Assembly: GCF_007197995.1 (NCBI RefSeq)
Contig: NZ_VKKH01000002.1
Span: forward strand, 186,001-250,000
DNA from: Aliiglaciecola sp. M165
GTDB taxonomy: Bacteria; Pseudomonadota; Gammaproteobacteria; Enterobacterales; Alteromonadaceae
Length of the DNA stretch: 64,000 nucleotides
Reading direction: 5' to 3'
This document shows positions 1 through 64,000 of the stretch, piece after piece (position 1 is the first letter of the stretch; every line of letters begins with the position of its first letter). A program made the translations under genes and the position numbers. The notes under the pieces were generated by a model that saw only the letters and a program-made list of their open reading frames with translations, was not told where the DNA came from and did no database searches.

Positions 1-258
1 AACGTTGCCATGAAACACGGTGATGGCTGGAAAGGCTGGGCCAACAAAGGCCCTTTTGATGGCATTATTGTCACTGCTGCGGCCGCGCATATGCCAACAG
101 ATTTATACCAACAGTTAAACGACGGTGGCATGTTGGTCATCCCTGTAGGTACTGAAGAGCAAAAGCTCCATTGCGTGGTCCGCGATGGTGAGGAATTTCA
201 TTCCAGTATCGTTGAGTCGGTACGTTTTGTGCCGTTAGTTGCTGGCGATATTATTTAA
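1..258 (+). CDS. pcm: Protein-L-isoaspartate O-methyltransferase, C-terminal part
   Basis: Partial gene: the frame is open from base 1 and ends at TAA 256-258. The product repairs L-isoaspartyl residues in aged proteins using S-adenosylmethionine in the cytoplasm. The visible 85 residues match the family's C-terminal half: HGDGWKGW, then [24 protein letters not shown], and the end VRFVPLV. The ATG at position 10 is internal, because the preceding NVA codons continue the family alignment. The order pcm, membrane protein, nlpD, rpoS is the classical stationary-phase locus of gammaproteobacteria, which supports the call. The N-terminal SAM-binding region lies outside the window. Confidence 0.93.
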
Positions 259-269
259 TAAGGAAAAAC

Positions 270-1214
270 ATGGAACCTGTGGTAAGAGACACCAAAGGAT
301 ACATTGGATTAGGCTTAAGAGGCATGTTGATGGGCGCCGCAGACGCGGTGCCTGGTGTATCTGGTGGCACTATTGCGTTCATGACCGGGATTTACGAAGA
401 ACTTATTTATTCGCTAAAACAATGTGGTCCATTGGCACTTAGTATCCTGTTCAAGCGAGGAATTGGCGCGGCCTGGCAACATATTAACGGCACCTTTTTA
501 CTTTGCGTGTTTGGTGGAATTATTGCGAGTATTATTTCCATTTCACATGTCATGGTTTTCTTACTGGACAATTACCCAGACTTATTGTGGTCATTTTTCT
601 TTGGACTGATATTGGCGGCCGTATGGAGCGTGGTTCAACATATTCCAAAATGGCACGCGGGAGTGGTCGTCTCATTTGTTTTGGGTGCCGCCATCGCATT
701 TTACATTACGACCATCACGCCAACTAGCATTGAATCAACACCGCTTATCGTGTTGCTGTCGGGCATGATTGCCATCACAGCGATGATATTACCTGGTATT
801 TCGGGTAGCTTTATACTGTTGCTATTAGGTATGTACGCGCCAATGCTTAATGCTGTTAAGTCACTGCAATTTGGTACTTTGGCAATATTTGCTGGAGGCT
901 GTGCATTAGGATTATTGCTGTTTTCTCGTGTTTTGAACTGGATGTTCGAAAAACATAAGATCCTAACCTTGGCGTTATTAGGTGGATTTATGTTGGGGTC
1001 CTTGAACAAAGTATGGCCCTGGAAACTGACACTGGAATCTATTGTTGACCGGCATGGCAAAGTCATTCCACTAGTGGAGCAAAATGTTTTGCCCAGTACC
1101 TTTGAAGCAGCTACCAATCAGTCTTCGCACCTAACCTTGTCAATCTCATTGATGCTTGTCGGGGTATTCATGGTTTTTCTGTTAGAAAAGCTCGGTAATA
1201 AAACCGGTAACTAA
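270..1214 (+). CDS. DUF368 membrane protein, PopT-type polyprenyl-phosphate flippase
   Basis: A 314-residue polytopic inner-membrane protein of the DUF368 family. Members studied in other bacteria recycle undecaprenyl phosphate, the lipid carrier of cell-wall synthesis, across the membrane; that role is inferred here from family membership. The sequence shows the two family repeats, each with a glycine-rich re-entrant-type motif: DAVPGVSGGT near residue 27 and LPGISGSF near residue 172, with about eight hydrophobic segments. The start is preceded by AAGGAAA at a good distance. It begins 11 bases after pcm, so cotranscription with pcm is likely. Confidence 0.85.
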   Translation: MEPVVRDTKGYIGLGLRGMLMGAADAVPGVSGGTIAFMTGIYEELIYSLKQCGPLALSILFKRGIGAAWQHINGTFLLCVFGGIIASIISISHVMVFLLDNYPDLLWSFFFGLILAAVWSVVQHIPKWHAGVVVSFVLGAAIAFYITTITPTSIESTPLIVLLSGMIAITAMILPGISGSFILLLLGMYAPMLNAVKSLQFGTLAIFAGGCALGLLLFSRVLNWMFEKHKILTLALLGGFMLGSLNKVWPWKLTLESIVDRHGKVIPLVEQNVLPSTFEAATNQSSHLTLSISLMLVGVFMVFLLEKLGNKTGN

Positions 1215-1244
1215 CCCCGAATATGTTTTAAAGCGAGAATAGAT

Positions 1245-2081
1245 TTGCACAAAAATACACTGATAAAATGCAAACTTCTCGCCGCATCAATCGTAGCCAT
1301 ACTATTGCTGGCTTCCTGCTCATCTAGGGATACACCTGCCCCTGTTATTGAATTGTATCAAGGCAAAGATTTTAGAGACTTTGAGCAGGATAGTTTTTCC
1401 GGTGACAAATATCTCGTTCAGAAGGGAGATACGCTGTTCTCGATTGCCTGGTATTCGGGTAATGATTATCGTGATTTAGCCCGTGCAAACAACATCTCGG
1501 CACCTTATCCTATATACCCTGGGCAAGAAATAGTGCTGAATTTTTCGCCACTTAGTGAAAAGCCTCGTGAAAAAGATACTCCTGGTCAGACCACAAAAAC
1601 AAATGCAAATAGGACAGTTGACCGACCCGCAAAGCAGGCGTATGGTGAAAGTAACAAAGATGTTAACAAACGAAACAATCGTTCAAAAAGCGAAGCATTT
1701 CCAAGTAAAGTAGAACGTTGGTTGTGGCCCTCTAAAGGCCAATTAATATCAAAATTTTCACTCTCAGAACAAGGCAGTAAAGGAATTGAAATCAAAGGTA
1801 AGCGAGGCGATAACGTCCTAGCTGCTGCTGATGGCAAGGTTGTATACACTGGCAACGCGCTGAGAGGTTATGGTCAATTGATCATAATAAAGCACTCTGA
1901 ATCGTATTTGAGTGCTTATGCACACAACGATAGTGTTCTTGTTAAAGAACAACAATGGATTAAAGCGGGGCAAAAAATCGCCTCGATGGGAAGTACAGGT
2001 ACCGACCAGATAAAGCTTCGTTTTGAAGTTAGGTACAGGGGCAAGTCTGTTGACCCACTGAAGTACTTACCCAGCAGATAA
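1245..2081 (+). CDS. nlpD: NlpD-like lipoprotein, LysM + LytM (M23) murein hydrolase activator
   Basis: An envelope protein that in related bacteria activates septal amidases such as AmiC. The start is TTG at 1245; no in-frame ATG lies upstream. A lipoprotein signal peptide ends in the lipobox LLAS-C at about Cys25. A LysM peptidoglycan-binding domain follows (about residues 55-100, YLVQKGDTLFSIAW), then a polar linker, then a LytM/M23 domain (about 165-275). The usual HxGxD zinc motif is replaced by GIEIKG, so the peptidase domain looks catalytically dead, as in NlpD/EnvC activators. Its position directly before rpoS is conserved, and in Escherichia coli the main rpoS promoter lies inside nlpD. 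Confidence 0.9.
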   Translation: MHKNTLIKCKLLAASIVAILLLASCSSRDTPAPVIELYQGKDFRDFEQDSFSGDKYLVQKGDTLFSIAWYSGNDYRDLARANNISAPYPIYPGQEIVLNFSPLSEKPREKDTPGQTTKTNANRTVDRPAKQAYGESNKDVNKRNNRSKSEAFPSKVERWLWPSKGQLISKFSLSEQGSKGIEIKGKRGDNVLAAADGKVVYTGNALRGYGQLIIIKHSESYLSAYAHNDSVLVKEQQWIKAGQKIASMGSTGTDQIKLRFEVRYRGKSVDPLKYLPSR

Positions 2082-2151
2082 TAACAATAAACAATAATTA
2101 TAAATCTGAGGAGAATTAGGCACGTAACAAATCCATGCAGGAGAAGCAGTT

Positions 2152-3138
2152 ATGGGTGATACAAATACAGTTGTGGTTGATCTAGCGGATCCAGCCGTTA
2201 ACGAAAAAAATATCGAAGCAGAGCTTTCTGAAATTGAAGCTGACGCTGAGGTAGATCCCATGGAAGAAATTCTGGCAGGTCAAGAAGAGCTGCATAAAAA
2301 CCTTGATGCAACCCAACTTTATCTAGGGGAAATTGGTTTCTCCCCGCTCTTATCAGCCGAAGAAGAAGTTTATTTTGCTCGTCGAGCCCTCAAGGGTGAC
2401 GAAGCATCCCGCAAACGCATGATCGTCAGTAATCTGCGCTTAGTTGTAAAAATCGCCAGACGTTATAACAACCGAGGATTAGCACTTCTAGATTTGATAG
2501 AAGAAGGTAATCTTGGTCTTATTCGAGCGGTTGAAAAATTTGATCCCGAACGCGGCTTCCGTTTTTCGACCTATGCCACCTGGTGGATAAGACAAACCAT
2601 TGAACGCGCTATCATGAACCAGACTCGCACTATTCGATTGCCTATTCATGTTGTCAAAGAGCTCAACGTATATTTACGTGCATCCCGAGAGTTAGCGCAA
2701 AAACTCGATCACGAACCCACCGCTGAAGAAATTGCAGAGTCACTTGATCGTCCCGTCGAAGATGTAACCAAGATGCTGCGCCTAAATGAACGGATCACCT
2801 CAGTTGACACGCCTATTGGCAGTGAAAACGACAAGGCCTTGTTAGATATCATTGCAGACGAAAAAGGCCATGGCCCTGAGGAAGATCTGCAAGACAAAGA
2901 CATCAAGTGCAGCATTGTTAAGTGGCTTGAAGAGCTCAACCCAAAACAACGAGAAGTGCTTGCAAGACGCTTTGGATTAATGGGTTACGAACCGTCTACC
3001 CTAGAAGATGTAGGTGCAGAGATTGGACTTACTCGCGAAAGAGTCAGACAAATTCAAGTAGAAGCACTACGACGCCTCAGAGACATGTTAGGCCATCAAG
3101 GATTGAATCTTGAAGCCCTGTTTAATAAAGCGCTCTAA
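2152..3138 (+). CDS. rpoS: RNA polymerase sigma factor RpoS (sigma-38)
   Basis: The 328-residue general stress and stationary-phase sigma factor. Regions in order: 1.2 (about 54-86, [17 protein letters not shown]), 2 (about 90-160, with [13 protein letters not shown] and the -10-recognition segment [16 protein letters not shown]), 3 (about 170-245) and 4 (about 260-320, helix-turn-helix [20 protein letters not shown]). The acidic N-terminal 50 residues and total length are normal. The start has GGAG 7 bases upstream. There are 70 bases between nlpD and rpoS, and a strong terminator follows, so this closes the pcm-rpoS unit. Confidence 0.97.
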
Positions 3139-3183
3139 AGTCAAAAATAGCAGACTTTCCGGCTTTAAATTAGCATATTGAAA

Positions 3184-3211
3184 GCGCCTCCAAATGGAGG
3201 CGCATTTTGTT
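3184..3211 (+). terminator. Intrinsic terminator of rpoS
   Basis: A perfect 8-bp GC-rich stem GCGCCTCC / GGAGGCGC (3184-3191 and 3196-3203) with an AAAT loop, followed by the T-rich stretch ATTTTGTTGT, 45 bases after the rpoS stop. Confidence 0.9.
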
Positions 3212-3537
3212 GTTATGTTTCACAAAAAATTTAAACATAGGCTTTTGTGTAGAGTTTAATTTGTATTTGTAATTGCATCGTTCTGTCGAACTCACAACGT
3301 GGCATTGCCAGAGCTAAGGCGCTTGTTTGAAATTCTGAATTATGTAAAACAGTGAATTTGGATTGGTGATTTGGATTGGTCACCATTTAATCTGACATGT
3401 TCAATAACAGAGCGTAATCAATCCTGACAGTCTCTTGTGTACGTAAAGCGGCCGTTCAAAAATTCTATCCATATAAGTTTACAAACAAAAAAATAATTTA
3501 GACTAAAACAAATTAACATTATCGAAGCAAAGGTTTC
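3212..3537. other. Intergenic region with little content
   Basis: AT-rich non-coding DNA between the rpoS terminator and the convergent TetR gene. The only structure I see is a short tandem repetition of ATTTGGATTGGT at 3356-3380. No ORF with a ribosome binding site and no RNA-like hairpin was recognised. Confidence 0.5.
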
Positions 3538-4119
3538 TTAAGCTTTGGATCCATTGAACGAAAGTAATTCCCAAGCCCCTTCACAAGCTAACCTGATCAT
3601 CTCTTCATTTTGGGATACTCTCGTCAATACATACCCTCCCTGAATAGCCGAAACTATTAAAGTAGCAATTTTTGATATATTTACTGAACTTGATATTTCA
3701 TCCATTTCAATGGCTTTGTTAAGACACTTTTCGATCAATGCAAGCATTCTCTCGAAATATTTTTGTAGCGGTGCAATGAGCCGCTCATCAGTTAAAATGG
3801 AGTGCTCATTTGCGAGTCGTCCTAATTTACAACCTTTCAATGCTTGCCTGTCTTTTAACAGAAAGCTTTTGATTTCAAATAGAGATGCTTCAGGCTCACC
3901 AAGATAAGATTCAGCATCTAAAATTAAATCTTCAGAAATTTGTTCAAGAACACTTACACCTAGCTCAACCTTGCCGTCGAAATGATGGTACAAGCTGCCT
4001 TTACCCGCCCCACTTCGTTTTAGAACATCGTTAGGGCTAGTTGATTCATATCCTTTTTCCCAAAACAATTTGCTTGCAGCAGAGATAATCGCATCTCTCT
4101 TAGATTCATTTTTTTTCAT
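3538..4119 (-). CDS. TetR/AcrR-family transcriptional repressor
   Basis: A 193-residue DNA-binding regulator. The N-terminal TetR helix-turn-helix (about residues 10-55) shows AASKLFWEKGYESTSPNDVLKRSGAGKGSLYHHF. The C-terminal ligand domain is of the TetR_C class seen in NemR/AcuR-like repressors. It is divergent from a GST-like gene and a YdcZ transporter, and two copies of a dyad matching TACCTAC-N2-GTAGGTA lie between them (4136-4151, 4164-4179). It therefore probably represses both itself and the GST unit and responds to an electrophile or xenobiotic. The inducer is unknown. Confidence 0.88.
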   Translation of the reverse strand: MKKNESKRDAIISAASKLFWEKGYESTSPNDVLKRSGAGKGSLYHHFDGKVELGVSVLEQISEDLILDAESYLGEPEASLFEIKSFLLKDRQALKGCKLGRLANEHSILTDERLIAPLQKYFERMLALIEKCLNKAIEMDEISSSVNISKIATLIVSAIQGGYVLTRVSQNEEMIRLACEGAWELLSFNGSKA

Positions 4120-4135
4120 AATTAGTTTGCAATTG

Positions 4136-4179
4136 TACCTACTGGTATGTATCTTTTTTGTTGTACCTACTAGTACGCA
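4136..4179. promoter_or_regulatory. Paired TetR operator candidates
   Basis: Two 16-bp imperfect dyads, TACCTACTGGTATGTA (4136-4151) and TACCTACTAGTACGCA (4164-4179), fit the symmetric form TACCTAC-N2-GTAGGTA with one and two mismatches. They start 28 bp apart, just upstream of the divergent TetR gene and before the GST gene. Assignment to this TetR is inferred from position and symmetry. Confidence 0.65.
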
Positions 4180-4295
4180 TTTTGCTCAGAATGAACAAAT
4201 TTGTAAATGACAAAATTTACTCTGACGTCTAGATGTGAAAATTGAACTCAGCAATTGAAATAATTGTGCAAACTATTTGATGAGAGAGAACTAGA

Positions 4296-4919
4296 ATGAA
4301 ACTGATTTATTCACCCACTTCACCTTATGCTAGAAAAACTCGCATCGTATCGCGGCTTCAATCTTTAGATAATCAAATTACAGAAGTTGCAATGTGCCCC
4401 TTCAATGATAAAGACACTTTGAGTAAGACCAACCCGCTGGGCAAGTTGCCAGCATTGGTTATCAGTGATAATCAGGTGCTTTACGACAGTAATGTTATTT
4501 GTGATTATTTGGATGAAATAGGCAGCCAACCCTCTCTGTGGCCCCACCATGAAATTCGTGGTACCGAAAGCAATCAGTTTTGGAAAGTCAGAACGTTAGT
4601 CGAAATGGCAAATGGAATCATGGATGCTGCTTTTGCATTAGTAATGGAAAAAAAGCGTTCAGACAATGAACAGTCTGCAAGTTGGATACAAAATTATACT
4701 AATGGGATAATGAGGGCGACTGTTGCGGCTAATACTGAAGTAGATTTCTTCGTCAATAAAACTCGAATGGATAACATAGCGTTAGGCTGCGCCTTAGGAT
4801 ATTTAGACTTTCGCCTTTCAGAGCTAGATTGGCGAAAAGATAATGAAAAACTCGCCGAGTGGTATATGGAATTTGCTTCCCAGCAAGTTATGTTAGTTAC
4901 TGCTCCACCTCAAGCTTAG
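4296..4919 (+). CDS. Glutathione S-transferase family protein
   Basis: A 207-residue cytosolic GST-fold protein. The N-terminal thioredoxin-like domain (about residues 1-78) starts MKLIYSPTSPYARKTRIV, has the cis-proline motif GKLPALV and the glutathione-binding DSNVICDYLDE. The all-helical C-terminal domain fills the rest. The SPYARKTRI pattern resembles E. coli YibF-type GSTs. It is expected to conjugate or reduce electrophiles with glutathione; the substrate is unknown. It is followed 29 bases later by a small transporter, and the upstream TetR with paired operators suggests an inducible detoxification unit. Confidence 0.85.
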   Translation: MKLIYSPTSPYARKTRIVSRLQSLDNQITEVAMCPFNDKDTLSKTNPLGKLPALVISDNQVLYDSNVICDYLDEIGSQPSLWPHHEIRGTESNQFWKVRTLVEMANGIMDAAFALVMEKKRSDNEQSASWIQNYTNGIMRATVAANTEVDFFVNKTRMDNIALGCALGYLDFRLSELDWRKDNEKLAEWYMEFASQQVMLVTAPPQA

Positions 4920-4948
4920 CCTTAAGAATGGCTGATAAAAGGAGAGCG

Positions 4949-5395
4949 ATGATGCCCCAATCTTGGCTGTTTATCTTAATGCTGTTCGCTGGAGTGGGTA
5001 TTCCAATAATGGCCGCATTAAATGCTGGACTTGGCGAACACATAAATAACCCGATTGCTGCTGTGACTCTATTGGCAACAGTTGCTTTGGTCAGTTCAAT
5101 AACTATATTAGTTGTTGCTGGAAAACCGATAGATTGGAAGCAATTCATATCAGCTCCCCCATTATTTTTCGTTGCTGGCATTTTGTTTGTATTCTACATT
5201 GGAAGCATTACTCACAGCGCACCTAAAATAGGTTTAGGGAATGCCGTATTGATGGTCTTAATTGGTCAATTGGTGTGCTCGGTCATTATTGATCATTATG
5301 GTTTATTAGGTGTTCAGCAACTTTCCATAACACTGCGTAGATTGGCTGGATTAGGTTCCTTGGCGATTGGTTTTTGGCTGGTAGTCATCAAATGA
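4949..5395 (+). CDS. DMT-family transporter, YdcZ/DUF606 type
   Basis: A 148-residue inner-membrane protein with five hydrophobic segments, of the YdcZ (DUF606) branch of the drug/metabolite transporter superfamily. The open frame runs from 4859, inside the GST gene, but the ATG at 4949 is preceded by AAGGAG five bases away and begins a membrane protein cleanly (MMPQSWLFILMLFAGVGIP). The family motif NAGLGEHINNP follows the first helix. It probably forms an operon with the GST gene. The substrate is unknown. Confidence 0.78.
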   Translation: MMPQSWLFILMLFAGVGIPIMAALNAGLGEHINNPIAAVTLLATVALVSSITILVVAGKPIDWKQFISAPPLFFVAGILFVFYIGSITHSAPKIGLGNAVLMVLIGQLVCSVIIDHYGLLGVQQLSITLRRLAGLGSLAIGFWLVVIK

Positions 5396-5691
5396 TTCCA
5401 CATCTTTGTTTTCTTTTTTATTTAATGAGAACTAACGTATCAATTCTCTAAGGAATTAAATTGCGTTCATGTATAGCTTTCGACAGTTACTTAAATTGAT
5501 GTCTAACGTCTCTTATTTGTCTAATGCCGCCTGTCAGCTTAAGTAGAAACCTTCTGCTAAAAGTGTCAGATTAGATTTGAGCCACTACAGTGAATTTACG
5601 AATAAACAACCAACCTCATTCCCTCAAGAAATTAAAAGAAAGGTCAGTATTGAATTAGTGAAGCATCATGTATTTTAATTTATCTATGCTT
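5396..5691. other. Intergenic region between converging genes
   Basis: About 300 bases of AT-rich DNA between the convergent YdcZ and HxlR genes. T-rich runs follow the YdcZ stop (5404-5424), but I see no stable GC stem and no coding signal. Confidence 0.4.
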
Positions 5692-6402
5692 TTAAGATAC
5701 CAAAAGCTCTCTAGGTTGTTTTTTAATGTTCGCCAATCTGCTTCTGCCAAGCCATTGCTGCGCGATACTTGTATAACGGTTTGGCCCACGTAATATCACT
5801 TCTTTATTTTTAGTCGCTCCTGAAAAATCGCTCCAGCCCATGTAAAGTTTAGTTAGGTTTCTTGTGGTTGCTACTATTTGCACATCCACTTCAAAATTAT
5901 GGTCAATAATACACAGATCTACCTCATCATCCTTGAACACTAACCATGCATTTTGATTCTCTTTAGATTGCTCTGAAAGATAAATATGCACCACAAATGG
6001 GTTGGGTAATGCTGGATGTGGTTTTGCACTTCTGCGCAAGCTCCAAAAAAGATGGTCCGCATCGATGTTATCAAGTGAAGGTTCAATTTGCAGCCACTCT
6101 TGACTCCAATCAGCCATACCGAATACAACACTCCTTAGTGCCTCCCCAGCTTTGGTAAGTTGGTACTGTGGGTGACGACTTTTGCCTGTCAGTTGTTTAG
6201 TTATCAAACCTCTATCAGTCAACTCCTTAAGACGATCAGACAATAAGGTTCTAGACATTCTAGCGACCCCTTTACTGATATCGTTGAATGAGCGGGAGCC
6301 AAGCAATAACTCCCTAAAAATAAGAATTGTCCAACGGCTACATAAAAATTCTGCGGCCATAGCGAGTGGGCAAAACTGACCATAAATTGTTTTAGAACTC
6401 AT
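5692..6402 (-). CDS. HxlR-family winged-helix transcriptional regulator
   Basis: A 236-residue regulator. The N-terminal HxlR (DUF24) domain, about residues 5-100, shows FCPLAMAAEFLCSRWTILIFRELLLG followed by the recognition region FNDISKGVARMSRTLLSDRLKELTDRGLI. Cys11 and Cys20 are near the N-terminus; cysteines in this position make several family members thiol or quinone sensors, so redox sensing is possible but not shown. The C-terminal ~110 residues form a second domain of SCP2-like appearance, found in a longer HxlR subgroup. It is divergent from a secreted haloperoxidase-like gene, with two symmetric AGTACA sites in between. Confidence 0.87.
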   Translation of the reverse strand: MSSKTIYGQFCPLAMAAEFLCSRWTILIFRELLLGSRSFNDISKGVARMSRTLLSDRLKELTDRGLITKQLTGKSRHPQYQLTKAGEALRSVVFGMADWSQEWLQIEPSLDNIDADHLFWSLRRSAKPHPALPNPFVVHIYLSEQSKENQNAWLVFKDDEVDLCIIDHNFEVDVQIVATTRNLTKLYMGWSDFSGATKNKEVILRGPNRYTSIAQQWLGRSRLANIKKQPRELLVS

Positions 6403-6463
6403 GCGTTTTCTCTAAGCTGGCTGTAAATAATCCTAAACCTAGCATAAGCAAGAGCAACCATTT

Positions 6464-6526
6464 AGTACAGATTTTGTACTACATAAGCCTTAGTAAGTTG
6501 TGTTCAGGTAGTACAGAATGTGGACT
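6464..6526. promoter_or_regulatory. Two HxlR operator candidates
   Basis: AGTACA-GATTT-TGTACT (6464-6480) is a perfect 6-bp dyad with a 5-bp spacer. AGTACA-GAATG-TGGACT (6510-6526) repeats it with one mismatch, 46 bp away. GTAC-type half-sites are typical of DUF24/HxlR regulators, and both sites lie in the divergent promoter region. Confidence 0.6.
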
Positions 6527-6591
6527 ATCAAGGACGATATGAAAGTGAAATACTCGAAGACGTAAACAAATACCCATAAGGATAAACGGTT

Positions 6592-7824
6592 ATGAACGTG
6601 CTTACTAAATTTCTAAGAGTGCAATTTTGGATCTTTTCATCGGTCGTATTTTCGATTGGTCATCCAGCTCAAGCAGATGTCATTACAGACTGGAATATTA
6701 CTGCTCGTAATATTGTTGTCGAATCAAAGTTATACGCGCCGCCGGCGAATCGCGTTATGGCGATAGTGCATACCGCTGTATATAAGTCAGTCAATTCAAT
6801 TACCCAGGAATTCCCAAAAAAAAATTCCGCCCTGCAAGCAAACCAAGAAGCATCGGTGGAAGCGGCTGTTGCCGCTGCGAATTATACTAGTTTAATAAAA
6901 CTACTTCCCGACCAACACCTGAAAATTAAAGAAGCCTATGTAACCGCACTGGAATTGATCCCAGATGGAGCGGCTAAAGAATCTGGGATTTCAATAGGTG
7001 TAATCGCAGCTGAAACAGTGTTGGCCGAACGTTCAAAGGATGGTAGTGAACTTGCTGAAGTTTACCGGCCACATTCAGCTGCAGGGAAATATGTACCTAC
7101 TGTCATTCCAGCCGTTCCACAATGGCCCAACCGTCGACCTTGGTTATTAAGCAGTGCGTCACAATTTAGGCCAATTCCACCACCTACGTTAGACAGTCAA
7201 GAGTGGGCTAAAGACTTCAATGAAGTAAAGGAGATTGGCGAAGCTGAAAGTACAGTTAGAAACCAGCAACAAACTGAAATAGCCAAATTTTGGGAGGCAA
7301 CATCGCCGGCCATTTATCATGGAATAGTGCATTCAGTGGCAAAACAAACAGGGCGAACGGCTACGCAAAACGCTCGACTTTTTGCCATCGTGACTCAAGC
7401 AATAGACGATGCCATGATTGCCGTATTTGAAGCCAAGTATTATTACGCGTTTTGGCGACCCATTACGGCGATTAGAAATGCCGACATTGATAACAACGAC
7501 GCCACCGAGAGAGATGCAAGTTGGAAGTCTTATATTCCTACGCCTATGCACCCAGAATACCCGTGTGCACACTGCGTAGTAGCTGGCACTGTTGGCGCCA
7601 TTCTAAAAGCAGAAGTGGGCGAAAACCCTATGCCATTACTGACCACTCGCAGCGATACCGCAAACAATGCGATGCGCAGTTGGCCTGACATTGAAAGTTT
7701 TGTACAAGAGGTATCTGAAGCCCGTATTTATGATGGCGTGCATTACCGCTCTTCAACTGTGGTGGGTAGTCTTATGGGGGAAAAGATAGGTGAACTTGCT
7801 GTCAGAAAACACCAAGGGAATTAG
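6592..7824 (+). CDS. Secreted vanadium-dependent haloperoxidase-like / PAP2-superfamily protein
   Basis: A 410-residue protein with an N-terminal signal peptide (about residues 1-28, ending HPAQA-D). The C-terminal half carries the vanadium haloperoxidase/acid-phosphatase signature in order: KYYYAFWRPITAIR (about 281-294, Lys and Arg for the oxyanion), a modified central motif HPEYPCAHCVVAG (about 320-332, where PSGH is usual), and ARIYDGVHYRSS (about 376-387, Arg and His). It should act in the periplasm or outside the cell as a halide oxidase or a phosphatase. The Cys-Ala-His-Cys central motif is unusual. ATG 6592 has AAGGATAA upstream. Divergent from the HxlR regulator, probably its target. 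Confidence 0.8.
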   Translation: MNVLTKFLRVQFWIFSSVVFSIGHPAQADVITDWNITARNIVVESKLYAPPANRVMAIVHTAVYKSVNSITQEFPKKNSALQANQEASVEAAVAAANYTSLIKLLPDQHLKIKEAYVTALELIPDGAAKESGISIGVIAAETVLAERSKDGSELAEVYRPHSAAGKYVPTVIPAVPQWPNRRPWLLSSASQFRPIPPPTLDSQEWAKDFNEVKEIGEAESTVRNQQQTEIAKFWEATSPAIYHGIVHSVAKQTGRTATQNARLFAIVTQAIDDAMIAVFEAKYYYAFWRPITAIRNADIDNNDATERDASWKSYIPTPMHPEYPCAHCVVAGTVGAILKAEVGENPMPLLTTRSDTANNAMRSWPDIESFVQEVSEARIYDGVHYRSSTVVGSLMGEKIGELAVRKHQGN

Positions 7825-8127
7825 ATTTGTAGGAGGAAGTAGCCTTTGATGAGGGCCGGAATTATTTAGAGTGAAAATAACTCCGACCTCTTTAAACCGG
7901 AACTCTTCAAACCGAATAGTTTGTTTAGCCCTATATTGTCTGAATATAACGATTTAATCGCTCAAAATGGCAAAGCCCACCCCAATCATCTTTTAGTCAA
8001 ACTTTCAAAACAAAATAATTGTTTGCTCCGATATATTTATCCTCGATAAGCAACTTGTTTTGATTCGTTAATTGTGTGCCTATCTATGTTATTGTAGTTA
8101 ATAGAAAAAGGAAAAAAGGAGTATTGT
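7825..8127. other. Intergenic region with a weak hairpin
   Basis: A 303-base gap. A stem of GGAATTATTT against AAATAACTCC with one mismatch lies at about 7857-7885, after the haloperoxidase-like gene, but it lacks a T-tract. The end of the gap holds the ribosome binding site AAGGAG of the next gene (8116-8121). Nothing else recognised. Confidence 0.4.
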
Positions 8128-8586
8128 TTGTTTAAATTCAATTTGTGCATTCTCGCTTTGGTTTTGGCATTTCCTATTCATGCCGTAACAAATTCAAAAA
8201 CTTTGGAAAAAGAGGTTTTAGAATCCTTCCGTAGTCTTACCGATGCATCGCAAGCGTTGGATGCAAGGAGCTACTTTCAGCACTTCGACCAGGATAAATT
8301 TGTCGGCTTAAACAGTGATGGCACAAACTGGAATTCAATTGATGATTTGGCTCCGCTCATCAATATCGCCTTTGATTCTATACAAGAAGTTATTTCACTC
8401 GAATTCCTAAATGTGAAAGTGTCCATAATTGATAGTTACACGGCAATACTGGTAAATGAGTTTTCACAATCAATGCTGTTAAAAAATGGCGAGACAATAA
8501 ATGTCTCTGGTGGCGGAACACAAGTATGGTCAAAACGAAGCGGTAAATGGAAGTTAGTCAGTGTGTCCGCAAGCAATAAACCTTAA
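8128..8586 (+). CDS. Small secreted NTF2/SnoaL-like protein
   Basis: A 152-residue protein with a signal peptide (about residues 1-19, LALVLAFPIHA-V). The mature part has the cone-fold layout of the SnoaL/DUF4440 group: a helical N-terminus with DARSYFQHFDQD, then alternating beta strands ending in the family-typical TQVWSKRSGKWKLVSVSAS. Such proteins are ligand-binding or minor enzymes; the role here is unknown. The start is TTG 8128 with AGGAG six bases upstream. It converges with the LysR gene on the other strand. Confidence 0.7.
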   Translation: MFKFNLCILALVLAFPIHAVTNSKTLEKEVLESFRSLTDASQALDARSYFQHFDQDKFVGLNSDGTNWNSIDDLAPLINIAFDSIQEVISLEFLNVKVSIIDSYTAILVNEFSQSMLLKNGETINVSGGGTQVWSKRSGKWKLVSVSASNKP

Positions 8587-8760
8587 ACATCTTTTTGCAG
8601 TGGTGGCATATAAAAACGGTCGAGGGTACCGACTTTTTGATATCTCTGGAAAGCAAACTTATTACTAATTGAGCCTCTCGATGCAAGAAATCGGTTTGCC
8701 TGCACTCGCAGCAGTCCCTTGACCTCGGTTACAACAAGGACTAACGAGCGGATAGCAGAC

Positions 8761-9648
8761 CTAACTCCACACGCGTCGAACAATTGAATTAAAGGCTTCA
8801 TAGCGAGCAGGAAGCTCTCTATTTTTCTTGCGCACCAGATATAGGTTTTCAACCACTGGCTGTCGAGGCGTCAAAACGTTTAAAAGCTCAGGGGTGTGAA
8901 AACTCTCAACTGCGCTTTTAGGTAAAACTGTGAATCCTATCCCGTGAGCTACAGGCTCTAAGATTTGACTGATTTGATTAATTGACCCTATGGTTGGGAA
9001 TTTGTCTATATCTATTAGCTTGAATTCTTGTTCTTCACTTTGCCTAAAATATAATGATAGATAGTGTTCTGCATCGGGATGAGAAATCAGCCCTAAGGCT
9101 GAGAGCGTGTGCTTCCAGCCTTTATCCACATTCGTATTTCGAGGCGTTACTAGGCAAAGTTCTTCTTGCCCCAGTTCTTCAAAATCAAAGAAGCTTTCAT
9201 TTGGTTCGTCTGTCACTATCCCTTGATCAACCTTTCCATTTTTAACATCTGTCAAAATTTGATGATTTGGCGCTGCTTCAATATTTAAATGAATTTTTGG
9301 ATACTTGTTCTGGAGTTTCAACAACTTTGGATAAAGTAGTAACGCAACTGAGCCTGAACATGAGAGGGAACATTTACCTGACAATGGGTCATCAAAGTTC
9401 AGTTGCTCAAAGAGACGTTTTTCACTTTTAATAAAGTCTTTTGTGTAGTGATAAACTAAATGACCACGTTCAGTAATGACAAATGACTTCTTGTTTCTTT
9501 TGATTAAAATATGACCACAAGCATCTTCAAGTTTGTTTATATGCTGACTAACACCGGGTTGAGTCATAAACAACTTCTCTGCTGTTTGTGTAAAGTGCCC
9601 CGTATCAACGAGCGTAATGAAAGTTTTTAACCAAACCGGATTCAGCAT
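8761..9648 (-). CDS. LysR-family transcriptional regulator
   Basis: A 295-residue LysR regulator. The winged helix-turn-helix occupies about residues 1-60 (FITLVDTGHFTQTAEKLFMTQPGVSQHINKLE), followed by the linker helix and a periplasmic-binding-protein-like effector domain (about 90-285). It is divergent from a VOC-family gene, and a perfect dyad TTATCAA-N11-TTGATAA lies in the promoter region between them. It is probably an activator of that gene and self-regulated. The effector is unknown. Confidence 0.9.
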   Translation of the reverse strand: MLNPVWLKTFITLVDTGHFTQTAEKLFMTQPGVSQHINKLEDACGHILIKRNKKSFVITERGHLVYHYTKDFIKSEKRLFEQLNFDDPLSGKCSLSCSGSVALLLYPKLLKLQNKYPKIHLNIEAAPNHQILTDVKNGKVDQGIVTDEPNESFFDFEELGQEELCLVTPRNTNVDKGWKHTLSALGLISHPDAEHYLSLYFRQSEEQEFKLIDIDKFPTIGSINQISQILEPVAHGIGFTVLPKSAVESFHTPELLNVLTPRQPVVENLYLVRKKNRELPARYEAFNSIVRRVWS

Positions 9649-9670
9649 AAGCGTAAATAATAATTTTATG

Positions 9671-9695
9671 TTATCAATTCAATAATATTTGATAA
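9671..9695. promoter_or_regulatory. LysR binding-site candidate
   Basis: A perfect 7-bp inverted repeat TTATCAA (9671-9677) and TTGATAA (9689-9695) separated by 11 bases, containing the ATC-N-GAT arrangement typical of LysR boxes. A TATAAT element at 9720-9725 places the dyad centre about 40 bases upstream of a -10 box for the VOC gene, a usual activator position. Confidence 0.6.
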
Positions 9696-9770
9696 TTTTA
9701 ATTAATCAATAGATCTGCCTATAATTTACTCATCAATTAAATTTAAAGCTTTAAACGAAGCGAGGAGTAA

Positions 9771-10265
9771 ATGATGAAGATGAATCATGTTGGTATTATG
9801 GTAGGGGACATGGACAAAGCCGTTGAGTTCTACACCAAAGCTTTAGGTCTTCGCGTTGTAATGAACAATACAAAAGTTTTAGAAGAGCGCGAATCTGCCA
9901 TAGGACGCATGTGTATAGCCGTATTTGGAGAGGGCTTTAAAGGGTTCAATATTGCTCACCTTGTAACGACTGATGGTATTGGCGTAGAGCTATTTGAAAT
10001 GAATGACCGCGAAGAGCGTCATAAAGTTGACTTCGCTCGTCTTGGTATCTTTCATTTCTGTTTACAGCTACCAAAAGAGCAGTTTGATACTGCAATTAAA
10101 CGTGTTGAAGAGTTTGGTGGAAAAGTAAGAATGGATATTCACCGTTATCATCCAGAAGATGATCTAAAACAAGCGCAAATGGTGTATTTAGAAGACCCAT
10201 TCGGGAACCTTTTTGAGTTTTATTCACACTCTTATGAGGATACTTACGCTTCAAACTATGAATAA
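9771..10265 (+). CDS. VOC-family (glyoxalase/dioxygenase-fold) protein
   Basis: A 164-residue metal-dependent vicinal-oxygen-chelate fold protein. It begins MNHVGIMVGDMDKAVEFYTKALGLRV with the first metal-ligand His, has VELFEMND as the central Glu strand, FHFCLQL as the second-half His strand, and ends with VYLEDPFGNLFEFYSH, the final Glu strand. It may be a lyase, isomerase or ring-cleaving enzyme; the substrate cannot be read from sequence. GAGGAG lies before the tandem ATG codons at 9771 and 9774. Expression is probably controlled by the divergent LysR. Confidence 0.83.
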   Translation: MMKMNHVGIMVGDMDKAVEFYTKALGLRVVMNNTKVLEERESAIGRMCIAVFGEGFKGFNIAHLVTTDGIGVELFEMNDREERHKVDFARLGIFHFCLQLPKEQFDTAIKRVEEFGGKVRMDIHRYHPEDDLKQAQMVYLEDPFGNLFEFYSHSYEDTYASNYE

Positions 10266-10368
10266 ACCAAAAGGGTAGAATAATCTTCGACTTATTTAAG
10301 ACAGCCTATGAATTAAAGGTGAACGTGGACTTTTTATCGCTCTTTAATGTTAAGCAAAATAAGTAACT

Positions 10369-10391
10369 GGCTGGGTGTTATCTACCCAGCC
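10369..10391. repeat. Hairpin in the gap after the VOC gene
   Basis: GGCTGGGT / ACCCAGCC, an 8-bp perfect stem with a 7-base loop, lies between the convergent VOC and MscS genes. There is no clear T-tract on either strand. It may serve as a transcription end for the VOC gene. Confidence 0.4.
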
Positions 10392-10484
10392 CAGCATGAC
10401 GCGCTAACTTGTCAGCGCCACACTATTATTTGGCTTCAACCGTCTCTGCGACCTTCTATAAAAAGGGGACTAAGACTTTTTCCG

Positions 10485-11447
10485 TTAATTTTCTGATGGC
10501 GATCCAGATATAAGCTTAAGCGGCTCTTTAAACGTCATTGTCCTGTACGGAAAGGGTATTTCTATGCCAGCATCATCCAAGGCTCGTTTCACCTTGCTGA
10601 CAACTTCACCTCTTGACCGACGGTGATCTAAAGGCGTGGGTTTTGTCCACCAAGTCATCTCAATATCAATGCTGCTATCTCCAAATCCGGAAGGAAAAAC
10701 TTCTACATTTTTGTTGATATCGACAGTTTCGCAAGATTTCAATGTTTTCTGAATAAGGGACACTGCTTCGTCTACGTCTTCGTCATAGGCGACACCAGTC
10801 ATGACGGTAATTCGTCTCAAATCCAGATCCGTCAGGACCTTCACCGGGTTTTTGAACAAAAAGGCATTAGGCGTGGCGACGAGCTCTCCATTCGTTTTTC
10901 GAATTGTTGTCATTCTAACGGAGATATTCTCAACCTTTCCCATTATTGACTCACATTCAATAAAATCACCACTTTCAAACGGGTACTTCCAAAGAAGTAA
11001 AATACCAGCAAAAAAGTTTTCAAAAATTTCCTTGAATGCAAAGCCTATCGCCACGGAAACCAGTCCTAGTCCCCCAAGAGCCTTAGCTGGGGTCAAACCA
11101 GGGAACAAAATAAGTGCTGCGAGTAAAGTGCCAATTGTCCACACCACGATTTTTGTTAGCCTTACAAATAAATCAACCAGACTTTGACGAGTATGTCTCG
11201 AATGACTTACTTTTCTTACTGCTTTACTCAACAAAGTTGACGCGAACCATGTTAAAAAAAGCACCACCAGCGCAACACCAATATAAGGTAAGTGAGCGAT
11301 AAAATTCTGAATTAATTCAATAACTGTTTGTTTGATCGTTTCTATAGGCGAGATTGAAGCGAAATCAGTAGTTGATTGAATGTTGCTTTCTGAGTCCGTT
11401 TGAATTAGGTCCCAAAGCGGAAATTTGAAAATAGAGAGAGCTTGCAT
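10485..11447 (-). CDS. MscS-family mechanosensitive ion channel
   Basis: A 320-residue small-conductance channel. An N-terminal periplasmic segment is followed by three transmembrane helices (about residues 50-150). TM3 contains the Gly/Ala-rich pore pattern ALGGLGLVSVAIGFAFKEIFENFFAG, then comes the beta domain IGDF-like SGDFIECESIMGKVENISVRMT and an alpha/beta C-terminal cage. I chose ATG 11447 because it has AGGAAG seven bases upstream; an ATG at 11468 lacks one. It releases solutes upon hypo-osmotic shock. One of three MscS genes in the window. Confidence 0.87.
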   Translation of the reverse strand: MQALSIFKFPLWDLIQTDSESNIQSTTDFASISPIETIKQTVIELIQNFIAHLPYIGVALVVLFLTWFASTLLSKAVRKVSHSRHTRQSLVDLFVRLTKIVVWTIGTLLAALILFPGLTPAKALGGLGLVSVAIGFAFKEIFENFFAGILLLWKYPFESGDFIECESIMGKVENISVRMTTIRKTNGELVATPNAFLFKNPVKVLTDLDLRRITVMTGVAYDEDVDEAVSLIQKTLKSCETVDINKNVEVFPSGFGDSSIDIEMTWWTKPTPLDHRRSRGEVVSKVKRALDDAGIEIPFPYRTMTFKEPLKLISGSPSEN

Positions 11448-11670
11448 AAACGTGCTTCCTAACTGCATATGACGTAGTAAATCAAAAGTAATGATTTAGA
11501 GCTGCAATTTTCTTGCCGCAAAAAATCCTCTTTAAATTCAATATATTAATTTTTTTTCGTATCAATTCGTGCAATTAAAATACGGACAAGTTGTAAAATA
11601 TTCCTATACTTGTCGCTATTACCGAGCAATCGAATATAACACTCTCCTGATTTTAGTTGTAAGGCATGAC

Positions 11671-12720
11671 ATGAGTATTCCATTTATTAACGATAGCGAT
11701 TTGCTTTCGAAAGAAAGCCTGCGAGATGCTCTTCGCTTAGGCCTTCAGTCGTCCATTGCAGCCGCTGCAACATACGCAATAATGCAAACCCTTTCGTTAA
11801 GTGAATTGTTTGTCGGTGTTTTATCTGCGGTATTAGTTATAGAGAAGAGCATGGGAGAATCTCTTGGCGCATCAGGTCAACGTTTTTTAGCAACAATTGC
11901 CGGATGTGTCATTGGGGGAGTCTGTCTGTATTTGGTCCCGGGCGGTTACAGTGTTGTTGCCGGACTAACAATCTCTATGTTTGTTATGAACTTTGTGGCT
12001 GGATTGAAACCTGCTTGGCGTTACGGTGTGGTCGCAACTGTAGCTATGTCTATTAATACCTCTGAGAATATCTGGGATGTTGCGACGCAACGGACAATTG
12101 CGATTGGGTTAGGTGTAGTAATTGGTTCTTTAGTAACTGTTGTCGTTTGGCCAGACAAGGCCTCCACTAGAGCGCAAAGACATGTCAATATAGTGCTGTC
12201 GCTGATCGCAGAGTACATTAATGAGTCTGTCTCTCATTCTGTAGATGAAAACGATAGTAACGACGACAGCACAACTGAGAAGCTTGAAGAGCTATCAAAT
12301 GACTACACCACCCATATTTCTGCGGCAAGAACCTTAGCCTCCAACATGAAATTTGGAGATGATAAGTCATCTATTATCTGCAACATAGAAGCGGCCGAAC
12401 GGATTGAAAATTGTGGCAGAGTCATGCGTTCTTTATCAGATACAACGAGTGATATGCACGGTGGCAGCGAGGCCGTGAAGGAGGCTTTATCAAACGTTAA
12501 GGAGAAACTGACTGATGTTTTGCACAAAGCATCGAAGCAAGAGAAAATTGATAAATACACGTTCGAAGACTTACAAACAAATCTAGATATAATCAGCGAC
12601 AAGCTTGCCACCGATCACGAAGACGAAAAATATAGAATGCTCGTTGGCGCTTTTACATTTGCCGTGACGCAAGCTTTGAAAAGCTTACAAACGATAAACG
12701 ATAAGTTGGACGAACAGTAA
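11671..12720 (+). CDS. FUSC-family inner-membrane transporter-like protein
   Basis: A 349-residue membrane protein. Six hydrophobic segments fill about residues 15-165 (GLQSSIAAAATYAIMQ, LFVGVLSAVLVIEKS, FLATIAGCVIGGVCLYL and so on), followed by a long cytoplasmic helical domain. This is the layout of the fusaric-acid-resistance/aromatic acid exporter superfamily. A frame is open from GTG 11569, but ATG 11671 has AAGG upstream and starts a normal N-terminus. A role in efflux is inferred from the family only. The soluble half is acidic and hydrophilic. Confidence 0.75.
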   Translation: MSIPFINDSDLLSKESLRDALRLGLQSSIAAAATYAIMQTLSLSELFVGVLSAVLVIEKSMGESLGASGQRFLATIAGCVIGGVCLYLVPGGYSVVAGLTISMFVMNFVAGLKPAWRYGVVATVAMSINTSENIWDVATQRTIAIGLGVVIGSLVTVVVWPDKASTRAQRHVNIVLSLIAEYINESVSHSVDENDSNDDSTTEKLEELSNDYTTHISAARTLASNMKFGDDKSSIICNIEAAERIENCGRVMRSLSDTTSDMHGGSEAVKEALSNVKEKLTDVLHKASKQEKIDKYTFEDLQTNLDIISDKLATDHEDEKYRMLVGAFTFAVTQALKSLQTINDKLDEQ

Positions 12721-12839
12721 TCACTCAATCAGTGCGTTAGCTGAACCCAGTTTAGAGTCTAGGCCGTTGATTAAGTATGCAAATTATCCCACCGAAGTTT
12801 ACGCGTCTGTATCACTGCTTGAATCAACCAAATGAGATC

Positions 12840-13781
12840 CTATTCACCTCGCCATTGGTCAGCAACCGTGGCACCGCGTTCCCCCATAGGTTCACTAGGT
12901 CCTGTTGTAGAGTCTGTTCGTGTTTGCAGTTCACAGCACGCATTTAACTCTGCACCCAGCAAAACTGTGTAGGCTGTAATATAAAACCACATTAGAAGCG
13001 CGATAACGCCGCCAATAGAACCATATGTTTCGTTGTAGGAAGCAAACTTTTCTAGGTATAGTGAGAACCCAATTGACGCAGCAATCCAAAGCATCGCGGC
13101 AAGTAAAGCCCCTGGCATCACCCATCTAAAGTTGGGCGGTTCTCGATGAGGAGCATAGCGGTAAAGCAGCGCAAGACTGCCGATAAAAAAAAGAATTAGC
13201 ACCGGCCAACGTATAAAACCGACCAGAGATTGTCTACCTGACGAACCAATAGTTGCGTCTAATGCTAAAGGCAGCAGTGTCATAATAGACATGAATAAAC
13301 ATATGATAATAACCACAGATAACGTAAGCGCTATGCGAGCAATTGTGGCACTGATAAAACCTCGACTTTTGTCTTCCTTATAAGTGACATTTGAAGCGGT
13401 AATTAGCGCTTTGGCTCCTTTGCTACCACTCCAAATTGAAAGTAGAAAACCAACTACCATACCAACACCTAATGTGCCTTGATTTTGACTTGCAATATCT
13501 GTAATCCGATCCAGCAACTCTTCTTGGCCACTCTGTGGCATAGACTGCAGAAGTGATTGTAATTGCATGGCAGCAGTTTCTGGGCTCACGATAAGCCCAT
13601 ATAATGAAACTAAGCTGGCAAGCAAAGGAAAAACAGCAAGCAAAAAATAAAACGCTACTCCGGCAGAAATTAGCGAGAGTTTTTCTCCTCCAATATTCTT
13701 ATACGTTCGCAAAACAATTTGCTTCCAATCTGATATTGAAAAATCTGCAGGACTTTTTTTGTATTGAGAAGCTTTGCTCAT
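12840..13781 (-). CDS. YihY/BrkB-family inner-membrane protein
   Basis: A 313-residue polytopic membrane protein of the YihY/virulence factor BrkB family. Six hydrophobic segments include the family start WKQIVLRTYKNIGGEKLSLISAGVAFYFLLAVFPLLA and the end YGSIGGVIALLMWFYITAYTVLLGAELNA. ATG 13781 was chosen over a TTG 45 bases upstream. The biochemical function of the family is not settled; older ribonuclease BN naming is an error. It ends with a polar tail rich in charged residues. Monocistronic by spacing. Confidence 0.87.
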   Translation of the reverse strand: MSKASQYKKSPADFSISDWKQIVLRTYKNIGGEKLSLISAGVAFYFLLAVFPLLASLVSLYGLIVSPETAAMQLQSLLQSMPQSGQEELLDRITDIASQNQGTLGVGMVVGFLLSIWSGSKGAKALITASNVTYKEDKSRGFISATIARIALTLSVVIIICLFMSIMTLLPLALDATIGSSGRQSLVGFIRWPVLILFFIGSLALLYRYAPHREPPNFRWVMPGALLAAMLWIAASIGFSLYLEKFASYNETYGSIGGVIALLMWFYITAYTVLLGAELNACCELQTRTDSTTGPSEPMGERGATVADQWRGE

Positions 13782-13996
13782 ACTGTAATCTCTATGGCGG
13801 TGGTTATTTGGAGTGAGGTCGCTCAATTAATGCTACCAAGAAAATGTCTGCACAGCTTGTAGACAAGCTAGGAATGTTGTCTGAATATCTGCAATCTAAA
13901 GAAAGCCCTACGCTACCTGCTTGTCGATAAGGAAACTTTATTAACTAGACTTTGGACTGGACGTATGTTCCAGCCCAAGTGCATTTACCGGGTGAA

Positions 13997-14491
13997 CTAT
14001 AGAACAGCTAACGCCGCATCATAATCGGGTTCATCGGCGGTTTCGGCAACTTGCTCCGTATAAACAACCTTGCCATTTTCGTCTATCACCACAACGCTCC
14101 GTGACAACAACCCTGTGAGCGGTCCCGTACTAAAAGAAACGCTATAGTCGTCGCCGAAGCTTGAACGAAAACTCGAACCGGTCTCGACGTTGTCAATCCC
14201 CTCAGCACCACAAAATCTTGCCGCGGCGAAAGGCAGATCGGCCGACACGCAAAGCACTTTGGTATTCTCAAGAGAGCTGGCCTTTTCGTTGAACTTTCTT
14301 ACCGACGTTGCACATGTACCTGTGTCTACCGAAGGGAATATATTCAGCACTAATTTGCTCCCTGAGTAATCACTCAATGATGTCGTAGATAAGTCAACTT
14401 TAACCAGTGAAAAGTCTGGAGCAGTAGAGCCCACCGCTGGAAGTTCGCCAACGGTTTCGATTGGATTGCCTTGTAATGTGACTGTTGCCAT
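13997..14491 (-). CDS. tpx: Thiol peroxidase (atypical 2-Cys peroxiredoxin)
   Basis: A 164-residue periplasmic/cytoplasmic peroxiredoxin that reduces hydrogen and alkyl peroxides using thioredoxin. The peroxidatic cysteine is Cys60 in the motif [15 protein letters not shown], and the resolving cysteine is Cys94 in RFCGAEG, the pair expected for Tpx. The N-terminus [15 protein letters not shown] and total length match the family. It stands alone between YihY and a membrane-protein gene. Confidence 0.96.
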
Positions 14492-14649
14492 GTTCCTCGC
14501 CTAAATTGATGAATGAATTAACTTAAAAATACAGTATAGTCATTAATGGCGACAAAAGATCAGCAAAACTGAAAGGGATCTCAGACCATACTGGTCTAAG
14601 AGTCTGTTGCTCTAATTATCTCTGCGCATTATTTGTATAAGGAACCAGC

Positions 14650-15168
14650 ATGTCATCACATCTACGTTTGTTTATGTCAGCGGCGGTGTCGTTTGCGTTT
14701 TATTTTGCCTGGACATACTGGGCGAACAATATGGTATCGGATGATATGGATTTGGTGCTTCGTTCTGCCATAGTGCAAGGAACACTTAGCGCAACCATCA
14801 CTTTACTGTTTACCTTCGCCTTGGAAAAAGTCGTCGCGCGATTTGGCCAGAATTGTTATTCCCTGGTGTTTGTTGTGCCGATACTCTGTTCGGTGCATTC
14901 TAAAACTCTACAAAACATTGCGATCTTTCGTACTTTCAATTCGGCGTTAGATCTTTCTGCACAAAAAGCAGGGGGGACTTTTGTTCCAGGAACAGTTTTC
15001 GCTCCCCTTCTACCGTTGCTCGTTCAAGCGTCAATTGCAATTATAGTGAATGTCATCAACCAGACACCCAACTTATGGTTAACCGTAGCACCTAGTATCT
15101 TTTTCACTGGAATTTATGGTTATGTGTATACCTTTACATTGTTAAAGCAAAGAGATGCAAATGCGTAA
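14650..15168 (+). CDS. Small integral membrane protein of unknown function
   Basis: A 172-residue protein I do not recognise. Four hydrophobic stretches are visible: about residues 5-25, 40-60, 72-85 and 115-140, with another near 145-165. There is no signal peptide cleavage motif and no catalytic pattern. ATG 14650 follows ATAAGGAACC, giving an acceptable ribosome binding site. It is divergent from tpx and precedes a TetR gene by 93 bases, so it might be regulated with either; nothing in the sequence decides this. Confidence 0.65.
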   Translation: MSSHLRLFMSAAVSFAFYFAWTYWANNMVSDDMDLVLRSAIVQGTLSATITLLFTFALEKVVARFGQNCYSLVFVVPILCSVHSKTLQNIAIFRTFNSALDLSAQKAGGTFVPGTVFAPLLPLLVQASIAIIVNVINQTPNLWLTVAPSIFFTGIYGYVYTFTLLKQRDANA

Positions 15169-15241
15169 TTTAGACAAATTTTGGCGAATCATTGGGGCTT
15201 ATAACAATGAATCGTAATATTAATTGTTGCATTTTTATACA

Positions 15242-15255
15242 ACCTGACGTAAGGT
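15242..15255. promoter_or_regulatory. TetR operator candidate, upstream copy
   Basis: ACCTGACGTAAGGT differs at one base from the perfect 14-bp palindrome ACCTTACGTAAGGT found on the other side of the TetR gene at 15867-15880. It lies seven bases before the TetR start codon, as expected for autorepression. Confidence 0.7.
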
Positions 15256-15261
15256 AGGCCA

Positions 15262-15837
15262 ATGCAAACGATGAACCCCACAAAAATAGCCTTATTGGAT
15301 CTGGCAGAAGATATATTGCAGACCAAGTCTTTTGCCAATGTTTCATTTCAAACATTAGCAAAGGGTGTGGGGATCAAAAAAGGTAGTGTTTATTACCATT
15401 TTGAAAGCAAAGAAGAGTTAGGTGAAGCGATTTTAGATAGAGCAATGGCACTTCTTAAACAAAGTCTCAAAGACATAGAAAGTGAACCTATTGCTAAGCA
15501 ATTACACGTTTACACAAACTGGTTCGCTAAGCATATTGGTGCTGCCGAGAAACTCTGCCCAGGCGCCAGTTTTGCAGCAAGTTGGGATGCAGTTACGCCT
15601 TCAACGCGCAAAAAAGTGGAACAACTATACGAACTACACAAAATGTCTCTTTCAAAAATCATTCAACGTGGTCGAAATGAAGGGGCTTTTGCTGTGACAG
15701 ACAAATCACCAGAAAGTTTATCAACACTGGTATTTGCGTTGTTACAAGGGGGCTTATTAGCCTCAAGAGTTTCACAAGACAAAGAAGAATTTGCTCAATG
15801 TAAAGCATTGGCGTTGCAGCTGGTCAAAACAGGTTAA
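15262..15837 (+). CDS. TetR-family transcriptional regulator
   Basis: A 191-residue regulator with the TetR helix-turn-helix in about residues 10-55 (AEDILQTKSFANVSFQTLAKGVGIKKGSVYYHFESKEELG) and a TetR_C-type ligand domain. The gene is bracketed by two near-identical palindromes, at 15242-15255 and 15867-15880, so it very likely represses itself and the following hydrolase gene. ATG 15271 is an alternative start three codons in. Confidence 0.88.
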   Translation: MQTMNPTKIALLDLAEDILQTKSFANVSFQTLAKGVGIKKGSVYYHFESKEELGEAILDRAMALLKQSLKDIESEPIAKQLHVYTNWFAKHIGAAEKLCPGASFAASWDAVTPSTRKKVEQLYELHKMSLSKIIQRGRNEGAFAVTDKSPESLSTLVFALLQGGLLASRVSQDKEEFAQCKALALQLVKTG

Positions 15838-15866
15838 AAAGTTAATATTTTTTAAGCACCCAGCCT

Positions 15867-15880
15867 ACCTTACGTAAGGT
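15867..15880. promoter_or_regulatory. TetR operator candidate, downstream copy
   Basis: A perfect 14-bp palindrome ACCTTACGTAAGGT between the TetR gene and the alpha/beta-hydrolase gene, 44 bases before the hydrolase ATG. A one-mismatch copy precedes the TetR gene. Confidence 0.72.
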
Positions 15881-15923
15881 TGCTAAAAGCAATAGGCTGA
15901 TGAAAATCTAATTGGAGAAAACA

Positions 15924-16769
15924 ATGAATATTGGTTTACAACTATTTCGTGCACAAAATCGGCTGTTGAGTATGATCAACCCAAGCGAGGCAATCGAACG
16001 AGCCAACGCACTCTTTTTTACTCCGAAGCGCCATGATCCAAAATCTTGGGAAGAACAGGCAGAATCAGCAGGGCAACGCGTCCGATTAAAAAATGGTGTT
16101 AGTGCCATTGTATGGGGGCAAGGCACACCGATATTGTTGATGCATGGCTGGGAAGGCAGAGCAACACAAATGGCCGGATTTATTGAACCTTTGACCCGGC
16201 AGGGATTTCAATTGATTGCGCTAGATGCTCCTGCACACGGTCGCTCTCTGGGAAACCAATCTCACCCCATGCGATTTGTTGAATCAATGCGTCTGGCCGA
16301 AGAAACTTATGGACCATTTTATGCGGTCATTGGACATTCAATGGGAGGAGGCTGCAGCATCTATTGTGCATTAGAGGGTATGCAGGTTGAGAAGGTCATT
16401 TCCATCGCTGGGCCAGCAAACTTTAAACGGGTATCTCGACGGTTCGCCAATTTTATTGGTATGTCACAAAGTGTCATTAAACGCTTTGTCGAGGGTGTTG
16501 AAAAAACCGTAGGTATCCCATTTGCTCAAATTGATCTGGTCGCTCGGGCGGCTGAATTAAAACAGCCACTGCTATTGGTGCATGATTCTGATGACAAAGA
16601 AATTCCGATTTCCGACGCTCAACAGCTCGCCCACGCGGTGGAAAATTCTACATTGGTTTGCATGCAAGGACTTGGACACCGGAAGATCATGCGTGATAGT
16701 GTCATGATCGATACCGTCGTTAATTTTATTGTTCATGACACAGATCGGTTTTTAATTGAGGCGATATAA
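15924..16769 (+). CDS. Alpha/beta-fold hydrolase
   Basis: A 281-residue esterase-like enzyme. The oxyanion-hole motif LLMHGWEGRATQ is near residue 75, the nucleophile elbow GHSMGGG is near residue 140, an acidic residue lies in LLVHDSDDKEIP near 220, and the catalytic His is in GLGHRKIM near 254. All triad positions are present, so it should be active on an ester or related bond; the substrate is unknown. ATG 15924 has GGAG six bases upstream. It is downstream of the TetR gene with an intervening operator, so the pair is probably induced together. Confidence 0.85.
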   Translation: MNIGLQLFRAQNRLLSMINPSEAIERANALFFTPKRHDPKSWEEQAESAGQRVRLKNGVSAIVWGQGTPILLMHGWEGRATQMAGFIEPLTRQGFQLIALDAPAHGRSLGNQSHPMRFVESMRLAEETYGPFYAVIGHSMGGGCSIYCALEGMQVEKVISIAGPANFKRVSRRFANFIGMSQSVIKRFVEGVEKTVGIPFAQIDLVARAAELKQPLLLVHDSDDKEIPISDAQQLAHAVENSTLVCMQGLGHRKIMRDSVMIDTVVNFIVHDTDRFLIEAI

Positions 16770-16859
16770 AAGATGTATTGTTCGTCTTTTATGGTGAAAA
16801 ACTAAACACACACGATCGGCCATATACGATTCGACTTGCGATCTAGGCACAAGGGAGTA

Positions 16860-16919
16860 ATCTAGAGCGTGTTTACCTTTGCTGGATGATTTTGCAGCAA
16901 AGGTAAACACGCTCTAGAT
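16860..16919. repeat. Perfect 25-bp inverted repeat (hairpin)
   Basis: The arms 16860-16884 and 16895-16919 are exact reverse complements over 25 bases with a 10-base loop (GATGATTTTG). It lies 90 bases after the hydrolase stop and 42 bases before the next start, with no T-tract on the plus strand. It may be a transcription barrier or a small palindromic repeat element. Confidence 0.8.
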
Positions 16920-16961
16920 CTAAGCACAAAGTTTTTGGTGGATCATGGTGTTGACGGCAAA

Positions 16962-17729
16962 ATGCGCTTAAGTATTAATAGTTTACTACTCATTTCTAGT
17001 TGCCTGTTAGGTATTTCAACTGCAACTCAATCTGAAGAGCGTCTAACAATCTATATCGAAGAGTTTCCACCCTATAACTACACCGAGGGTGAAAGCAAAG
17101 TAGGGATCAATACTGACATTGTCAGACTGATCTGTTTCGCAAGTAAAATTCAATGCACCTTTGTTTCTGCTCCATGGAATAGAGCTTTTCAAAACACACT
17201 TAATGGTGTCAATACCGGACTCATTTCCACTTCACGTAACGACGAGAGAGAAAACCAGTTCCAGTGGGTGGGTCCATTGGTTTTCGCAACGACTTATCTG
17301 TATAAATTAAGTTCTAGAGACGATATTCATGTCAGCTCACTTGAAGAAGCCTTAAAGTATTCGGTCGGCGTACCTAGGAACGATATTTACGAAAAAGTAC
17401 TAATAGACAAAGGATTCAGAAAGGGACATAACTTATTAGGTTTTTCATATAAGGAAGATACCGATGATGTCTTTTTTAAAGGAAAGTTAGATCTAATTCT
17501 TGCCTCTGATATTACCCTTCCCTATCAATTGCATAAATCCAACCACCCATCTTGGTCGGTTGAAAAAGTATTGCAACTCCCTTTACCTGAGCTCAAAGGT
17601 AACTATCTTGCACTGAATAAAAATGTGGATCGTTCTATCGTTGCCACTCTCCAAAGTAAACTAGACGAATTACTTACGGAGAATCGAAAACAAAATATCA
17701 TCAACAAATATATCGAGCAGATTAAATGA
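16962..17729 (+). CDS. Periplasmic solute-binding protein (SBP_bac_3-like)
   Basis: A 255-residue secreted protein with a signal peptide (about residues 1-23) followed by a type II periplasmic-binding fold. LTIYIEEFPPYNYTEGESKVGINTDIVRLI is the typical start of the amino-acid-binding PBP family, and there are later matches such as APWNRAFQN and FKGKLDLILASD. No ABC permease or ATPase gene is adjacent, as is common for orphan proteins of this class in Alteromonadales. An open frame extends upstream to TTG 16935, but ATG 16962 begins a proper signal sequence. The ligand is unknown. Confidence 0.8.
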   Translation: MRLSINSLLLISSCLLGISTATQSEERLTIYIEEFPPYNYTEGESKVGINTDIVRLICFASKIQCTFVSAPWNRAFQNTLNGVNTGLISTSRNDERENQFQWVGPLVFATTYLYKLSSRDDIHVSSLEEALKYSVGVPRNDIYEKVLIDKGFRKGHNLLGFSYKEDTDDVFFKGKLDLILASDITLPYQLHKSNHPSWSVEKVLQLPLPELKGNYLALNKNVDRSIVATLQSKLDELLTENRKQNIINKYIEQIK

Positions 17730-17732
17730 CAG

Positions 17733-18299
17733 TCATGCTCGGCTGGTAAATTTCTGCTCGGCAGTATTTATCTTTATTTTTTCGCCAGTAGATATATATT
17801 CAGGAACTTGTACAACCAGCCCCGTCGACAAGGTTGCAGGTTTGGTTCTGGCACTGGCCGATGCACCTTTAATAGACGGGTCAGTTTCGGTAATGACCAG
17901 TTCTACCGATGGCGGTAATTCAATCCCCACAGGCTTCCCATCAACAATAAGCACTTGCAAGCCTTGGGTTTCTTCGTCGATAAACAACAGCTCTTCTGCA
18001 ATGGATTCTTTGTCTAACGAATAGGGTGTGTAATCTTCATTGTCCATAAACACGTATTCAGTGCCATCAACGTAAGAAAACGTCACCTTACGTCGGTAAA
18101 ATTCTGCCAGATTGATCACCTCATCTGCTTTGAAGCTTTCGTCAGCTTTTACACCTGTTGCGACTTCGTAGAGGCGCATTCGATAAAGACTTGCACCTGC
18201 TCGGCCGCTAGGAGTCAACTTGTTAATGTCCTTTACCAGATACACTTTTGAATTGTGTTCGATAGCTGCATTCTTTTTTATTTCACTGGCTTTAGGCAT
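17733..18299 (-). CDS. efpL: Elongation factor P-like protein EfpL (YeiP)
   Basis: A 188-residue paralogue of EF-P that helps ribosomes through difficult peptide bonds such as polyproline. The three beta-barrel domains are present: KOW-like (about 1-65), OB (about 70-130) and the C-terminal domain with [24 protein letters not shown]. The tip of domain I reads [10 protein letters not shown] with Arg33 where EF-P carries a modified lysine, which is the hallmark of the EfpL/YeiP branch. The start MPKASEIKK matches the family. It is three bases from the convergent solute-binding protein stop. Confidence 0.93.
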
Positions 18300-18464
18300 T
18301 GTTTGGCTCTTTGTTACAGATGATTTAGGAAAGCTAGCGTATCACGCTCGCCAATTCGAAAGAAAGTGTATTGTTGGCTAAGCAACACTTCAAATATCAC
18401 GCGTTAAAAACATTCAGTTGTTGAGTTGCTGTGGTTTCAACGCGTAGCTCTACCAAGCCTATTT

Positions 18465-18956
18465 TTAACTAGTCTTTTCTAAGGTAATAAACTGATAATT
18501 ATAACGATTTTTCTGATCAGCAACGTGAGACTCTGTAGCTAAAACATGCCACTGAGCCTCCGCCGTATAATCTGGAAAATAGGTGTCGCCTTCAACATTC
18601 AAATCAATTTCTGTTAGGTATAGTCGGTGACACAAAGGTAAAAAGAACTCGTAAATCGTTCCGCCACCAATGACCATTAACTCCCCAACATCCCCCGCTG
18701 CCTGAATTGCTTTCTCGCAATTCTCGACCACGATAGCATCGGCTAACTTTAATTGTGGGTCGCGACTAATCACAATATTTACCCGACCAGGAAGGGCTTT
18801 ACCTATCGATTGATAGGTCTTTCTTCCCATTACAACCGGTTTGCCCAAAGTAATGCGCTTAAAGTGGGCCAAATCAGCGGGCAAATGCCAAGGCATGCTG
18901 TTGTCGGCACCAATAACACGGTTTTTCGCCATAGCGGCGATCATAGAGATTTGCAT
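18465..18956 (-). CDS. folA: Dihydrofolate reductase
   Basis: A 163-residue enzyme that reduces dihydrofolate to tetrahydrofolate with NADPH. Family landmarks are MIAAMAKNRVIGADNSMPWHLPADLAHFK with the catalytic acid region, GKPVVMGRKTYQSIGKALPGR for NADPH binding, VIGGGTIYEFFLP, and YLTEID. The length is normal for the chromosomal type I enzyme that is the trimethoprim target. It follows obgE on the same strand with a 46-base gap. Confidence 0.97.
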   Translation of the reverse strand: MQISMIAAMAKNRVIGADNSMPWHLPADLAHFKRITLGKPVVMGRKTYQSIGKALPGRVNIVISRDPQLKLADAIVVENCEKAIQAAGDVGELMVIGGGTIYEFFLPLCHRLYLTEIDLNVEGDTYFPDYTAEAQWHVLATESHVADQKNRYNYQFITLEKTS

Positions 18957-19002
18957 AGTATTCTTTTTTGTTTGTGCTTAATTAGCAGTGGCGCAGCAAA
19001 AA

Positions 19003-20169
<1,167 letters not shown>

Positions 20170-20248
20170 CTACCCCATCGCAACTCGACTGTAACAGTCG
20201 TGGAATCAGATTTGATTTTACTCTGACCCAGATAATTTCTCTAGCAAT

Positions 20249-20276
20249 AAAAAACCCCGCAAGAGCGGGGTTTTTT
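20249..20276. terminator. Strong, symmetric intrinsic terminator
   Basis: AAAAAACCCCGC / GCGGGGTTTTTT with an AAGA loop: a 12-bp perfect stem whose T/A tracts serve both strands. It lies 20 bases past the rpmA stop on the minus strand, ahead of obgE. Confidence 0.93.
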
Positions 20277-20296
20277 GAATGCGTTCTAAGCTCTTA

Positions 20297-20554
20297 TTAC
20301 TCAGCAACGATGCTCACGTATTTGCGGTTTTTAGGACCTTTCACGTCAAATTGTACTTTTCCATCGGAAAGTGCAAAAAGAGTGTGGTCTTTACCAATAC
20401 CCATGTTGTCTCCAGGGTGGAAACGCGTTCCACGCTGACGAACAATGATATTACCAGCTAATACAGACTCACCACCAAAACGCTTAACACCTAAACGTTT
20501 GCTTTCTGAGTCACGACCGTTACGAGTACTACCACCCGCCTTTTTATGTGCCAT
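20297..20554 (-). CDS. rpmA: 50S ribosomal protein L27
   Basis: An 85-residue ribosomal protein at the peptidyl-transferase side of the 50S subunit. It begins [22 protein letters not shown] and contains VIRQRG-type residues [14 protein letters not shown], all typical of bacterial L27. It is 15 bases after rplU in the conserved rplU-rpmA operon and is followed by a strong terminator. Confidence 0.98.
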
Positions 20555-20569
20555 TAGTTCGTACTCCTA

Positions 20570-20881
20570 TTAAGCGCTGATACCAGTGATTTTCACTTCT
20601 GTGAACCACTGACGGTGACCTTGCGTTTTACGAGAATGCTTACGACGACGGAACTTGACGATTTTAATTTTTTCGCCACGGCCATGAGTCACTACTTCTG
20701 CAGTTACTTTGCCGCCATCAACATAAGGCATACCGATTTTAACATCATCACCATTACTAACCATCAAGACGTTATCGAATTCAACTGCATCACCAGGTGC
20801 AACTTCGATTTTTTCTAGACGAACGGTTTGGCCTTCGGCCACACGGTGTTGTTTACCACCACTTTGGAAAACCGCGTACAT
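20570..20881 (-). CDS. rplU: 50S ribosomal protein L21
   Basis: A 103-residue ribosomal protein that binds 23S rRNA. The true start is ATG 20881 ([14 protein letters not shown]); the open frame extends 87 bases further upstream, but that part runs through the promoter and leader. The C-terminal [23 protein letters not shown] motif is diagnostic. GCGGAG is the ribosome binding site. A 5-bp hairpin GCGCT-CATT-AGCGC (20897-20910) sits in the leader just before it and may matter for ribosomal-protein feedback. Confidence 0.98.
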
Positions 20882-20933
20882 ATTTAACTCCGCTCTGCGC
20901 TCATTAGCGCTACAATTCAAAAACAGGGCGCGA

Positions 20934-20962
20934 ATTGTACGTGAACTGACCTGTTCTAGCAA
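20934..20962 (-). promoter_or_regulatory. Promoter of rplU-rpmA
   Basis: On the minus strand TTGCTA (20957-20962), a 17-bp spacer and TACAAT (20934-20939) form a good sigma-70 promoter. Transcription would start near 20927 and give a leader of about 45 bases before rplU. Confidence 0.72.
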
Positions 20963-21027
20963 CCCCAAAAAGCGATTTTTTCATGTTAAATTGCAAACTT
21001 AAAAAAGCGCCTTTATTTTATCGGGTG

Positions 21028-21060
21028 TTGATTGGCACCTACTCGTGTTTTATGTAGAAT
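21028..21060 (+). promoter_or_regulatory. Probable ispB promoter
   Basis: TTGATT (21028-21033), 17 bases, TATGTA (21051-21056); an overlapping TAGAAT at 21055-21060 is an alternative -10. It is the only promoter-like pair between the divergent rplU and ispB genes on this strand. Confidence 0.45.
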
Positions 21061-21102
21061 CTGCGGCATGATAATTACCCGTATACGAGTCTGTATCTTA
21101 AC

Positions 21103-22074
21103 ATGGAATTAGACCAAATCCGCCAGCTTGCTGAAAATGATATGCAAGCCGTGAACGCTTTGATTCAACAACAGGTTAATTCCGATGTCGCGCTAATCAA
21201 CCAGCTTGGTTTTTATATTGTAAACAGTGGGGGCAAACGCATTCGCCCACTAATTACTGTATTAGCAGCTAGGGCTGTTGGCATTAATAGCCAAGAACAC
21301 CATACGCTGGCAGCCATTATCGAATTTATTCACACGGCTACATTGTTGCATGATGATGTGGTTGATGAATCAACCATGAGACGTGGGCGGGAAACCGCTA
21401 ATGCGGTTTTTGGAAATCAAGCCAGTGTTTTGGTTGGTGACTTTTTATATACGCGCTCGTTTCAGATGATGGTTAGCTTAAAGCGAATGCGGGTCATGGA
21501 AATTTTGTCCGATGCAACCAATGTTATCGCTGAAGGTGAAGTATTGCAGCTGATGAACTGCAACGACCCAGACACCTCTGAAGAAAGTTACATGGAAGTT
21601 ATTTATAGTAAAACGGCCCGTTTATTTGAAGCCGCAACCTTGCTAGCCGCAGTATTAACTGACCAAACACCTGACATTGAATTGGCAATGCAAGACTATG
21701 GACGTTATTTAGGCACTGCATTCCAATTGGTGGATGATATAATGGATTATGCTGCTGACAGCGATGAAATGGGTAAGAATGTCGGCGATGATTTGGCCGA
21801 AGGGAAACCCACATTACCGCTATTGTATGCGATGTGGCATGGTAATGAGCAGCAACAAGTTTTAATAAAGGACGCCATTGAGCATAACAATGGCATGGAC
21901 AATCTAGACGCTATTCTTGAAGCAATGATGCAAACCGGATCGCTGACTTATACCAAAAAGCAAGCACTGAAAGCCGCAGACCAAGCCATTGAGGCGCTTT
22001 CTCCATTGCCTGAATCTGAGTTCAAACAGGCATTGATAGGATTAGCACACATCTCTGTGGAGCGTGCAGCTTAA
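21103..22074 (+). CDS. ispB: Octaprenyl diphosphate synthase
   Basis: A 323-residue trans-polyprenyl diphosphate synthase that builds the ubiquinone/menaquinone side chain from farnesyl and isopentenyl diphosphate. The two aspartate-rich motifs are visible: LLHDDVVDESTMRRG near residue 85 and QLVDDIMDYAAD near residue 210, plus GGKRIRP near the start. The length matches E. coli IspB. It is divergent from rplU-rpmA, a conserved arrangement. Confidence 0.95.
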   Translation: MELDQIRQLAENDMQAVNALIQQQVNSDVALINQLGFYIVNSGGKRIRPLITVLAARAVGINSQEHHTLAAIIEFIHTATLLHDDVVDESTMRRGRETANAVFGNQASVLVGDFLYTRSFQMMVSLKRMRVMEILSDATNVIAEGEVLQLMNCNDPDTSEESYMEVIYSKTARLFEAATLLAAVLTDQTPDIELAMQDYGRYLGTAFQLVDDIMDYAADSDEMGKNVGDDLAEGKPTLPLLYAMWHGNEQQQVLIKDAIEHNNGMDNLDAILEAMMQTGSLTYTKKQALKAADQAIEALSPLPESEFKQALIGLAHISVERAA

Positions 22075-22087
22075 AATATTGTGGATC

Positions 22088-22609
22088 TCAGTCCACTATA
22101 AGTTCATGCAACTCCATGACAACCCAACCGTTAACAAATATATTCTCAGGGCGCGCAATGTCATAAATGATGTCCTGTTCGGCCATGGATTGCAGTTGTT
22201 GTCTGCTAAGCTGAAGCTTCTCAAGTCGATAAAAATTACGATGCATCGCTGCATCCAATTTTACATGTTTTGTAATCGACACTTTTTCCGAATGACCGAT
22301 ATTGCCAACTTTAAATGTTACTTGTTGCCCTTCAATCGACATTACCCGAATCGGCAAGTAACGAAACTGATGATCGGACTTAGGATCGATTTGATAGTAA
22401 TCAACAAAATAAAAATCATTAACAGCCGGTTCACTAATCAAAGCCATGCGCTGATCATGTTGATAGTCGATATAAACGGTATAAATAAAAACAAAGGCTA
22501 TGGTGAGAAGGAGCTCGTAGAAGTTTCTAAAAAAAACTTTTGCACTGGATAACCAGCCCGGCATATCTAGATTTGTAAAACCATGGGAATGAGTAAAACT
22601 TGCAACCAT
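22088..22609 (-). CDS. Hypothetical single-pass membrane protein
   Basis: A 173-residue protein I do not recognise. One hydrophobic segment (about residues 27-47, NFYELLLTIAFVFIYTVYI) follows a 26-residue cytoplasmic N-terminus, and a ~125-residue soluble domain follows, probably periplasmic. That domain has a beta-rich look in the first half and a helical, charged second half. It is convergent with ispB (13-base gap). No catalytic motif or lipobox is visible. Codon use looks like its neighbours, so it is probably a real gene. Confidence 0.65.
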   Translation of the reverse strand: MVASFTHSHGFTNLDMPGWLSSAKVFFRNFYELLLTIAFVFIYTVYIDYQHDQRMALISEPAVNDFYFVDYYQIDPKSDHQFRYLPIRVMSIEGQQVTFKVGNIGHSEKVSITKHVKLDAAMHRNFYRLEKLQLSRQQLQSMAEQDIIYDIARPENIFVNGWVVMELHELIVD

Positions 22610-22679
22610 CTGACCTTTCCTTTTGTTAACAGTTACTAATAAGTCTAGCTCAATAGGGTCTAGTGGAAAAGGTCTCTTA

Positions 22680-22859
22680 TCAATTCATATTTCGCAGTAT
22701 TTTCAAGTCACTTTCACTGATATCTAACCTTAGACTCGAGTTTTCGGCATCTTTCATACCTGATAATACTGGCAGTTCACTCGATAATTTAGCTGGTGAT
22801 GTGTCATTACTATCAGAATTTGCTGGCTTGGAATGGAAACCAAATGATTGTTCAAGCAT
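22680..22859 (-). CDS. Possible small 59-residue protein
   Basis: A short ORF on the minus strand, ATG 22859 to TGA 22680. It starts MLEQSFGFHSKPANSDSNDT and ends SDLKILRNMN. The start has a strong ribosome binding site (AAGGGGG five bases upstream). The product is hydrophilic, rich in Ser, Asn and Asp, with a likely C-terminal helix and no signal or membrane segment. It lies between the hypothetical membrane protein and the diguanylate cyclase on the same strand. The overlapping plus-strand frame lacks any ribosome binding site. Function unknown; it may not be expressed. Confidence 0.4.
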   Translation of the reverse strand: MLEQSFGFHSKPANSDSNDTSPAKLSSELPVLSGMKDAENSSLRLDISESDLKILRNMN

Positions 22860-23002
22860 AGAACCCCCTTAAAACCTCGTCAGGGTATCGGCCAGCAATG
22901 AATTTACTTGAACAAAATTCAAACGATTTTTAACAGAAGAACTATTGCGTTCATATATCTAACCCAAATCAGTCACGAAATAACCCCAATCTTAGATTTA
23001 GG

Positions 23003-24076
23003 TCAACTATGGATCACAACTTTATTTCGTCCGCTTCTTTTTGCTTTGTACAAAGCTCTATCTGCGGATCTAAATGCGGATTCAGTGTCTAAGCCATCGT
23101 TCAAATCGGCTACGCCCATACTGATTGTGACATCTTGTACATGAGGAAATGTTTCATGCTCAACGGCCCGGCGGACCCTTTCTGCTAAAATTGTGACGTC
23201 TTCGCCTAGCGCATCTTGGGTTAAGATCATGAATTCTTCGCCCCCCCATCGACCGATTACATCTGAGGGCCTGAGGTTCTTCTTGATACACTCAACCAAG
23301 GTTAACAGCACTTCATCGCCAGCTTGATGACCATAGGTATCGTTAATTTGTTTAAAATTATCAATATCTATTAATAACAGAGTGACCGCTTGTTGATTCG
23401 ACTCATAGCTATCCATAAGTTGCTGAAGATGTCGCCTATTGGCAATTTTCAACATCGAATCGAAATTAACGGCTTTTTCGAGATCCCTGGCGATGACGGT
23501 CTGTTTTTTGGAATCTCGTTTTAATCTAACCACCGCAAACATACATACGATGTATAAACCATGCGAAAGACTCATGTTGACCATCAGTAAACGCAGCTCG
23601 TGGTTTTGAACCGGAAATAACCCAGAAAAGGTGAGCAGTAACATAGCGACCAAGATCAAATAGACCGATATCGCAGCTATGATGGCCAAGCGTTTACTTA
23701 GAAATAAGAATGCCAAAATGTAAATAATAGGGATCCATTGCAATGACGTCGCAATAGAGTAGAGGTTGCCGTCTTCTGCTGCACTGAGAAAACCTAGCAC
23801 CGCTAACATTAATAAATAAATGGCGGCGTGAACAAATACTAATGTTTTGGCAAGGGTGTTTCGATTGAAAATGCGACTCAAAGCATATGAGATCAGGATC
23901 ACAATAATTGTGAGTCCGTAGCCAAAGCTATCGAAATAACGAACTAAGCCTGCTTGGTATTCAATAATCCAAACGGCAAACACAACCAAGATCCCAACTC
24001 GAAGAACGTTGAGAAAAATGACATCCTTCTCAGGCTTGGGTTTTCCATTCGTCGCTTTATCTTGGTGGTTATTCAA
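23003..24076 (-). CDS. Membrane-bound diguanylate cyclase (GGDEF)
   Basis: A 357-residue enzyme that makes cyclic di-GMP from two GTP. The N-terminal ~190 residues hold about six transmembrane helices with little soluble sensor domain. The C-terminal GGDEF domain (about residues 200-355) has the intact active-site motif GGEEF near residue 279. The inhibitory I-site RPSD lies five residues before it, so product feedback is expected. The signal perceived by the membrane part is unknown. Confidence 0.92.
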   Translation of the reverse strand: MNNHQDKATNGKPKPEKDVIFLNVLRVGILVVFAVWIIEYQAGLVRYFDSFGYGLTIIVILISYALSRIFNRNTLAKTLVFVHAAIYLLMLAVLGFLSAAEDGNLYSIATSLQWIPIIYILAFLFLSKRLAIIAAISVYLILVAMLLLTFSGLFPVQNHELRLLMVNMSLSHGLYIVCMFAVVRLKRDSKKQTVIARDLEKAVNFDSMLKIANRRHLQQLMDSYESNQQAVTLLLIDIDNFKQINDTYGHQAGDEVLLTLVECIKKNLRPSDVIGRWGGEEFMILTQDALGEDVTILAERVRRAVEHETFPHVQDVTISMGVADLNDGLDTESAFRSADRALYKAKRSGRNKVVIHS

Positions 24077-24181
24077 AATAGAACAGGAATTAAACTACAT
24101 TAATCTTATCGTTTCATTCTAGCCGTAAATACGAAAAACGCCGTAATAATTGTGTTTCAAAAAAAACCTGTTCGAATTTAA

Positions 24182-25510
<1,329 letters not shown>

Positions 25511-25629
25511 TTAACCTAAACAATGACCTTTGATTGGCCGCTACACTAACATAGAAGATAGGGGCTGGGTCAATATCCAGCTGCCCAGTTCAAACTACTT
25601 TTGAACCCGAAAATTTGTTGAAACTTGGC

Positions 25630-27618
25630 TCAATTCAGCTCTATAAGTTGCTCATTGCCACCCAATTGCATTTTTGCCAACTCTGTAAACAACGTACTGG
25701 GCTGGCCAAGCTGCTGTGCATAGATCTGACGATAGGCCAATACTGCCTTAACGTAATTTCTGGTTTCTTTGAAAGGGATCGTTTCGATCCATACATCCAT
25801 TGGCATTGCGTTATCTTTGGGTATCCACTTTTGTACTCTGCGCCACCCAGCGTTGTATGAAGCTGTTGCCAAAACCGGGTTGTTATCCATTTTATCAAGC
25901 AAATAACGCAAATACTGTGTACCAAACTCTGCATTCGTGTCGGGATTGTACAACACGTTTGAGCGGATCCTTTTCTTTGCAAGATATCGTGCTGTACCAG
26001 GTAACAATTGCATTAAACCACGAGCGCCAGCACTACTGTTGGCATCCGTCATAAACGAACTTTCTCGGCGGGCGATAGCGAATGCCCATGCTGGATCCAC
26101 TTGATTTGCTTCAGAATGGTTTTGCAATTCAGTTCGGTATGCCATAGGAAAGCGGCGCTTGATATCATCCAGGTATCCGGTAGTTGAAAATCCGTATATC
26201 GCCCTGTCATGCCATTGCCAACTATCGGCAAGCACCGCAGAAGCCAGCTTTTGCTCTTCAGTCAATTGTGATTGTAAATAGAACCACTCTCGTCTTGCTT
26301 GGGTAAATCGTTCGAGTTGAAGAAACTCATAAGCACGTTTTGCCGCTGGCATATTGGCAATTTGTGCAAGAGTTTGGGGATCAAACTCCAGCGGTCTATC
26401 AACAATGGTTGGCGATTTAGACAACTTGCCGCTTGCTAAAAAACCATAGTAGTGGCGTTGTTTAGAGAGCAAATCATAACCTGCCTGAGCATTGTCAACT
26501 GCATTCAACTGTTCAAAAGCTCTGGCCTGCCAATAACGAAAACTCAAATCTTGCGAGGCTTTTTTAGGTATCGCGTCAATTACATCTAACGCATGTTGCC
26601 AGTCGCCAGATTTTAAAACATGAGCTAGGTGCCAGCGGAATATTTGATCGTCTGCCTGTTGATGATTGGCCTTTTCGAGCCATTCTTCAGCTTTAGGATG
26701 CTCATCAATGGTAAGTGCAATGGCAAACTTGGATGCCATTTCTCGCTGTCGAAGCGGATTCACTTGATAACGCTTTAGTACGCCTTGCCAAGTTTTCAGT
26801 GCTAACTCTTCATCACGCCAAACAAGCCTGCCCAGGCCATACTGGAGAATATCCATTTCGTGTTCTGGGTATTTTTGTGGAAACCGCGACAAACGACTGA
26901 CAAAGCTCGGAGAGCGCCTTACGCTCAGCCACAAATCAGCTAAGTATTGCTTAGATTTTGGCAGCAAGGTTTTGAGATAAGGAAGTAACGTCTGATTGCC
27001 ACCGTTTCCCGCTAATTGCATGCGCGCGAGAACTTTATCTTCAGTGCGATAACCCGCTTTTTGCCATGCATCAAAGACTGGATCACATTCATTTGGTTGA
27101 GAACGGCCGACTACCCACAACTTACTTGCCTGCTCAAATACTTGTTGTTGATTACTCTCACCTTGTAATTGATAAGCCAGATACTGACAGGTTAATTCCA
27201 CGTTAGCCGTAGGGGAAAAGTATTCAAGGTATAACTCAGGTAAATCTTTTTTCTTTAGGTATTCCAACCATTTGTGGCGCAATGGCCGATCCAAAGGTGT
27301 ACCTTCGTACTTGGTTAGGAAATCATCGATTTTCTGTTGATTAGCCAGATACGGGTAGCGTTTCAGTGTGATTTGTTCGATGTAAGGCTCAAGAGCATAG
27401 CCATGCAATTGCTCCCTGAGTCTGCGGTATTCGGCAGAATTTGGCTTTGCGACCATGTTCTCCAATGCTTTATACACGTTGCGTTGGTGGGCCAATTCGT
27501 CACTGTTTCCATCAGGCATGACGGCCAATGTCGCAAAAGAGTGTGCAACGAAAGTAAAGGTGATAAATACCACTTTGGAGAATCTTAACAAGAGTAGATG
27601 CTTCCAGTAACAAAACAC
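25630..27618 (-). CDS. slt: Soluble lytic murein transglycosylase
   Basis: A 662-residue periplasmic enzyme that cuts peptidoglycan glycan strands with 1,6-anhydro-muramyl formation. It has a signal peptide (about 1-29), a long superhelical alpha-repeat U/L domain (about 35-480), and the C-terminal lysozyme-like SLT domain with FAIARRESSFMTDANSSAGARGLMQLLP, whose Glu is catalytic. The start codon is GTG 27618 with AAGG five bases upstream. It is divergent from fadB. Confidence 0.94.
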   Translation of the reverse strand: MFCYWKHLLLLRFSKVVFITFTFVAHSFATLAVMPDGNSDELAHQRNVYKALENMVAKPNSAEYRRLREQLHGYALEPYIEQITLKRYPYLANQQKIDDFLTKYEGTPLDRPLRHKWLEYLKKKDLPELYLEYFSPTANVELTCQYLAYQLQGESNQQQVFEQASKLWVVGRSQPNECDPVFDAWQKAGYRTEDKVLARMQLAGNGGNQTLLPYLKTLLPKSKQYLADLWLSVRRSPSFVSRLSRFPQKYPEHEMDILQYGLGRLVWRDEELALKTWQGVLKRYQVNPLRQREMASKFAIALTIDEHPKAEEWLEKANHQQADDQIFRWHLAHVLKSGDWQHALDVIDAIPKKASQDLSFRYWQARAFEQLNAVDNAQAGYDLLSKQRHYYGFLASGKLSKSPTIVDRPLEFDPQTLAQIANMPAAKRAYEFLQLERFTQARREWFYLQSQLTEEQKLASAVLADSWQWHDRAIYGFSTTGYLDDIKRRFPMAYRTELQNHSEANQVDPAWAFAIARRESSFMTDANSSAGARGLMQLLPGTARYLAKKRIRSNVLYNPDTNAEFGTQYLRYLLDKMDNNPVLATASYNAGWRRVQKWIPKDNAMPMDVWIETIPFKETRNYVKAVLAYRQIYAQQLGQPSTLFTELAKMQLGGNEQLIELN

Positions 27619-27879
27619 ATTGGCCTTAGGCTTAAACCTAAAGTTATCCGGCTAAATTTGCAAGAGAATACGGCTTGATATTGCAGAATTTAGCCTTATG
27701 TAAATGGAACGTTGAAATTAGGTTGCGCTTTCAAATCTGTTCAACAATATTTGTACGAATGCATGAATAAACCTCGTGCACACAAAAACCCTACACTAAG
27801 CTGCGCATAACACGAAAAAATGATTTTTTGATCTGTTTTCGAATGCAGCGAAATCCTTACTAAGATGAAGGAGACAACA

Positions 27880-31223
<3,344 letters not shown>

Positions 31224-31255
31224 TTTCTCGCACTCATTCACAAAAGCATTTTAAT

Positions 31256-31282
31256 AAGACGCGCAATAGCGCGTCTTTTTTT
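31256..31282 (+). terminator. Intrinsic terminator of fadBA
   Basis: AAGACGCGC / GCGCGTCTT with an AATA loop, followed by a T-run, 33 bases after the fadA stop. Confidence 0.92.
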
Positions 31283-31284
31283 GT

Positions 31285-31980
31285 TTAATTGATTAAATTG
31301 TATTGTTGAGTTGCAGTATCGCTCTGCAGACCAAAATGACCTAATGTATAAGTATAGCTCGCTGACTCATTCCAAATGCGACTGCTGTGAACACCACCAA
31401 CAGAGCAGACTCCTGTTGCACAGACCACTTGATCAATGTTGCTCTTTATTGAGTAGACTTTGTCTCCCAAAGGTTCGCCAAATAGACTATCCAGAAATGG
31501 ACTTTGAATGGACAGCCCATAATACCCACAAGTCGAACTCCATACGTTAAATGGGTACGCACCACAAGTCCACAAACCACGAAAAGCACCAGCGATGCCT
31601 ACAAAAGTATCGACACTAGAAGCGACACCCAATTTAGAAATTTGCTGTGCAGCCAAGGTTGCCCCCATTGAGTGACCGATGACGTCTATTTTACCCGTAC
31701 ATGAGTTGGCTAATGCGCTAACAATTGCCTGTCTGACAGGCGTTTCTTCGCTGCCATTGTGGTTGTTGCACGCCGCACAGGATTTCGATCCCCAATTAGG
31801 CCGGTAGATCTCAGAACTTGAATAGCCATTGCTCAGTAAAAGGTTATAAGTGTTATTCCAACTACTTGGTGATGCTGTATTCCCATGTACAAGTACAACG
31901 ACATCTCGACAAACGTTTGCAAATGTATTGTACGACACAAGTACACACGCGATTAAACAGAGCATTGAACGTTTTTTCAT
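31285..31980 (-). CDS. Secreted lipase (class 2 / LipA-EstA-like alpha/beta hydrolase)
   Basis: A 231-residue secreted enzyme. ATG 31980 begins a signal peptide (MKKRSMLCLIACVLVSYNTFA-N); the frame is open 58 codons further upstream, but that part is not signal-like. The mature protein has VVLVHGNTASPSSW (oxyanion hole), VIGHSMGATLAAQQ (nucleophile Ser) and GHFGLQ near the end (His). Eight cysteines suggest periplasmic or extracellular disulfides. This matches the Lipase_2 family of small triacylglycerol lipases/esterases. It is convergent with fadBA, which would use the released fatty acids, although co-regulation is not shown. Confidence 0.8.
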   Translation of the reverse strand: MKKRSMLCLIACVLVSYNTFANVCRDVVVLVHGNTASPSSWNNTYNLLLSNGYSSSEIYRPNWGSKSCAACNNHNGSEETPVRQAIVSALANSCTGKIDVIGHSMGATLAAQQISKLGVASSVDTFVGIAGAFRGLWTCGAYPFNVWSSTCGYYGLSIQSPFLDSLFGEPLGDKVYSIKSNIDQVVCATGVCSVGGVHSSRIWNESASYTYTLGHFGLQSDTATQQYNLIN

Positions 31981-32169
31981 TTTATTTTTCTCTCGATGAT
32001 AGGTTCTGAATAGGTTTAGTAGACAACCAATGAAATCAACATAGAACTTTAGTGCTACGGGATTTAGGAACCCTGGGTAACGCAATGATTCAAACTCAAC
32101 TACCCAAGAGAAAATATCTAGTAAACCAAACTTTATGTAAAACAGACTTGACATTGAATATTTTGTCGC

Positions 32170-32203
32170 TTAACCTTCACATTAAGTAAAGTATTATTTA
32201 CTT
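32170..32203 (+). promoter_or_regulatory. Promoter with XRE-type dyad operator
   Basis: TTAACC (32170-32175), 16 bases and TATTAT (32192-32197) form a plausible promoter. A perfect 7-bp dyad AAGTAAA-N6-TTTACTT (32184-32203) covers the -10 element. It precedes the membrane-protein/XRE gene pair and fits autorepression by the XRE protein. Confidence 0.58.
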
Positions 32204-32224
32204 TTTATCAAAGGAGATAGACAA

Positions 32225-32647
32225 ATGAATGCAATGTCAACAAAACCTGAAAAACTGGCCCAGCGGATGAAACGTTCATCAAAACAATTGATGATTTGGA
32301 CCTTTGGCTGGGTGTTCAGCCTCGCCATTGTTGCGTTTGGTCCAAAGTTTATATGGGACTTCGGCTCAACCTTTACCTTGATAGCCGTCACAGTCAACCT
32401 GATCATGGGATACAAAATGATCATCGCTAACAAAAATCACTTGGAAGATATGGATGAAATGCAGCGCAAAATACAGTTTAACGCTATGGCGATTTCTTTA
32501 GGTGTAAGCATGGTCTTTGGCGCCCTGTACGGACTGGTTGAGGCGGTCAAGCTATTTGAGCACGAACCGAACCCTTCAAACATCTTGTTTGTCATGGGTA
32601 TCAGCTATGGTATCGCGATTTTCTTCGGATACCGGAGATATGCATGA
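32225..32647 (+). CDS. Small four-helix membrane protein of a membrane/XRE pair
   Basis: A 140-residue inner-membrane protein of unknown function. Hydrophobic segments lie at about residues 22-42, 48-67, 88-106 and 120-136, with the polar loop ANKNHLEDMDEMQRKIQ between the second and third. AAGGAG is the ribosome binding site. Its stop overlaps the start of the XRE gene by four bases (ATGA), so translation is coupled. Similar membrane-protein plus short-XRE pairs are widespread but poorly studied. Confidence 0.75.
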   Translation: MNAMSTKPEKLAQRMKRSSKQLMIWTFGWVFSLAIVAFGPKFIWDFGSTFTLIAVTVNLIMGYKMIIANKNHLEDMDEMQRKIQFNAMAISLGVSMVFGALYGLVEAVKLFEHEPNPSNILFVMGISYGIAIFFGYRRYA

Positions 32648-32847
32648 AAAATCGTTTAAAAGTATTGCGCGCTGAACGGGACTGGACCCAAGCTGATCTA
32701 GCCGAAGCCCTAGACGTCAGTCGTCAAACCATCAACGCCATCGAAAAAGGTAAATTCGACCCTAGTTTACCCCTGGCCTTCAAAGCCGCACGGTTGTTTG
32801 CCATGCCCATTGAAGAGATATTTGATGATGAGTATGAAGAGGGGTGA
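32644..32847 (+). CDS. Minimal XRE-family transcriptional regulator
   Basis: A 67-residue protein that is nearly all one Cro/C1-type helix-turn-helix domain: LKVLRAERDWTQADLAEALDVSRQTINAIEKGKFDPS, ending IEEIFDDEY. This is the compact YozG/HTH_3 type usually coupled to a small membrane protein. It overlaps the preceding gene by four bases. The dyad in front of the pair is its likely operator. Confidence 0.9.
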   Translation: MKNRLKVLRAERDWTQADLAEALDVSRQTINAIEKGKFDPSLPLAFKAARLFAMPIEEIFDDEYEEG

Positions 32848-32866
32848 ATACTTAAGCGAGTAAAAG

Positions 32867-32887
32867 AGAGGCCTATGCCTCTTTTTT
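32867..32887 (+). terminator. Intrinsic terminator after the XRE gene
   Basis: AGAGGC-CTAT-GCCTCT followed by five T residues, 20 bases after the XRE stop. Confidence 0.85.
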
Positions 32888-32967
32888 GGCTACGAAAGCC
32901 GTTGTATTTTGTTTTTCACTGTGTAATCTGGGCCTTCAGATAAATATATCAAGAATAAACAAATTTA

Positions 32968-35900
32968 ATGAATTCAATTTACCGTTTCGTTGGAAACATC
33001 ATAATCTTCGTTTTACTATTGTCGAATAGCCTCATCCAATCACTGCAAGCGAGCCAACTTCATCACGTAAAGACTCCTGGCTCTCAATATATAGAATCAT
33101 TGTTTCAAGATAGCCGCGGTTTTTTTTGGATCGGCACGCAAGATGGAGTATTCAAATATGATGGTGTCAATTTCGAAGATTATTCGACAAATGAAAACCC
33201 TAACAAGCGCTTACCAGGAAAATGGATTTTTGACATTGCAGAAGACAAAATGGGAAATGTTTGGATTGCAACGAATGCAAGCTTGGGCAAATATGATTTC
33301 AAAACCGATAAATTCAAAATCTTTTCCAGTAATAAATTGTTCAAAGCTAAAGGAACTACTGGTTACCCAAAAACCCTATTCCTTGATAAAGAATTTACGT
33401 TTTGGGTTGGTACTACACATGGCCTATTTGAATACCTTCCAGATGAAGATGATTTTTCCTTAAAGGAGCATGATGGTTTTGAGACGACACCAGAGATTTT
33501 GTCGATTGAGGATGGAACCGAAGAAACTTTATGGGTAGGCACACGAAGAGATAAACTCGCTAAATACGATAAAAAGACTGGGCTGCTTCAAAATCACAGT
33601 ATACGAGTTATTGGCAATTCAGAACCTCTATCGATCGGTACAAATAAACAAATTTTAGTAAAAAACGTCCTATTCTCGAGATTCGCAGGGCATATAGCTT
33701 ATCAGCAAGAAGGCGAGAGCGAATTAACAGTGCTATTGGAAAGCAAAGATGCGCCTGATATGTATTACCTGGGTGACAATCGTTTATTGGTGGTTGCGAA
33801 TGGGACAGAGTTTGAATACCAATTGTTTTTTTCTACCAGCGGAAATTTAGAGGATATCAAACTCATCAGGCAAAAAAACTTGAGGCTGATACGTTATGTA
33901 TCAACACTGGCAAAAACTGCTGACAACACGCTTTGGTATGGTTCCAATGATGGTCTTTACAAGCGTAATTTGAGCTACGAGGGGTTGTTGACTGTCAATA
34001 TAGATCATGACATTCGTGACTTCGAGGTTATAAATGCTATAGCTTATGCAAACGAATCGAGTATTTATGTTGCATCAAGGCACAAGCTTTACAAATACAG
34101 TATTGAAACAGATCAATTAACTGCCTTGGAGGGCTTGAATTGCTTTGAGAATGATACGCCTTTTCTCACCGCTTTGCTTTTTGAAAATCAAAATAGGCTA
34201 TGGATTGGCACACAACAAGATGGTCTTTGTTTACATGACCCAATTAACAAATCATCAAGACTTTTCACAAAGCAAACGGGCCTTTTTTCTAATGCAGTGG
34301 CAAAACTAGTTTTAAACGAAAACAATCAATTACTTATAGGATCTATGTTTGCCGGAATAAGCGTTTATGATTCGCATAATGATTCTTTTCACTTAATTTC
34401 AGGTATTTCAGGTGACTCTCAAGTTCTTACCTCCAAATTCCCAGTAGGTATTGCTTTAGATTCAAGCGGCATCATGTGGGTTGCACACTATCAAAAAGGC
34501 GCAGACCGGGTTGACATAGAATCGATGCAAGTCACCAATTTCATTCACAGTGATGAAGATAAAGATTCACTCAGTGGAAACAAAACCTCCTTTACGAAAA
34601 TAGATAGCCGCGGCAATCTTTGGATCGGAACGTTTGGCTCGGGGCTTAACTATTTGAATGAGGAGGAAAAACGCAACAAAAATTTTAAATTTAAACATAT
34701 CAATACAAGTACAGGTTTGAGTAGCGATTCAATATATGACCTGCAAGAAGATCAAAGTGGAGTTATTTGGGTAAGCACGGCGAACGGGATATCGAAATTA
34801 TCCCAAAATGGTGAGGTGCTCGATATATTTGGAAAAGAACATGGGTTGCAAGGGACAGAATTTCAGCATAATTCATCGTATATTGATCCGACGGGTAGAC
34901 TCTATTTTGGCGGTGTTAATGGATTTAACGCGTTTTACCCTGAAGACCTCAAAAAGAACAACTACATCCCGCCGATTCAACTGACAAACTTCTTAAGACT
35001 CAATCAAACAACACCATTATCTGACGTTGAAAATGCAAATGGCGCCATCCAACTAAACCACAAAGACTATTTCTTCGCTTTTGAATATGCCGCCATGGAT
35101 TTTACTGCACCTGAGAAAAACCAATACCGCTACAAGTTGGAAGGTTTTGACGAGAACTGGATTGAAGCGGGGAATGATAATCGTGCGACCTACACTAATG
35201 TACCTGCAGGCAATTACCAGTTTAGGGTGCAAGGCTCTAACAATGATGGGGTTTGGAATCGTGAGGGCTTAACGGTTCCCATGACTATTTTACCACCGTT
35301 ATGGAAAACCTGGTGGGCGTATACAATTTATCTAATTTTATCCATTACACTTCTTGCCTGGATCTTAACCTTCCGTACCCGACAGTTGCAGAAAGTCAAT
35401 GTAACATTAGAAAAGGCCGTTTATGAACGCACAACCGAGTTGCAACGACAAACCGAAGCATTAAACAAAAGCAATCAACAAATTCGTGGTTTGCTAGAAC
35501 AACAAAAAACCCTCTTTGCCAATGTCTCCCATGAATTCCGTACGCCATTGACTCTGATCATTTCACCTTTACAAAAACTGGCTACAGAAATCAAAGATCC
35601 CAAATCTGGACGCATGATGGAGTTAATTTATCGCAATGCTAAACGACTGAATCGAATGGTCGATCAGATACTGGAACTGGCCAAGCTCGAGACCGATCAA
35701 GAAATCCAATACAAGTCTTATGATGCAAGAAAATCTCTGCAAGAAATTGTGGAATCCTTTAAACCTCTGGTCGACTTGCGCTCTCAAACCCTCACCCTCG
35801 ATGTAAAAGGTGATGCATCAATGGAGCTGATCAAAGATTCGTTTGAAAAAATCTTGTCGAACCTTATTTCCAATGCCGTTAAATATTGTCCATTTGGCGC

Positions 35901-37059
35901 CAATATCGACATTACATGCAAAATTAAAAATCAGCAGGTTGAGATTAATGTCATCGACAATGGGCCTGGCATTAGTTCTGAATTGTTGCCCAGAATATTC
36001 GAGCGATTTGTGAGAGTGGAAAACGATGACAATATTGTCGGTTCGGGGCTAGGGTTAGCCTATGTGAAGGAATTGGTTGAAGCAAATAATGGCGGTATTG
36101 CCGTTGCCAGTGAAATAGGACATGGCACGCAGTTTACACTTAAACTCCCTGCAAGTTTGACCGCAGCCAATACGCTATCCGATGGCATCTCTACGCCTAT
36201 TCTCTACCAATTTTCACCGTTAACCGATGCGAAATTTAATCCCACAGAAATTCCGGAAGACTCAACAGCAGAAAATACAATTCTCGTTGTAGAGGATAAC
36301 CCAGAAATGCGCGAATTTATCGTTGAATGTCTTGCATCAGTAGGCCAGTGTTTAGTCGCTCCAGATGGTGCTAAAGGGCTGGAAATTGCCACTGAGATGT
36401 TGCCAGACTTAATTATTACCGATTTGATGATGCCAAAGCTCAACGGTCACGAACTGGTTGCAGCGATTCGTGAAAACGATATTACTGCACATATCCCGGT
36501 GGTGATGCTGACCGCCAAAGGTGATGATCAAAGCCGCATTCAAGGCTTGAAACTGAATGTGGATGATTACATGAGCAAGCCTTTTTCAACAGAAGAGCTA
36601 CAAATTCGTGTTACCCGCTTGCTATCAATCCGTAAAATGATCCAACGAAGATTCGGGCGCAACGCTTTAGATGCCTTGGTCCTAGCAACGAACGAAGAAG
36701 GCAAGGACACGCAGAAAATCAATGTCGAATTTGATAATGAACGAGACAGGGTATTCTATGACAACTTTGTTCAAGTTGTTGAAGAGCATTATCAAGATGA
36801 TGATTTTAGTCGGGCGTTGGCGGCACAAAAGTTGTTTGTTAGCGAACGGCAATTAAATCGCAAACTCTCGGCATTGATCGACTACAACTTCACCGATTAT
36901 TTGCGCAAATATCGTTTAGAGAAAGCCAAAAAACTCTTATCAAAAGGTATTGCGGTTGGAGATGTGTCTTATCAGGTAGGGTTTTCTTCCCAATCTTATT
37001 TTAGCACCTGCTTCAAAGCAGAATTTGGCGTAACACCCAGTGCGTTTATTGAGCACTAA
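32968..37059 (+). CDS. Hybrid two-component sensor/AraC regulator (HTCS type)
   Basis: A 1363-residue one-protein signalling system. Order: signal peptide (about 1-29); repeated Reg_prop beta-propeller blades such as FWIGTQDGVF and LWIGTFGSGL (about 40-690, periplasmic); Y_Y_Y domain (about 697-775); one transmembrane helix (about 780-800); HisKA with NVSHEFRTPL (His near 855); HATPase with NAVKYCP and GSGLGLAYVKEL (about 957-1060); receiver domain with phospho-Asp in ITDLMMPK (near 1150); and AraC helix-turn-helix (about 1265-1363). In Bacteroidetes and some marine gammaproteobacteria these sense glycan breakdown products. No carbohydrate gene is adjacent. The stop codon overlaps a mobile-element remnant. 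Confidence 0.94.
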   Translation: MNSIYRFVGNIIIFVLLLSNSLIQSLQASQLHHVKTPGSQYIESLFQDSRGFFWIGTQDGVFKYDGVNFEDYSTNENPNKRLPGKWIFDIAEDKMGNVWIATNASLGKYDFKTDKFKIFSSNKLFKAKGTTGYPKTLFLDKEFTFWVGTTHGLFEYLPDEDDFSLKEHDGFETTPEILSIEDGTEETLWVGTRRDKLAKYDKKTGLLQNHSIRVIGNSEPLSIGTNKQILVKNVLFSRFAGHIAYQQEGESELTVLLESKDAPDMYYLGDNRLLVVANGTEFEYQLFFSTSGNLEDIKLIRQKNLRLIRYVSTLAKTADNTLWYGSNDGLYKRNLSYEGLLTVNIDHDIRDFEVINAIAYANESSIYVASRHKLYKYSIETDQLTALEGLNCFENDTPFLTALLFENQNRLWIGTQQDGLCLHDPINKSSRLFTKQTGLFSNAVAKLVLNENNQLLIGSMFAGISVYDSHNDSFHLISGISGDSQVLTSKFPVGIALDSSGIMWVAHYQKGADRVDIESMQVTNFIHSDEDKDSLSGNKTSFTKIDSRGNLWIGTFGSGLNYLNEEEKRNKNFKFKHINTSTGLSSDSIYDLQEDQSGVIWVSTANGISKLSQNGEVLDIFGKEHGLQGTEFQHNSSYIDPTGRLYFGGVNGFNAFYPEDLKKNNYIPPIQLTNFLRLNQTTPLSDVENANGAIQLNHKDYFFAFEYAAMDFTAPEKNQYRYKLEGFDENWIEAGNDNRATYTNVPAGNYQFRVQGSNNDGVWNREGLTVPMTILPPLWKTWWAYTIYLILSITLLAWILTFRTRQLQKVNVTLEKAVYERTTELQRQTEALNKSNQQIRGLLEQQKTLFANVSHEFRTPLTLIISPLQKLATEIKDPKSGRMMELIYRNAKRLNRMVDQILELAKLETDQEIQYKSYDARKSLQEIVESFKPLVDLRSQTLTLDVKGDASMELIKDSFEKILSNLISNAVKYCPFGANIDITCKIKNQQVEINVIDNGPGISSELLPRIFERFVRVENDDNIVGSGLGLAYVKELVEANNGGIAVASEIGHGTQFTLKLPASLTAANTLSDGISTPILYQFSPLTDAKFNPTEIPEDSTAENTILVVEDNPEMREFIVECLASVGQCLVAPDGAKGLEIATEMLPDLIITDLMMPKLNGHELVAAIRENDITAHIPVVMLTAKGDDQSRIQGLKLNVDDYMSKPFSTEELQIRVTRLLSIRKMIQRRFGRNALDALVLATNEEGKDTQKINVEFDNERDRVFYDNFVQVVEEHYQDDDFSRALAAQKLFVSERQLNRKLSALIDYNFTDYLRKYRLEKAKKLLSKGIAVGDVSYQVGFSSQSYFSTCFKAEFGVTPSAFIEH

Positions 37060-37098
37060 AAACTAAGCAATTCCGACATTGCTTTTCCAAGATTGGGG
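37057..37098 (-). mobile_element. Decayed end of the ~220-bp MITE-like element
   Basis: The sequence from TAAAAACTAAGC (37057) to GATTGGGG (37098) matches the right end of the full copy at 44146-44358 with a handful of substitutions. It is followed by TTAA, as at the right ends of the other copies. Only one end survives. It begins exactly at the stop codon of the hybrid regulator. Confidence 0.75.
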
Positions 37099-37110
37099 TT
37101 AAATATCTAG

Positions 37111-37140
37111 CTGCCCTTCAAAGCTAAACTCTGAAGGGCA
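37111..37140. repeat. Hairpin after the hybrid regulator
   Basis: TGCCCTTCA and TGAAGGGCA form a 9-bp perfect stem with an 11-base loop. It may be the transcription end of the regulator gene, although no strong T-tract follows. Confidence 0.45.
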
Positions 37141-37414
37141 ATTAGACTATCATCCGTGATACAACTACATCCTTTTGCTATCTCAATCGAACAACGTGTC
37201 AGCGTAATCTACTCTTCCATTGAGCAAAGAATATTCGATTGATTTTGCAATTAGCTTCCTTTCAGCTTTTCGCTGGATACTCTCCAGTGGTTTTCCTTAA
37301 TTCAAACAGCATTTCATACAACTTATAACTGAAATCTGTCTGTTTCCTCTAAAGTGCCTTTTCAATTCCCTGACCTCTGTCTTTTCCTTGAAGTCTCCGT
37401 ATCCTTTGGCTGAG

Positions 37415-37561
37415 TTAAATGCGTCCTTGCCCATGCCACATCAAATCGGTTTTATGCATTGAACTTGAAAAAGTCTTCATATGCTTACCTTTGTTAAAAC
37501 CGCTGTGTTCAGCTGGTGACAAGTATGTGAGAAAAGACCGAACAGTGGTTACTAAAAATGA
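37415..37561 (-). pseudogene. Possible transposase C-terminal remnant
   Basis: A 48-codon open stretch without start codon context, read from 37561 down to TAA 37415-37417. Near its middle it reads VRSFLTYLSPAEHSGFNKG, a pattern like the YxSPxE ending of IS3-group OrfB transposases. No DDE residues are left. The assignment rests on this short motif alone. Confidence 0.25.
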
Positions 37562-37672
37562 GACGGTTTTTTTTAAAATTGAGACAACATGCTACAAAGG
37601 CCATTAAAACTGCGGGTAGCAGAGGCTGAGTTATTAAAATCGGGACATCGATTTATAAAAATGGGACATTAA
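37551..37672 (-). repeat. Four degenerate TGTCYC repeats
   Basis: On the minus strand TGTCCCATTTTTA, TGTCCCGATTTTA, TGTCTCAATTTTA and CGTCTCATTTTTA occur within about 120 bases (plus-strand sites near 37659-37671, 37635-37647, 37573-37585 and 37553-37565). Spaced direct repeats of this sort at an end are known from IS21-family elements; no istA/istB gene is present. Confidence 0.5.
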
Positions 37673-37698
37673 ATAACTTGGACTAAACAATCTACAAC

Positions 37699-38127
37699 CT
37701 ATTTCGCAAACAATTGCTCTAGATCTTTAAAAGCTTTGAATTCTAGCGCATTGCCACTGGGATCAAGGAAAAACAGAGTCGCCTGTTCGCCAGGTTGGCC
37801 GGCAAAACGCACATAGGGGTCGATGATAAAGTTGGTATGATTGGCCTGCAGCCTTTCTGACAAGGCCTGCCAATCTGACATACTCAATACCACACCAAAA
37901 TGTGGCACAGGTACCGCTTTGTTGTCGACGTCATTGGGCTCTGGCTGATTGGGCATATTTGCCACCAAGTGCGTTACCAACTGATGGCCAAAAAAGTCCC
38001 AATCGATCCAGTGATCAGACTGGCGCCCTTTTTCACAACCCAGTAAGCCGCCATAAAAAGCTTCGGCCTCTTTTAAACAAGTAACCGGAATGGCTAGATG
38101 AAATGGACGAAGCGCACTGGAATTCAT
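37699..38127 (-). CDS. VOC-family protein (glyoxalase fold)
   Basis: A 142-residue dioxygenase/glyoxalase-fold protein: FHLAIPVTCLKEAEAFYGGLLGCEKG at the start, PHFGVVLSMSDWQALSERL in the middle, and ATLFFLDPSGNALEFKAF at the end, giving the His...His...Glu metal-site order. It is translated directly after the aldehyde dehydrogenase: the stop and start share one base (TAATG), so the two are coupled and may act in one pathway. The substrate is unknown. Confidence 0.83.
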   Translation of the reverse strand: MNSSALRPFHLAIPVTCLKEAEAFYGGLLGCEKGRQSDHWIDWDFFGHQLVTHLVANMPNQPEPNDVDNKAVPVPHFGVVLSMSDWQALSERLQANHTNFIIDPYVRFAGQPGEQATLFFLDPSGNALEFKAFKDLEQLFAK

Positions 38128-39536
38128 TATAGAAGCTTCTTCAGGATCGCCAATTTCATGGTGCTAAAGGGCGGATAACGAAGACTTACATCAAATTTGA
38201 AACTTCGTTTCATTACCGTTTTGAGATGGCTGAAGGTATCAAAGCCGAACTTTCCGTGATAGTTACCCATTCCACTGTTACCTACCCCGCCAAAGGGCAA
38301 ATCTGGGTTGACCATAAACATAAACCCATCGTTAACACAGGTGTTTCCAGCGGACGTTTGGGTAAGAACCTTCTCTTCATAATTTGAATCATTGGTATAC
38401 ACATAAAGAGCAAGTGGTTTGGGTCGTTTATTCACAAAAGGAATCGCTTCTTTGATGGAATCCAAAGTGATGACGGGCAAAATCGGACCAAAAATTTCCT
38501 GCTGCATAAGCGGGCTTTGCAAATCTGGGTCTAAAACAATAGTCGGTGACAGGAAGCGACTCTCTTTATCTTTTTCTCCACCGACAATCACGTTTTGATC
38601 TTCAAGGTAACTCACTAACCGATCGAAATGTCGGCCATTAATAATTCGCCCATAATCCGGATTAGCCTGAATATTTTCACCATAGAATGTCTTAAGCTTG
38701 GCTTGAATGGCGGCAATCAATTCACTCGACATTGATTTTTCAACCAAGATGTAATCCGGAGCGACACAGGTTTGACCGGCATTCATCCATTTGCTCCACA
38801 CTATCCTTGCGGCGGTTACGTCAATGTCCGCACTGTTCTCAACGATACAGGGGCTTTTTCCACCGAGTTCAAGGGTGACAGGAGTCAAATGCTCAGATGC
38901 GGCACGCATAACAATTTTGCCCACAACCTCGCCACCGGTATAAAAAATATGATCAAACTGCTGATTTAATAATTCTGTTGTTTCATCCACCGCACCTTCG
39001 ACCACGGCAATTGCATTGCTGTCTAAATATTGCGGAACAATGTCAGCAATAAGTTTAGAAACTTCAGGTGCTAACTCAGAGGGTTTTAATACGGCACAAT
39101 TTCCCGCAGCCACCGCGGCAATAAGAGGAGCAAAAACAAGTTGAAAGGGATAATTCCAGGCGCCAATGATCAAAGCTGTACCTAGAGGCTCGGGGAGCTG
39201 ATAGCTTTTACCTGGTTGTGCTGCGACAGGTGTTGAAACCTTACGTGGCTTCATCCATTTTTTCAGGTACTTTAGTGTGTGTTTGGCATCGCCAATAATA
39301 AACCCAATTTCGGATGTCCAAGACTCTGATTTGCATTTTCCCAAATCGGCTTTTAACGCAGCAATGATCTTATCCTGCTGCTCCTCGGTCATTTGAATGA
39401 TCTTTTTTAGCTGCTCAACCCGCCAACCATAGTCTTTGGTATAACCGGTTGAAAAAGAATCTCTTAAGTCATTAACAATGACGGCAATTGGTGATGCTGT
39501 TTGTGATTCGGAAACGGGTATACTGACAACGCTCAT
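38127..39536 (-). CDS. Class 3-type aldehyde dehydrogenase (coniferyl aldehyde dehydrogenase-like)
   Basis: A 469-residue NAD(P)-dependent ALDH without signal peptide. Landmarks are IIGAWNYPFQLVFAPLIAAVAAGN and LKPSELAP (cofactor binding), VTLELGGKSP (general-base Glu), MNAGQTCVAPDYILV (catalytic Cys) and FGPILPV. The C-terminal extension after FGGVGNSGMGNYHGKFGFDTFSH is typical of ALDH3, and the best family fit is coniferyl or fatty aldehyde dehydrogenase. ATG 39536 has GAGG upstream; a GTG six bases earlier is less likely. It is coupled to the downstream VOC gene. Confidence 0.9.
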   Translation of the reverse strand: MSVVSIPVSESQTASPIAVIVNDLRDSFSTGYTKDYGWRVEQLKKIIQMTEEQQDKIIAALKADLGKCKSESWTSEIGFIIGDAKHTLKYLKKWMKPRKVSTPVAAQPGKSYQLPEPLGTALIIGAWNYPFQLVFAPLIAAVAAGNCAVLKPSELAPEVSKLIADIVPQYLDSNAIAVVEGAVDETTELLNQQFDHIFYTGGEVVGKIVMRAASEHLTPVTLELGGKSPCIVENSADIDVTAARIVWSKWMNAGQTCVAPDYILVEKSMSSELIAAIQAKLKTFYGENIQANPDYGRIINGRHFDRLVSYLEDQNVIVGGEKDKESRFLSPTIVLDPDLQSPLMQQEIFGPILPVITLDSIKEAIPFVNKRPKPLALYVYTNDSNYEEKVLTQTSAGNTCVNDGFMFMVNPDLPFGGVGNSGMGNYHGKFGFDTFSHLKTVMKRSFKFDVSLRYPPFSTMKLAILKKLL

Positions 39537-39632
39537 AAACACCTCTCAAACTGGTACTACCTGTATTATTACACAGGTTGGCTGTATCCAGCCACTTCTG
39601 TCTGTTTTGACAGATATGGGGGCAAAACGCGC

Positions 39633-39663
39633 AAAAAAAAGCCGCACAATGACGCGCGGCTTT
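39633..39663 (-). terminator. Intrinsic terminator of purA
   Basis: On the minus strand AGCCGCGCG / TGTGCGGCT forms a stem followed by eight T residues, 20 bases after the purA stop. Confidence 0.87.
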
Positions 39664-39682
39664 CATTCATTTTTTGAGCTTA

Positions 39683-41162
<1,480 letters not shown>

Positions 41163-41404
41163 TTAATTAACCCCAATTCTGGATAAGAAATGTCGATATA
41201 GCTTAGTTTTTAAAGCTTTATCAATGATATAGAAGCTATCGTCATTTTGATATTGGTTATTAATAGGTAAGTGCCGTGATTTATTCCCTTATCAAGGCGA
41301 GAATTATGTTGTCTAGTCGCTCTAAACGCATAATGAACAACGAAGATAGGGGGATAAATAGCGATGCTTACAGGCGTTGCTTATCCGGGATTGGGGTTAA
41401 TTAA
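41163..41404. mobile_element. MITE-like element, copy A
   Basis: A 226-bp non-coding element (41171-41396) with inverted ends CCCCAATTCTGGATAAG and CCCCAATCCCGGATAAG (17 bases, 2 mismatches), flanked by TTAATTAA on both sides (41163-41170, 41397-41404). Copy B at 44146-44358 has the same body in opposite orientation. Copy A carries about 13 extra bases near its right end. No ORF, so it must have been mobilised by another transposase. It sits exactly at the 3' end of the DUF2065 gene, whose TAA lies in the flanking duplication. Confidence 0.85.
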
Positions 41405-41585
41405 CCAGAAATATTAACGATACTAGACCAATCGTCACCATCACACCGCCGATGGTGCGCAATTGCTCAGTGGGCTGCGATGAAATTTGCAGAATATAAT
41501 TTTTCCATCGCTTCGGAAAAAGCATTGGCCCCAAACCTTCTATGACCAAAACGATAGCAAATGCAATCAGTAGTGCTCCACTCAC
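41397..41585 (-). CDS. DUF2065 small membrane protein (YjeT-like)
   Basis: A 62-residue inner-membrane protein with two hydrophobic helices and the family core AFAIVLVIEGLGPMLFPKRWKNYI. In E. coli the homologue YjeT lies between hflC and purA; here hflKC is absent from the neighbourhood. The C-terminus is a few residues shorter than YjeT, and its stop codon falls within the TTAATTAA duplication of the inserted element, so the insertion may have trimmed the tail. Function unknown. Confidence 0.85.
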   Translation of the reverse strand: MSGALLIAFAIVLVIEGLGPMLFPKRWKNYILQISSQPTEQLRTIGGVMVTIGLVSLIFLVN

Positions 41586-41777
41586 CCTTCCATTCCTCTG
41601 CGCAAATAAGAAACAATGTTACGAATTAGCGACAGAGTATGACGGATCTCGAGGCAAAATAAATTCTTTATCTGCCTGTGAAAAAGAACAAAAACGCATT
41701 AAAACAGCGGTTAATATAATTCTCATGCTTAAACGTTTAATTATTAAGCGTTTTAAGAAAACTGACTTGCTTTAACT

Positions 41778-42500
41778 TCACCCAGAAACACCAGCTGGAT
41801 TGAATTTGTAACCAACACCCCAAACCGTCTGAACAATACTGGGAGACGTAGCGTCGTGCTCAATTTTGGCGCGCAGCCGATTAATGTGTGAGTTTACTGT
41901 GTGTTCGTAGCCACTATGGTGATAGCCCCAAACAGATTCCAATAATTGACTGCGGCTAAATACCTGATTAGGGTGGCTGGCCAAATGCAGCAACAACTCG
42001 AATTCAGTTGCCGTTAAATCTAGCGTATTGTTCTCAAAAATAACGTTGTGATTTTTTTGATTGATCACTAAGGAACCAATGGTCAGCGGCTTTTCACTCT
42101 CTTCAGGTTTAGATTGAATGGCCTGCTTAAGTATTTCCACTTTACGCAGTTGTGATCGCACTCTAGCTTGGAGTTCTCGGACACTGAATGGTTTGGTCAT
42201 GTAATCATCAGCTCCAAGCTCCAACCCGAGTACACGGTCTGTCTCAGAGTTTTTTGCCGTTAACATAATAATTGCCTGCTGGGGCTTTTTATCTCTCACT
42301 TGTCGGCAAATATCTAAGCCACTGACATGAGGAAGCATGACGTCCAAGATCATTAATGAGTAGTCATTTTCCAACGCCAACTGCATGGCTTGTTCACCGT
42401 CATCACAATGGGTGATGTCGATACCTAATTCAGACAAATTCACACGAATCAGCTGTGCAATGTCTAAATCATCTTCAACTACGAGTACTTTTTCTGTCAT
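41778..42500 (-). CDS. OmpR/PhoB-family response regulator
   Basis: A 240-residue two-component regulator: receiver domain (about 1-120) with the acidic pocket VVEDD, phospho-acceptor Asp53 in MILDVMLP and Lys near 104 in DYMTKPF, then a winged-helix DNA-binding domain (about 140-235) ending TVWGVGYKFNP. No histidine kinase gene is adjacent in either direction. It follows two spondin-domain genes on the same strand, and a 14-bp-phased direct repeat upstream of those genes may be its binding site. Confidence 0.92.
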   Translation of the reverse strand: MTEKVLVVEDDLDIAQLIRVNLSELGIDITHCDDGEQAMQLALENDYSLMILDVMLPHVSGLDICRQVRDKKPQQAIIMLTAKNSETDRVLGLELGADDYMTKPFSVRELQARVRSQLRKVEILKQAIQSKPEESEKPLTIGSLVINQKNHNVIFENNTLDLTATEFELLLHLASHPNQVFSRSQLLESVWGYHHSGYEHTVNSHINRLRAKIEHDATSPSIVQTVWGVGYKFNPAGVSG

Positions 42501-42523
42501 TTTCTTGCCTCAAAACCAAAATT

Positions 42524-42571
42524 GCCGGTTCAAAGTTTGCAGTCCCATATAAGGATTGTCTCTGAACCGGC
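42524..42571. repeat. Long-loop inverted repeat between spondin and regulator genes
   Basis: GCCGGTTCA (42524-42532) and TGAACCGGC (42563-42571) are perfect 9-bp inverted copies separated by 30 bases. They fill the short gap between the spondin lipoprotein gene and the response regulator, and could attenuate read-through or bind a regulator. Confidence 0.55.
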
Positions 42572-42588
42572 CCATGTCAGTCTGCCCG

Positions 42589-43314
42589 TTACTCTGTGCG
42601 AGTAACGCTAATACTGATCACTGGGTTGTCAAACTTATGTTGAGAATCCAATATCGAAGTGGGTAAATTATCCGAAGACGTTACCACACCTGGATGCGCA
42701 GCCACAAAGTCCACATCATCCCTAGCCATAGCGAATCCTGTTCCACCATCAGCAGGCCCTGGTATGGTGCCAGCTGCTTCAGAATTTTGTTCGGTACCCG
42801 AATCATAAGCCCTAGCGCGGGTTGACCAGGTGTCTCCAACTTCTAGTTGACCGAGATCCCAAGCATTAAGACCGGTAAAGGCGTCATTTGTATTCACCAA
42901 CATCGTTGCGACAGACAAACGAGCGTTTGTAACGTCCTGAATGGTCACACTAATCGTCTCGCTAGCACCTGGGCCTATTGGCGCCGCTCCAGAAGCGGAC
43001 GCTTCAACAACAGACAAACCAAGAAGTGCTGAGTTGTCGCCGCCTTCTGCCATGGTTTCCAATTCAACCGATGCTGATTCACCAATCATCCACAAGTTAC
43101 CTTGTTGATGAAGGATCACCGCAACGGGTGACAAAGGTTGAGCATTAGTTAGATTTGTAACCGTCACTTCATAACTCACATCCACTGGAGGTGGAGGTGG
43201 CGGCGGGGTTGGTGGAGTAGGAAGATCATTGTTGTCGCTGCCACAGGCAGTTAACAACAAAGTCAGAGCACTTATTGTTGCTAGGTGCAAAGGTTTTAAA
43301 TTTGATTTAAGCAT
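42589..43314 (-). CDS. Spondin-domain lipoprotein
   Basis: A 241-residue exported protein. The signal peptide ends in the lipobox LLLTA-C (Cys24), followed by a proline-rich linker (PTPPTPPPPPPP) and a Spondin_N domain. That domain starts YEVTVTNLTNAQPLSPVAVILH and contains LWMIGESASVELETMAEGGD and ARAYDSGTEQNSE. Bacterial spondin-domain proteins are secreted and of unknown function, possibly adhesive or calcium-binding. It is a paralogue of the next upstream gene, 12 bases away. Confidence 0.87.
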   Translation of the reverse strand: MLKSNLKPLHLATISALTLLLTACGSDNNDLPTPPTPPPPPPPVDVSYEVTVTNLTNAQPLSPVAVILHQQGNLWMIGESASVELETMAEGGDNSALLGLSVVEASASGAAPIGPGASETISVTIQDVTNARLSVATMLVNTNDAFTGLNAWDLGQLEVGDTWSTRARAYDSGTEQNSEAAGTIPGPADGGTGFAMARDDVDFVAAHPGVVTSSDNLPTSILDSQHKFDNPVISISVTRTE

Positions 43315-43326
43315 GCTAACAGTCTC

Positions 43327-44010
43327 CTAGTTTACGGTTACTGTTACTTTCGCCACAGGGTTCAACCAACGATGTACGCTGTTTACCATGTCACTTGTAC
43401 CCGCCGCGGCATCTGCATCACCAATATTACCGCGGTGAATATGCACGGTCGCATTAGTTTCAGTAGTTGTCACACCTGAACCACCTGCCCCCAACACTGG
43501 ATCTAATGGCGGAGGAACTGGCATGCTCGTACGCAACTCATCATTAGCTTCTGTACCAGCATCATAGGCATTAAGATAAATAGTATAAGTGCCTGCTTCG
43601 GTAGGGATAGTCCAATTATCGAGTCCCACAAATCCATCGTTTGAAGGCAGTATCATGCCGACAATCGATAACACCGTATTGGTATCATCATTTGTAAGCA
43701 TCGCGGTTGTAGAAGCCGAAGGTGCAAGTAGCCCACCAGCGGGGTTAGCAACCGCGTTTGCGTTAATGGAAGTCCCTATGGTTATCAATCCATCCAACGC
43801 ACCGCCCTCGGCCATTGCTTCAATTTCAGCTGAAGCGGCCTCACCCACACCAAATAAACTCGCATCAGGAACGTGCGCTGCAACGAGAAGAGGCGTGAAA
43901 TAAATGCCTTGAGTAAGATTCTGAATTTCAATTGTCAGATCTGCAGCAGAAGCCTGGCCAGAAGCGGCAGCTAACACACTTGCCGAGACGATTTTAGATA
44001 GTTTTTTCAT
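43327..44010 (-). CDS. Spondin-domain secreted protein
   Basis: A 227-residue protein with a classical signal peptide (about 1-22, cut after ASA) and a Spondin_N domain: LTIEIQNLTQGIYFTPLLVAAH, then SLFGVGEAASAEIEAMAEGGA, YLNAYDAGTEANDE, and the end VHRWLNPVAKVTVTVN. Unlike its downstream paralogue it has no lipobox, so it should be periplasmic or released. GCGAGGA is the ribosome binding site. First gene of the unit with the lipoprotein and the response regulator. Confidence 0.87.
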   Translation of the reverse strand: MKKLSKIVSASVLAAASGQASAADLTIEIQNLTQGIYFTPLLVAAHVPDASLFGVGEAASAEIEAMAEGGALDGLITIGTSINANAVANPAGGLLAPSASTTAMLTNDDTNTVLSIVGMILPSNDGFVGLDNWTIPTEAGTYTIYLNAYDAGTEANDELRTSMPVPPPLDPVLGAGGSGVTTTETNATVHIHRGNIGDADAAAGTSDMVNSVHRWLNPVAKVTVTVN

Positions 44011-44069
44011 TTTGTTCCTCGCTTGGAATATTTGTTGTGACCTTCAGTTAAATCTGAAGAAGTTAGACA

Positions 44070-44090
44070 GCGAGGTTAAGTTTGCGAGGT
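44070..44090. promoter_or_regulatory. Direct repeat upstream of the spondin genes
   Basis: GCGAGGT occurs at 44070-44076 and again at 44084-44090, 14 bp apart (ACCTCGC on the coding strand), 60-80 bases upstream of the first spondin start. Direct repeats are the usual binding mode of OmpR/PhoB regulators, and such a gene is downstream. Confidence 0.5.
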
Positions 44091-44136
44091 AAATGTCTCA
44101 AAAGTATCACAGAAGATAGACGAATTTATCAATCTA

Positions 44137-44367
44137 TTAAGATAACCCCAATCCCGGATAAGCACCGCTATTTATCCCCCTGTCTTCGTTGTTCATTATG
44201 CGTTTAGAGCGACTAGACAACATAATTCTCGCCTCTATAAGGGAATAAATCACGGCACTTACCTATTGAAAACCAATATATAAATGACAATAGCTTCTAT
44301 GTCATTGATAAAGCTTTAAAAACTAAGCAGTTCCGACATTTCTTATCCAGAATTGGGGTTAAGATAA
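44137..44367. mobile_element. MITE-like element, copy B (inverted relative to copy A)
   Basis: A 213-bp non-coding element (44146-44358) with the same inverted ends CCCCAATCCCGGATAAG and CCCCAATTCTGGATAAG as copy A but in opposite orientation. It is flanked by the 9-bp direct duplication TTAAGATAA (44137-44145 and 44359-44367). If the element ends are taken as AACCCC, the duplication would be about 5 bp. Located between the promoter of the spondin genes and the 3' end of the globin gene. Confidence 0.87.
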
Positions 44368-44401
44368 ACAGGCACCAATATGGTGAATAGAATTGAACCA
44401 T

Positions 44402-44821
44402 TTACCGATACAACATTTCTTTTCTAGTAGGAGCAAGAACTTTGAGTAATTTATTTTGAGATCTATGAGGTATGTCAGCGGCATCCATTGCACGAATAAG
44501 CAAATCAACCGTGCGATTAAAATCAGCCTCAGTAATATTCATTCCAGCATGAACGTGTTCCATTGTGTCACCCGAATAAACACATCCTCCTCCCGTCAGT
44601 GCACAAATTTGTTCACTCAATTTCTCAACAAATCTGTCTATATCAGAACCTTCGAAATAGGGCAGAATGGTCGGATCTGTTTCAATTTGAATCACGAAAT
44701 TTTCAACAATTTGATTGACTTTTTCAGCCCCTCCTAATTCCTCATAAAGAGATTGTTGCTGAGTTGCGCAACCACTGATAAACAAGGTAGTTGCCATAAA
44801 CACGAAAAAAGTCCTAAACAT
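44402..44821 (-). CDS. Lipoprotein group-1 truncated haemoglobin
   Basis: A 139-residue globin of the short 2-over-2 type with an exported, lipidated N-terminus: signal peptide and lipobox LFISG-C (about Cys17). The globin part begins LYEELGGAEKVNQIVENF, has the proximal haem His in MEHVHAGMNI, and ends with LLKVLAPTRKEM. Most truncated globins are cytoplasmic, so an envelope-anchored one is unusual. It may bind O2 or NO in the periplasm. ATG 44821 is chosen over GTG 44833; either nearly abuts the DUF3034 gene. Last gene of the seven-gene operon. Confidence 0.85.
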   Translation of the reverse strand: MFRTFFVFMATTLFISGCATQQQSLYEELGGAEKVNQIVENFVIQIETDPTILPYFEGSDIDRFVEKLSEQICALTGGGCVYSGDTMEHVHAGMNITEADFNRTVDLLIRAMDAADIPHRSQNKLLKVLAPTRKEMLYR

Positions 44822-44826
44822 GATTT

Positions 44827-45672
44827 TCACCACAATTGGCCGTTAACCGATAGATATAAACCTGATTGATCGGGCGCTCCGGCAATAGATCCCAGATTTG
44901 CGTAAGCAAGAGTAAAATTAAAGTTCTTACTTGGTATATAGCTAATGAAAAAGTCCATCCAATCATCTTCACCCAATCCTAAGTTATCAGGTTTTTGTCT
45001 GTACTCAGCGCCAACAGCGAGATGTCTTGATAAAAGTATTCCAAAACTCGCTTCAAGCATAAGCTCATAATCTTGCTGAACTGGACCTCCAAATCCTAAT
45101 AAACCTAACTCGTTGGCCTTTGTGGCTCTTGCAGTGAGATTCCAAACGGCATTGAAACCGGCAATAGCACCAAGATGTACCTTAGTTGCAGCGATATAAA
45201 AATCAGTGCCACTTGAGCTTGATCCTGCTCCTAATGCACTAGCAATCGTGCCATCTTCGAGTTTTTTGTGTTGAATTCCCAGACTAATCTGAGGTAATTG
45301 AGAGAAAACTACATCTCCATAAAGCTTGAATTTTGCTCCGACAACATTCTGCTTTATCTCTCCCCCTAAACTTTTTAAATCAAATCGCTGGTGAGCAATG
45401 CTAAGTTCAACCCTGTCATATAAAGAAAATGCCCCAGCTAAAACGTTTAACCGGTAATCATCAACATCTACTTGAGTTGTCGCAACTGAAAATGAGGTTT
45501 GATCTTGACTGTCATACCCTGCAAGTGTTGCCCAAGGAACAATACCACCGCCACCACTGCCCTCTACTTGCATCAGGCCAGCGGTACCTATTAATTTTCC
45601 TTCGGCAGCAAACAGGTCAAATGACAAAAGCAAAAACGTGACCAGGCTGATGACACATTTAATTTGTCTCAT
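44827..45672 (-). CDS. DUF3034 family outer-membrane-type protein
   Basis: A 281-residue exported protein with a signal peptide (about 1-22, ending LFA-A) and alternating hydrophobic strands ending in an aromatic residue (VNGQLW), as in outer-membrane beta-barrels. The family start GKLIGTAGLMQVEGSGGGGIVPWATLAGY is clear. Its role is unknown; in many proteobacteria it lies next to a GGDEF/EAL gene and a cupredoxin-like gene, as here. Its ATG overlaps the stop of the EAL gene by four bases. Confidence 0.83.
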   Translation of the reverse strand: MRQIKCVISLVTFLLLSFDLFAAEGKLIGTAGLMQVEGSGGGGIVPWATLAGYDSQDQTSFSVATTQVDVDDYRLNVLAGAFSLYDRVELSIAHQRFDLKSLGGEIKQNVVGAKFKLYGDVVFSQLPQISLGIQHKKLEDGTIASALGAGSSSSGTDFYIAATKVHLGAIAGFNAVWNLTARATKANELGLLGFGGPVQQDYELMLEASFGILLSRHLAVGAEYRQKPDNLGLGEDDWMDFFISYIPSKNFNFTLAYANLGSIAGAPDQSGLYLSVNGQLW

Positions 45673-47993
45673 ATTTCAAACCAATTTTTATCTTTGTTTT
45701 CTTTGCACCACGGCAAAAGCTTATCCAACGGCATTGGACGCGCAACATGATAACCTTGCACATAGTCACACTTCCAAGTTTTGAGCATCATTAACGCCGA
45801 TTGATTCTCTACCCCTTCGGCGATAATACCTAAATCAAAATTATGCGCCAAATCTATGATAGTTTTAACAATTTGCTGATCACTATCATTGCTATCCAAA
45901 GCTAATACAAAACTCTTGTCAATCTTAAGGTGCGAAACCGGTAAGGATTTAAGATAAGCCAAAGATGAATAACCGGTGCCAAAGTCATCAATAGCCAGTG
46001 TAAACTTTGCATCTCTGAATTTTTGCAATACTTCCACAGCTTTTTGTGGATCCGAGACAAGATCACTCTCTGTAATTTCAAATGACAGCTGAGCGGCATT
46101 GACACCAATATCAACCAAATATTTGTTGATAATCGACAACAAATTTTCATTCAATATATCTTTAGCTGACAAATTTATCGCTATACATATATCTAACCCA
46201 TTATCTTGAAGACGTTTGGCATCAAATATGGTGTTGCGAATGACGTAATCGGTGACACTTCCAATAAGCCCGGCTTGTTCTGCAATCAAAATAAATTCAT
46301 CGGGAGGAACAAAACCCAGTTTACTGCTGTGCCAACGAATTAATGCTTCTACATGCGAAATATCACCGATTTCCAAGTCAAGCTTGGGTTGATACGCCAA
46401 GCTTAACTCTCCGTTGTTCTCAACCAGGGCTTTCTTGAGTTCAGATATGATTGATAGCCGTCTCGTATACCTGGCCTCAAATTCTTGTTGATATTTAGCC
46501 AACCTTCCTCGAGTTTGGCGCGCTTCATCCAAACAAATATTTAACCGTTTTAATAGGCTTTCGGTATCGCTGCAATCTTGGGGGCAGTTTAAGACAGCTA
46601 GACTAATTTTAATATTCATCACCACGTCATCGACATGAATTGGGCGCTCAAGCTCTGTTTGAATATCCCGTAATGTAGAAAGTGAAACTGGTTCTTTGGG
46701 TAGCCATATAAATTCCCCGCCGTTGAGGCGAGCGGCTTCTCCACCTAACGTTTTAAAACGTTTAGCCACTTCAATTAAACACAGGTCGCCATTGCCATAA
46801 CCAAAAACATCATTAACGCCTCGAAATCCGAGAATATTGGCGCCCACCGCCTGAAAACGATGATTTTGCGAAAACCGTTCGTCAATAAGCTCACTAATAC
46901 GATAGCGATTTTGTAAGTCGGTCAGTAGATCATGACGAGCTTGATAACGGATGCGTTTTTCCCTTTCCTGCACATTGTTGTGCATAGATTCGAAGGATTC
47001 AGCAAGCTCCTTGACCTCAGTCGTTTTGGACTTCACGACGATTTCCTTATCATAACTACCACGGCTGATTGTATTGGCAATGGCTGCCAGTTTTTTCAAA
47101 GGGTCAGCTAGATTTTTTGAAAAAACAGCACCTACTAAAATAGATAAAATGACACTTAAAAATGCAATCAAAGTAATTTTTATTTGTAGTTGGTTAAAGT
47201 CGCCCAGAATCGAATTGATGTCTTCGAAAAGCACAACCTCAACGACTTCTTCGCCATATTTGTTTAATAAAAATGACCGAGAAATAAATCCTTTTTGAGT
47301 AAAAAGTGACAATTGTAACCACGAAACGTCTTCATTTAGGTCGATTGCATTTTGCTGTTCCAGGGGATTCAAGGACGATGCGGAAAAAACAAGTTGGTTG
47401 CCGACAGACGCTTTTACAGTGGTATCGAGAAGCGTGATATTTTTACTGCGCTCAAGCAAGTCTCTGTTCATTTCGAAGCCAATGACAGCAATAGTCGGTG
47501 CACCGGGCACGTCAACGGCGACTAATATTGTTTGATAAAGCTTACCGTTCAACAAGATAATCTCACTTGCTCCTCCCTCAAGCAAAGTTCGCTCGATCAA
47601 GGCTTGATGGGGAAAGGATTGTGCTGGTGATAAATCTTCTGTTGTAGAATTTAAAACCAAGCCATCTGGGGCAAGCAAGATCATTAAATCTGCGTCGATA
47701 CGGTCTGACTGGTTTAACAACGCGCTGTCAATCGTCGGTGCGTCTTGACTGCCTATTGCCGCTTTAAACCCAAAGTCAGCCGTGAGAACTTCTGCTGAGT
47801 TAAACAGCTCGGCCTCTCGGGAAGCCAATACTTGAATAAATACCGACTGTGCAATCCTTAAGGTTTGTTCTAGTTGCTTTTTCGCATGGTTGGTGGTTGA
47901 CGTCCACACGTTCAAAATGATTACGGAAGAGCAAAGTAAAATCAGGCTCGTTGTTAGCCAAAAAATATTTTTATTTAATGTGCGTACCGACAA
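45669..47993 (-). CDS. Membrane sensor with degenerate GGDEF and intact EAL domain
   Basis: A 774-residue protein. Two transmembrane helices (about 12-32 and 275-295) frame a periplasmic sensor domain of about 240 residues. A HAMP linker follows, then a GGDEF domain with the altered motif RLNGGEF near residue 424, where GGDEF is usual, so cyclase activity is unlikely. The EAL domain (about 520-765) has EALIRW near 548, NLSAKD, ITESDL, DDFGTGYSS, LKIDKSF and EGVE intact, so it should hydrolyse c-di-GMP. It lies three bases after the cupredoxin gene and overlaps DUF3034. Confidence 0.92.
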   Translation of the reverse strand: MSVRTLNKNIFWLTTSLILLCSSVIILNVWTSTTNHAKKQLEQTLRIAQSVFIQVLASREAELFNSAEVLTADFGFKAAIGSQDAPTIDSALLNQSDRIDADLMILLAPDGLVLNSTTEDLSPAQSFPHQALIERTLLEGGASEIILLNGKLYQTILVAVDVPGAPTIAVIGFEMNRDLLERSKNITLLDTTVKASVGNQLVFSASSLNPLEQQNAIDLNEDVSWLQLSLFTQKGFISRSFLLNKYGEEVVEVVLFEDINSILGDFNQLQIKITLIAFLSVILSILVGAVFSKNLADPLKKLAAIANTISRGSYDKEIVVKSKTTEVKELAESFESMHNNVQEREKRIRYQARHDLLTDLQNRYRISELIDERFSQNHRFQAVGANILGFRGVNDVFGYGNGDLCLIEVAKRFKTLGGEAARLNGGEFIWLPKEPVSLSTLRDIQTELERPIHVDDVVMNIKISLAVLNCPQDCSDTESLLKRLNICLDEARQTRGRLAKYQQEFEARYTRRLSIISELKKALVENNGELSLAYQPKLDLEIGDISHVEALIRWHSSKLGFVPPDEFILIAEQAGLIGSVTDYVIRNTIFDAKRLQDNGLDICIAINLSAKDILNENLLSIINKYLVDIGVNAAQLSFEITESDLVSDPQKAVEVLQKFRDAKFTLAIDDFGTGYSSLAYLKSLPVSHLKIDKSFVLALDSNDSDQQIVKTIIDLAHNFDLGIIAEGVENQSALMMLKTWKCDYVQGYHVARPMPLDKLLPWCKENKDKNWFEI

Positions 47994-47996
47994 TTT

Positions 47997-48692
47997 TTAA
48001 CCTTTACTGCCAAATTTTCGCGAGCCAAAGGACCGACTCTTAGCCTCGACACGACGAACTAACTCTACGGTCACCACAGCTTCACTATCAACCCAGCTTA
48101 CTGGCACCGAAACCCTTTTGGTTTGTTCAAAAGACAGGTCTTCATGCCAAATTTGAATGGTCTTCGGCAATGTCTCATCAAACATAATTTGCCCTGACGC
48201 ATTAGTCACTTTTGCGATTTCATTGTCCGTAACGTAAATATAACCCACCATACCATCATGAATGTTGCATCCCAATACACCAATACCGGCTTTATCATAG
48301 AGAACCGGGGGCTCATCTGATCCTTTATAGAGTTTTATTTCAAAGGGCTTGATGCTAGAAAAGCTATAAACATGGTGGCGAATGTCGTCACTATTTGGAA
48401 ACGAGACATACTGTCCTTTGTCAACAACGAGTACCCTTGGAAGAAACTGTTTATTGACCTGATCCATGATGGCAATTCCCTTGCTCTTGGGTAAAGCATC
48501 GTTCGACATTGGAAAGCTGACAACAGCGTTTTCAACAGGTTTACCATGTTGATCGACAACAGTTAGTGATTGTGCGAACGCTGGGCAGCACAAGAACAAT
48601 ATCAGCAAAGAACTTACAAGCTTTCGCACTAAATATTGCAAACCAAAGACATTCTTTACAATAAAATAACGACGCACTACGGGATATCTCAA
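47997..48692 (-). CDS. Periplasmic cupredoxin-like protein
   Basis: A 231-residue exported protein of the methylamine-utilisation/plastocyanin-like group. A hydrophobic signal segment spans about residues 22-41. Likely copper ligands are His106/His107 in DIRHHVYSF, then Cys142, His145 and Met148 in GCNIHDGMVGYIYV, the normal type-1 copper order. A C-terminal carboxypeptidase-regulatory-like strand region follows. Start is TTG 48692 with AGGAG five bases upstream. It lies directly before the EAL sensor gene. Either an electron carrier or a copper/redox input for the sensor. Confidence 0.82.
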   Translation of the reverse strand: MRYPVVRRYFIVKNVFGLQYLVRKLVSSLLILFLCCPAFAQSLTVVDQHGKPVENAVVSFPMSNDALPKSKGIAIMDQVNKQFLPRVLVVDKGQYVSFPNSDDIRHHVYSFSSIKPFEIKLYKGSDEPPVLYDKAGIGVLGCNIHDGMVGYIYVTDNEIAKVTNASGQIMFDETLPKTIQIWHEDLSFEQTKRVSVPVSWVDSEAVVTVELVRRVEAKSRSFGSRKFGSKG

Positions 48693-48700
48693 AACTTCTC

Positions 48701-49144
48701 CTAGTTGCCTTTACCCAATAGGTACTCATGTTCTGGATCAACAACAAATTTGCCATTCATAGCTTCACGGCCAAGTAACATTAAATAAGTCATCTCTGAT
48801 CGGTCGGTTAAGGTTATGTGAATGTCCCAAGTCATGCCCGCTATACTTATTGGCGTTTTAATAACATAACGACGCTCACGAGTTGCAGTCGAGCTTTTTA
48901 CTTTTTTTACCGCTTCGACTTTGGCGTCACGACGGACAATTTCAGAAACATCGTGTATATCTGGATGAATGTCAAAACTCACCCAGGCAGCCCCATCTTT
49001 TTCATATTCTTCTATGTTGTCTACATGCAACGAAGAGGTAGTGGCTCCGGTGTCTACGCGTATGTTTAAGTTCTCAATCTCCAAGTCCGGCAAATCGCAA
49101 AGCTCCAAAGCTCCCACAACCGGTTTATCCTCAAATTTAATCAT
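48701..49144 (-). CDS. rimB: RimB-like retropepsin-fold (putative zinc) protease
   Basis: A 147-residue protein of the DUF785 family. The aspartic-protease motif VDTGATTSSLHV (about residues 30-41) and LMLLGREAMNG near the C-terminus are characteristic. In Pseudomonas the RimB protein of this family acts with RimK and RimA to trim or control poly-glutamate tails on ribosomal protein S6. Here it is separated from rimK by an M14-family gene, all within one operon. Symbol given by family and context. Confidence 0.8.
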   Translation of the reverse strand: MIKFEDKPVVGALELCDLPDLEIENLNIRVDTGATTSSLHVDNIEEYEKDGAAWVSFDIHPDIHDVSEIVRRDAKVEAVKKVKSSTATRERRYVIKTPISIAGMTWDIHITLTDRSEMTYLMLLGREAMNGKFVVDPEHEYLLGKGN

Positions 49145-49149
49145 CGAAT

Positions 49150-50187
49150 TTACTCAGGTTTTACAGTGGCGTTGTTTTCTTCCGAAACCAGATTGTCTTG
49201 AAGCAATTCAACATGCTCCGCGACTGAATTAGGCGTCTTAAAATAAGCAAGGTGGTACATTGCCTCACCTTCTTGTGCAAGAGGAATATTTTGTTTGCCG
49301 ATCACCACACTTTCCGCTGGGCAAAGGACTTTGCCCAGCTCCGTTCCATAGGGGTCTGAAATAGTGGCCAACACATCGCCTTTCATTACATGATCACCCA
49401 ATTGCGCTTGATGATGCACAAAGCCGCTCTCGTGGGCGCGGATCCAACCACTTTGATTGGCAATAAATGGTTCGATGGCATGCCCCTTTTTGCTATTTCG
49501 CTTGTTCAACATACCGACTTCGCGCATGACGTTAATGATGCCTTTGAGGCCAGCGCGAATTGAAAATTCGTCATAACGCAGTGCCTGACCCGCTTCGTAT
49601 AAAATAACTTTTACACCCAAGTCCGCTGCAGCCTGGCGTAACGAACCATCGCGAATGTCCGAGTTTAAGATCACGGGTAATCCAAACGCTTTACACAATG
49701 AAAGAGTTTGTTCATCGTTTAGATTGGCGCGCAATTGTGGCAAATTACTGCGGTGAATTGCACCTGTGTGCAAATCAATTCCGACATCACATTTGGCAAC
49801 GATTTCGTTTAAAAAAGAATGCGCCAACCTACCTGCTAGCGACCCTTTTTTGCTGCCTGGGAAGCTACGATTTAGGTCTCTGCGATCGGGAAGATAACGA
49901 CTTTGATTGAGCACACCATAAACGTTAACCATAGGCACCGCAATCAAGGTTCCGCGCAAGTTTTTAATAGATTTGCTATTGAGTAAGCGCCCGACTATCT
50001 CTATCCCGTTTAACTCATCTCCGTGAATGGCTGCACTTACAAATAGCGTAGGGCCAGGCCGTTTACCTCTTTGCACATGCACAGGAATTGACATGTGCGT
50101 GTCTGTGTACAGCGGAGGCATGGCAATTTCTAAGCGTTTGGTCTCACCAGGTTTAATACTTTCGCCTGCGATAATTAATTCTTCCAT
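49150..50187 (-). CDS. Succinylglutamate desuccinylase/aspartoacylase-family (M14-like) protein
   Basis: A 345-residue zinc carboxypeptidase-like enzyme. The zinc ligands are visible: HGDELNGIE (His and Glu, about residue 55) and DLHTGAIHRSNLPQ (His, about 140). A C-terminal barrel (about 260-330, HHQAQLGDHVMKGDVLATI) resembles a biotinyl-lipoyl-like domain, as in other AstE/AspA relatives. It starts one base inside the rimK stop (TAATG), so the two are translated together. The linkage suggests an amidase acting on glutamate or a glutamate-tailed substrate, but this is an inference. Confidence 0.85.
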   Translation of the reverse strand: MEELIIAGESIKPGETKRLEIAMPPLYTDTHMSIPVHVQRGKRPGPTLFVSAAIHGDELNGIEIVGRLLNSKSIKNLRGTLIAVPMVNVYGVLNQSRYLPDRRDLNRSFPGSKKGSLAGRLAHSFLNEIVAKCDVGIDLHTGAIHRSNLPQLRANLNDEQTLSLCKAFGLPVILNSDIRDGSLRQAAADLGVKVILYEAGQALRYDEFSIRAGLKGIINVMREVGMLNKRNSKKGHAIEPFIANQSGWIRAHESGFVHHQAQLGDHVMKGDVLATISDPYGTELGKVLCPAESVVIGKQNIPLAQEGEAMYHLAYFKTPNSVAEHVELLQDNLVSEENNATVKPE

Positions 50188-51092
50188 TAGCCTTTACCCT
50201 TGGTACGCGTTCGATTCGGCTTAGCATTTTTCTCAATAAATTCGAATATCATGCCCGCGACGTCCTTTCCTGTTGCAGTTTCGATTCCTTCCAGCCCAGG
50301 AGACGAATTAACTTCCATTACCATCGGGCCATTTTTTGAGCGTAACAAATCAACACCACACATATTCAGCCCCATGGTTTTTGCTGCATCGACGGCTGTT
50401 TTTCGTTCTTGCGGAGAGAGTCTTACAATTTTTGCTACGCCACCGCGATGCAGATTAGACCTGAACTCTCCCTCTGCGGCTTGTCGTTTCATTGCAGCAA
50501 TAACTTTGCCTCCAACAACTAGACAACGAATATCCGCACCACCAGCCTCTTCAATAAATTCCTGCACTAGTATGCTGGCATTCAACCCCATAAAGGCTTC
50601 AATAATTGCCTCAGCGGCTTTTTGAGTATCAGCTAATACCACACCTATCCCCTGTGTCCCCTCCAACAATTTAATGACAACGGGTGCCCCGCCAACATTT
50701 TTAATCAAGTCGTCTATTCTGTCAGGATGGTTTGCAAAACCTGTCCTTGGCATACCAATCCCTTTTCTCGACAAAAGCTGCAAAGAGCGCAATTTGTCAC
50801 GAGAGCGACTGATGGCAACAGACTCATTAATGGAAAAAGTCCCGGTCATTTCAAATTGCCTGACAACTGAAGTGCCATAAAATGTAACCGACGCTCCAAT
50901 ACGCGGGATCACTGCGTCATATTTAGGAAGCGCTTTACCTTTGTAGCGTACAGAGGGTCGACTGCTTGTAATGTCCATGTAACAATGCATGGTATCGACA
51001 ACATCGACGGTATGCCCTCTCGCCATTCCGGCCTCTACCAGACGTTTTGTTGAATATAAATTGGGGTTTCTTGACAATATAGCTATACGCAT
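50187..51092 (-). CDS. rimK: Ribosomal protein S6 glutamate ligase (ATP-grasp)
   Basis: A 301-residue ATP-grasp ligase that adds glutamates to the C-terminus of S6. ATG 51092 gives [21 protein letters not shown], matching the 300-residue E. coli protein; the frame is open 15 codons further. The ATP-grasp domain shows [36 protein letters not shown] and [14 protein letters not shown] (metal site). First gene of a seven-gene operon that also encodes a RimB-like protein and an EAL phosphodiesterase. It is divergent from an MscS gene 95 bases away. Confidence 0.95.
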
Positions 51093-51187
51093 GATGTTCT
51101 TAAATATCCTATGTTGAATGACAGTATTGCTCCGCAAAAAGAAAACTACAATCTGAATCCATATAAAATATTGCTAAGGCCAAGACT

Positions 51188-52015
51188 ATGATCGAACTGA
51201 TCTATCAACATCGCTTGATCGCGACCCTTTCGATTTCGACGTTGATTATCTCGTTCAAATACTTGCTGGTAACGTTAATCCGGTCACGAGCTAAAAAGAA
51301 AAGGCAGGACAAACGTTACTTAGTTAGCAATGTAAAAAATTTGCTGAATTTTATATTGATCGTGCTTCTGCTAAGCATCTGGATAAACGAAATACAAAAT
51401 TTTGCGTTATCTATTGCCGCTTTTGCTGTAGCAATCGTGCTGGCCACCAGAGAATTCATACAATGCATTATTGGATTTTTTTATTTGATGTCGAGTCGAC
51501 CTTTTAGAATAGGAGACTGGATTCAAGTGGATGGCTTTGCAGGCGAAGTATCGGCGACAGACTGGATTAAAACAACACTTTTGGAGGTCGATATTTCCCG
51601 CTACGAGTACACGGGAAAAACCTTGTTTTTACCTAACAATAAATTAATAAACAGTCCAATTAAAAATCTTAATTTTCTTAAGCGCTACGTTACTCATCAC
51701 TTCAGTATTACTCGAGATGAAGACGTCAATCCGTATCTGATTATAGAAAAGCTTAGGCAAACGGCAAAAGAGCATTGTGCCGACTTTTATGACGTCGCAA
51801 CCCGTTACAATCAGATCATAGAACGTAGGTTGGACGTGAAAATTTCTGGGCCGGAACCTCATATTGAAGTAACAACCAGTGAAATTGGTCACACCGTAAT
51901 TAAATGCACAATTTTTTGTCCAACGGAACGCGCCATTGAAATTGAGCAGAGCATTATGGCGGCTTTTATGGAACTGTGGTTCACGGAGTTCAATAAACCT
52001 TCCCGCGTCGATTAG
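51188..52015 (+). CDS. Short MscS-family mechanosensitive channel
   Basis: A 275-residue membrane protein with three hydrophobic segments (about 10-30, 50-70, 75-105). The pore-helix and beta-domain boundary reads SSRPFRIGDWIQVDGFAGEVSATDWIKTTLLE, followed by FLPNNKLINSPIKNLNF, as in MscS relatives. The C-terminal part is less conserved. It is divergent from rimK and followed by a second MscS gene after a 196-base gap holding a long hairpin. Confidence 0.83.
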   Translation: MIELIYQHRLIATLSISTLIISFKYLLVTLIRSRAKKKRQDKRYLVSNVKNLLNFILIVLLLSIWINEIQNFALSIAAFAVAIVLATREFIQCIIGFFYLMSSRPFRIGDWIQVDGFAGEVSATDWIKTTLLEVDISRYEYTGKTLFLPNNKLINSPIKNLNFLKRYVTHHFSITRDEDVNPYLIIEKLRQTAKEHCADFYDVATRYNQIIERRLDVKISGPEPHIEVTTSEIGHTVIKCTIFCPTERAIEIEQSIMAAFMELWFTEFNKPSRVD

Positions 52016-52076
52016 AGTAAATACGAAGTAAAACCTTTTATGAAAAACAACCGTTTTAATCTTCAAGTAAGTTATT

Positions 52077-52157
52077 ATACCAATCCACACAAAGAAGTGA
52101 TCAGTCAGAATGCGCCCAGCGGTTTTTGACTGATCACTTCTTTGTGTGGATTGGTAT
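52077..52157. repeat. 31-bp perfect inverted repeat (large hairpin)
   Basis: Arms 52077-52107 and 52127-52157 are exact reverse complements over 31 bases, with a 19-base loop. It lies between two mscS genes. There is no T-tract, so it may be a small palindromic mobile repeat that also limits read-through. I find no second copy in this window. Confidence 0.88.
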
Positions 52158-52211
52158 TATATTGCAAACAAAAGAGCTTACGCCTGTTGTAACTTTTAAC
52201 TGGGATTGAAT

Positions 52212-53078
52212 ATGGAATCTTTGTGGACGTTTTTAAATTCGGACGCGTTCTCTATTGCTGGCCAAGCGTTCACGTATGGTGAATTAGTTTATGTTCCGAT
52301 CATTGTTCTTTTTGGGATATGGCTGATCCGCAAACTTGCGAATATTGTAACCACCAAACTTATTTCGCAAGGTACCAATCCAGATGTTGTGCATCTGATA
52401 AAGCGCGTCTTATACATTCTTGGTTTAGTCGTTCTCATCATTACTACCCTTGACTTTCTTAGTGTGCCGATTACCGCTTTCGCGTTTCTTTCTGGTGCAA
52501 TTGCGATTGGTTTTGGCTTTGGCGCGCAAAACATCATCAATAACTTTATTAGTGGCTGGATTTTGATGTGGGAGCGACCTATACGTATTGGGGATTTTCT
52601 CGAGGTTGATGGGGCCAGAGGTCGGGTTGAAGCCATCAATACTCGCTCCACCCGGATCCGGCGGGTAGATGGCGTGCATATGCTAATTCCCAATAGCAAG
52701 CTATTAGAGAACACAGTGGTCAATTGGACGTTGGTAGACCGTCTAACCCGCACATCAGTGCGAGTTGGTGTCGCCTATGGCTCTGATTGTAAAAAGGTTG
52801 CCGAGCTGATTTACCAAGCAGTTAAAGAACAAGAGGAGGTGTTGCCCGACCCCGATCCTTTAGTAGTATTTGACGATTTTGGCGACAATGCTCTGATGTT
52901 CGAGGTTTTTTTCTGGATTAACGCCACCATTGAACGAGATCTGCGTAAAATACGCAGCAATATCCGTTTTAGAGTTGACGAATTATTCGCCCAAGATAGT
53001 GTAGTGATCGCCTTCCCACAGCGCGATGTACATATTGATGGCGCGATTACACTTAACCGCAAAGCGCCAAATGGGTAA
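52212..53078 (+). CDS. MscS-family mechanosensitive ion channel
   Basis: A 288-residue channel subunit with three transmembrane segments in the first 120 residues. The pore helix is LSGAIAIGFGFGAQNIINNFISGWI and the beta domain starts RPIRIGDFLEVDGARGRVEAINTRSTRI, then LIPNSKLLENTVVNW. This is close to the YggB/YbdG-like core. ATG 52212 is chosen over a TTG six bases upstream. It is five bases before the CorA-type gene, so the two are probably cotranscribed. Confidence 0.9.
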   Translation: MESLWTFLNSDAFSIAGQAFTYGELVYVPIIVLFGIWLIRKLANIVTTKLISQGTNPDVVHLIKRVLYILGLVVLIITTLDFLSVPITAFAFLSGAIAIGFGFGAQNIINNFISGWILMWERPIRIGDFLEVDGARGRVEAINTRSTRIRRVDGVHMLIPNSKLLENTVVNWTLVDRLTRTSVRVGVAYGSDCKKVAELIYQAVKEQEEVLPDPDPLVVFDDFGDNALMFEVFFWINATIERDLRKIRSNIRFRVDELFAQDSVVIAFPQRDVHIDGAITLNRKAPNG

Positions 53079-53083
53079 ATTGC

Positions 53084-54070
53084 ATGCAAACAGATACTAC
53101 GAATACGCTACCACGTAGCCTTCTCTGGTCAATAAAAGTAGATGACTCAGGAGAGGCAGAAACTATTTCACACCAAGACTTTAGTGATACGGATTTTGCA
53201 TCGGGCTACAAATGGGTACACATGCAATCCGACATGGCTGACTCTTGGGATACTATGACGTCAATGGGTTTGAGCGACTCTATCTGCGATGCAATGTGCG
53301 CGCTGGAAACTCGTCCAAGAGCTTTACAAGTGGATAATGGCACTTTGATCTATTTGAGGGGGATCAATCTCAATCCTGATGCCGACCCCGAAGACATGGT
53401 CTCGTTGAGGATCTGGTTTAACGAAAGCAAAGTGATTTCGGCACGTCGTAAAGATCGCAAGCTGCTCTCCATTCAAGATACAAAAGCGTTAGTGGATGAA
53501 GGCAAAGGTCCACTAACAACGGCCGATTTTGTCTTGCAATTAATTGACAAGGTCGCACATCGCATTAGTGAAGTGGTTGATGCGCTAGATGATGAGTTAA
53601 CTGAATTTGAAGCTGCTGGTGCCACACAAGAAGATGCAAGATTAACGTTGAGTTTGATTCGTCGCAAAGCTGCAGCCGTTAGGCGTTATTTGGCTCCGCA
53701 ACGTGACGCATTAGATACACTTTACAGGTTCACAAAGATATTCGACCAAAACCAAGCATTCGAATTGCGCGATTTGACTGACCGAATGACGCGATATGTC
53801 GAAGATTTAGATCTCGCTAAAGAGCGCGCCATGGTTCTTCAAGACGAATTACGCAACCGAATCGCTGAGCAACAAGGGATGCGGATGTATGTATTATCTC
53901 TAGTCACCGCAATCTTTTTACCCTTGTCGTTTCTAACTGGCGTTTTTGGCATGAATGTCGCAGGGTTACCAGGCACAGAAAATCCTGACGCTTTTAGTTA
54001 CCTTGCAACAGGAATGGTTGGTTTAGCCGTCGCTATGTTCATAGCAATGCTTTGGAAAAAGTGGTTTTGA
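53084..54070 (+). CDS. CorA-superfamily transporter, ZntB type
   Basis: A 328-residue divalent-cation transporter. A long acidic cytoplasmic domain (about 1-260) ends with the helix MVLQDELRNRIAEQQG. Two C-terminal transmembrane helices follow (about 270-290 and 303-323), with the signature GMN after the first (TGVFGMNVAGLPG). The alpha/beta N-terminus and this motif place it near ZntB, which moves Zn2+. It probably forms an operon with the preceding MscS gene. Confidence 0.88.
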   Translation: MQTDTTNTLPRSLLWSIKVDDSGEAETISHQDFSDTDFASGYKWVHMQSDMADSWDTMTSMGLSDSICDAMCALETRPRALQVDNGTLIYLRGINLNPDADPEDMVSLRIWFNESKVISARRKDRKLLSIQDTKALVDEGKGPLTTADFVLQLIDKVAHRISEVVDALDDELTEFEAAGATQEDARLTLSLIRRKAAAVRRYLAPQRDALDTLYRFTKIFDQNQAFELRDLTDRMTRYVEDLDLAKERAMVLQDELRNRIAEQQGMRMYVLSLVTAIFLPLSFLTGVFGMNVAGLPGTENPDAFSYLATGMVGLAVAMFIAMLWKKWF

Positions 54071-54294
54071 TTTTTTAACTAAACGCGGCATGGCAAGGCA
54101 GTATTTGGAACGTATTCGAATAAATCTCTGGCATAAAATAAATAGCATCAGCACCCCGACACTTCAATGCGGAGTATCGGATAAAGCAAACAATTTAGAG
54201 CTGGGTACTAGCTCAAGGCATTTTAAGACGTGATTAGGATAATATTTTTTATCGGCATATTTACTTTCCAAGGATTGGGGGCATTATTTTTACT

Positions 54295-56070
54295 TTGAAT
54301 TCGACTGCTATTGTCAGTTGCAGCCTTCGTTATTTGAAAAACACCCTCAAAGTTACGTCAATTGTGATGATATTGTGCGGGGTTTCATCTGCTTATGCTG
54401 CTATCGATGTTGAAATTCTTGGCGTCAGTGACACACAAGTTAAAGACAACATCAAAATCCACTTAAGTAATTTAAGTCTTCCTAAAAATTGTCGAATGAA
54501 CAATGATCTGAGTTCAACTCTCGATGAAAAAATCTCTGAAGCATCTCGCGCATTTGGTTATTACAACGTCGATGTGCTATCAACACAAATCGCAACGATG
54601 GAAAAATGTAAAAAGTTACGTGTCTCACTGAACATGGGGCCCAGAGCCACTATTGCTAAATTAAACCTCAAGGTTGAAGGAGACGGTGCTTCCGACCCTG
54701 ATTTTATCAAGGCATTGAACGCAACTTCATTACGACTCGGCGCGCCACTTGAGCACAGCAATTACGAACGTTTAAAAAGCACTTTGCGATCGATTGCGCT
54801 AAACAAAGGCTATTTCGATAGCGCCTTTACAAAAAACGAAATGTTGGTTGATGTCAGCTCGAATCAAGCGACGGTCAATTTATTGTTTGATAGCAAAAAG
54901 CGATACCAATTTGGCGAGCTAAAGATCCCCGATGACTTAATTGCTGCTGAGCTCGTCAAAGATGTTGTGCCTTTCAAATTTGCCGAACCATATCGTGCCA
55001 GTAAGCTGGGTGAGTTCAATCAAAATTTAGGACAGACCGGCTATTTCCAACAAGTCGTTGCGCGCCCCTTGGTAGTTGAATCGGAAGATTTAAAAGTTCC
55101 CATAGAAATTGTTGCGGTGCCAAAACCACGAGATATATTTGATGTCGGTGGTGGTGCCTCCACTGATACAGGTCCTAGATTTCGCTTTGGCTGGCATCGG
55201 CCATGGGTAAATCGCCATGGGCACAGTATGCAAGCCGATGCTTACGTCTCGGCGCCCAGACAAACGGCCAGTCTCGAATACAAAATACCTGTTGAGGATC
55301 CGCTAAAAAACTATATCAATATGCAATTGGGCTACGAAGCCATCGACGATAATGATTCGAATATCGACACCGTCTCGTTGGCGATACAACGGCATTGGGC
55401 AAACCCCGAAAGCCCATGGAACAAAATTGGTTCTCTACAGTACCGCCAATCAACCTTTGTTCAAGCCAGCGAACCTGAAGTCACTACCCGTTTGTTGATG
55501 CCAGGCTTCACCCTATCGCGATTGCGTTCTAGAGGTGGGCTTGACATCAATTGGGGCGATTTACAACAAGTGACCATCGAAGGTGCCTCGAAAGATTTGT
55601 TGTCTGATATTGATTTAGCGCGTATCACATACCAAACCAAGTGGCTTCGCAGTTTTGGCGAGCACCGATTTTTGGCTCGCGCCGAGTTTGGCGCGTTGAT
55701 CACTAACGAATTTGACAGTGTTCCTTCAGATTTGCGTTACTTTGCAGGCGGCGATCAAAGTGTTAGAGGACATAAGTACCGAACTCTGGCCCCAAAAGAG
55801 CAAACTGGAGACATGGAATTGTTGGGTGGTAAATACTTAAATGTCGCTAGCCTTGAATATTCATACCCGGTTGCCGATGAATGGCGTGCTATCGTCTTTT
55901 CAGATGTTGGTGGTGCGAGTAACGAGCCATTTGAACGTCTGGCTTACGGATTTGGCATAGGTGCCAGTTGGTTATCCCCTGTTGGCCCCATCAGATTTTA
56001 CTTAGCAAGAGGCACAGGCGATTTTGGCAATGACACGCAATTTCACTTTTCGATGGGGCCGGCATTATGA
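54295..56070 (+). CDS. tamA: Translocation and assembly module outer-membrane protein TamA
   Basis: A 591-residue Omp85-family protein. After a signal segment (about 20-36, ending AYA) come three POTRA domains (about 38-265) and a 16-strand barrel with GGDQSVRGHKYRTLAP (the conserved RGH loop) and a C-terminal aromatic-type strand. TamA with TamB helps insert some outer-membrane proteins and moves lipids. The start is TTG 54295, without a convincing ribosome binding site; the exact start is uncertain. It overlaps tamB by four bases. Confidence 0.93.
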   Translation: MNSTAIVSCSLRYLKNTLKVTSIVMILCGVSSAYAAIDVEILGVSDTQVKDNIKIHLSNLSLPKNCRMNNDLSSTLDEKISEASRAFGYYNVDVLSTQIATMEKCKKLRVSLNMGPRATIAKLNLKVEGDGASDPDFIKALNATSLRLGAPLEHSNYERLKSTLRSIALNKGYFDSAFTKNEMLVDVSSNQATVNLLFDSKKRYQFGELKIPDDLIAAELVKDVVPFKFAEPYRASKLGEFNQNLGQTGYFQQVVARPLVVESEDLKVPIEIVAVPKPRDIFDVGGGASTDTGPRFRFGWHRPWVNRHGHSMQADAYVSAPRQTASLEYKIPVEDPLKNYINMQLGYEAIDDNDSNIDTVSLAIQRHWANPESPWNKIGSLQYRQSTFVQASEPEVTTRLLMPGFTLSRLRSRGGLDINWGDLQQVTIEGASKDLLSDIDLARITYQTKWLRSFGEHRFLARAEFGALITNEFDSVPSDLRYFAGGDQSVRGHKYRTLAPKEQTGDMELLGGKYLNVASLEYSYPVADEWRAIVFSDVGGASNEPFERLAYGFGIGASWLSPVGPIRFYLARGTGDFGNDTQFHFSMGPAL

Positions 56071-59000
56071 GTTGGCTAAAACGTATAGGCATAGTACTAG
56101 CAGGACTGCTTGTCTGTTTTGCACTGATGCTGACCCCTTGGGGAACCGCGTTTTTGCTCACGATTGCCGATGGAGTGTCTGACGAATTATCCATTGAGCA
56201 TGAGAGCGGTGGGCTGTTAGGTACACTAAAATTGGCTGCGCTGCAGTGGCACTCAGATGATATAGCCATAGATGCTACTGACGTGGTGCTCGACATTGAT
56301 TGGACGTGTTCCCTATCGTTTAATGTCTGTGTAGAGCGCGTTGATACCCAGAAATTAACGGTCAATGTATTGTCTAAACCGCAGGCAGACAATCCGCCGG
56401 CTGACCCAATCGCAAAAATCACTTTGCCAATCAGTGTCAATGTTCAGCAAATTAACATCGAAGATTTTAATTTAAACATCGACAAACAAATATCGGTCAG
56501 TTGGGGATCGTTAAATACGGGTTTCACTTTTTATGAGTCTCTGGTGATTGACCACTTTGACTTGACCCAATTACAGGTCAAGTTGCCGGATGGACCTGAA
56601 AATGAGCCGCAAGCCGAACTCGATATCGCGGCAATTTCAGGGTGGCAATATCAGGTTCCAGAGCTTCCTCGATTTGTTATCCCTATTGATGTCAGAGCCA
56701 AACAGTTGAGTTTCACTGAAGTATTTGTTTTTCAAGGAGACGCTGAGACTTTTAGCTTTAATAAGCTTAACTTAGATTTAAGCATATTTGACAACCAAAT
56801 CGACATCACAGACATGCAATTGCAACACGAGCTGGCGAGCGTGCAACTTAAGGCCCGGGTAGATAACAATTACCAAGTTGATCTCCAGTTGCAAGCGCAA
56901 AGTTCCCAAACGCAAACTCGTGCGTTTTCACTTTCTAGCAATATCATTGGCTCACCGGAACAATATGAATTTAGTTTGACCTCAACTGGCATTTTAGAAG
57001 CTACCGGTGATGGGAAAATTGGGATTAACTCTACAAATTTACCCATGCAAATGAATTTGTCTTGGTCGGAATTTGAGGTTCCCACGGACCAAACTATATT
57101 CATACAGCAAGGAAAACTGTCCTTAGCAGGAAACCTGGAAGAATATCGGCTTAAGATGGAATCAGGTGTTTCGTCTAATGAATTGCCCGACGCCGAGATA
57201 AATATCGATGCAAGGGGCAACAATAAAGCGGTGATGTTAGACAGGGCATTGCTCTCGTTGCTCGGGGGCGAAATAGATATCAATGGGCGGCTGGCACTCA
57301 CCGACCAGGCATCGTGGAATGGGCAAATCACCGCAAAAGACATCCAACCTAATATGCAATGGCCACAACTTAATGCATTACTTAATGGTAGAAGTACCCA
57401 TTCTGCCATATACAGCAAAGACCGGATAACGGCTGAGCTAACGCAATTGAAGGTTCAAGGAACTTGGCAGTCTTTCCCCGTGCAGGTTGACGCATCGGCG
57501 AAATATGACTCAAGCAAGGGGTTTACTCTATCGCGGTCTGTAATGACAACCGGTGACAATCAGCTTTCGGTAAGCGGAACCTTAAATGAACAACACGAAA
57601 TTAGTGCAAAAGCTGACCTCAAGGCAAACGACTTTTCGCAACTCTACGCTACGTTGCAAGGCTCTGCTTTGGGCAATGCGCAGCTGTCCGGCACACTATC
57701 TCAGCCACTTGCCTCGTATCAATTGCAGGCGCAGCAGCTCAAGTTTGAAAATCTTGCTCTAAATGCTTTAACCTCTGATGGTACAGTCAATTGGGACGAA
57801 AACAAAACCGTTGAAATCATCACAACATTTGAGCAGCTTGATATCAACGAACAAACTATTGAATCTGCGCGCATAGAATTGTCAGGGACTCAGGACAACC
57901 ACAAACTGGTGACTAAAATCTTCTCTGACGCAGTCAATCTGGACTCATTGTTGGTGGGTAAATTATCCGAACATTCATGGCAGGGAGAATGGCAAAGCGC
58001 TGAGTTTCAAAGTGCATACGGCGATTACGAATTATCAAAACCCAATACCGAGATGTTAGTTGATTGGCAAAATCAGCGCTATCAAATCTCACCTCACTGT
58101 TGGCAAGAAGACATTTCAAAACTTTGTATTAATCGCGCGCAACTCGTTGAAGAGCAAATCGACGTGGATATAGAAGGAAACGACCTTGCCTTGTTGCAAT
58201 GGATCAACCAGTTTGCGCCACAAACCCAACGTATTGAATCGGATACGAATTTATTTTTCAATATTAAAGGCCAATGGCATAAAGACGCCCTACCAGTAGC
58301 GCAAATTAACGGCTATTTAACTCCTGCTTTGATCAATATGGAGAAATTCGCCAGCCCGATCGATATGCAAAAATTAGTGTTTAGTGGGCAGGTAGACGGC
58401 TCAACTGTAAACACTCGTTTTGAGTTAGTTACTCGAAACACTGGCAACGTAGAATTGGAATTGGCCATATTAGATATCGCTGAAAATCGAAATCTTCAAG
58501 GTCAACTTAGCATCGAGAAATTTTTGCTCGCTCCATTTGCCCCTTTTGTCGCAGAGTTGTCTGAACTGTCTGGCGAGATCAACGGTAAATTAGAGCTGCA
58601 TGGCACTATCAAAGAACCTCTTCTTGCAGGAAGTTTAGCGCTCAATCAAGTGGCTATTGCCGGAGATGCAATCCCAGGTAAGTTGGAACAATGGGATCAG
58701 AAGATTGAATTCAAGAACCAATCTGCCCGCATGGCAGGACAATTTAAATTCGGCGGTGGAGTTGGGCAAAGCGACGGTGAATTTGATTGGTCTAATGATG
58801 TTATTGGTCACTTGAATTTGTCTGGTGAAAAAGTTGAAATCGAATATCGCGATACGGTTAGAGCGAGGTTTTCGCCTAAAATTCGTTTGAATTTGCTGGC
58901 TGACGCGATTGAGCTAGGTGGTAACGTCGATGTTCTGTACGCACGAGTAAAGGTCAAGGAACTACCGCCTAGCGCCCAATCTCCGTCCGACGACGAAATC

Positions 59001-59798
59001 ATTGTTAACCAGCCAAAGCAAGATAAACAATCCTCGAGTAGACCATTACGAATGGCAATTCAGGTCAACATTGACCCGAATCAAATGAACGATGTAAAGC
59101 TGGATGCATTTGGGCTAAAAGCAGATCTTAGAGGCTCATTAGAACTGAGGAAACAAAAATCCCTGGAGGGCTTTGGTGACTTGCAACTGGTAAATGGCAC
59201 CTACCAAGCCTACGGACAAGATCTGGTGATCCGAACAGGCGACATTTTGTTTTCAGGCCCTATGGATAATCCACAGCTAAATATCGAAGCTATTCGTTCC
59301 CCAGAGAAAACTAAAGATGATGTCATTGCAGGGATCCGCGTATCTGGTCCGGCGGAAATACCTCAAATCGTAGTCTTTTCTGAACCCGCTTTCAATCAGT
59401 CGCAAACCTTATCTTATTTGATTAGAGGTCAGGCCTTAGAAGATCAAAGCGCACAGAATTCAAACGGGCAACTGCTGGCAAATGCTCTGATCAGCGCTGG
59501 ATTGGAACGTGGTGAAAATCGTGTTGATCGGCTCGGACGCAAGTTAGGGATAGAAGATTTGACACTCGGCACGGCAAGTTCAGACGACGGTACTCAGGTC
59601 TCTGTATCCGGTTATATTGCCCCTGGCGTACAACTTATTTATGGCGTAAATGTTTTCGATTCTACGTCGGAAATATCGTTACGTTATCAGTTACTTCCTA
59701 AGCTATATTTTGAGGCCACCAGCGGGGTAGAAAGTGCCCTTGATCTGTATTATCAGTTTACCTCGGGCACAGTCGAAGGGACTGCTAATTCAGACTGA
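56067..59798 (+). CDS. tamB: Translocation and assembly module protein TamB
   Basis: A 1243-residue AsmA-like periplasmic bridge protein with one N-terminal membrane anchor (about 6-28), a very long beta-rich body of the kind forming a hydrophobic groove, and the DUF490 C-terminal domain (about 900-1243) containing GDILFSGPMDNPQLNIEAIR and a final barrel-like strand. It works with TamA to connect the inner and outer membranes. ATG overlaps the tamA stop (ATGA). Its 3' end overlaps the convergent DUF2177 gene by nine bases. Confidence 0.94.
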   Translation: MSWLKRIGIVLAGLLVCFALMLTPWGTAFLLTIADGVSDELSIEHESGGLLGTLKLAALQWHSDDIAIDATDVVLDIDWTCSLSFNVCVERVDTQKLTVNVLSKPQADNPPADPIAKITLPISVNVQQINIEDFNLNIDKQISVSWGSLNTGFTFYESLVIDHFDLTQLQVKLPDGPENEPQAELDIAAISGWQYQVPELPRFVIPIDVRAKQLSFTEVFVFQGDAETFSFNKLNLDLSIFDNQIDITDMQLQHELASVQLKARVDNNYQVDLQLQAQSSQTQTRAFSLSSNIIGSPEQYEFSLTSTGILEATGDGKIGINSTNLPMQMNLSWSEFEVPTDQTIFIQQGKLSLAGNLEEYRLKMESGVSSNELPDAEINIDARGNNKAVMLDRALLSLLGGEIDINGRLALTDQASWNGQITAKDIQPNMQWPQLNALLNGRSTHSAIYSKDRITAELTQLKVQGTWQSFPVQVDASAKYDSSKGFTLSRSVMTTGDNQLSVSGTLNEQHEISAKADLKANDFSQLYATLQGSALGNAQLSGTLSQPLASYQLQAQQLKFENLALNALTSDGTVNWDENKTVEIITTFEQLDINEQTIESARIELSGTQDNHKLVTKIFSDAVNLDSLLVGKLSEHSWQGEWQSAEFQSAYGDYELSKPNTEMLVDWQNQRYQISPHCWQEDISKLCINRAQLVEEQIDVDIEGNDLALLQWINQFAPQTQRIESDTNLFFNIKGQWHKDALPVAQINGYLTPALINMEKFASPIDMQKLVFSGQVDGSTVNTRFELVTRNTGNVELELAILDIAENRNLQGQLSIEKFLLAPFAPFVAELSELSGEINGKLELHGTIKEPLLAGSLALNQVAIAGDAIPGKLEQWDQKIEFKNQSARMAGQFKFGGGVGQSDGEFDWSNDVIGHLNLSGEKVEIEYRDTVRARFSPKIRLNLLADAIELGGNVDVLYARVKVKELPPSAQSPSDDEIIVNQPKQDKQSSSRPLRMAIQVNIDPNQMNDVKLDAFGLKADLRGSLELRKQKSLEGFGDLQLVNGTYQAYGQDLVIRTGDILFSGPMDNPQLNIEAIRSPEKTKDDVIAGIRVSGPAEIPQIVVFSEPAFNQSQTLSYLIRGQALEDQSAQNSNGQLLANALISAGLERGENRVDRLGRKLGIEDLTLGTASSDDGTQVSVSGYIAPGVQLIYGVNVFDSTSEISLRYQLLPKLYFEATSGVESALDLYYQFTSGTVEGTANSD

Positions 59799-60215
59799 GC
59801 GGTCGTTACTTACAAATTTTTTCACCACTAAAGCCCCTACCCCGGCGGTTGTTGCGGTTAAGCAGGTTCCCCAAATCCAATCTATTAACGTGATTGGCAA
59901 AGGCCATCCAGCGAGTATTGCATAGTTGGTAAGATTGTAGGCGCCATATGAGGCGAGTCCAAGCAGTGCGCCGTCACGAATACTCGCCCCTACTCCCTTA
60001 TTGAGGTTAGACATTACAACGAGGTGGGTAATGACAAAACTATACATGATGTAAAAGGTAACCCAGGGTGCTACCGGATATTCATCGCGCAACATTCCTT
60101 GCATTGATTGGATATAAGTATCTTTTGCAACAAGTCCGAGCCAGATGCCGTCCAGGATAAGATATGCGATCATTACCGAGGCCATCGCGACAATGTATAG
60201 GTTAACTTTTTTCAT
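59790..60215 (-). CDS. DUF2177 family membrane protein
   Basis: A 141-residue inner-membrane protein with four transmembrane segments and the family pattern YLILDGIWLGLVAKDTYIQSMQGML near the start and GWPLPITLIDWIWGT near the end. Function unknown. It converges on tamB, with which it overlaps by nine bases, and is divergent from pldA. Confidence 0.83.
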   Translation of the reverse strand: MKKVNLYIVAMASVMIAYLILDGIWLGLVAKDTYIQSMQGMLRDEYPVAPWVTFYIMYSFVITHLVVMSNLNKGVGASIRDGALLGLASYGAYNLTNYAILAGWPLPITLIDWIWGTCLTATTAGVGALVVKKFVSNDRSV

Positions 60216-60386
60216 GTTAAGGTCCTTATAAGGTCACTCCATTTCGATATGCGATTGATGGAATGGTTTTACCTATCCGCCTGAAATTGATTGAAAAAGT
60301 GCGTAAAAAATAATTTTGAGCGAATACTAATAGAAAACAAATCGGTATACTAATAACGCCCATTTTGCCAACCGGATCAGAATATT

Positions 60387-61325
60387 ATGGATATTGTGAG
60401 AAAATTAGCCGTATGTTTTTTATTGTTAAGTGTCCCTCAATTTGCCGTTGCAAAGGTTCAAGAACAAGAGACGACCGAGCAGGAAGAACAATCAGCCTCT
60501 TCTCAGCAGACAACAGCAACGGATAGCGTTTTAGAGGAACGAGAAAAAGCCGAAACAAAAGCGCTACAAAATCCGTTTTCTATTTCCCAGTATCGTCCAA
60601 ACTATATACTGCCCATTTCGTACATAAAAAATCCTAACCCCATTGGTGTTACCGAGCTGGACTTTGAAAATGTCGATAACAAAGAAGCCAAATACCAAAT
60701 CAGTATGAAGTTACCCGTGTATTTGAACGACGATCACGATTCGGGTTTATATGTTGGCTTCACTGCCGTATCATTTTGGCAGGTCTACAACAGTGAGGTA
60801 TCTAAACCTTTTAGGGAGACCAATTACGAACCTGAAATATTTTATTCCTGGCAAACTGATTATCGTTTTATAGGTATCAAGTTTAATCAGGTAAATCTAG
60901 GATTCAATCACCAATCTAATGGGCAAAGCGGGCTGAAATCGCGAAGTTGGAACCGTTTATTTGCCTCCGCCGTTTTTAGTGATGAAGACTCCGTTTATTA
61001 TCTAAAAACGTGGTACAGAATTAAAGAAGACGAAAAAGAAACACCGACCAGCCCAACCGGAGATGACAACCCTGATATCACCAACTTTTTGGGTCACTTT
61101 GAAATTGGTTATGGTAAGAAGGTAGGTAATTTCAATGTTATGACTTTGGTGCGGAACAACTTAAAGTCCGACAACAAAGGGAGCTTTGAGCTTAATCTGA
61201 CCTACCCCGTTACAGATAGGTATGATATCACCTTGCAGTATTTCAATGGCTATGGGGACTCACTAATTGACTACAATCGACATCAGCAGAGAGTGGGTTT
61301 GGGCATACAGTTAAAATTCTTGTAA
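60387..61325 (+). CDS. pldA: Outer-membrane phospholipase A
   Basis: A 312-residue OMPLA-type enzyme that hydrolyses phospholipids misplaced in the outer leaflet. Signal peptide about 1-22, a Gln/Glu-rich spacer, then the 12-strand barrel. Catalytic residues are in the motif FNHQSNGQSG: His175 and Ser177, with Asn189 in RSWNRLFASA. The calcium-site region is present. Stop is five bases from the convergent CoA-transferase gene. Confidence 0.92.
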   Translation: MDIVRKLAVCFLLLSVPQFAVAKVQEQETTEQEEQSASSQQTTATDSVLEEREKAETKALQNPFSISQYRPNYILPISYIKNPNPIGVTELDFENVDNKEAKYQISMKLPVYLNDDHDSGLYVGFTAVSFWQVYNSEVSKPFRETNYEPEIFYSWQTDYRFIGIKFNQVNLGFNHQSNGQSGLKSRSWNRLFASAVFSDEDSVYYLKTWYRIKEDEKETPTSPTGDDNPDITNFLGHFEIGYGKKVGNFNVMTLVRNNLKSDNKGSFELNLTYPVTDRYDITLQYFNGYGDSLIDYNRHQQRVGLGIQLKFL

Positions 61326-61330
61326 CGCTG

Positions 61331-62686
61331 TTACCAATTCAATGGATAAGCGCCTAATTCACTGGCTGGTCGTTTCCAATGCAGCTTCACGTTAGACATC
61401 TTTAGTGGACTTTTGAGTCGATTAGCCCTTCCCCACGGCGTGTGTTCAACGACTTCATTGGCATCATCTGGAGTAAAAGTTGGGTCAAGCTGCTCACACT
61501 CGCACTGAGCAAAAGCTTTTAGCAGTTCAGCTGTTTTAGCTAATGACAAACGTGCTCGATTGTATTCGCCATGAGTAATGGCTAACTCAAGCGCTTTGAT
61601 GACAGCTGCTGCCATCAAATAACCCGTTGCATGATCTAATGCTTGAACAGGTAAGGGGGTGGGATGCTGTGATTTGGCCCACTGCATCCCTGCTTCAGCA
61701 ATGCCACTGCTCATTTGAACTAGGCTATCGAACCCCCTTCGATTTGCCCAAGGACCAGACCAGCCGTAAGCATTCAAACTGACTTCGACCAATTCAGGAT
61801 TCAATAACTCCCTGTACTCCTTTGTAAAACCCAATCCATCCAAGGCATCTGCACGATACCCATGAACAAAAACATCGGCTTCAGTGATAAGATCTGACAA
61901 TATTTTCATTCCATGCGGTTTGCCAAGATCCAAAAATCCCGAGCGTTTGCCCAGCATAATGTCGGGAACCACATTATCTTCCTGCCAGTTTGGTGGATCG
62001 ATACGCAGTACGTTTGCGCCTAAGCCAGCCAACGTTCGGGTAGCAACCGGCCCTGCCAAAACCCGCGTCATATCCAATACTTTTAATCCTTTGAGCGGCC
62101 TTTGTGGGGTTCCTTTCCAAGCTTTAGAACGCCCACTTGTGCCGTGCCAATCAACTAAAGGTTCGTCTTTGAGACAACTTCCATGAGGATGATTCTGCCA
62201 TTGAGCATTGCTGCGCATAGCTGCGGCAACGCCGCCTTTTTCAACAATGGCAGATTCCAGCGCGTCTTTCTTCCAGTTTAACAAAGCCTGCTGGACATCA
62301 TCTCGAACGGCTTTTGTGCCAATCACCTGAAGCGCCGCTTGTCGATGATGAGCCAAATTGGTGTGCAGCCTTATCCAGCCATCGCTACATTGATAAATTC
62401 CTGCGATTGCATCCCATACCGGTGGTAGTGGCCAACCGATTGGATACAAGGATTGAGCAAACCACATAGATGCTAATCGACGGTCGACCCCGGGTGGTCC
62501 TGAATCAATTTGTGCAACAGATTGCAGTAAATCGCCCAAGGCACAACCCACTGCCGCAATTGAAGCGACGGCCAAATCAGTGACGGCAAAACAAGAGTGT
62601 AATGACGGTCCAGGCGAGAGCTGAAAATCTTGTTTGATACCCAGCGCAGAAAAAATCGCTTGCTCGATTTTTACAGTGCTCATCAA
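61331..62686 (-). CDS. CaiB/BaiF (class III) CoA-transferase family protein
   Basis: A 451-residue protein of the class III CoA-transferase fold. The core shows LKVLDMTRVLAGPVATRTLAGLGANVLRIDPP, GKRSGFLDLGKPHGMKILSDLITEADVFVHGYRADALDGLG and LNAYGWSGPWANRRGFDSLVQMSSGIAEAGM. The N-terminal 190 residues are an extra segment of the same superfamily. It transfers CoA between acyl groups; the substrate is unknown. The gene ends immediately before (62686/62687) the next one on the strand, so they form a unit. Confidence 0.85.
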   Translation of the reverse strand: MMSTVKIEQAIFSALGIKQDFQLSPGPSLHSCFAVTDLAVASIAAVGCALGDLLQSVAQIDSGPPGVDRRLASMWFAQSLYPIGWPLPPVWDAIAGIYQCSDGWIRLHTNLAHHRQAALQVIGTKAVRDDVQQALLNWKKDALESAIVEKGGVAAAMRSNAQWQNHPHGSCLKDEPLVDWHGTSGRSKAWKGTPQRPLKGLKVLDMTRVLAGPVATRTLAGLGANVLRIDPPNWQEDNVVPDIMLGKRSGFLDLGKPHGMKILSDLITEADVFVHGYRADALDGLGFTKEYRELLNPELVEVSLNAYGWSGPWANRRGFDSLVQMSSGIAEAGMQWAKSQHPTPLPVQALDHATGYLMAAAVIKALELAITHGEYNRARLSLAKTAELLKAFAQCECEQLDPTFTPDDANEVVEHTPWGRANRLKSPLKMSNVKLHWKRPASELGAYPLNW

Positions 62687-64000
62687 TCACAAATCGCCAG
62701 AAAATGACGTGAGGTTTAAGGCTTGGCGAAGTTTAACAATATGCTCAGGACTACCAAGTTGATCATAACTGCTGTGCCACTTCCAGTAATTCGTATGAGT
62801 GAAAAAACCAGGCATGGAGCCAGGTTTGTTAGCCTCTACCGCAATATCTAATACTGGCGTGACCGGTTGGGACTCGGCTTTTTGTTCAGCTTTGGTAATT
62901 TGAGGATTGGCAAACGCCCGACTAACTGGGCCAGAAATGATATCCCCGCAAAATATCTTGCTTGATGGTGAATAAATATTGGTCCACCGCACAGGTGCAA
63001 ACACTGCGCCGTGATGAAGGAACTGTTTGTTATCCGTCTGATAATAATAGTGCTGGTTTTCTTTTACCGGTGGCGCGGTTGGATATTCTCTGTCTAACTT
63101 GCGTTCTACAAAATGTTTTTTGTCTTTAAACAACATAAAGTCGGCATAGGTCAAAGGACTGCCCAGAGTCACTAAGTCGGAAATTAACCAGGGACTGTGT
63201 TTTACCCTCGTTGAAGCCGCTTGTGCTACATCTTGTTGCAGCAGCAAAAATAGCTGGTGTTGAAGCTCGCGATAGCGCGCCATGTTTGCTGACCCATCAA
63301 TAGATTCCATTTCGTGGATCAGGGCCAACGCCTCTTTCGACAAAGGGAGCGACTTGCCAGTATTACTTTTAAACTTATTACTTCGTGCCCAATATTGGGT
63401 CAAAACGTCATAGGCAATGACTGAACCTAAACTGTGCCCAACCAGCACGATACGGTCATATTTCCCTGTAGCGACTATGCTTTCAAGTAATTTCACTCCA
63501 CCATCACGTATGGCTTGTCGTACTTTTATATTCGATGGGGAGGCTGTGATATATCGCGCTACATCACCCAGATAATTGACGATAATGCCTAGCAGTGCAC
63601 CTAAACCTAGAATGAGTACAGGTTTTAATATCGTGAAATAGAACCAAGACAACTGATTAACAGACTCGGATGTCGCCGTTGGGTCGGCAACATCATCGTT
63701 ACCAGACGTAAACCAAAACAACATGGCGATAGCAAAAATTAGCGTCCATACAAGGTAGATAATAGGCCGTAGCGCAGAAGGAAAATCAGAAGGTTTACGC
63801 AGCAACATCGACACCAGCCAGGATTTAACTTGATCGATGGTTGTGCCAACGGTGTGATGGGCCCAATAGTATTCGTAAAAATCCACCCGTGAGGTCTTTT
63901 GAGCTGATTCAGAGCTTTTAATGACCGCGTAATCGGTGGTCAGACGGCGGTGTTCAAAAGACTCAGATACCTCGCTAGGTTTGTTCCAAAATCGCGTGTT
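62687..64000 (-). CDS. Membrane alpha/beta-hydrolase-like protein, N-terminus outside the window
   Basis: At least 437 residues; the frame is open through the right edge. The GTG at 63886 is not a likely start because the upstream 38 codons read as coding (FWNKPSEVSESFEHRRLTTD). Visible: two transmembrane segments (residues 30-50 and 75-105 counted from that GTG), and IVLVGHSLGSVIAYDVLTQYW, a nucleophile elbow with Ser. A long soluble C-terminal region follows. It may be a lipase or esterase-like protein; function unknown. It sits one base upstream of the CoA-transferase. Confidence 0.75.
   Translation of the reverse strand, partial: NTRFWNKPSEVSESFEHRRLTTDYAVIKSSESAQKTSRVDFYEYYWAHHTVGTTIDQVKSWLVSMLLRKPSDFPSALRPIIYLVWTLIFAIAMLFWFTSGNDDVADPTATSESVNQLSWFYFTILKPVLILGLGALLGIIVNYLGDVARYITASPSNIKVRQAIRDGGVKLLESIVATGKYDRIVLVGHSLGSVIAYDVLTQYWARSNKFKSNTGKSLPLSKEALALIHEMESIDGSANMARYRELQHQLFLLLQQDVAQAASTRVKHSPWLISDLVTLGSPLTYADFMLFKDKKHFVERKLDREYPTAPPVKENQHYYYQTDNKQFLHHGAVFAPVRWTNIYSPSSKIFCGDIISGPVSRAFANPQITKAEQKAESQPVTPVLDIAVEANKPGSMPGFFTHTNYWKWHSSYDQLGSPEHIVKLRQALNLTSFSGDL

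Follow-up and report, generated by a model that had tools for sequence, protein, structure and literature searches.

The window analysed here is a stretch of 64,000 nucleotides from Aliiglaciecola sp. M165 (source assembly of 4.6 Mb in 29 contigs), and seven genes occupy its positions 44402..51092, all on the minus strand. Module 1 comprises rimK for the S6 glutamate ligase (50187..51092), a gene for an M14 AstE/AspA-like zinc hydrolase (49150..50187; PF24827, 148.6 bits) and a gene for a RimB-like retropepsin-type protease (48701..49144; PF05618, Zn_protease/retropepsin, 117.8 bits). Module 2, here called the quartet, begins with a predicted periplasmic blue-copper (cupredoxin) protein with an N-terminal leader (47997..48692), followed by a membrane sensor with HAMP, degenerate GGDEF and intact EAL domains (45669..47993; GGDEF 53.3 bits, PF00563 225.7 bits), a DUF3034 protein (44827..45672; DUF3034 family, 347.3 bits) and a group 1 truncated haemoglobin with a lipoprotein signal (44402..44833; PF01152, Bac_globin, 62.8 bits). 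The original prediction had listed these seven genes in this order, on one strand and with tight junctions, and the window sequence bears it out on every one of these points. Six of the proposed gene identities stand by Pfam or NCBIfam models; the seventh, the cupredoxin, has no cupredoxin match in either collection, and its identity rests on the predicted fold and the invariant ligands described below.

The junctions are short throughout. rimK and the M14 gene overlap by 1 base at a TAATG, the M14 gene and rimB are separated by 5 bases, and rimB and the cupredoxin gene by 8, with the cupredoxin start taken as the TTG at 48692. A later start, the GTG at 48629, would widen the gap after rimB; it was set aside because an AGGAG precedes the TTG. 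The cupredoxin and EAL genes are 3 bases apart, the EAL and DUF3034 genes overlap by 4 at an ATGA, and the globin gene begins either 5 bases after DUF3034 (ATG at 44821) or in overlap with it (GTG at 44833). Spacings from -4 to +8 bases are compatible with one transcript, and a single transcript over all seven genes is plausible from the sequence. In three sister genomes with the whole unit the gap from rimB to the cupredoxin gene measures 36, 98 and 46 bases. A search for promoters and terminators gave 15 promoter-like sites (16.5 in shuffles, sd 3.0) and 8 terminator-like sites (6.9 in shuffles, sd 2.7); with no excess of either, it says nothing either way about a promoter or terminator between the two blocks.

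The quartet was followed across GTDB genomes by a scan with the DUF3034 alignment. The loci named here are the best 80 of at least 581 confirmed matches, a sample that favours near relatives, and the quartet genes in them were found by profile searches of open frames. Invariance was counted over the proteins above a score floor at these 80 loci (74 cupredoxins, 68 EAL proteins and 79 globins, plus the window's own protein in each case). Four residues, which we take to be the His-Cys-His-Met ligands of a type 1 copper site, are identical in 75 of 75 cupredoxins from the best 80 of at least 581 loci, and the predicted model of the window protein matches plastocyanin. Fold and ligands together point to a type 1 blue copper protein, judged from sequence and predicted structure. 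The protein resembles plastocyanin, amicyanin and the cupredoxin domains of NirK; it differs from them in that the matches scarcely extend beyond approximately residues 71-156, and in that its gene stands with that of a c-di-GMP enzyme.

The sensor is a 774-residue membrane protein, in which the degenerate GGDEF motif (RLNGGEF) and the intact EAL motif were both confirmed. Ten EAL positions, presumably those for metal binding and catalysis, were examined: nine are identical in 69 of 69 proteins from the best 80 of at least 581 loci, and the tenth, the A of the EAL motif, is A in 49, S in 15 and T in 5 of the same 69. The protein is therefore a predicted c-di-GMP phosphodiesterase. The DUF3034 protein is modelled with 12 long strands that match solved outer-membrane barrels and is a predicted outer-membrane beta-barrel. 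Its likeness is to the channels KdgM, NanC and FapF, but at an identity of only 7 to 14%, and it differs from them in a conserved GGGIVPWA near the N-terminus, which is modelled with low confidence. The globin profile matches HbN chains (E 5e-25), and the haem histidine and two cysteines (77 and 84) are invariant in 80 of 80 globins from the best 80 of at least 581 loci. Profile and haem histidine are shared with the HbN-type group 1 truncated haemoglobins; unlike these, most quartet globins carry an export or lipoprotein leader, and the two cysteines are absent from three aligned HbN chains. Of the earlier proposals for this stretch, an EAL enzyme, a copper-type protein and a lipoprotein haemoglobin are supported by these data, the first through its intact catalytic positions.

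In module 1, RimK scores 458.1 bits against NF007764 (cut-off 331), its relatives align from residue 1 of the ATG start used here, and the S6 protein of the same genome ends in ESQDQE, with the C-terminal glutamate that marks a RimK substrate at the sequence level. The RimB-like protein reaches 111 bits with NF052261, which is below the cut-off of 200 and still the best score among four Rim/Rlo protease models. RimK (E up to 1e-60) occurs in 31 of 39 genomes, and an M14 relative is found in 28 of these 31 compared with none of the 8 genomes without rimK (hypergeometric p 2.7e-6, a value that ignores kinship). Where both are present, the M14 gene adjoins rimK in 27 of 28 genomes; only in G032, where it is a 29% match, does it not. 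One M14 gene, that of G039, holds a stop codon. The motifs HG[DN]E, DLHTG and EAG occur in all 25 fetched M14 relatives, a rimB relative is present at 23 of the 25 fetched loci with rimK and M14, and all 23 of these rimB relatives contain the DTG motif. Thus rimK-M14-rimB is a conserved triad with the M14 gene as its regular third member, in agreement with the earlier proposal that this enzyme belongs to the rim set.

The nearest described arrangement is the rimABK operon of Pseudomonas fluorescens, as described in PMC7343187 and PMC11957791. It has rimK and a RimB-family protease in one cluster, as here, and an EAL enzyme is nearby in the window too. The differences are the regular M14 enzyme, a rimB-like gene that falls below the RimB cut-off, and an EAL protein that is a 774-residue membrane protein with a degenerate GGDEF domain, while a RimA-like gene lies elsewhere in the genome. 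The 2025 RimB paper (PMC11957791) describes arrangements of rimB and rimK, and the word carboxypeptidase is absent from the main text; our literature search returned no paper that links rimK with a succinylglutamate desuccinylase. The probable role of the M14 zinc enzyme is to trim or to recycle glutamate tails or poly-glutamate. As the near-constant partner of rimK, it would be a specific candidate for the missing editor of S6 glutamate tails.

The layout of the seven genes invites the reading, made in the original prediction, that they form one system, in which the membrane EAL protein replaces RimA and a copper, O2 or NO signal reaches RimK and S6 tailing through it. The tight junctions speak for it, as does the control of RimK in Pseudomonas by the c-di-GMP phosphodiesterase RimA, described in PMC7343187. 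Comparison with the RimA model NF052265 argues against casting the window EAL in RimA's part, as had been suggested. The window protein scores 75.7-78.3 bits, below the cut-off of 430, and ranks 17th among the 22 matches in its own genome; the best of these, a stand-alone gene of 246 residues (G000:C1:227629-228342), reaches 334.6 bits, itself also below the cut-off. The window EAL is thus not RimA by family, and with a far better RimA-like gene elsewhere in the genome its role as a RimA replacement is not the leading reading. RimA-like genes (E up to 1e-60) are present in 12 of the 31 rimK genomes, and in none of the 12 does one lie within 20 kb of rimK, so that an operon of the RimABK kind was not seen and RimA is not tied to the rim genes in these genomes either.

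Linkage of the two modules bears on the same question. DUF3034 occurs in 15 of 40 genomes (own included) and an M14 relative (E up to 1e-20) in 28 of the 40. The two are within 5 kb of each other in 4 of the 15 DUF3034 genomes, all from the host genus (G000, G001, G006 and G007), and about 11 kb apart in G015; among the other ten, M14 is unlinked in nine and missing in one (G036). In three further genomes of the host genus, G003, G005 and G008, of which the last two are nearly identical, the EAL gene is the only quartet member behind rimK-M14-rimB; DUF3034 occurs nowhere in them, and neither cupredoxin nor globin was found at the rim locus. That the EAL gene stays beside rimB there with no partners in the locus is a point for a single system. 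Another member of the genus, G002, has the rim triad and no quartet gene in the fetched region, and the ninth, G004 (59% complete), has neither DUF3034 nor M14. Direct contact of the blocks is therefore seen only in the host genus, in 4 of 9 genomes.

Among 248 genomes drawn more widely from the order, 22 have DUF3034, or 21 besides the own genome (G010, G028 and G036 belong also to the first set). RimK (E up to 1e-60) is present in all 21, and in none of them was it found within 20 kb of DUF3034 on one contig; the two genes are far apart on one contig in 8 genomes and on different contigs in 13, a placement that speaks only in part against nearness. Colwellia-type genomes hold both modules in one direction, approximately 7 kb apart, and this proximity is a further point for the single-system reading. 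About 6.5 kb, occupied by signalling and MscS genes, separates the end of rimB from the cupredoxin gene at the Colwellia locus L142, where both run the same way; the layout in G015 is the same, with about 7.6 kb. In L142 and in a second Colwellia locus, L138, rimK is placed just beyond the fetched stretch by contig number and coordinates. The presence of both modules in Colwellia-type genomes indicates that the neighbourhood is older than the host genus. Outside the host genus and this type the blocks are unlinked, an outcome that the original prediction had named as counting against it, and their close contact is not general.

The named loci give the same picture from the side of the quartet. 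The strict order cupredoxin-EAL-DUF3034-globin is present at 63 of the best 80 of at least 581 loci; the remainder of these 80 show cupredoxin-DUF3034-globin (7), DUF3034-globin (6), EAL-DUF3034-globin (3) and cupredoxin-EAL-DUF3034 (1). Among these best 80 of at least 581 are loci of Paraglaciecola, Alteromonas, Pseudoalteromonas, Colwellia, Shewanella, Pseudidiomarina, Methylophaga, Thalassolituus, Teredinibacter, Hahella, Marinomonas and Pseudoxanthomonas, and two metagenome bins labelled as Sphingopyxis and Acidobacteria, perhaps wrongly. All three rim genes are found at 2 of the 80 (L088 and L089, which are G006 and G001 of the genome set; L091, L094 and L126 likewise correspond to G012, G023 and G022), rimB alone at one (L142), and none of the three at 77, again among the best 80 of at least 581. 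The quartet thus stands with rimK outside the fetched locus at 78 of the best 80 of at least 581, with the reservation that 17 of the 80 loci are shorter than 20 kb and a distant rimK could be missed there. It is a separate module, found on its own in many marine bacteria. This count and the 0 of 21 genomes of the order with rimK near DUF3034 run against the claim that the seven genes are one system; together with the RimA scores, they make the single seven-gene system quite improbable. More plausibly, two older gene sets have come together here, in a single bacterial genus.

The cohesion of the quartet itself has limits. Of the 17 loci outside the strict order, three look whole (L097, L160 and L134, which failed the overlap rule or have the EAL gene in two frames), four end at contig edges (L102, L107, L129 and L166), and two have other genes between EAL and DUF3034 (L123 and L148). 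Six Marinomonas loci and one Paraglaciecola locus, among the best 80 of at least 581, have cupredoxin, DUF3034 and globin with no adjoining EAL gene, which argues that the phosphodiesterase is not an obligate neighbour. As the EAL gene separates from the other three in both directions, an obligate four-part machine is weakened, and this is the main result against the reading that we propose. The idea that another sensor had been swapped in was discarded after inspection by eye of three EAL-less Marinomonas loci (L110, L111 and L113), which have genes for a histidine kinase, a solute-binding protein and an AraC-type regulator upstream. Sequences related to the sensor part, with 22-31% identity, were found in the seven EAL-less genomes searched (L110 excluded). 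That of L115, at 31%, is as close as the true quartet EAL of L120 (30%), and some of these genomes may have kept the sensor elsewhere.

We favour, with moderate confidence in the explanation as a whole, two modules that touch: rimK-M14-rimB, which would be a set for glutamate tailing of ribosomal protein S6, and an independent envelope signalling unit that would feed into c-di-GMP breakdown. In the second module, DUF3034 would form an outer-membrane channel, the globin would be a haem lipoprotein, and the cupredoxin would act as a periplasmic electron carrier or copper sensor. Together these three may report a redox, O2/NO or copper state to the inner-membrane sensor through its periplasmic domain, and the sensor would then break down c-di-GMP. 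Shared expression or the c-di-GMP pool, and no obligate complex, would account for any tie to RimK here. The best supported mechanism is an envelope signal that feeds into c-di-GMP breakdown and does not depend on RimK in most of the hosts examined. Gene order, conservation, the invariant ligand and catalytic positions and the predicted folds are observed; the location of the mature proteins and the direction of signalling are inferred, the signal (copper, O2, NO or redox state) from nothing but the cofactors. The quartet is the new part of the finding, a little-studied envelope set; our literature search found no description of cupredoxin, GGDEF/EAL, DUF3034 and truncated haemoglobin together among the papers listed. 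For DUF3034, a family that this search met in only 2 papers, the predicted outer-membrane barrel offers a structural reading.

The quartet could instead serve mainly in metal or redox handling, by copper or NO chemistry or periplasmic electron transfer, with c-di-GMP only a secondary output or input. This alternative we judge unlikely: the EAL gene lies within the quartet, flanked by cupredoxin and DUF3034, at 63 of the best 80 of at least 581 loci, nine of its ten examined positions do not vary, and PcoB is only one of the many barrels matched by DUF3034. Within the preferred reading of an envelope signalling unit, a more specific and distinctly tentative possibility is a trans-envelope relay, in which channel and haem lipoprotein would control the redox state of a blue-copper protein, and this protein in turn would dock on the c-di-GMP phosphodiesterase and switch it. 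The copper protein would then be the messenger between the outer membrane and the second-messenger enzyme, a relay that is not known to have been described. YfiBNR and Lap are envelope-controlled c-di-GMP systems in which periplasmic or outer-membrane partners are encoded beside the inner-membrane c-di-GMP protein. The quartet resembles them in this respect and differs in its partners, namely a blue-copper protein, a haem globin and a barrel of the DUF3034 family. If the quartet works as proposed, many marine gammaproteobacteria would turn envelope copper, oxygen or nitric oxide directly into a change of c-di-GMP by way of a blue-copper relay.

A further observation concerns the surroundings of rimK, where genes for MscS-type channels recur; a literature search returned no paper on a pairing of rimK with an MscS mechanosensitive channel by title. 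The search profile was built from three proteins, and the channel beside the second rimK, which matches Pfam MS_channel_1st_1 only and not the PF00924 family, was left out as a seed. An MscS gene lies within 5 kb of rimK at 16 of 26 fetched rimK loci, compared with 12 of 88 DUF3034 loci without rimK (14 of 26 and 10 of 88 at 60 bits or more). Two features of this control count against a rim-specific reading, as it includes duplicates (L057 with L091, L064 with L094) and several of its matches are the same channel type beside the Paraglaciecola quartet. Outside the host genus, 9 of 18 rimK loci have the channel (7 of 18 at 60 bits), and with the host genus counted once the enrichment gives a Fisher p of 5.6e-4, or 3.5e-3 at 60 bits.

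The truncated haemoglobin that closes the quartet (44402-44833) belongs to a predicted exported family in which Cys 77 and Cys 84 are invariant, being present in the window protein and in the 79 others; the three aligned HbN chains lack both cysteines. Among the best 80 of the 581 confirmed DUF3034 matches, seven loci, six from Marinomonas and one from Paraglaciecola (L110-L113, L116, L117 and L108), keep cupredoxin, DUF3034 and globin with no adjoining EAL gene. The cupredoxin of L110 is split over two frames.

Beyond the globin, the window carries two spondin-domain genes (42589-44010), and such a pair occupies the equivalent position in five of the seven fetched genomes of the genus. In four Methylophaga loci of the same best 80 (L127, L129, L131 and L133), a further EAL-matching gene directly follows the globin on the opposite strand.

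A profile built from three MscS-type proteins was searched against the fetched loci, and a match lay within 5 kb at 16 of 26 rimK loci versus 12 of the 88 DUF3034 loci without rimK. MscS-type channel genes at 51188-53078 adjoin the window rimK, and such genes also adjoin the stand-alone RimA-like EAL gene of the same genome, in the stretch 226578-228342 of contig C1; this observation also takes in loci L059, L075, L077, L078, L081 and L142. The genome holds an additional rimK, 81% identical to that of the window (contig C26, 569224-570126), near which neither M14 nor rimB was found within the fetched stretch. It is followed by an MS_channel_1st_1 protein and two MgtE-family genes.
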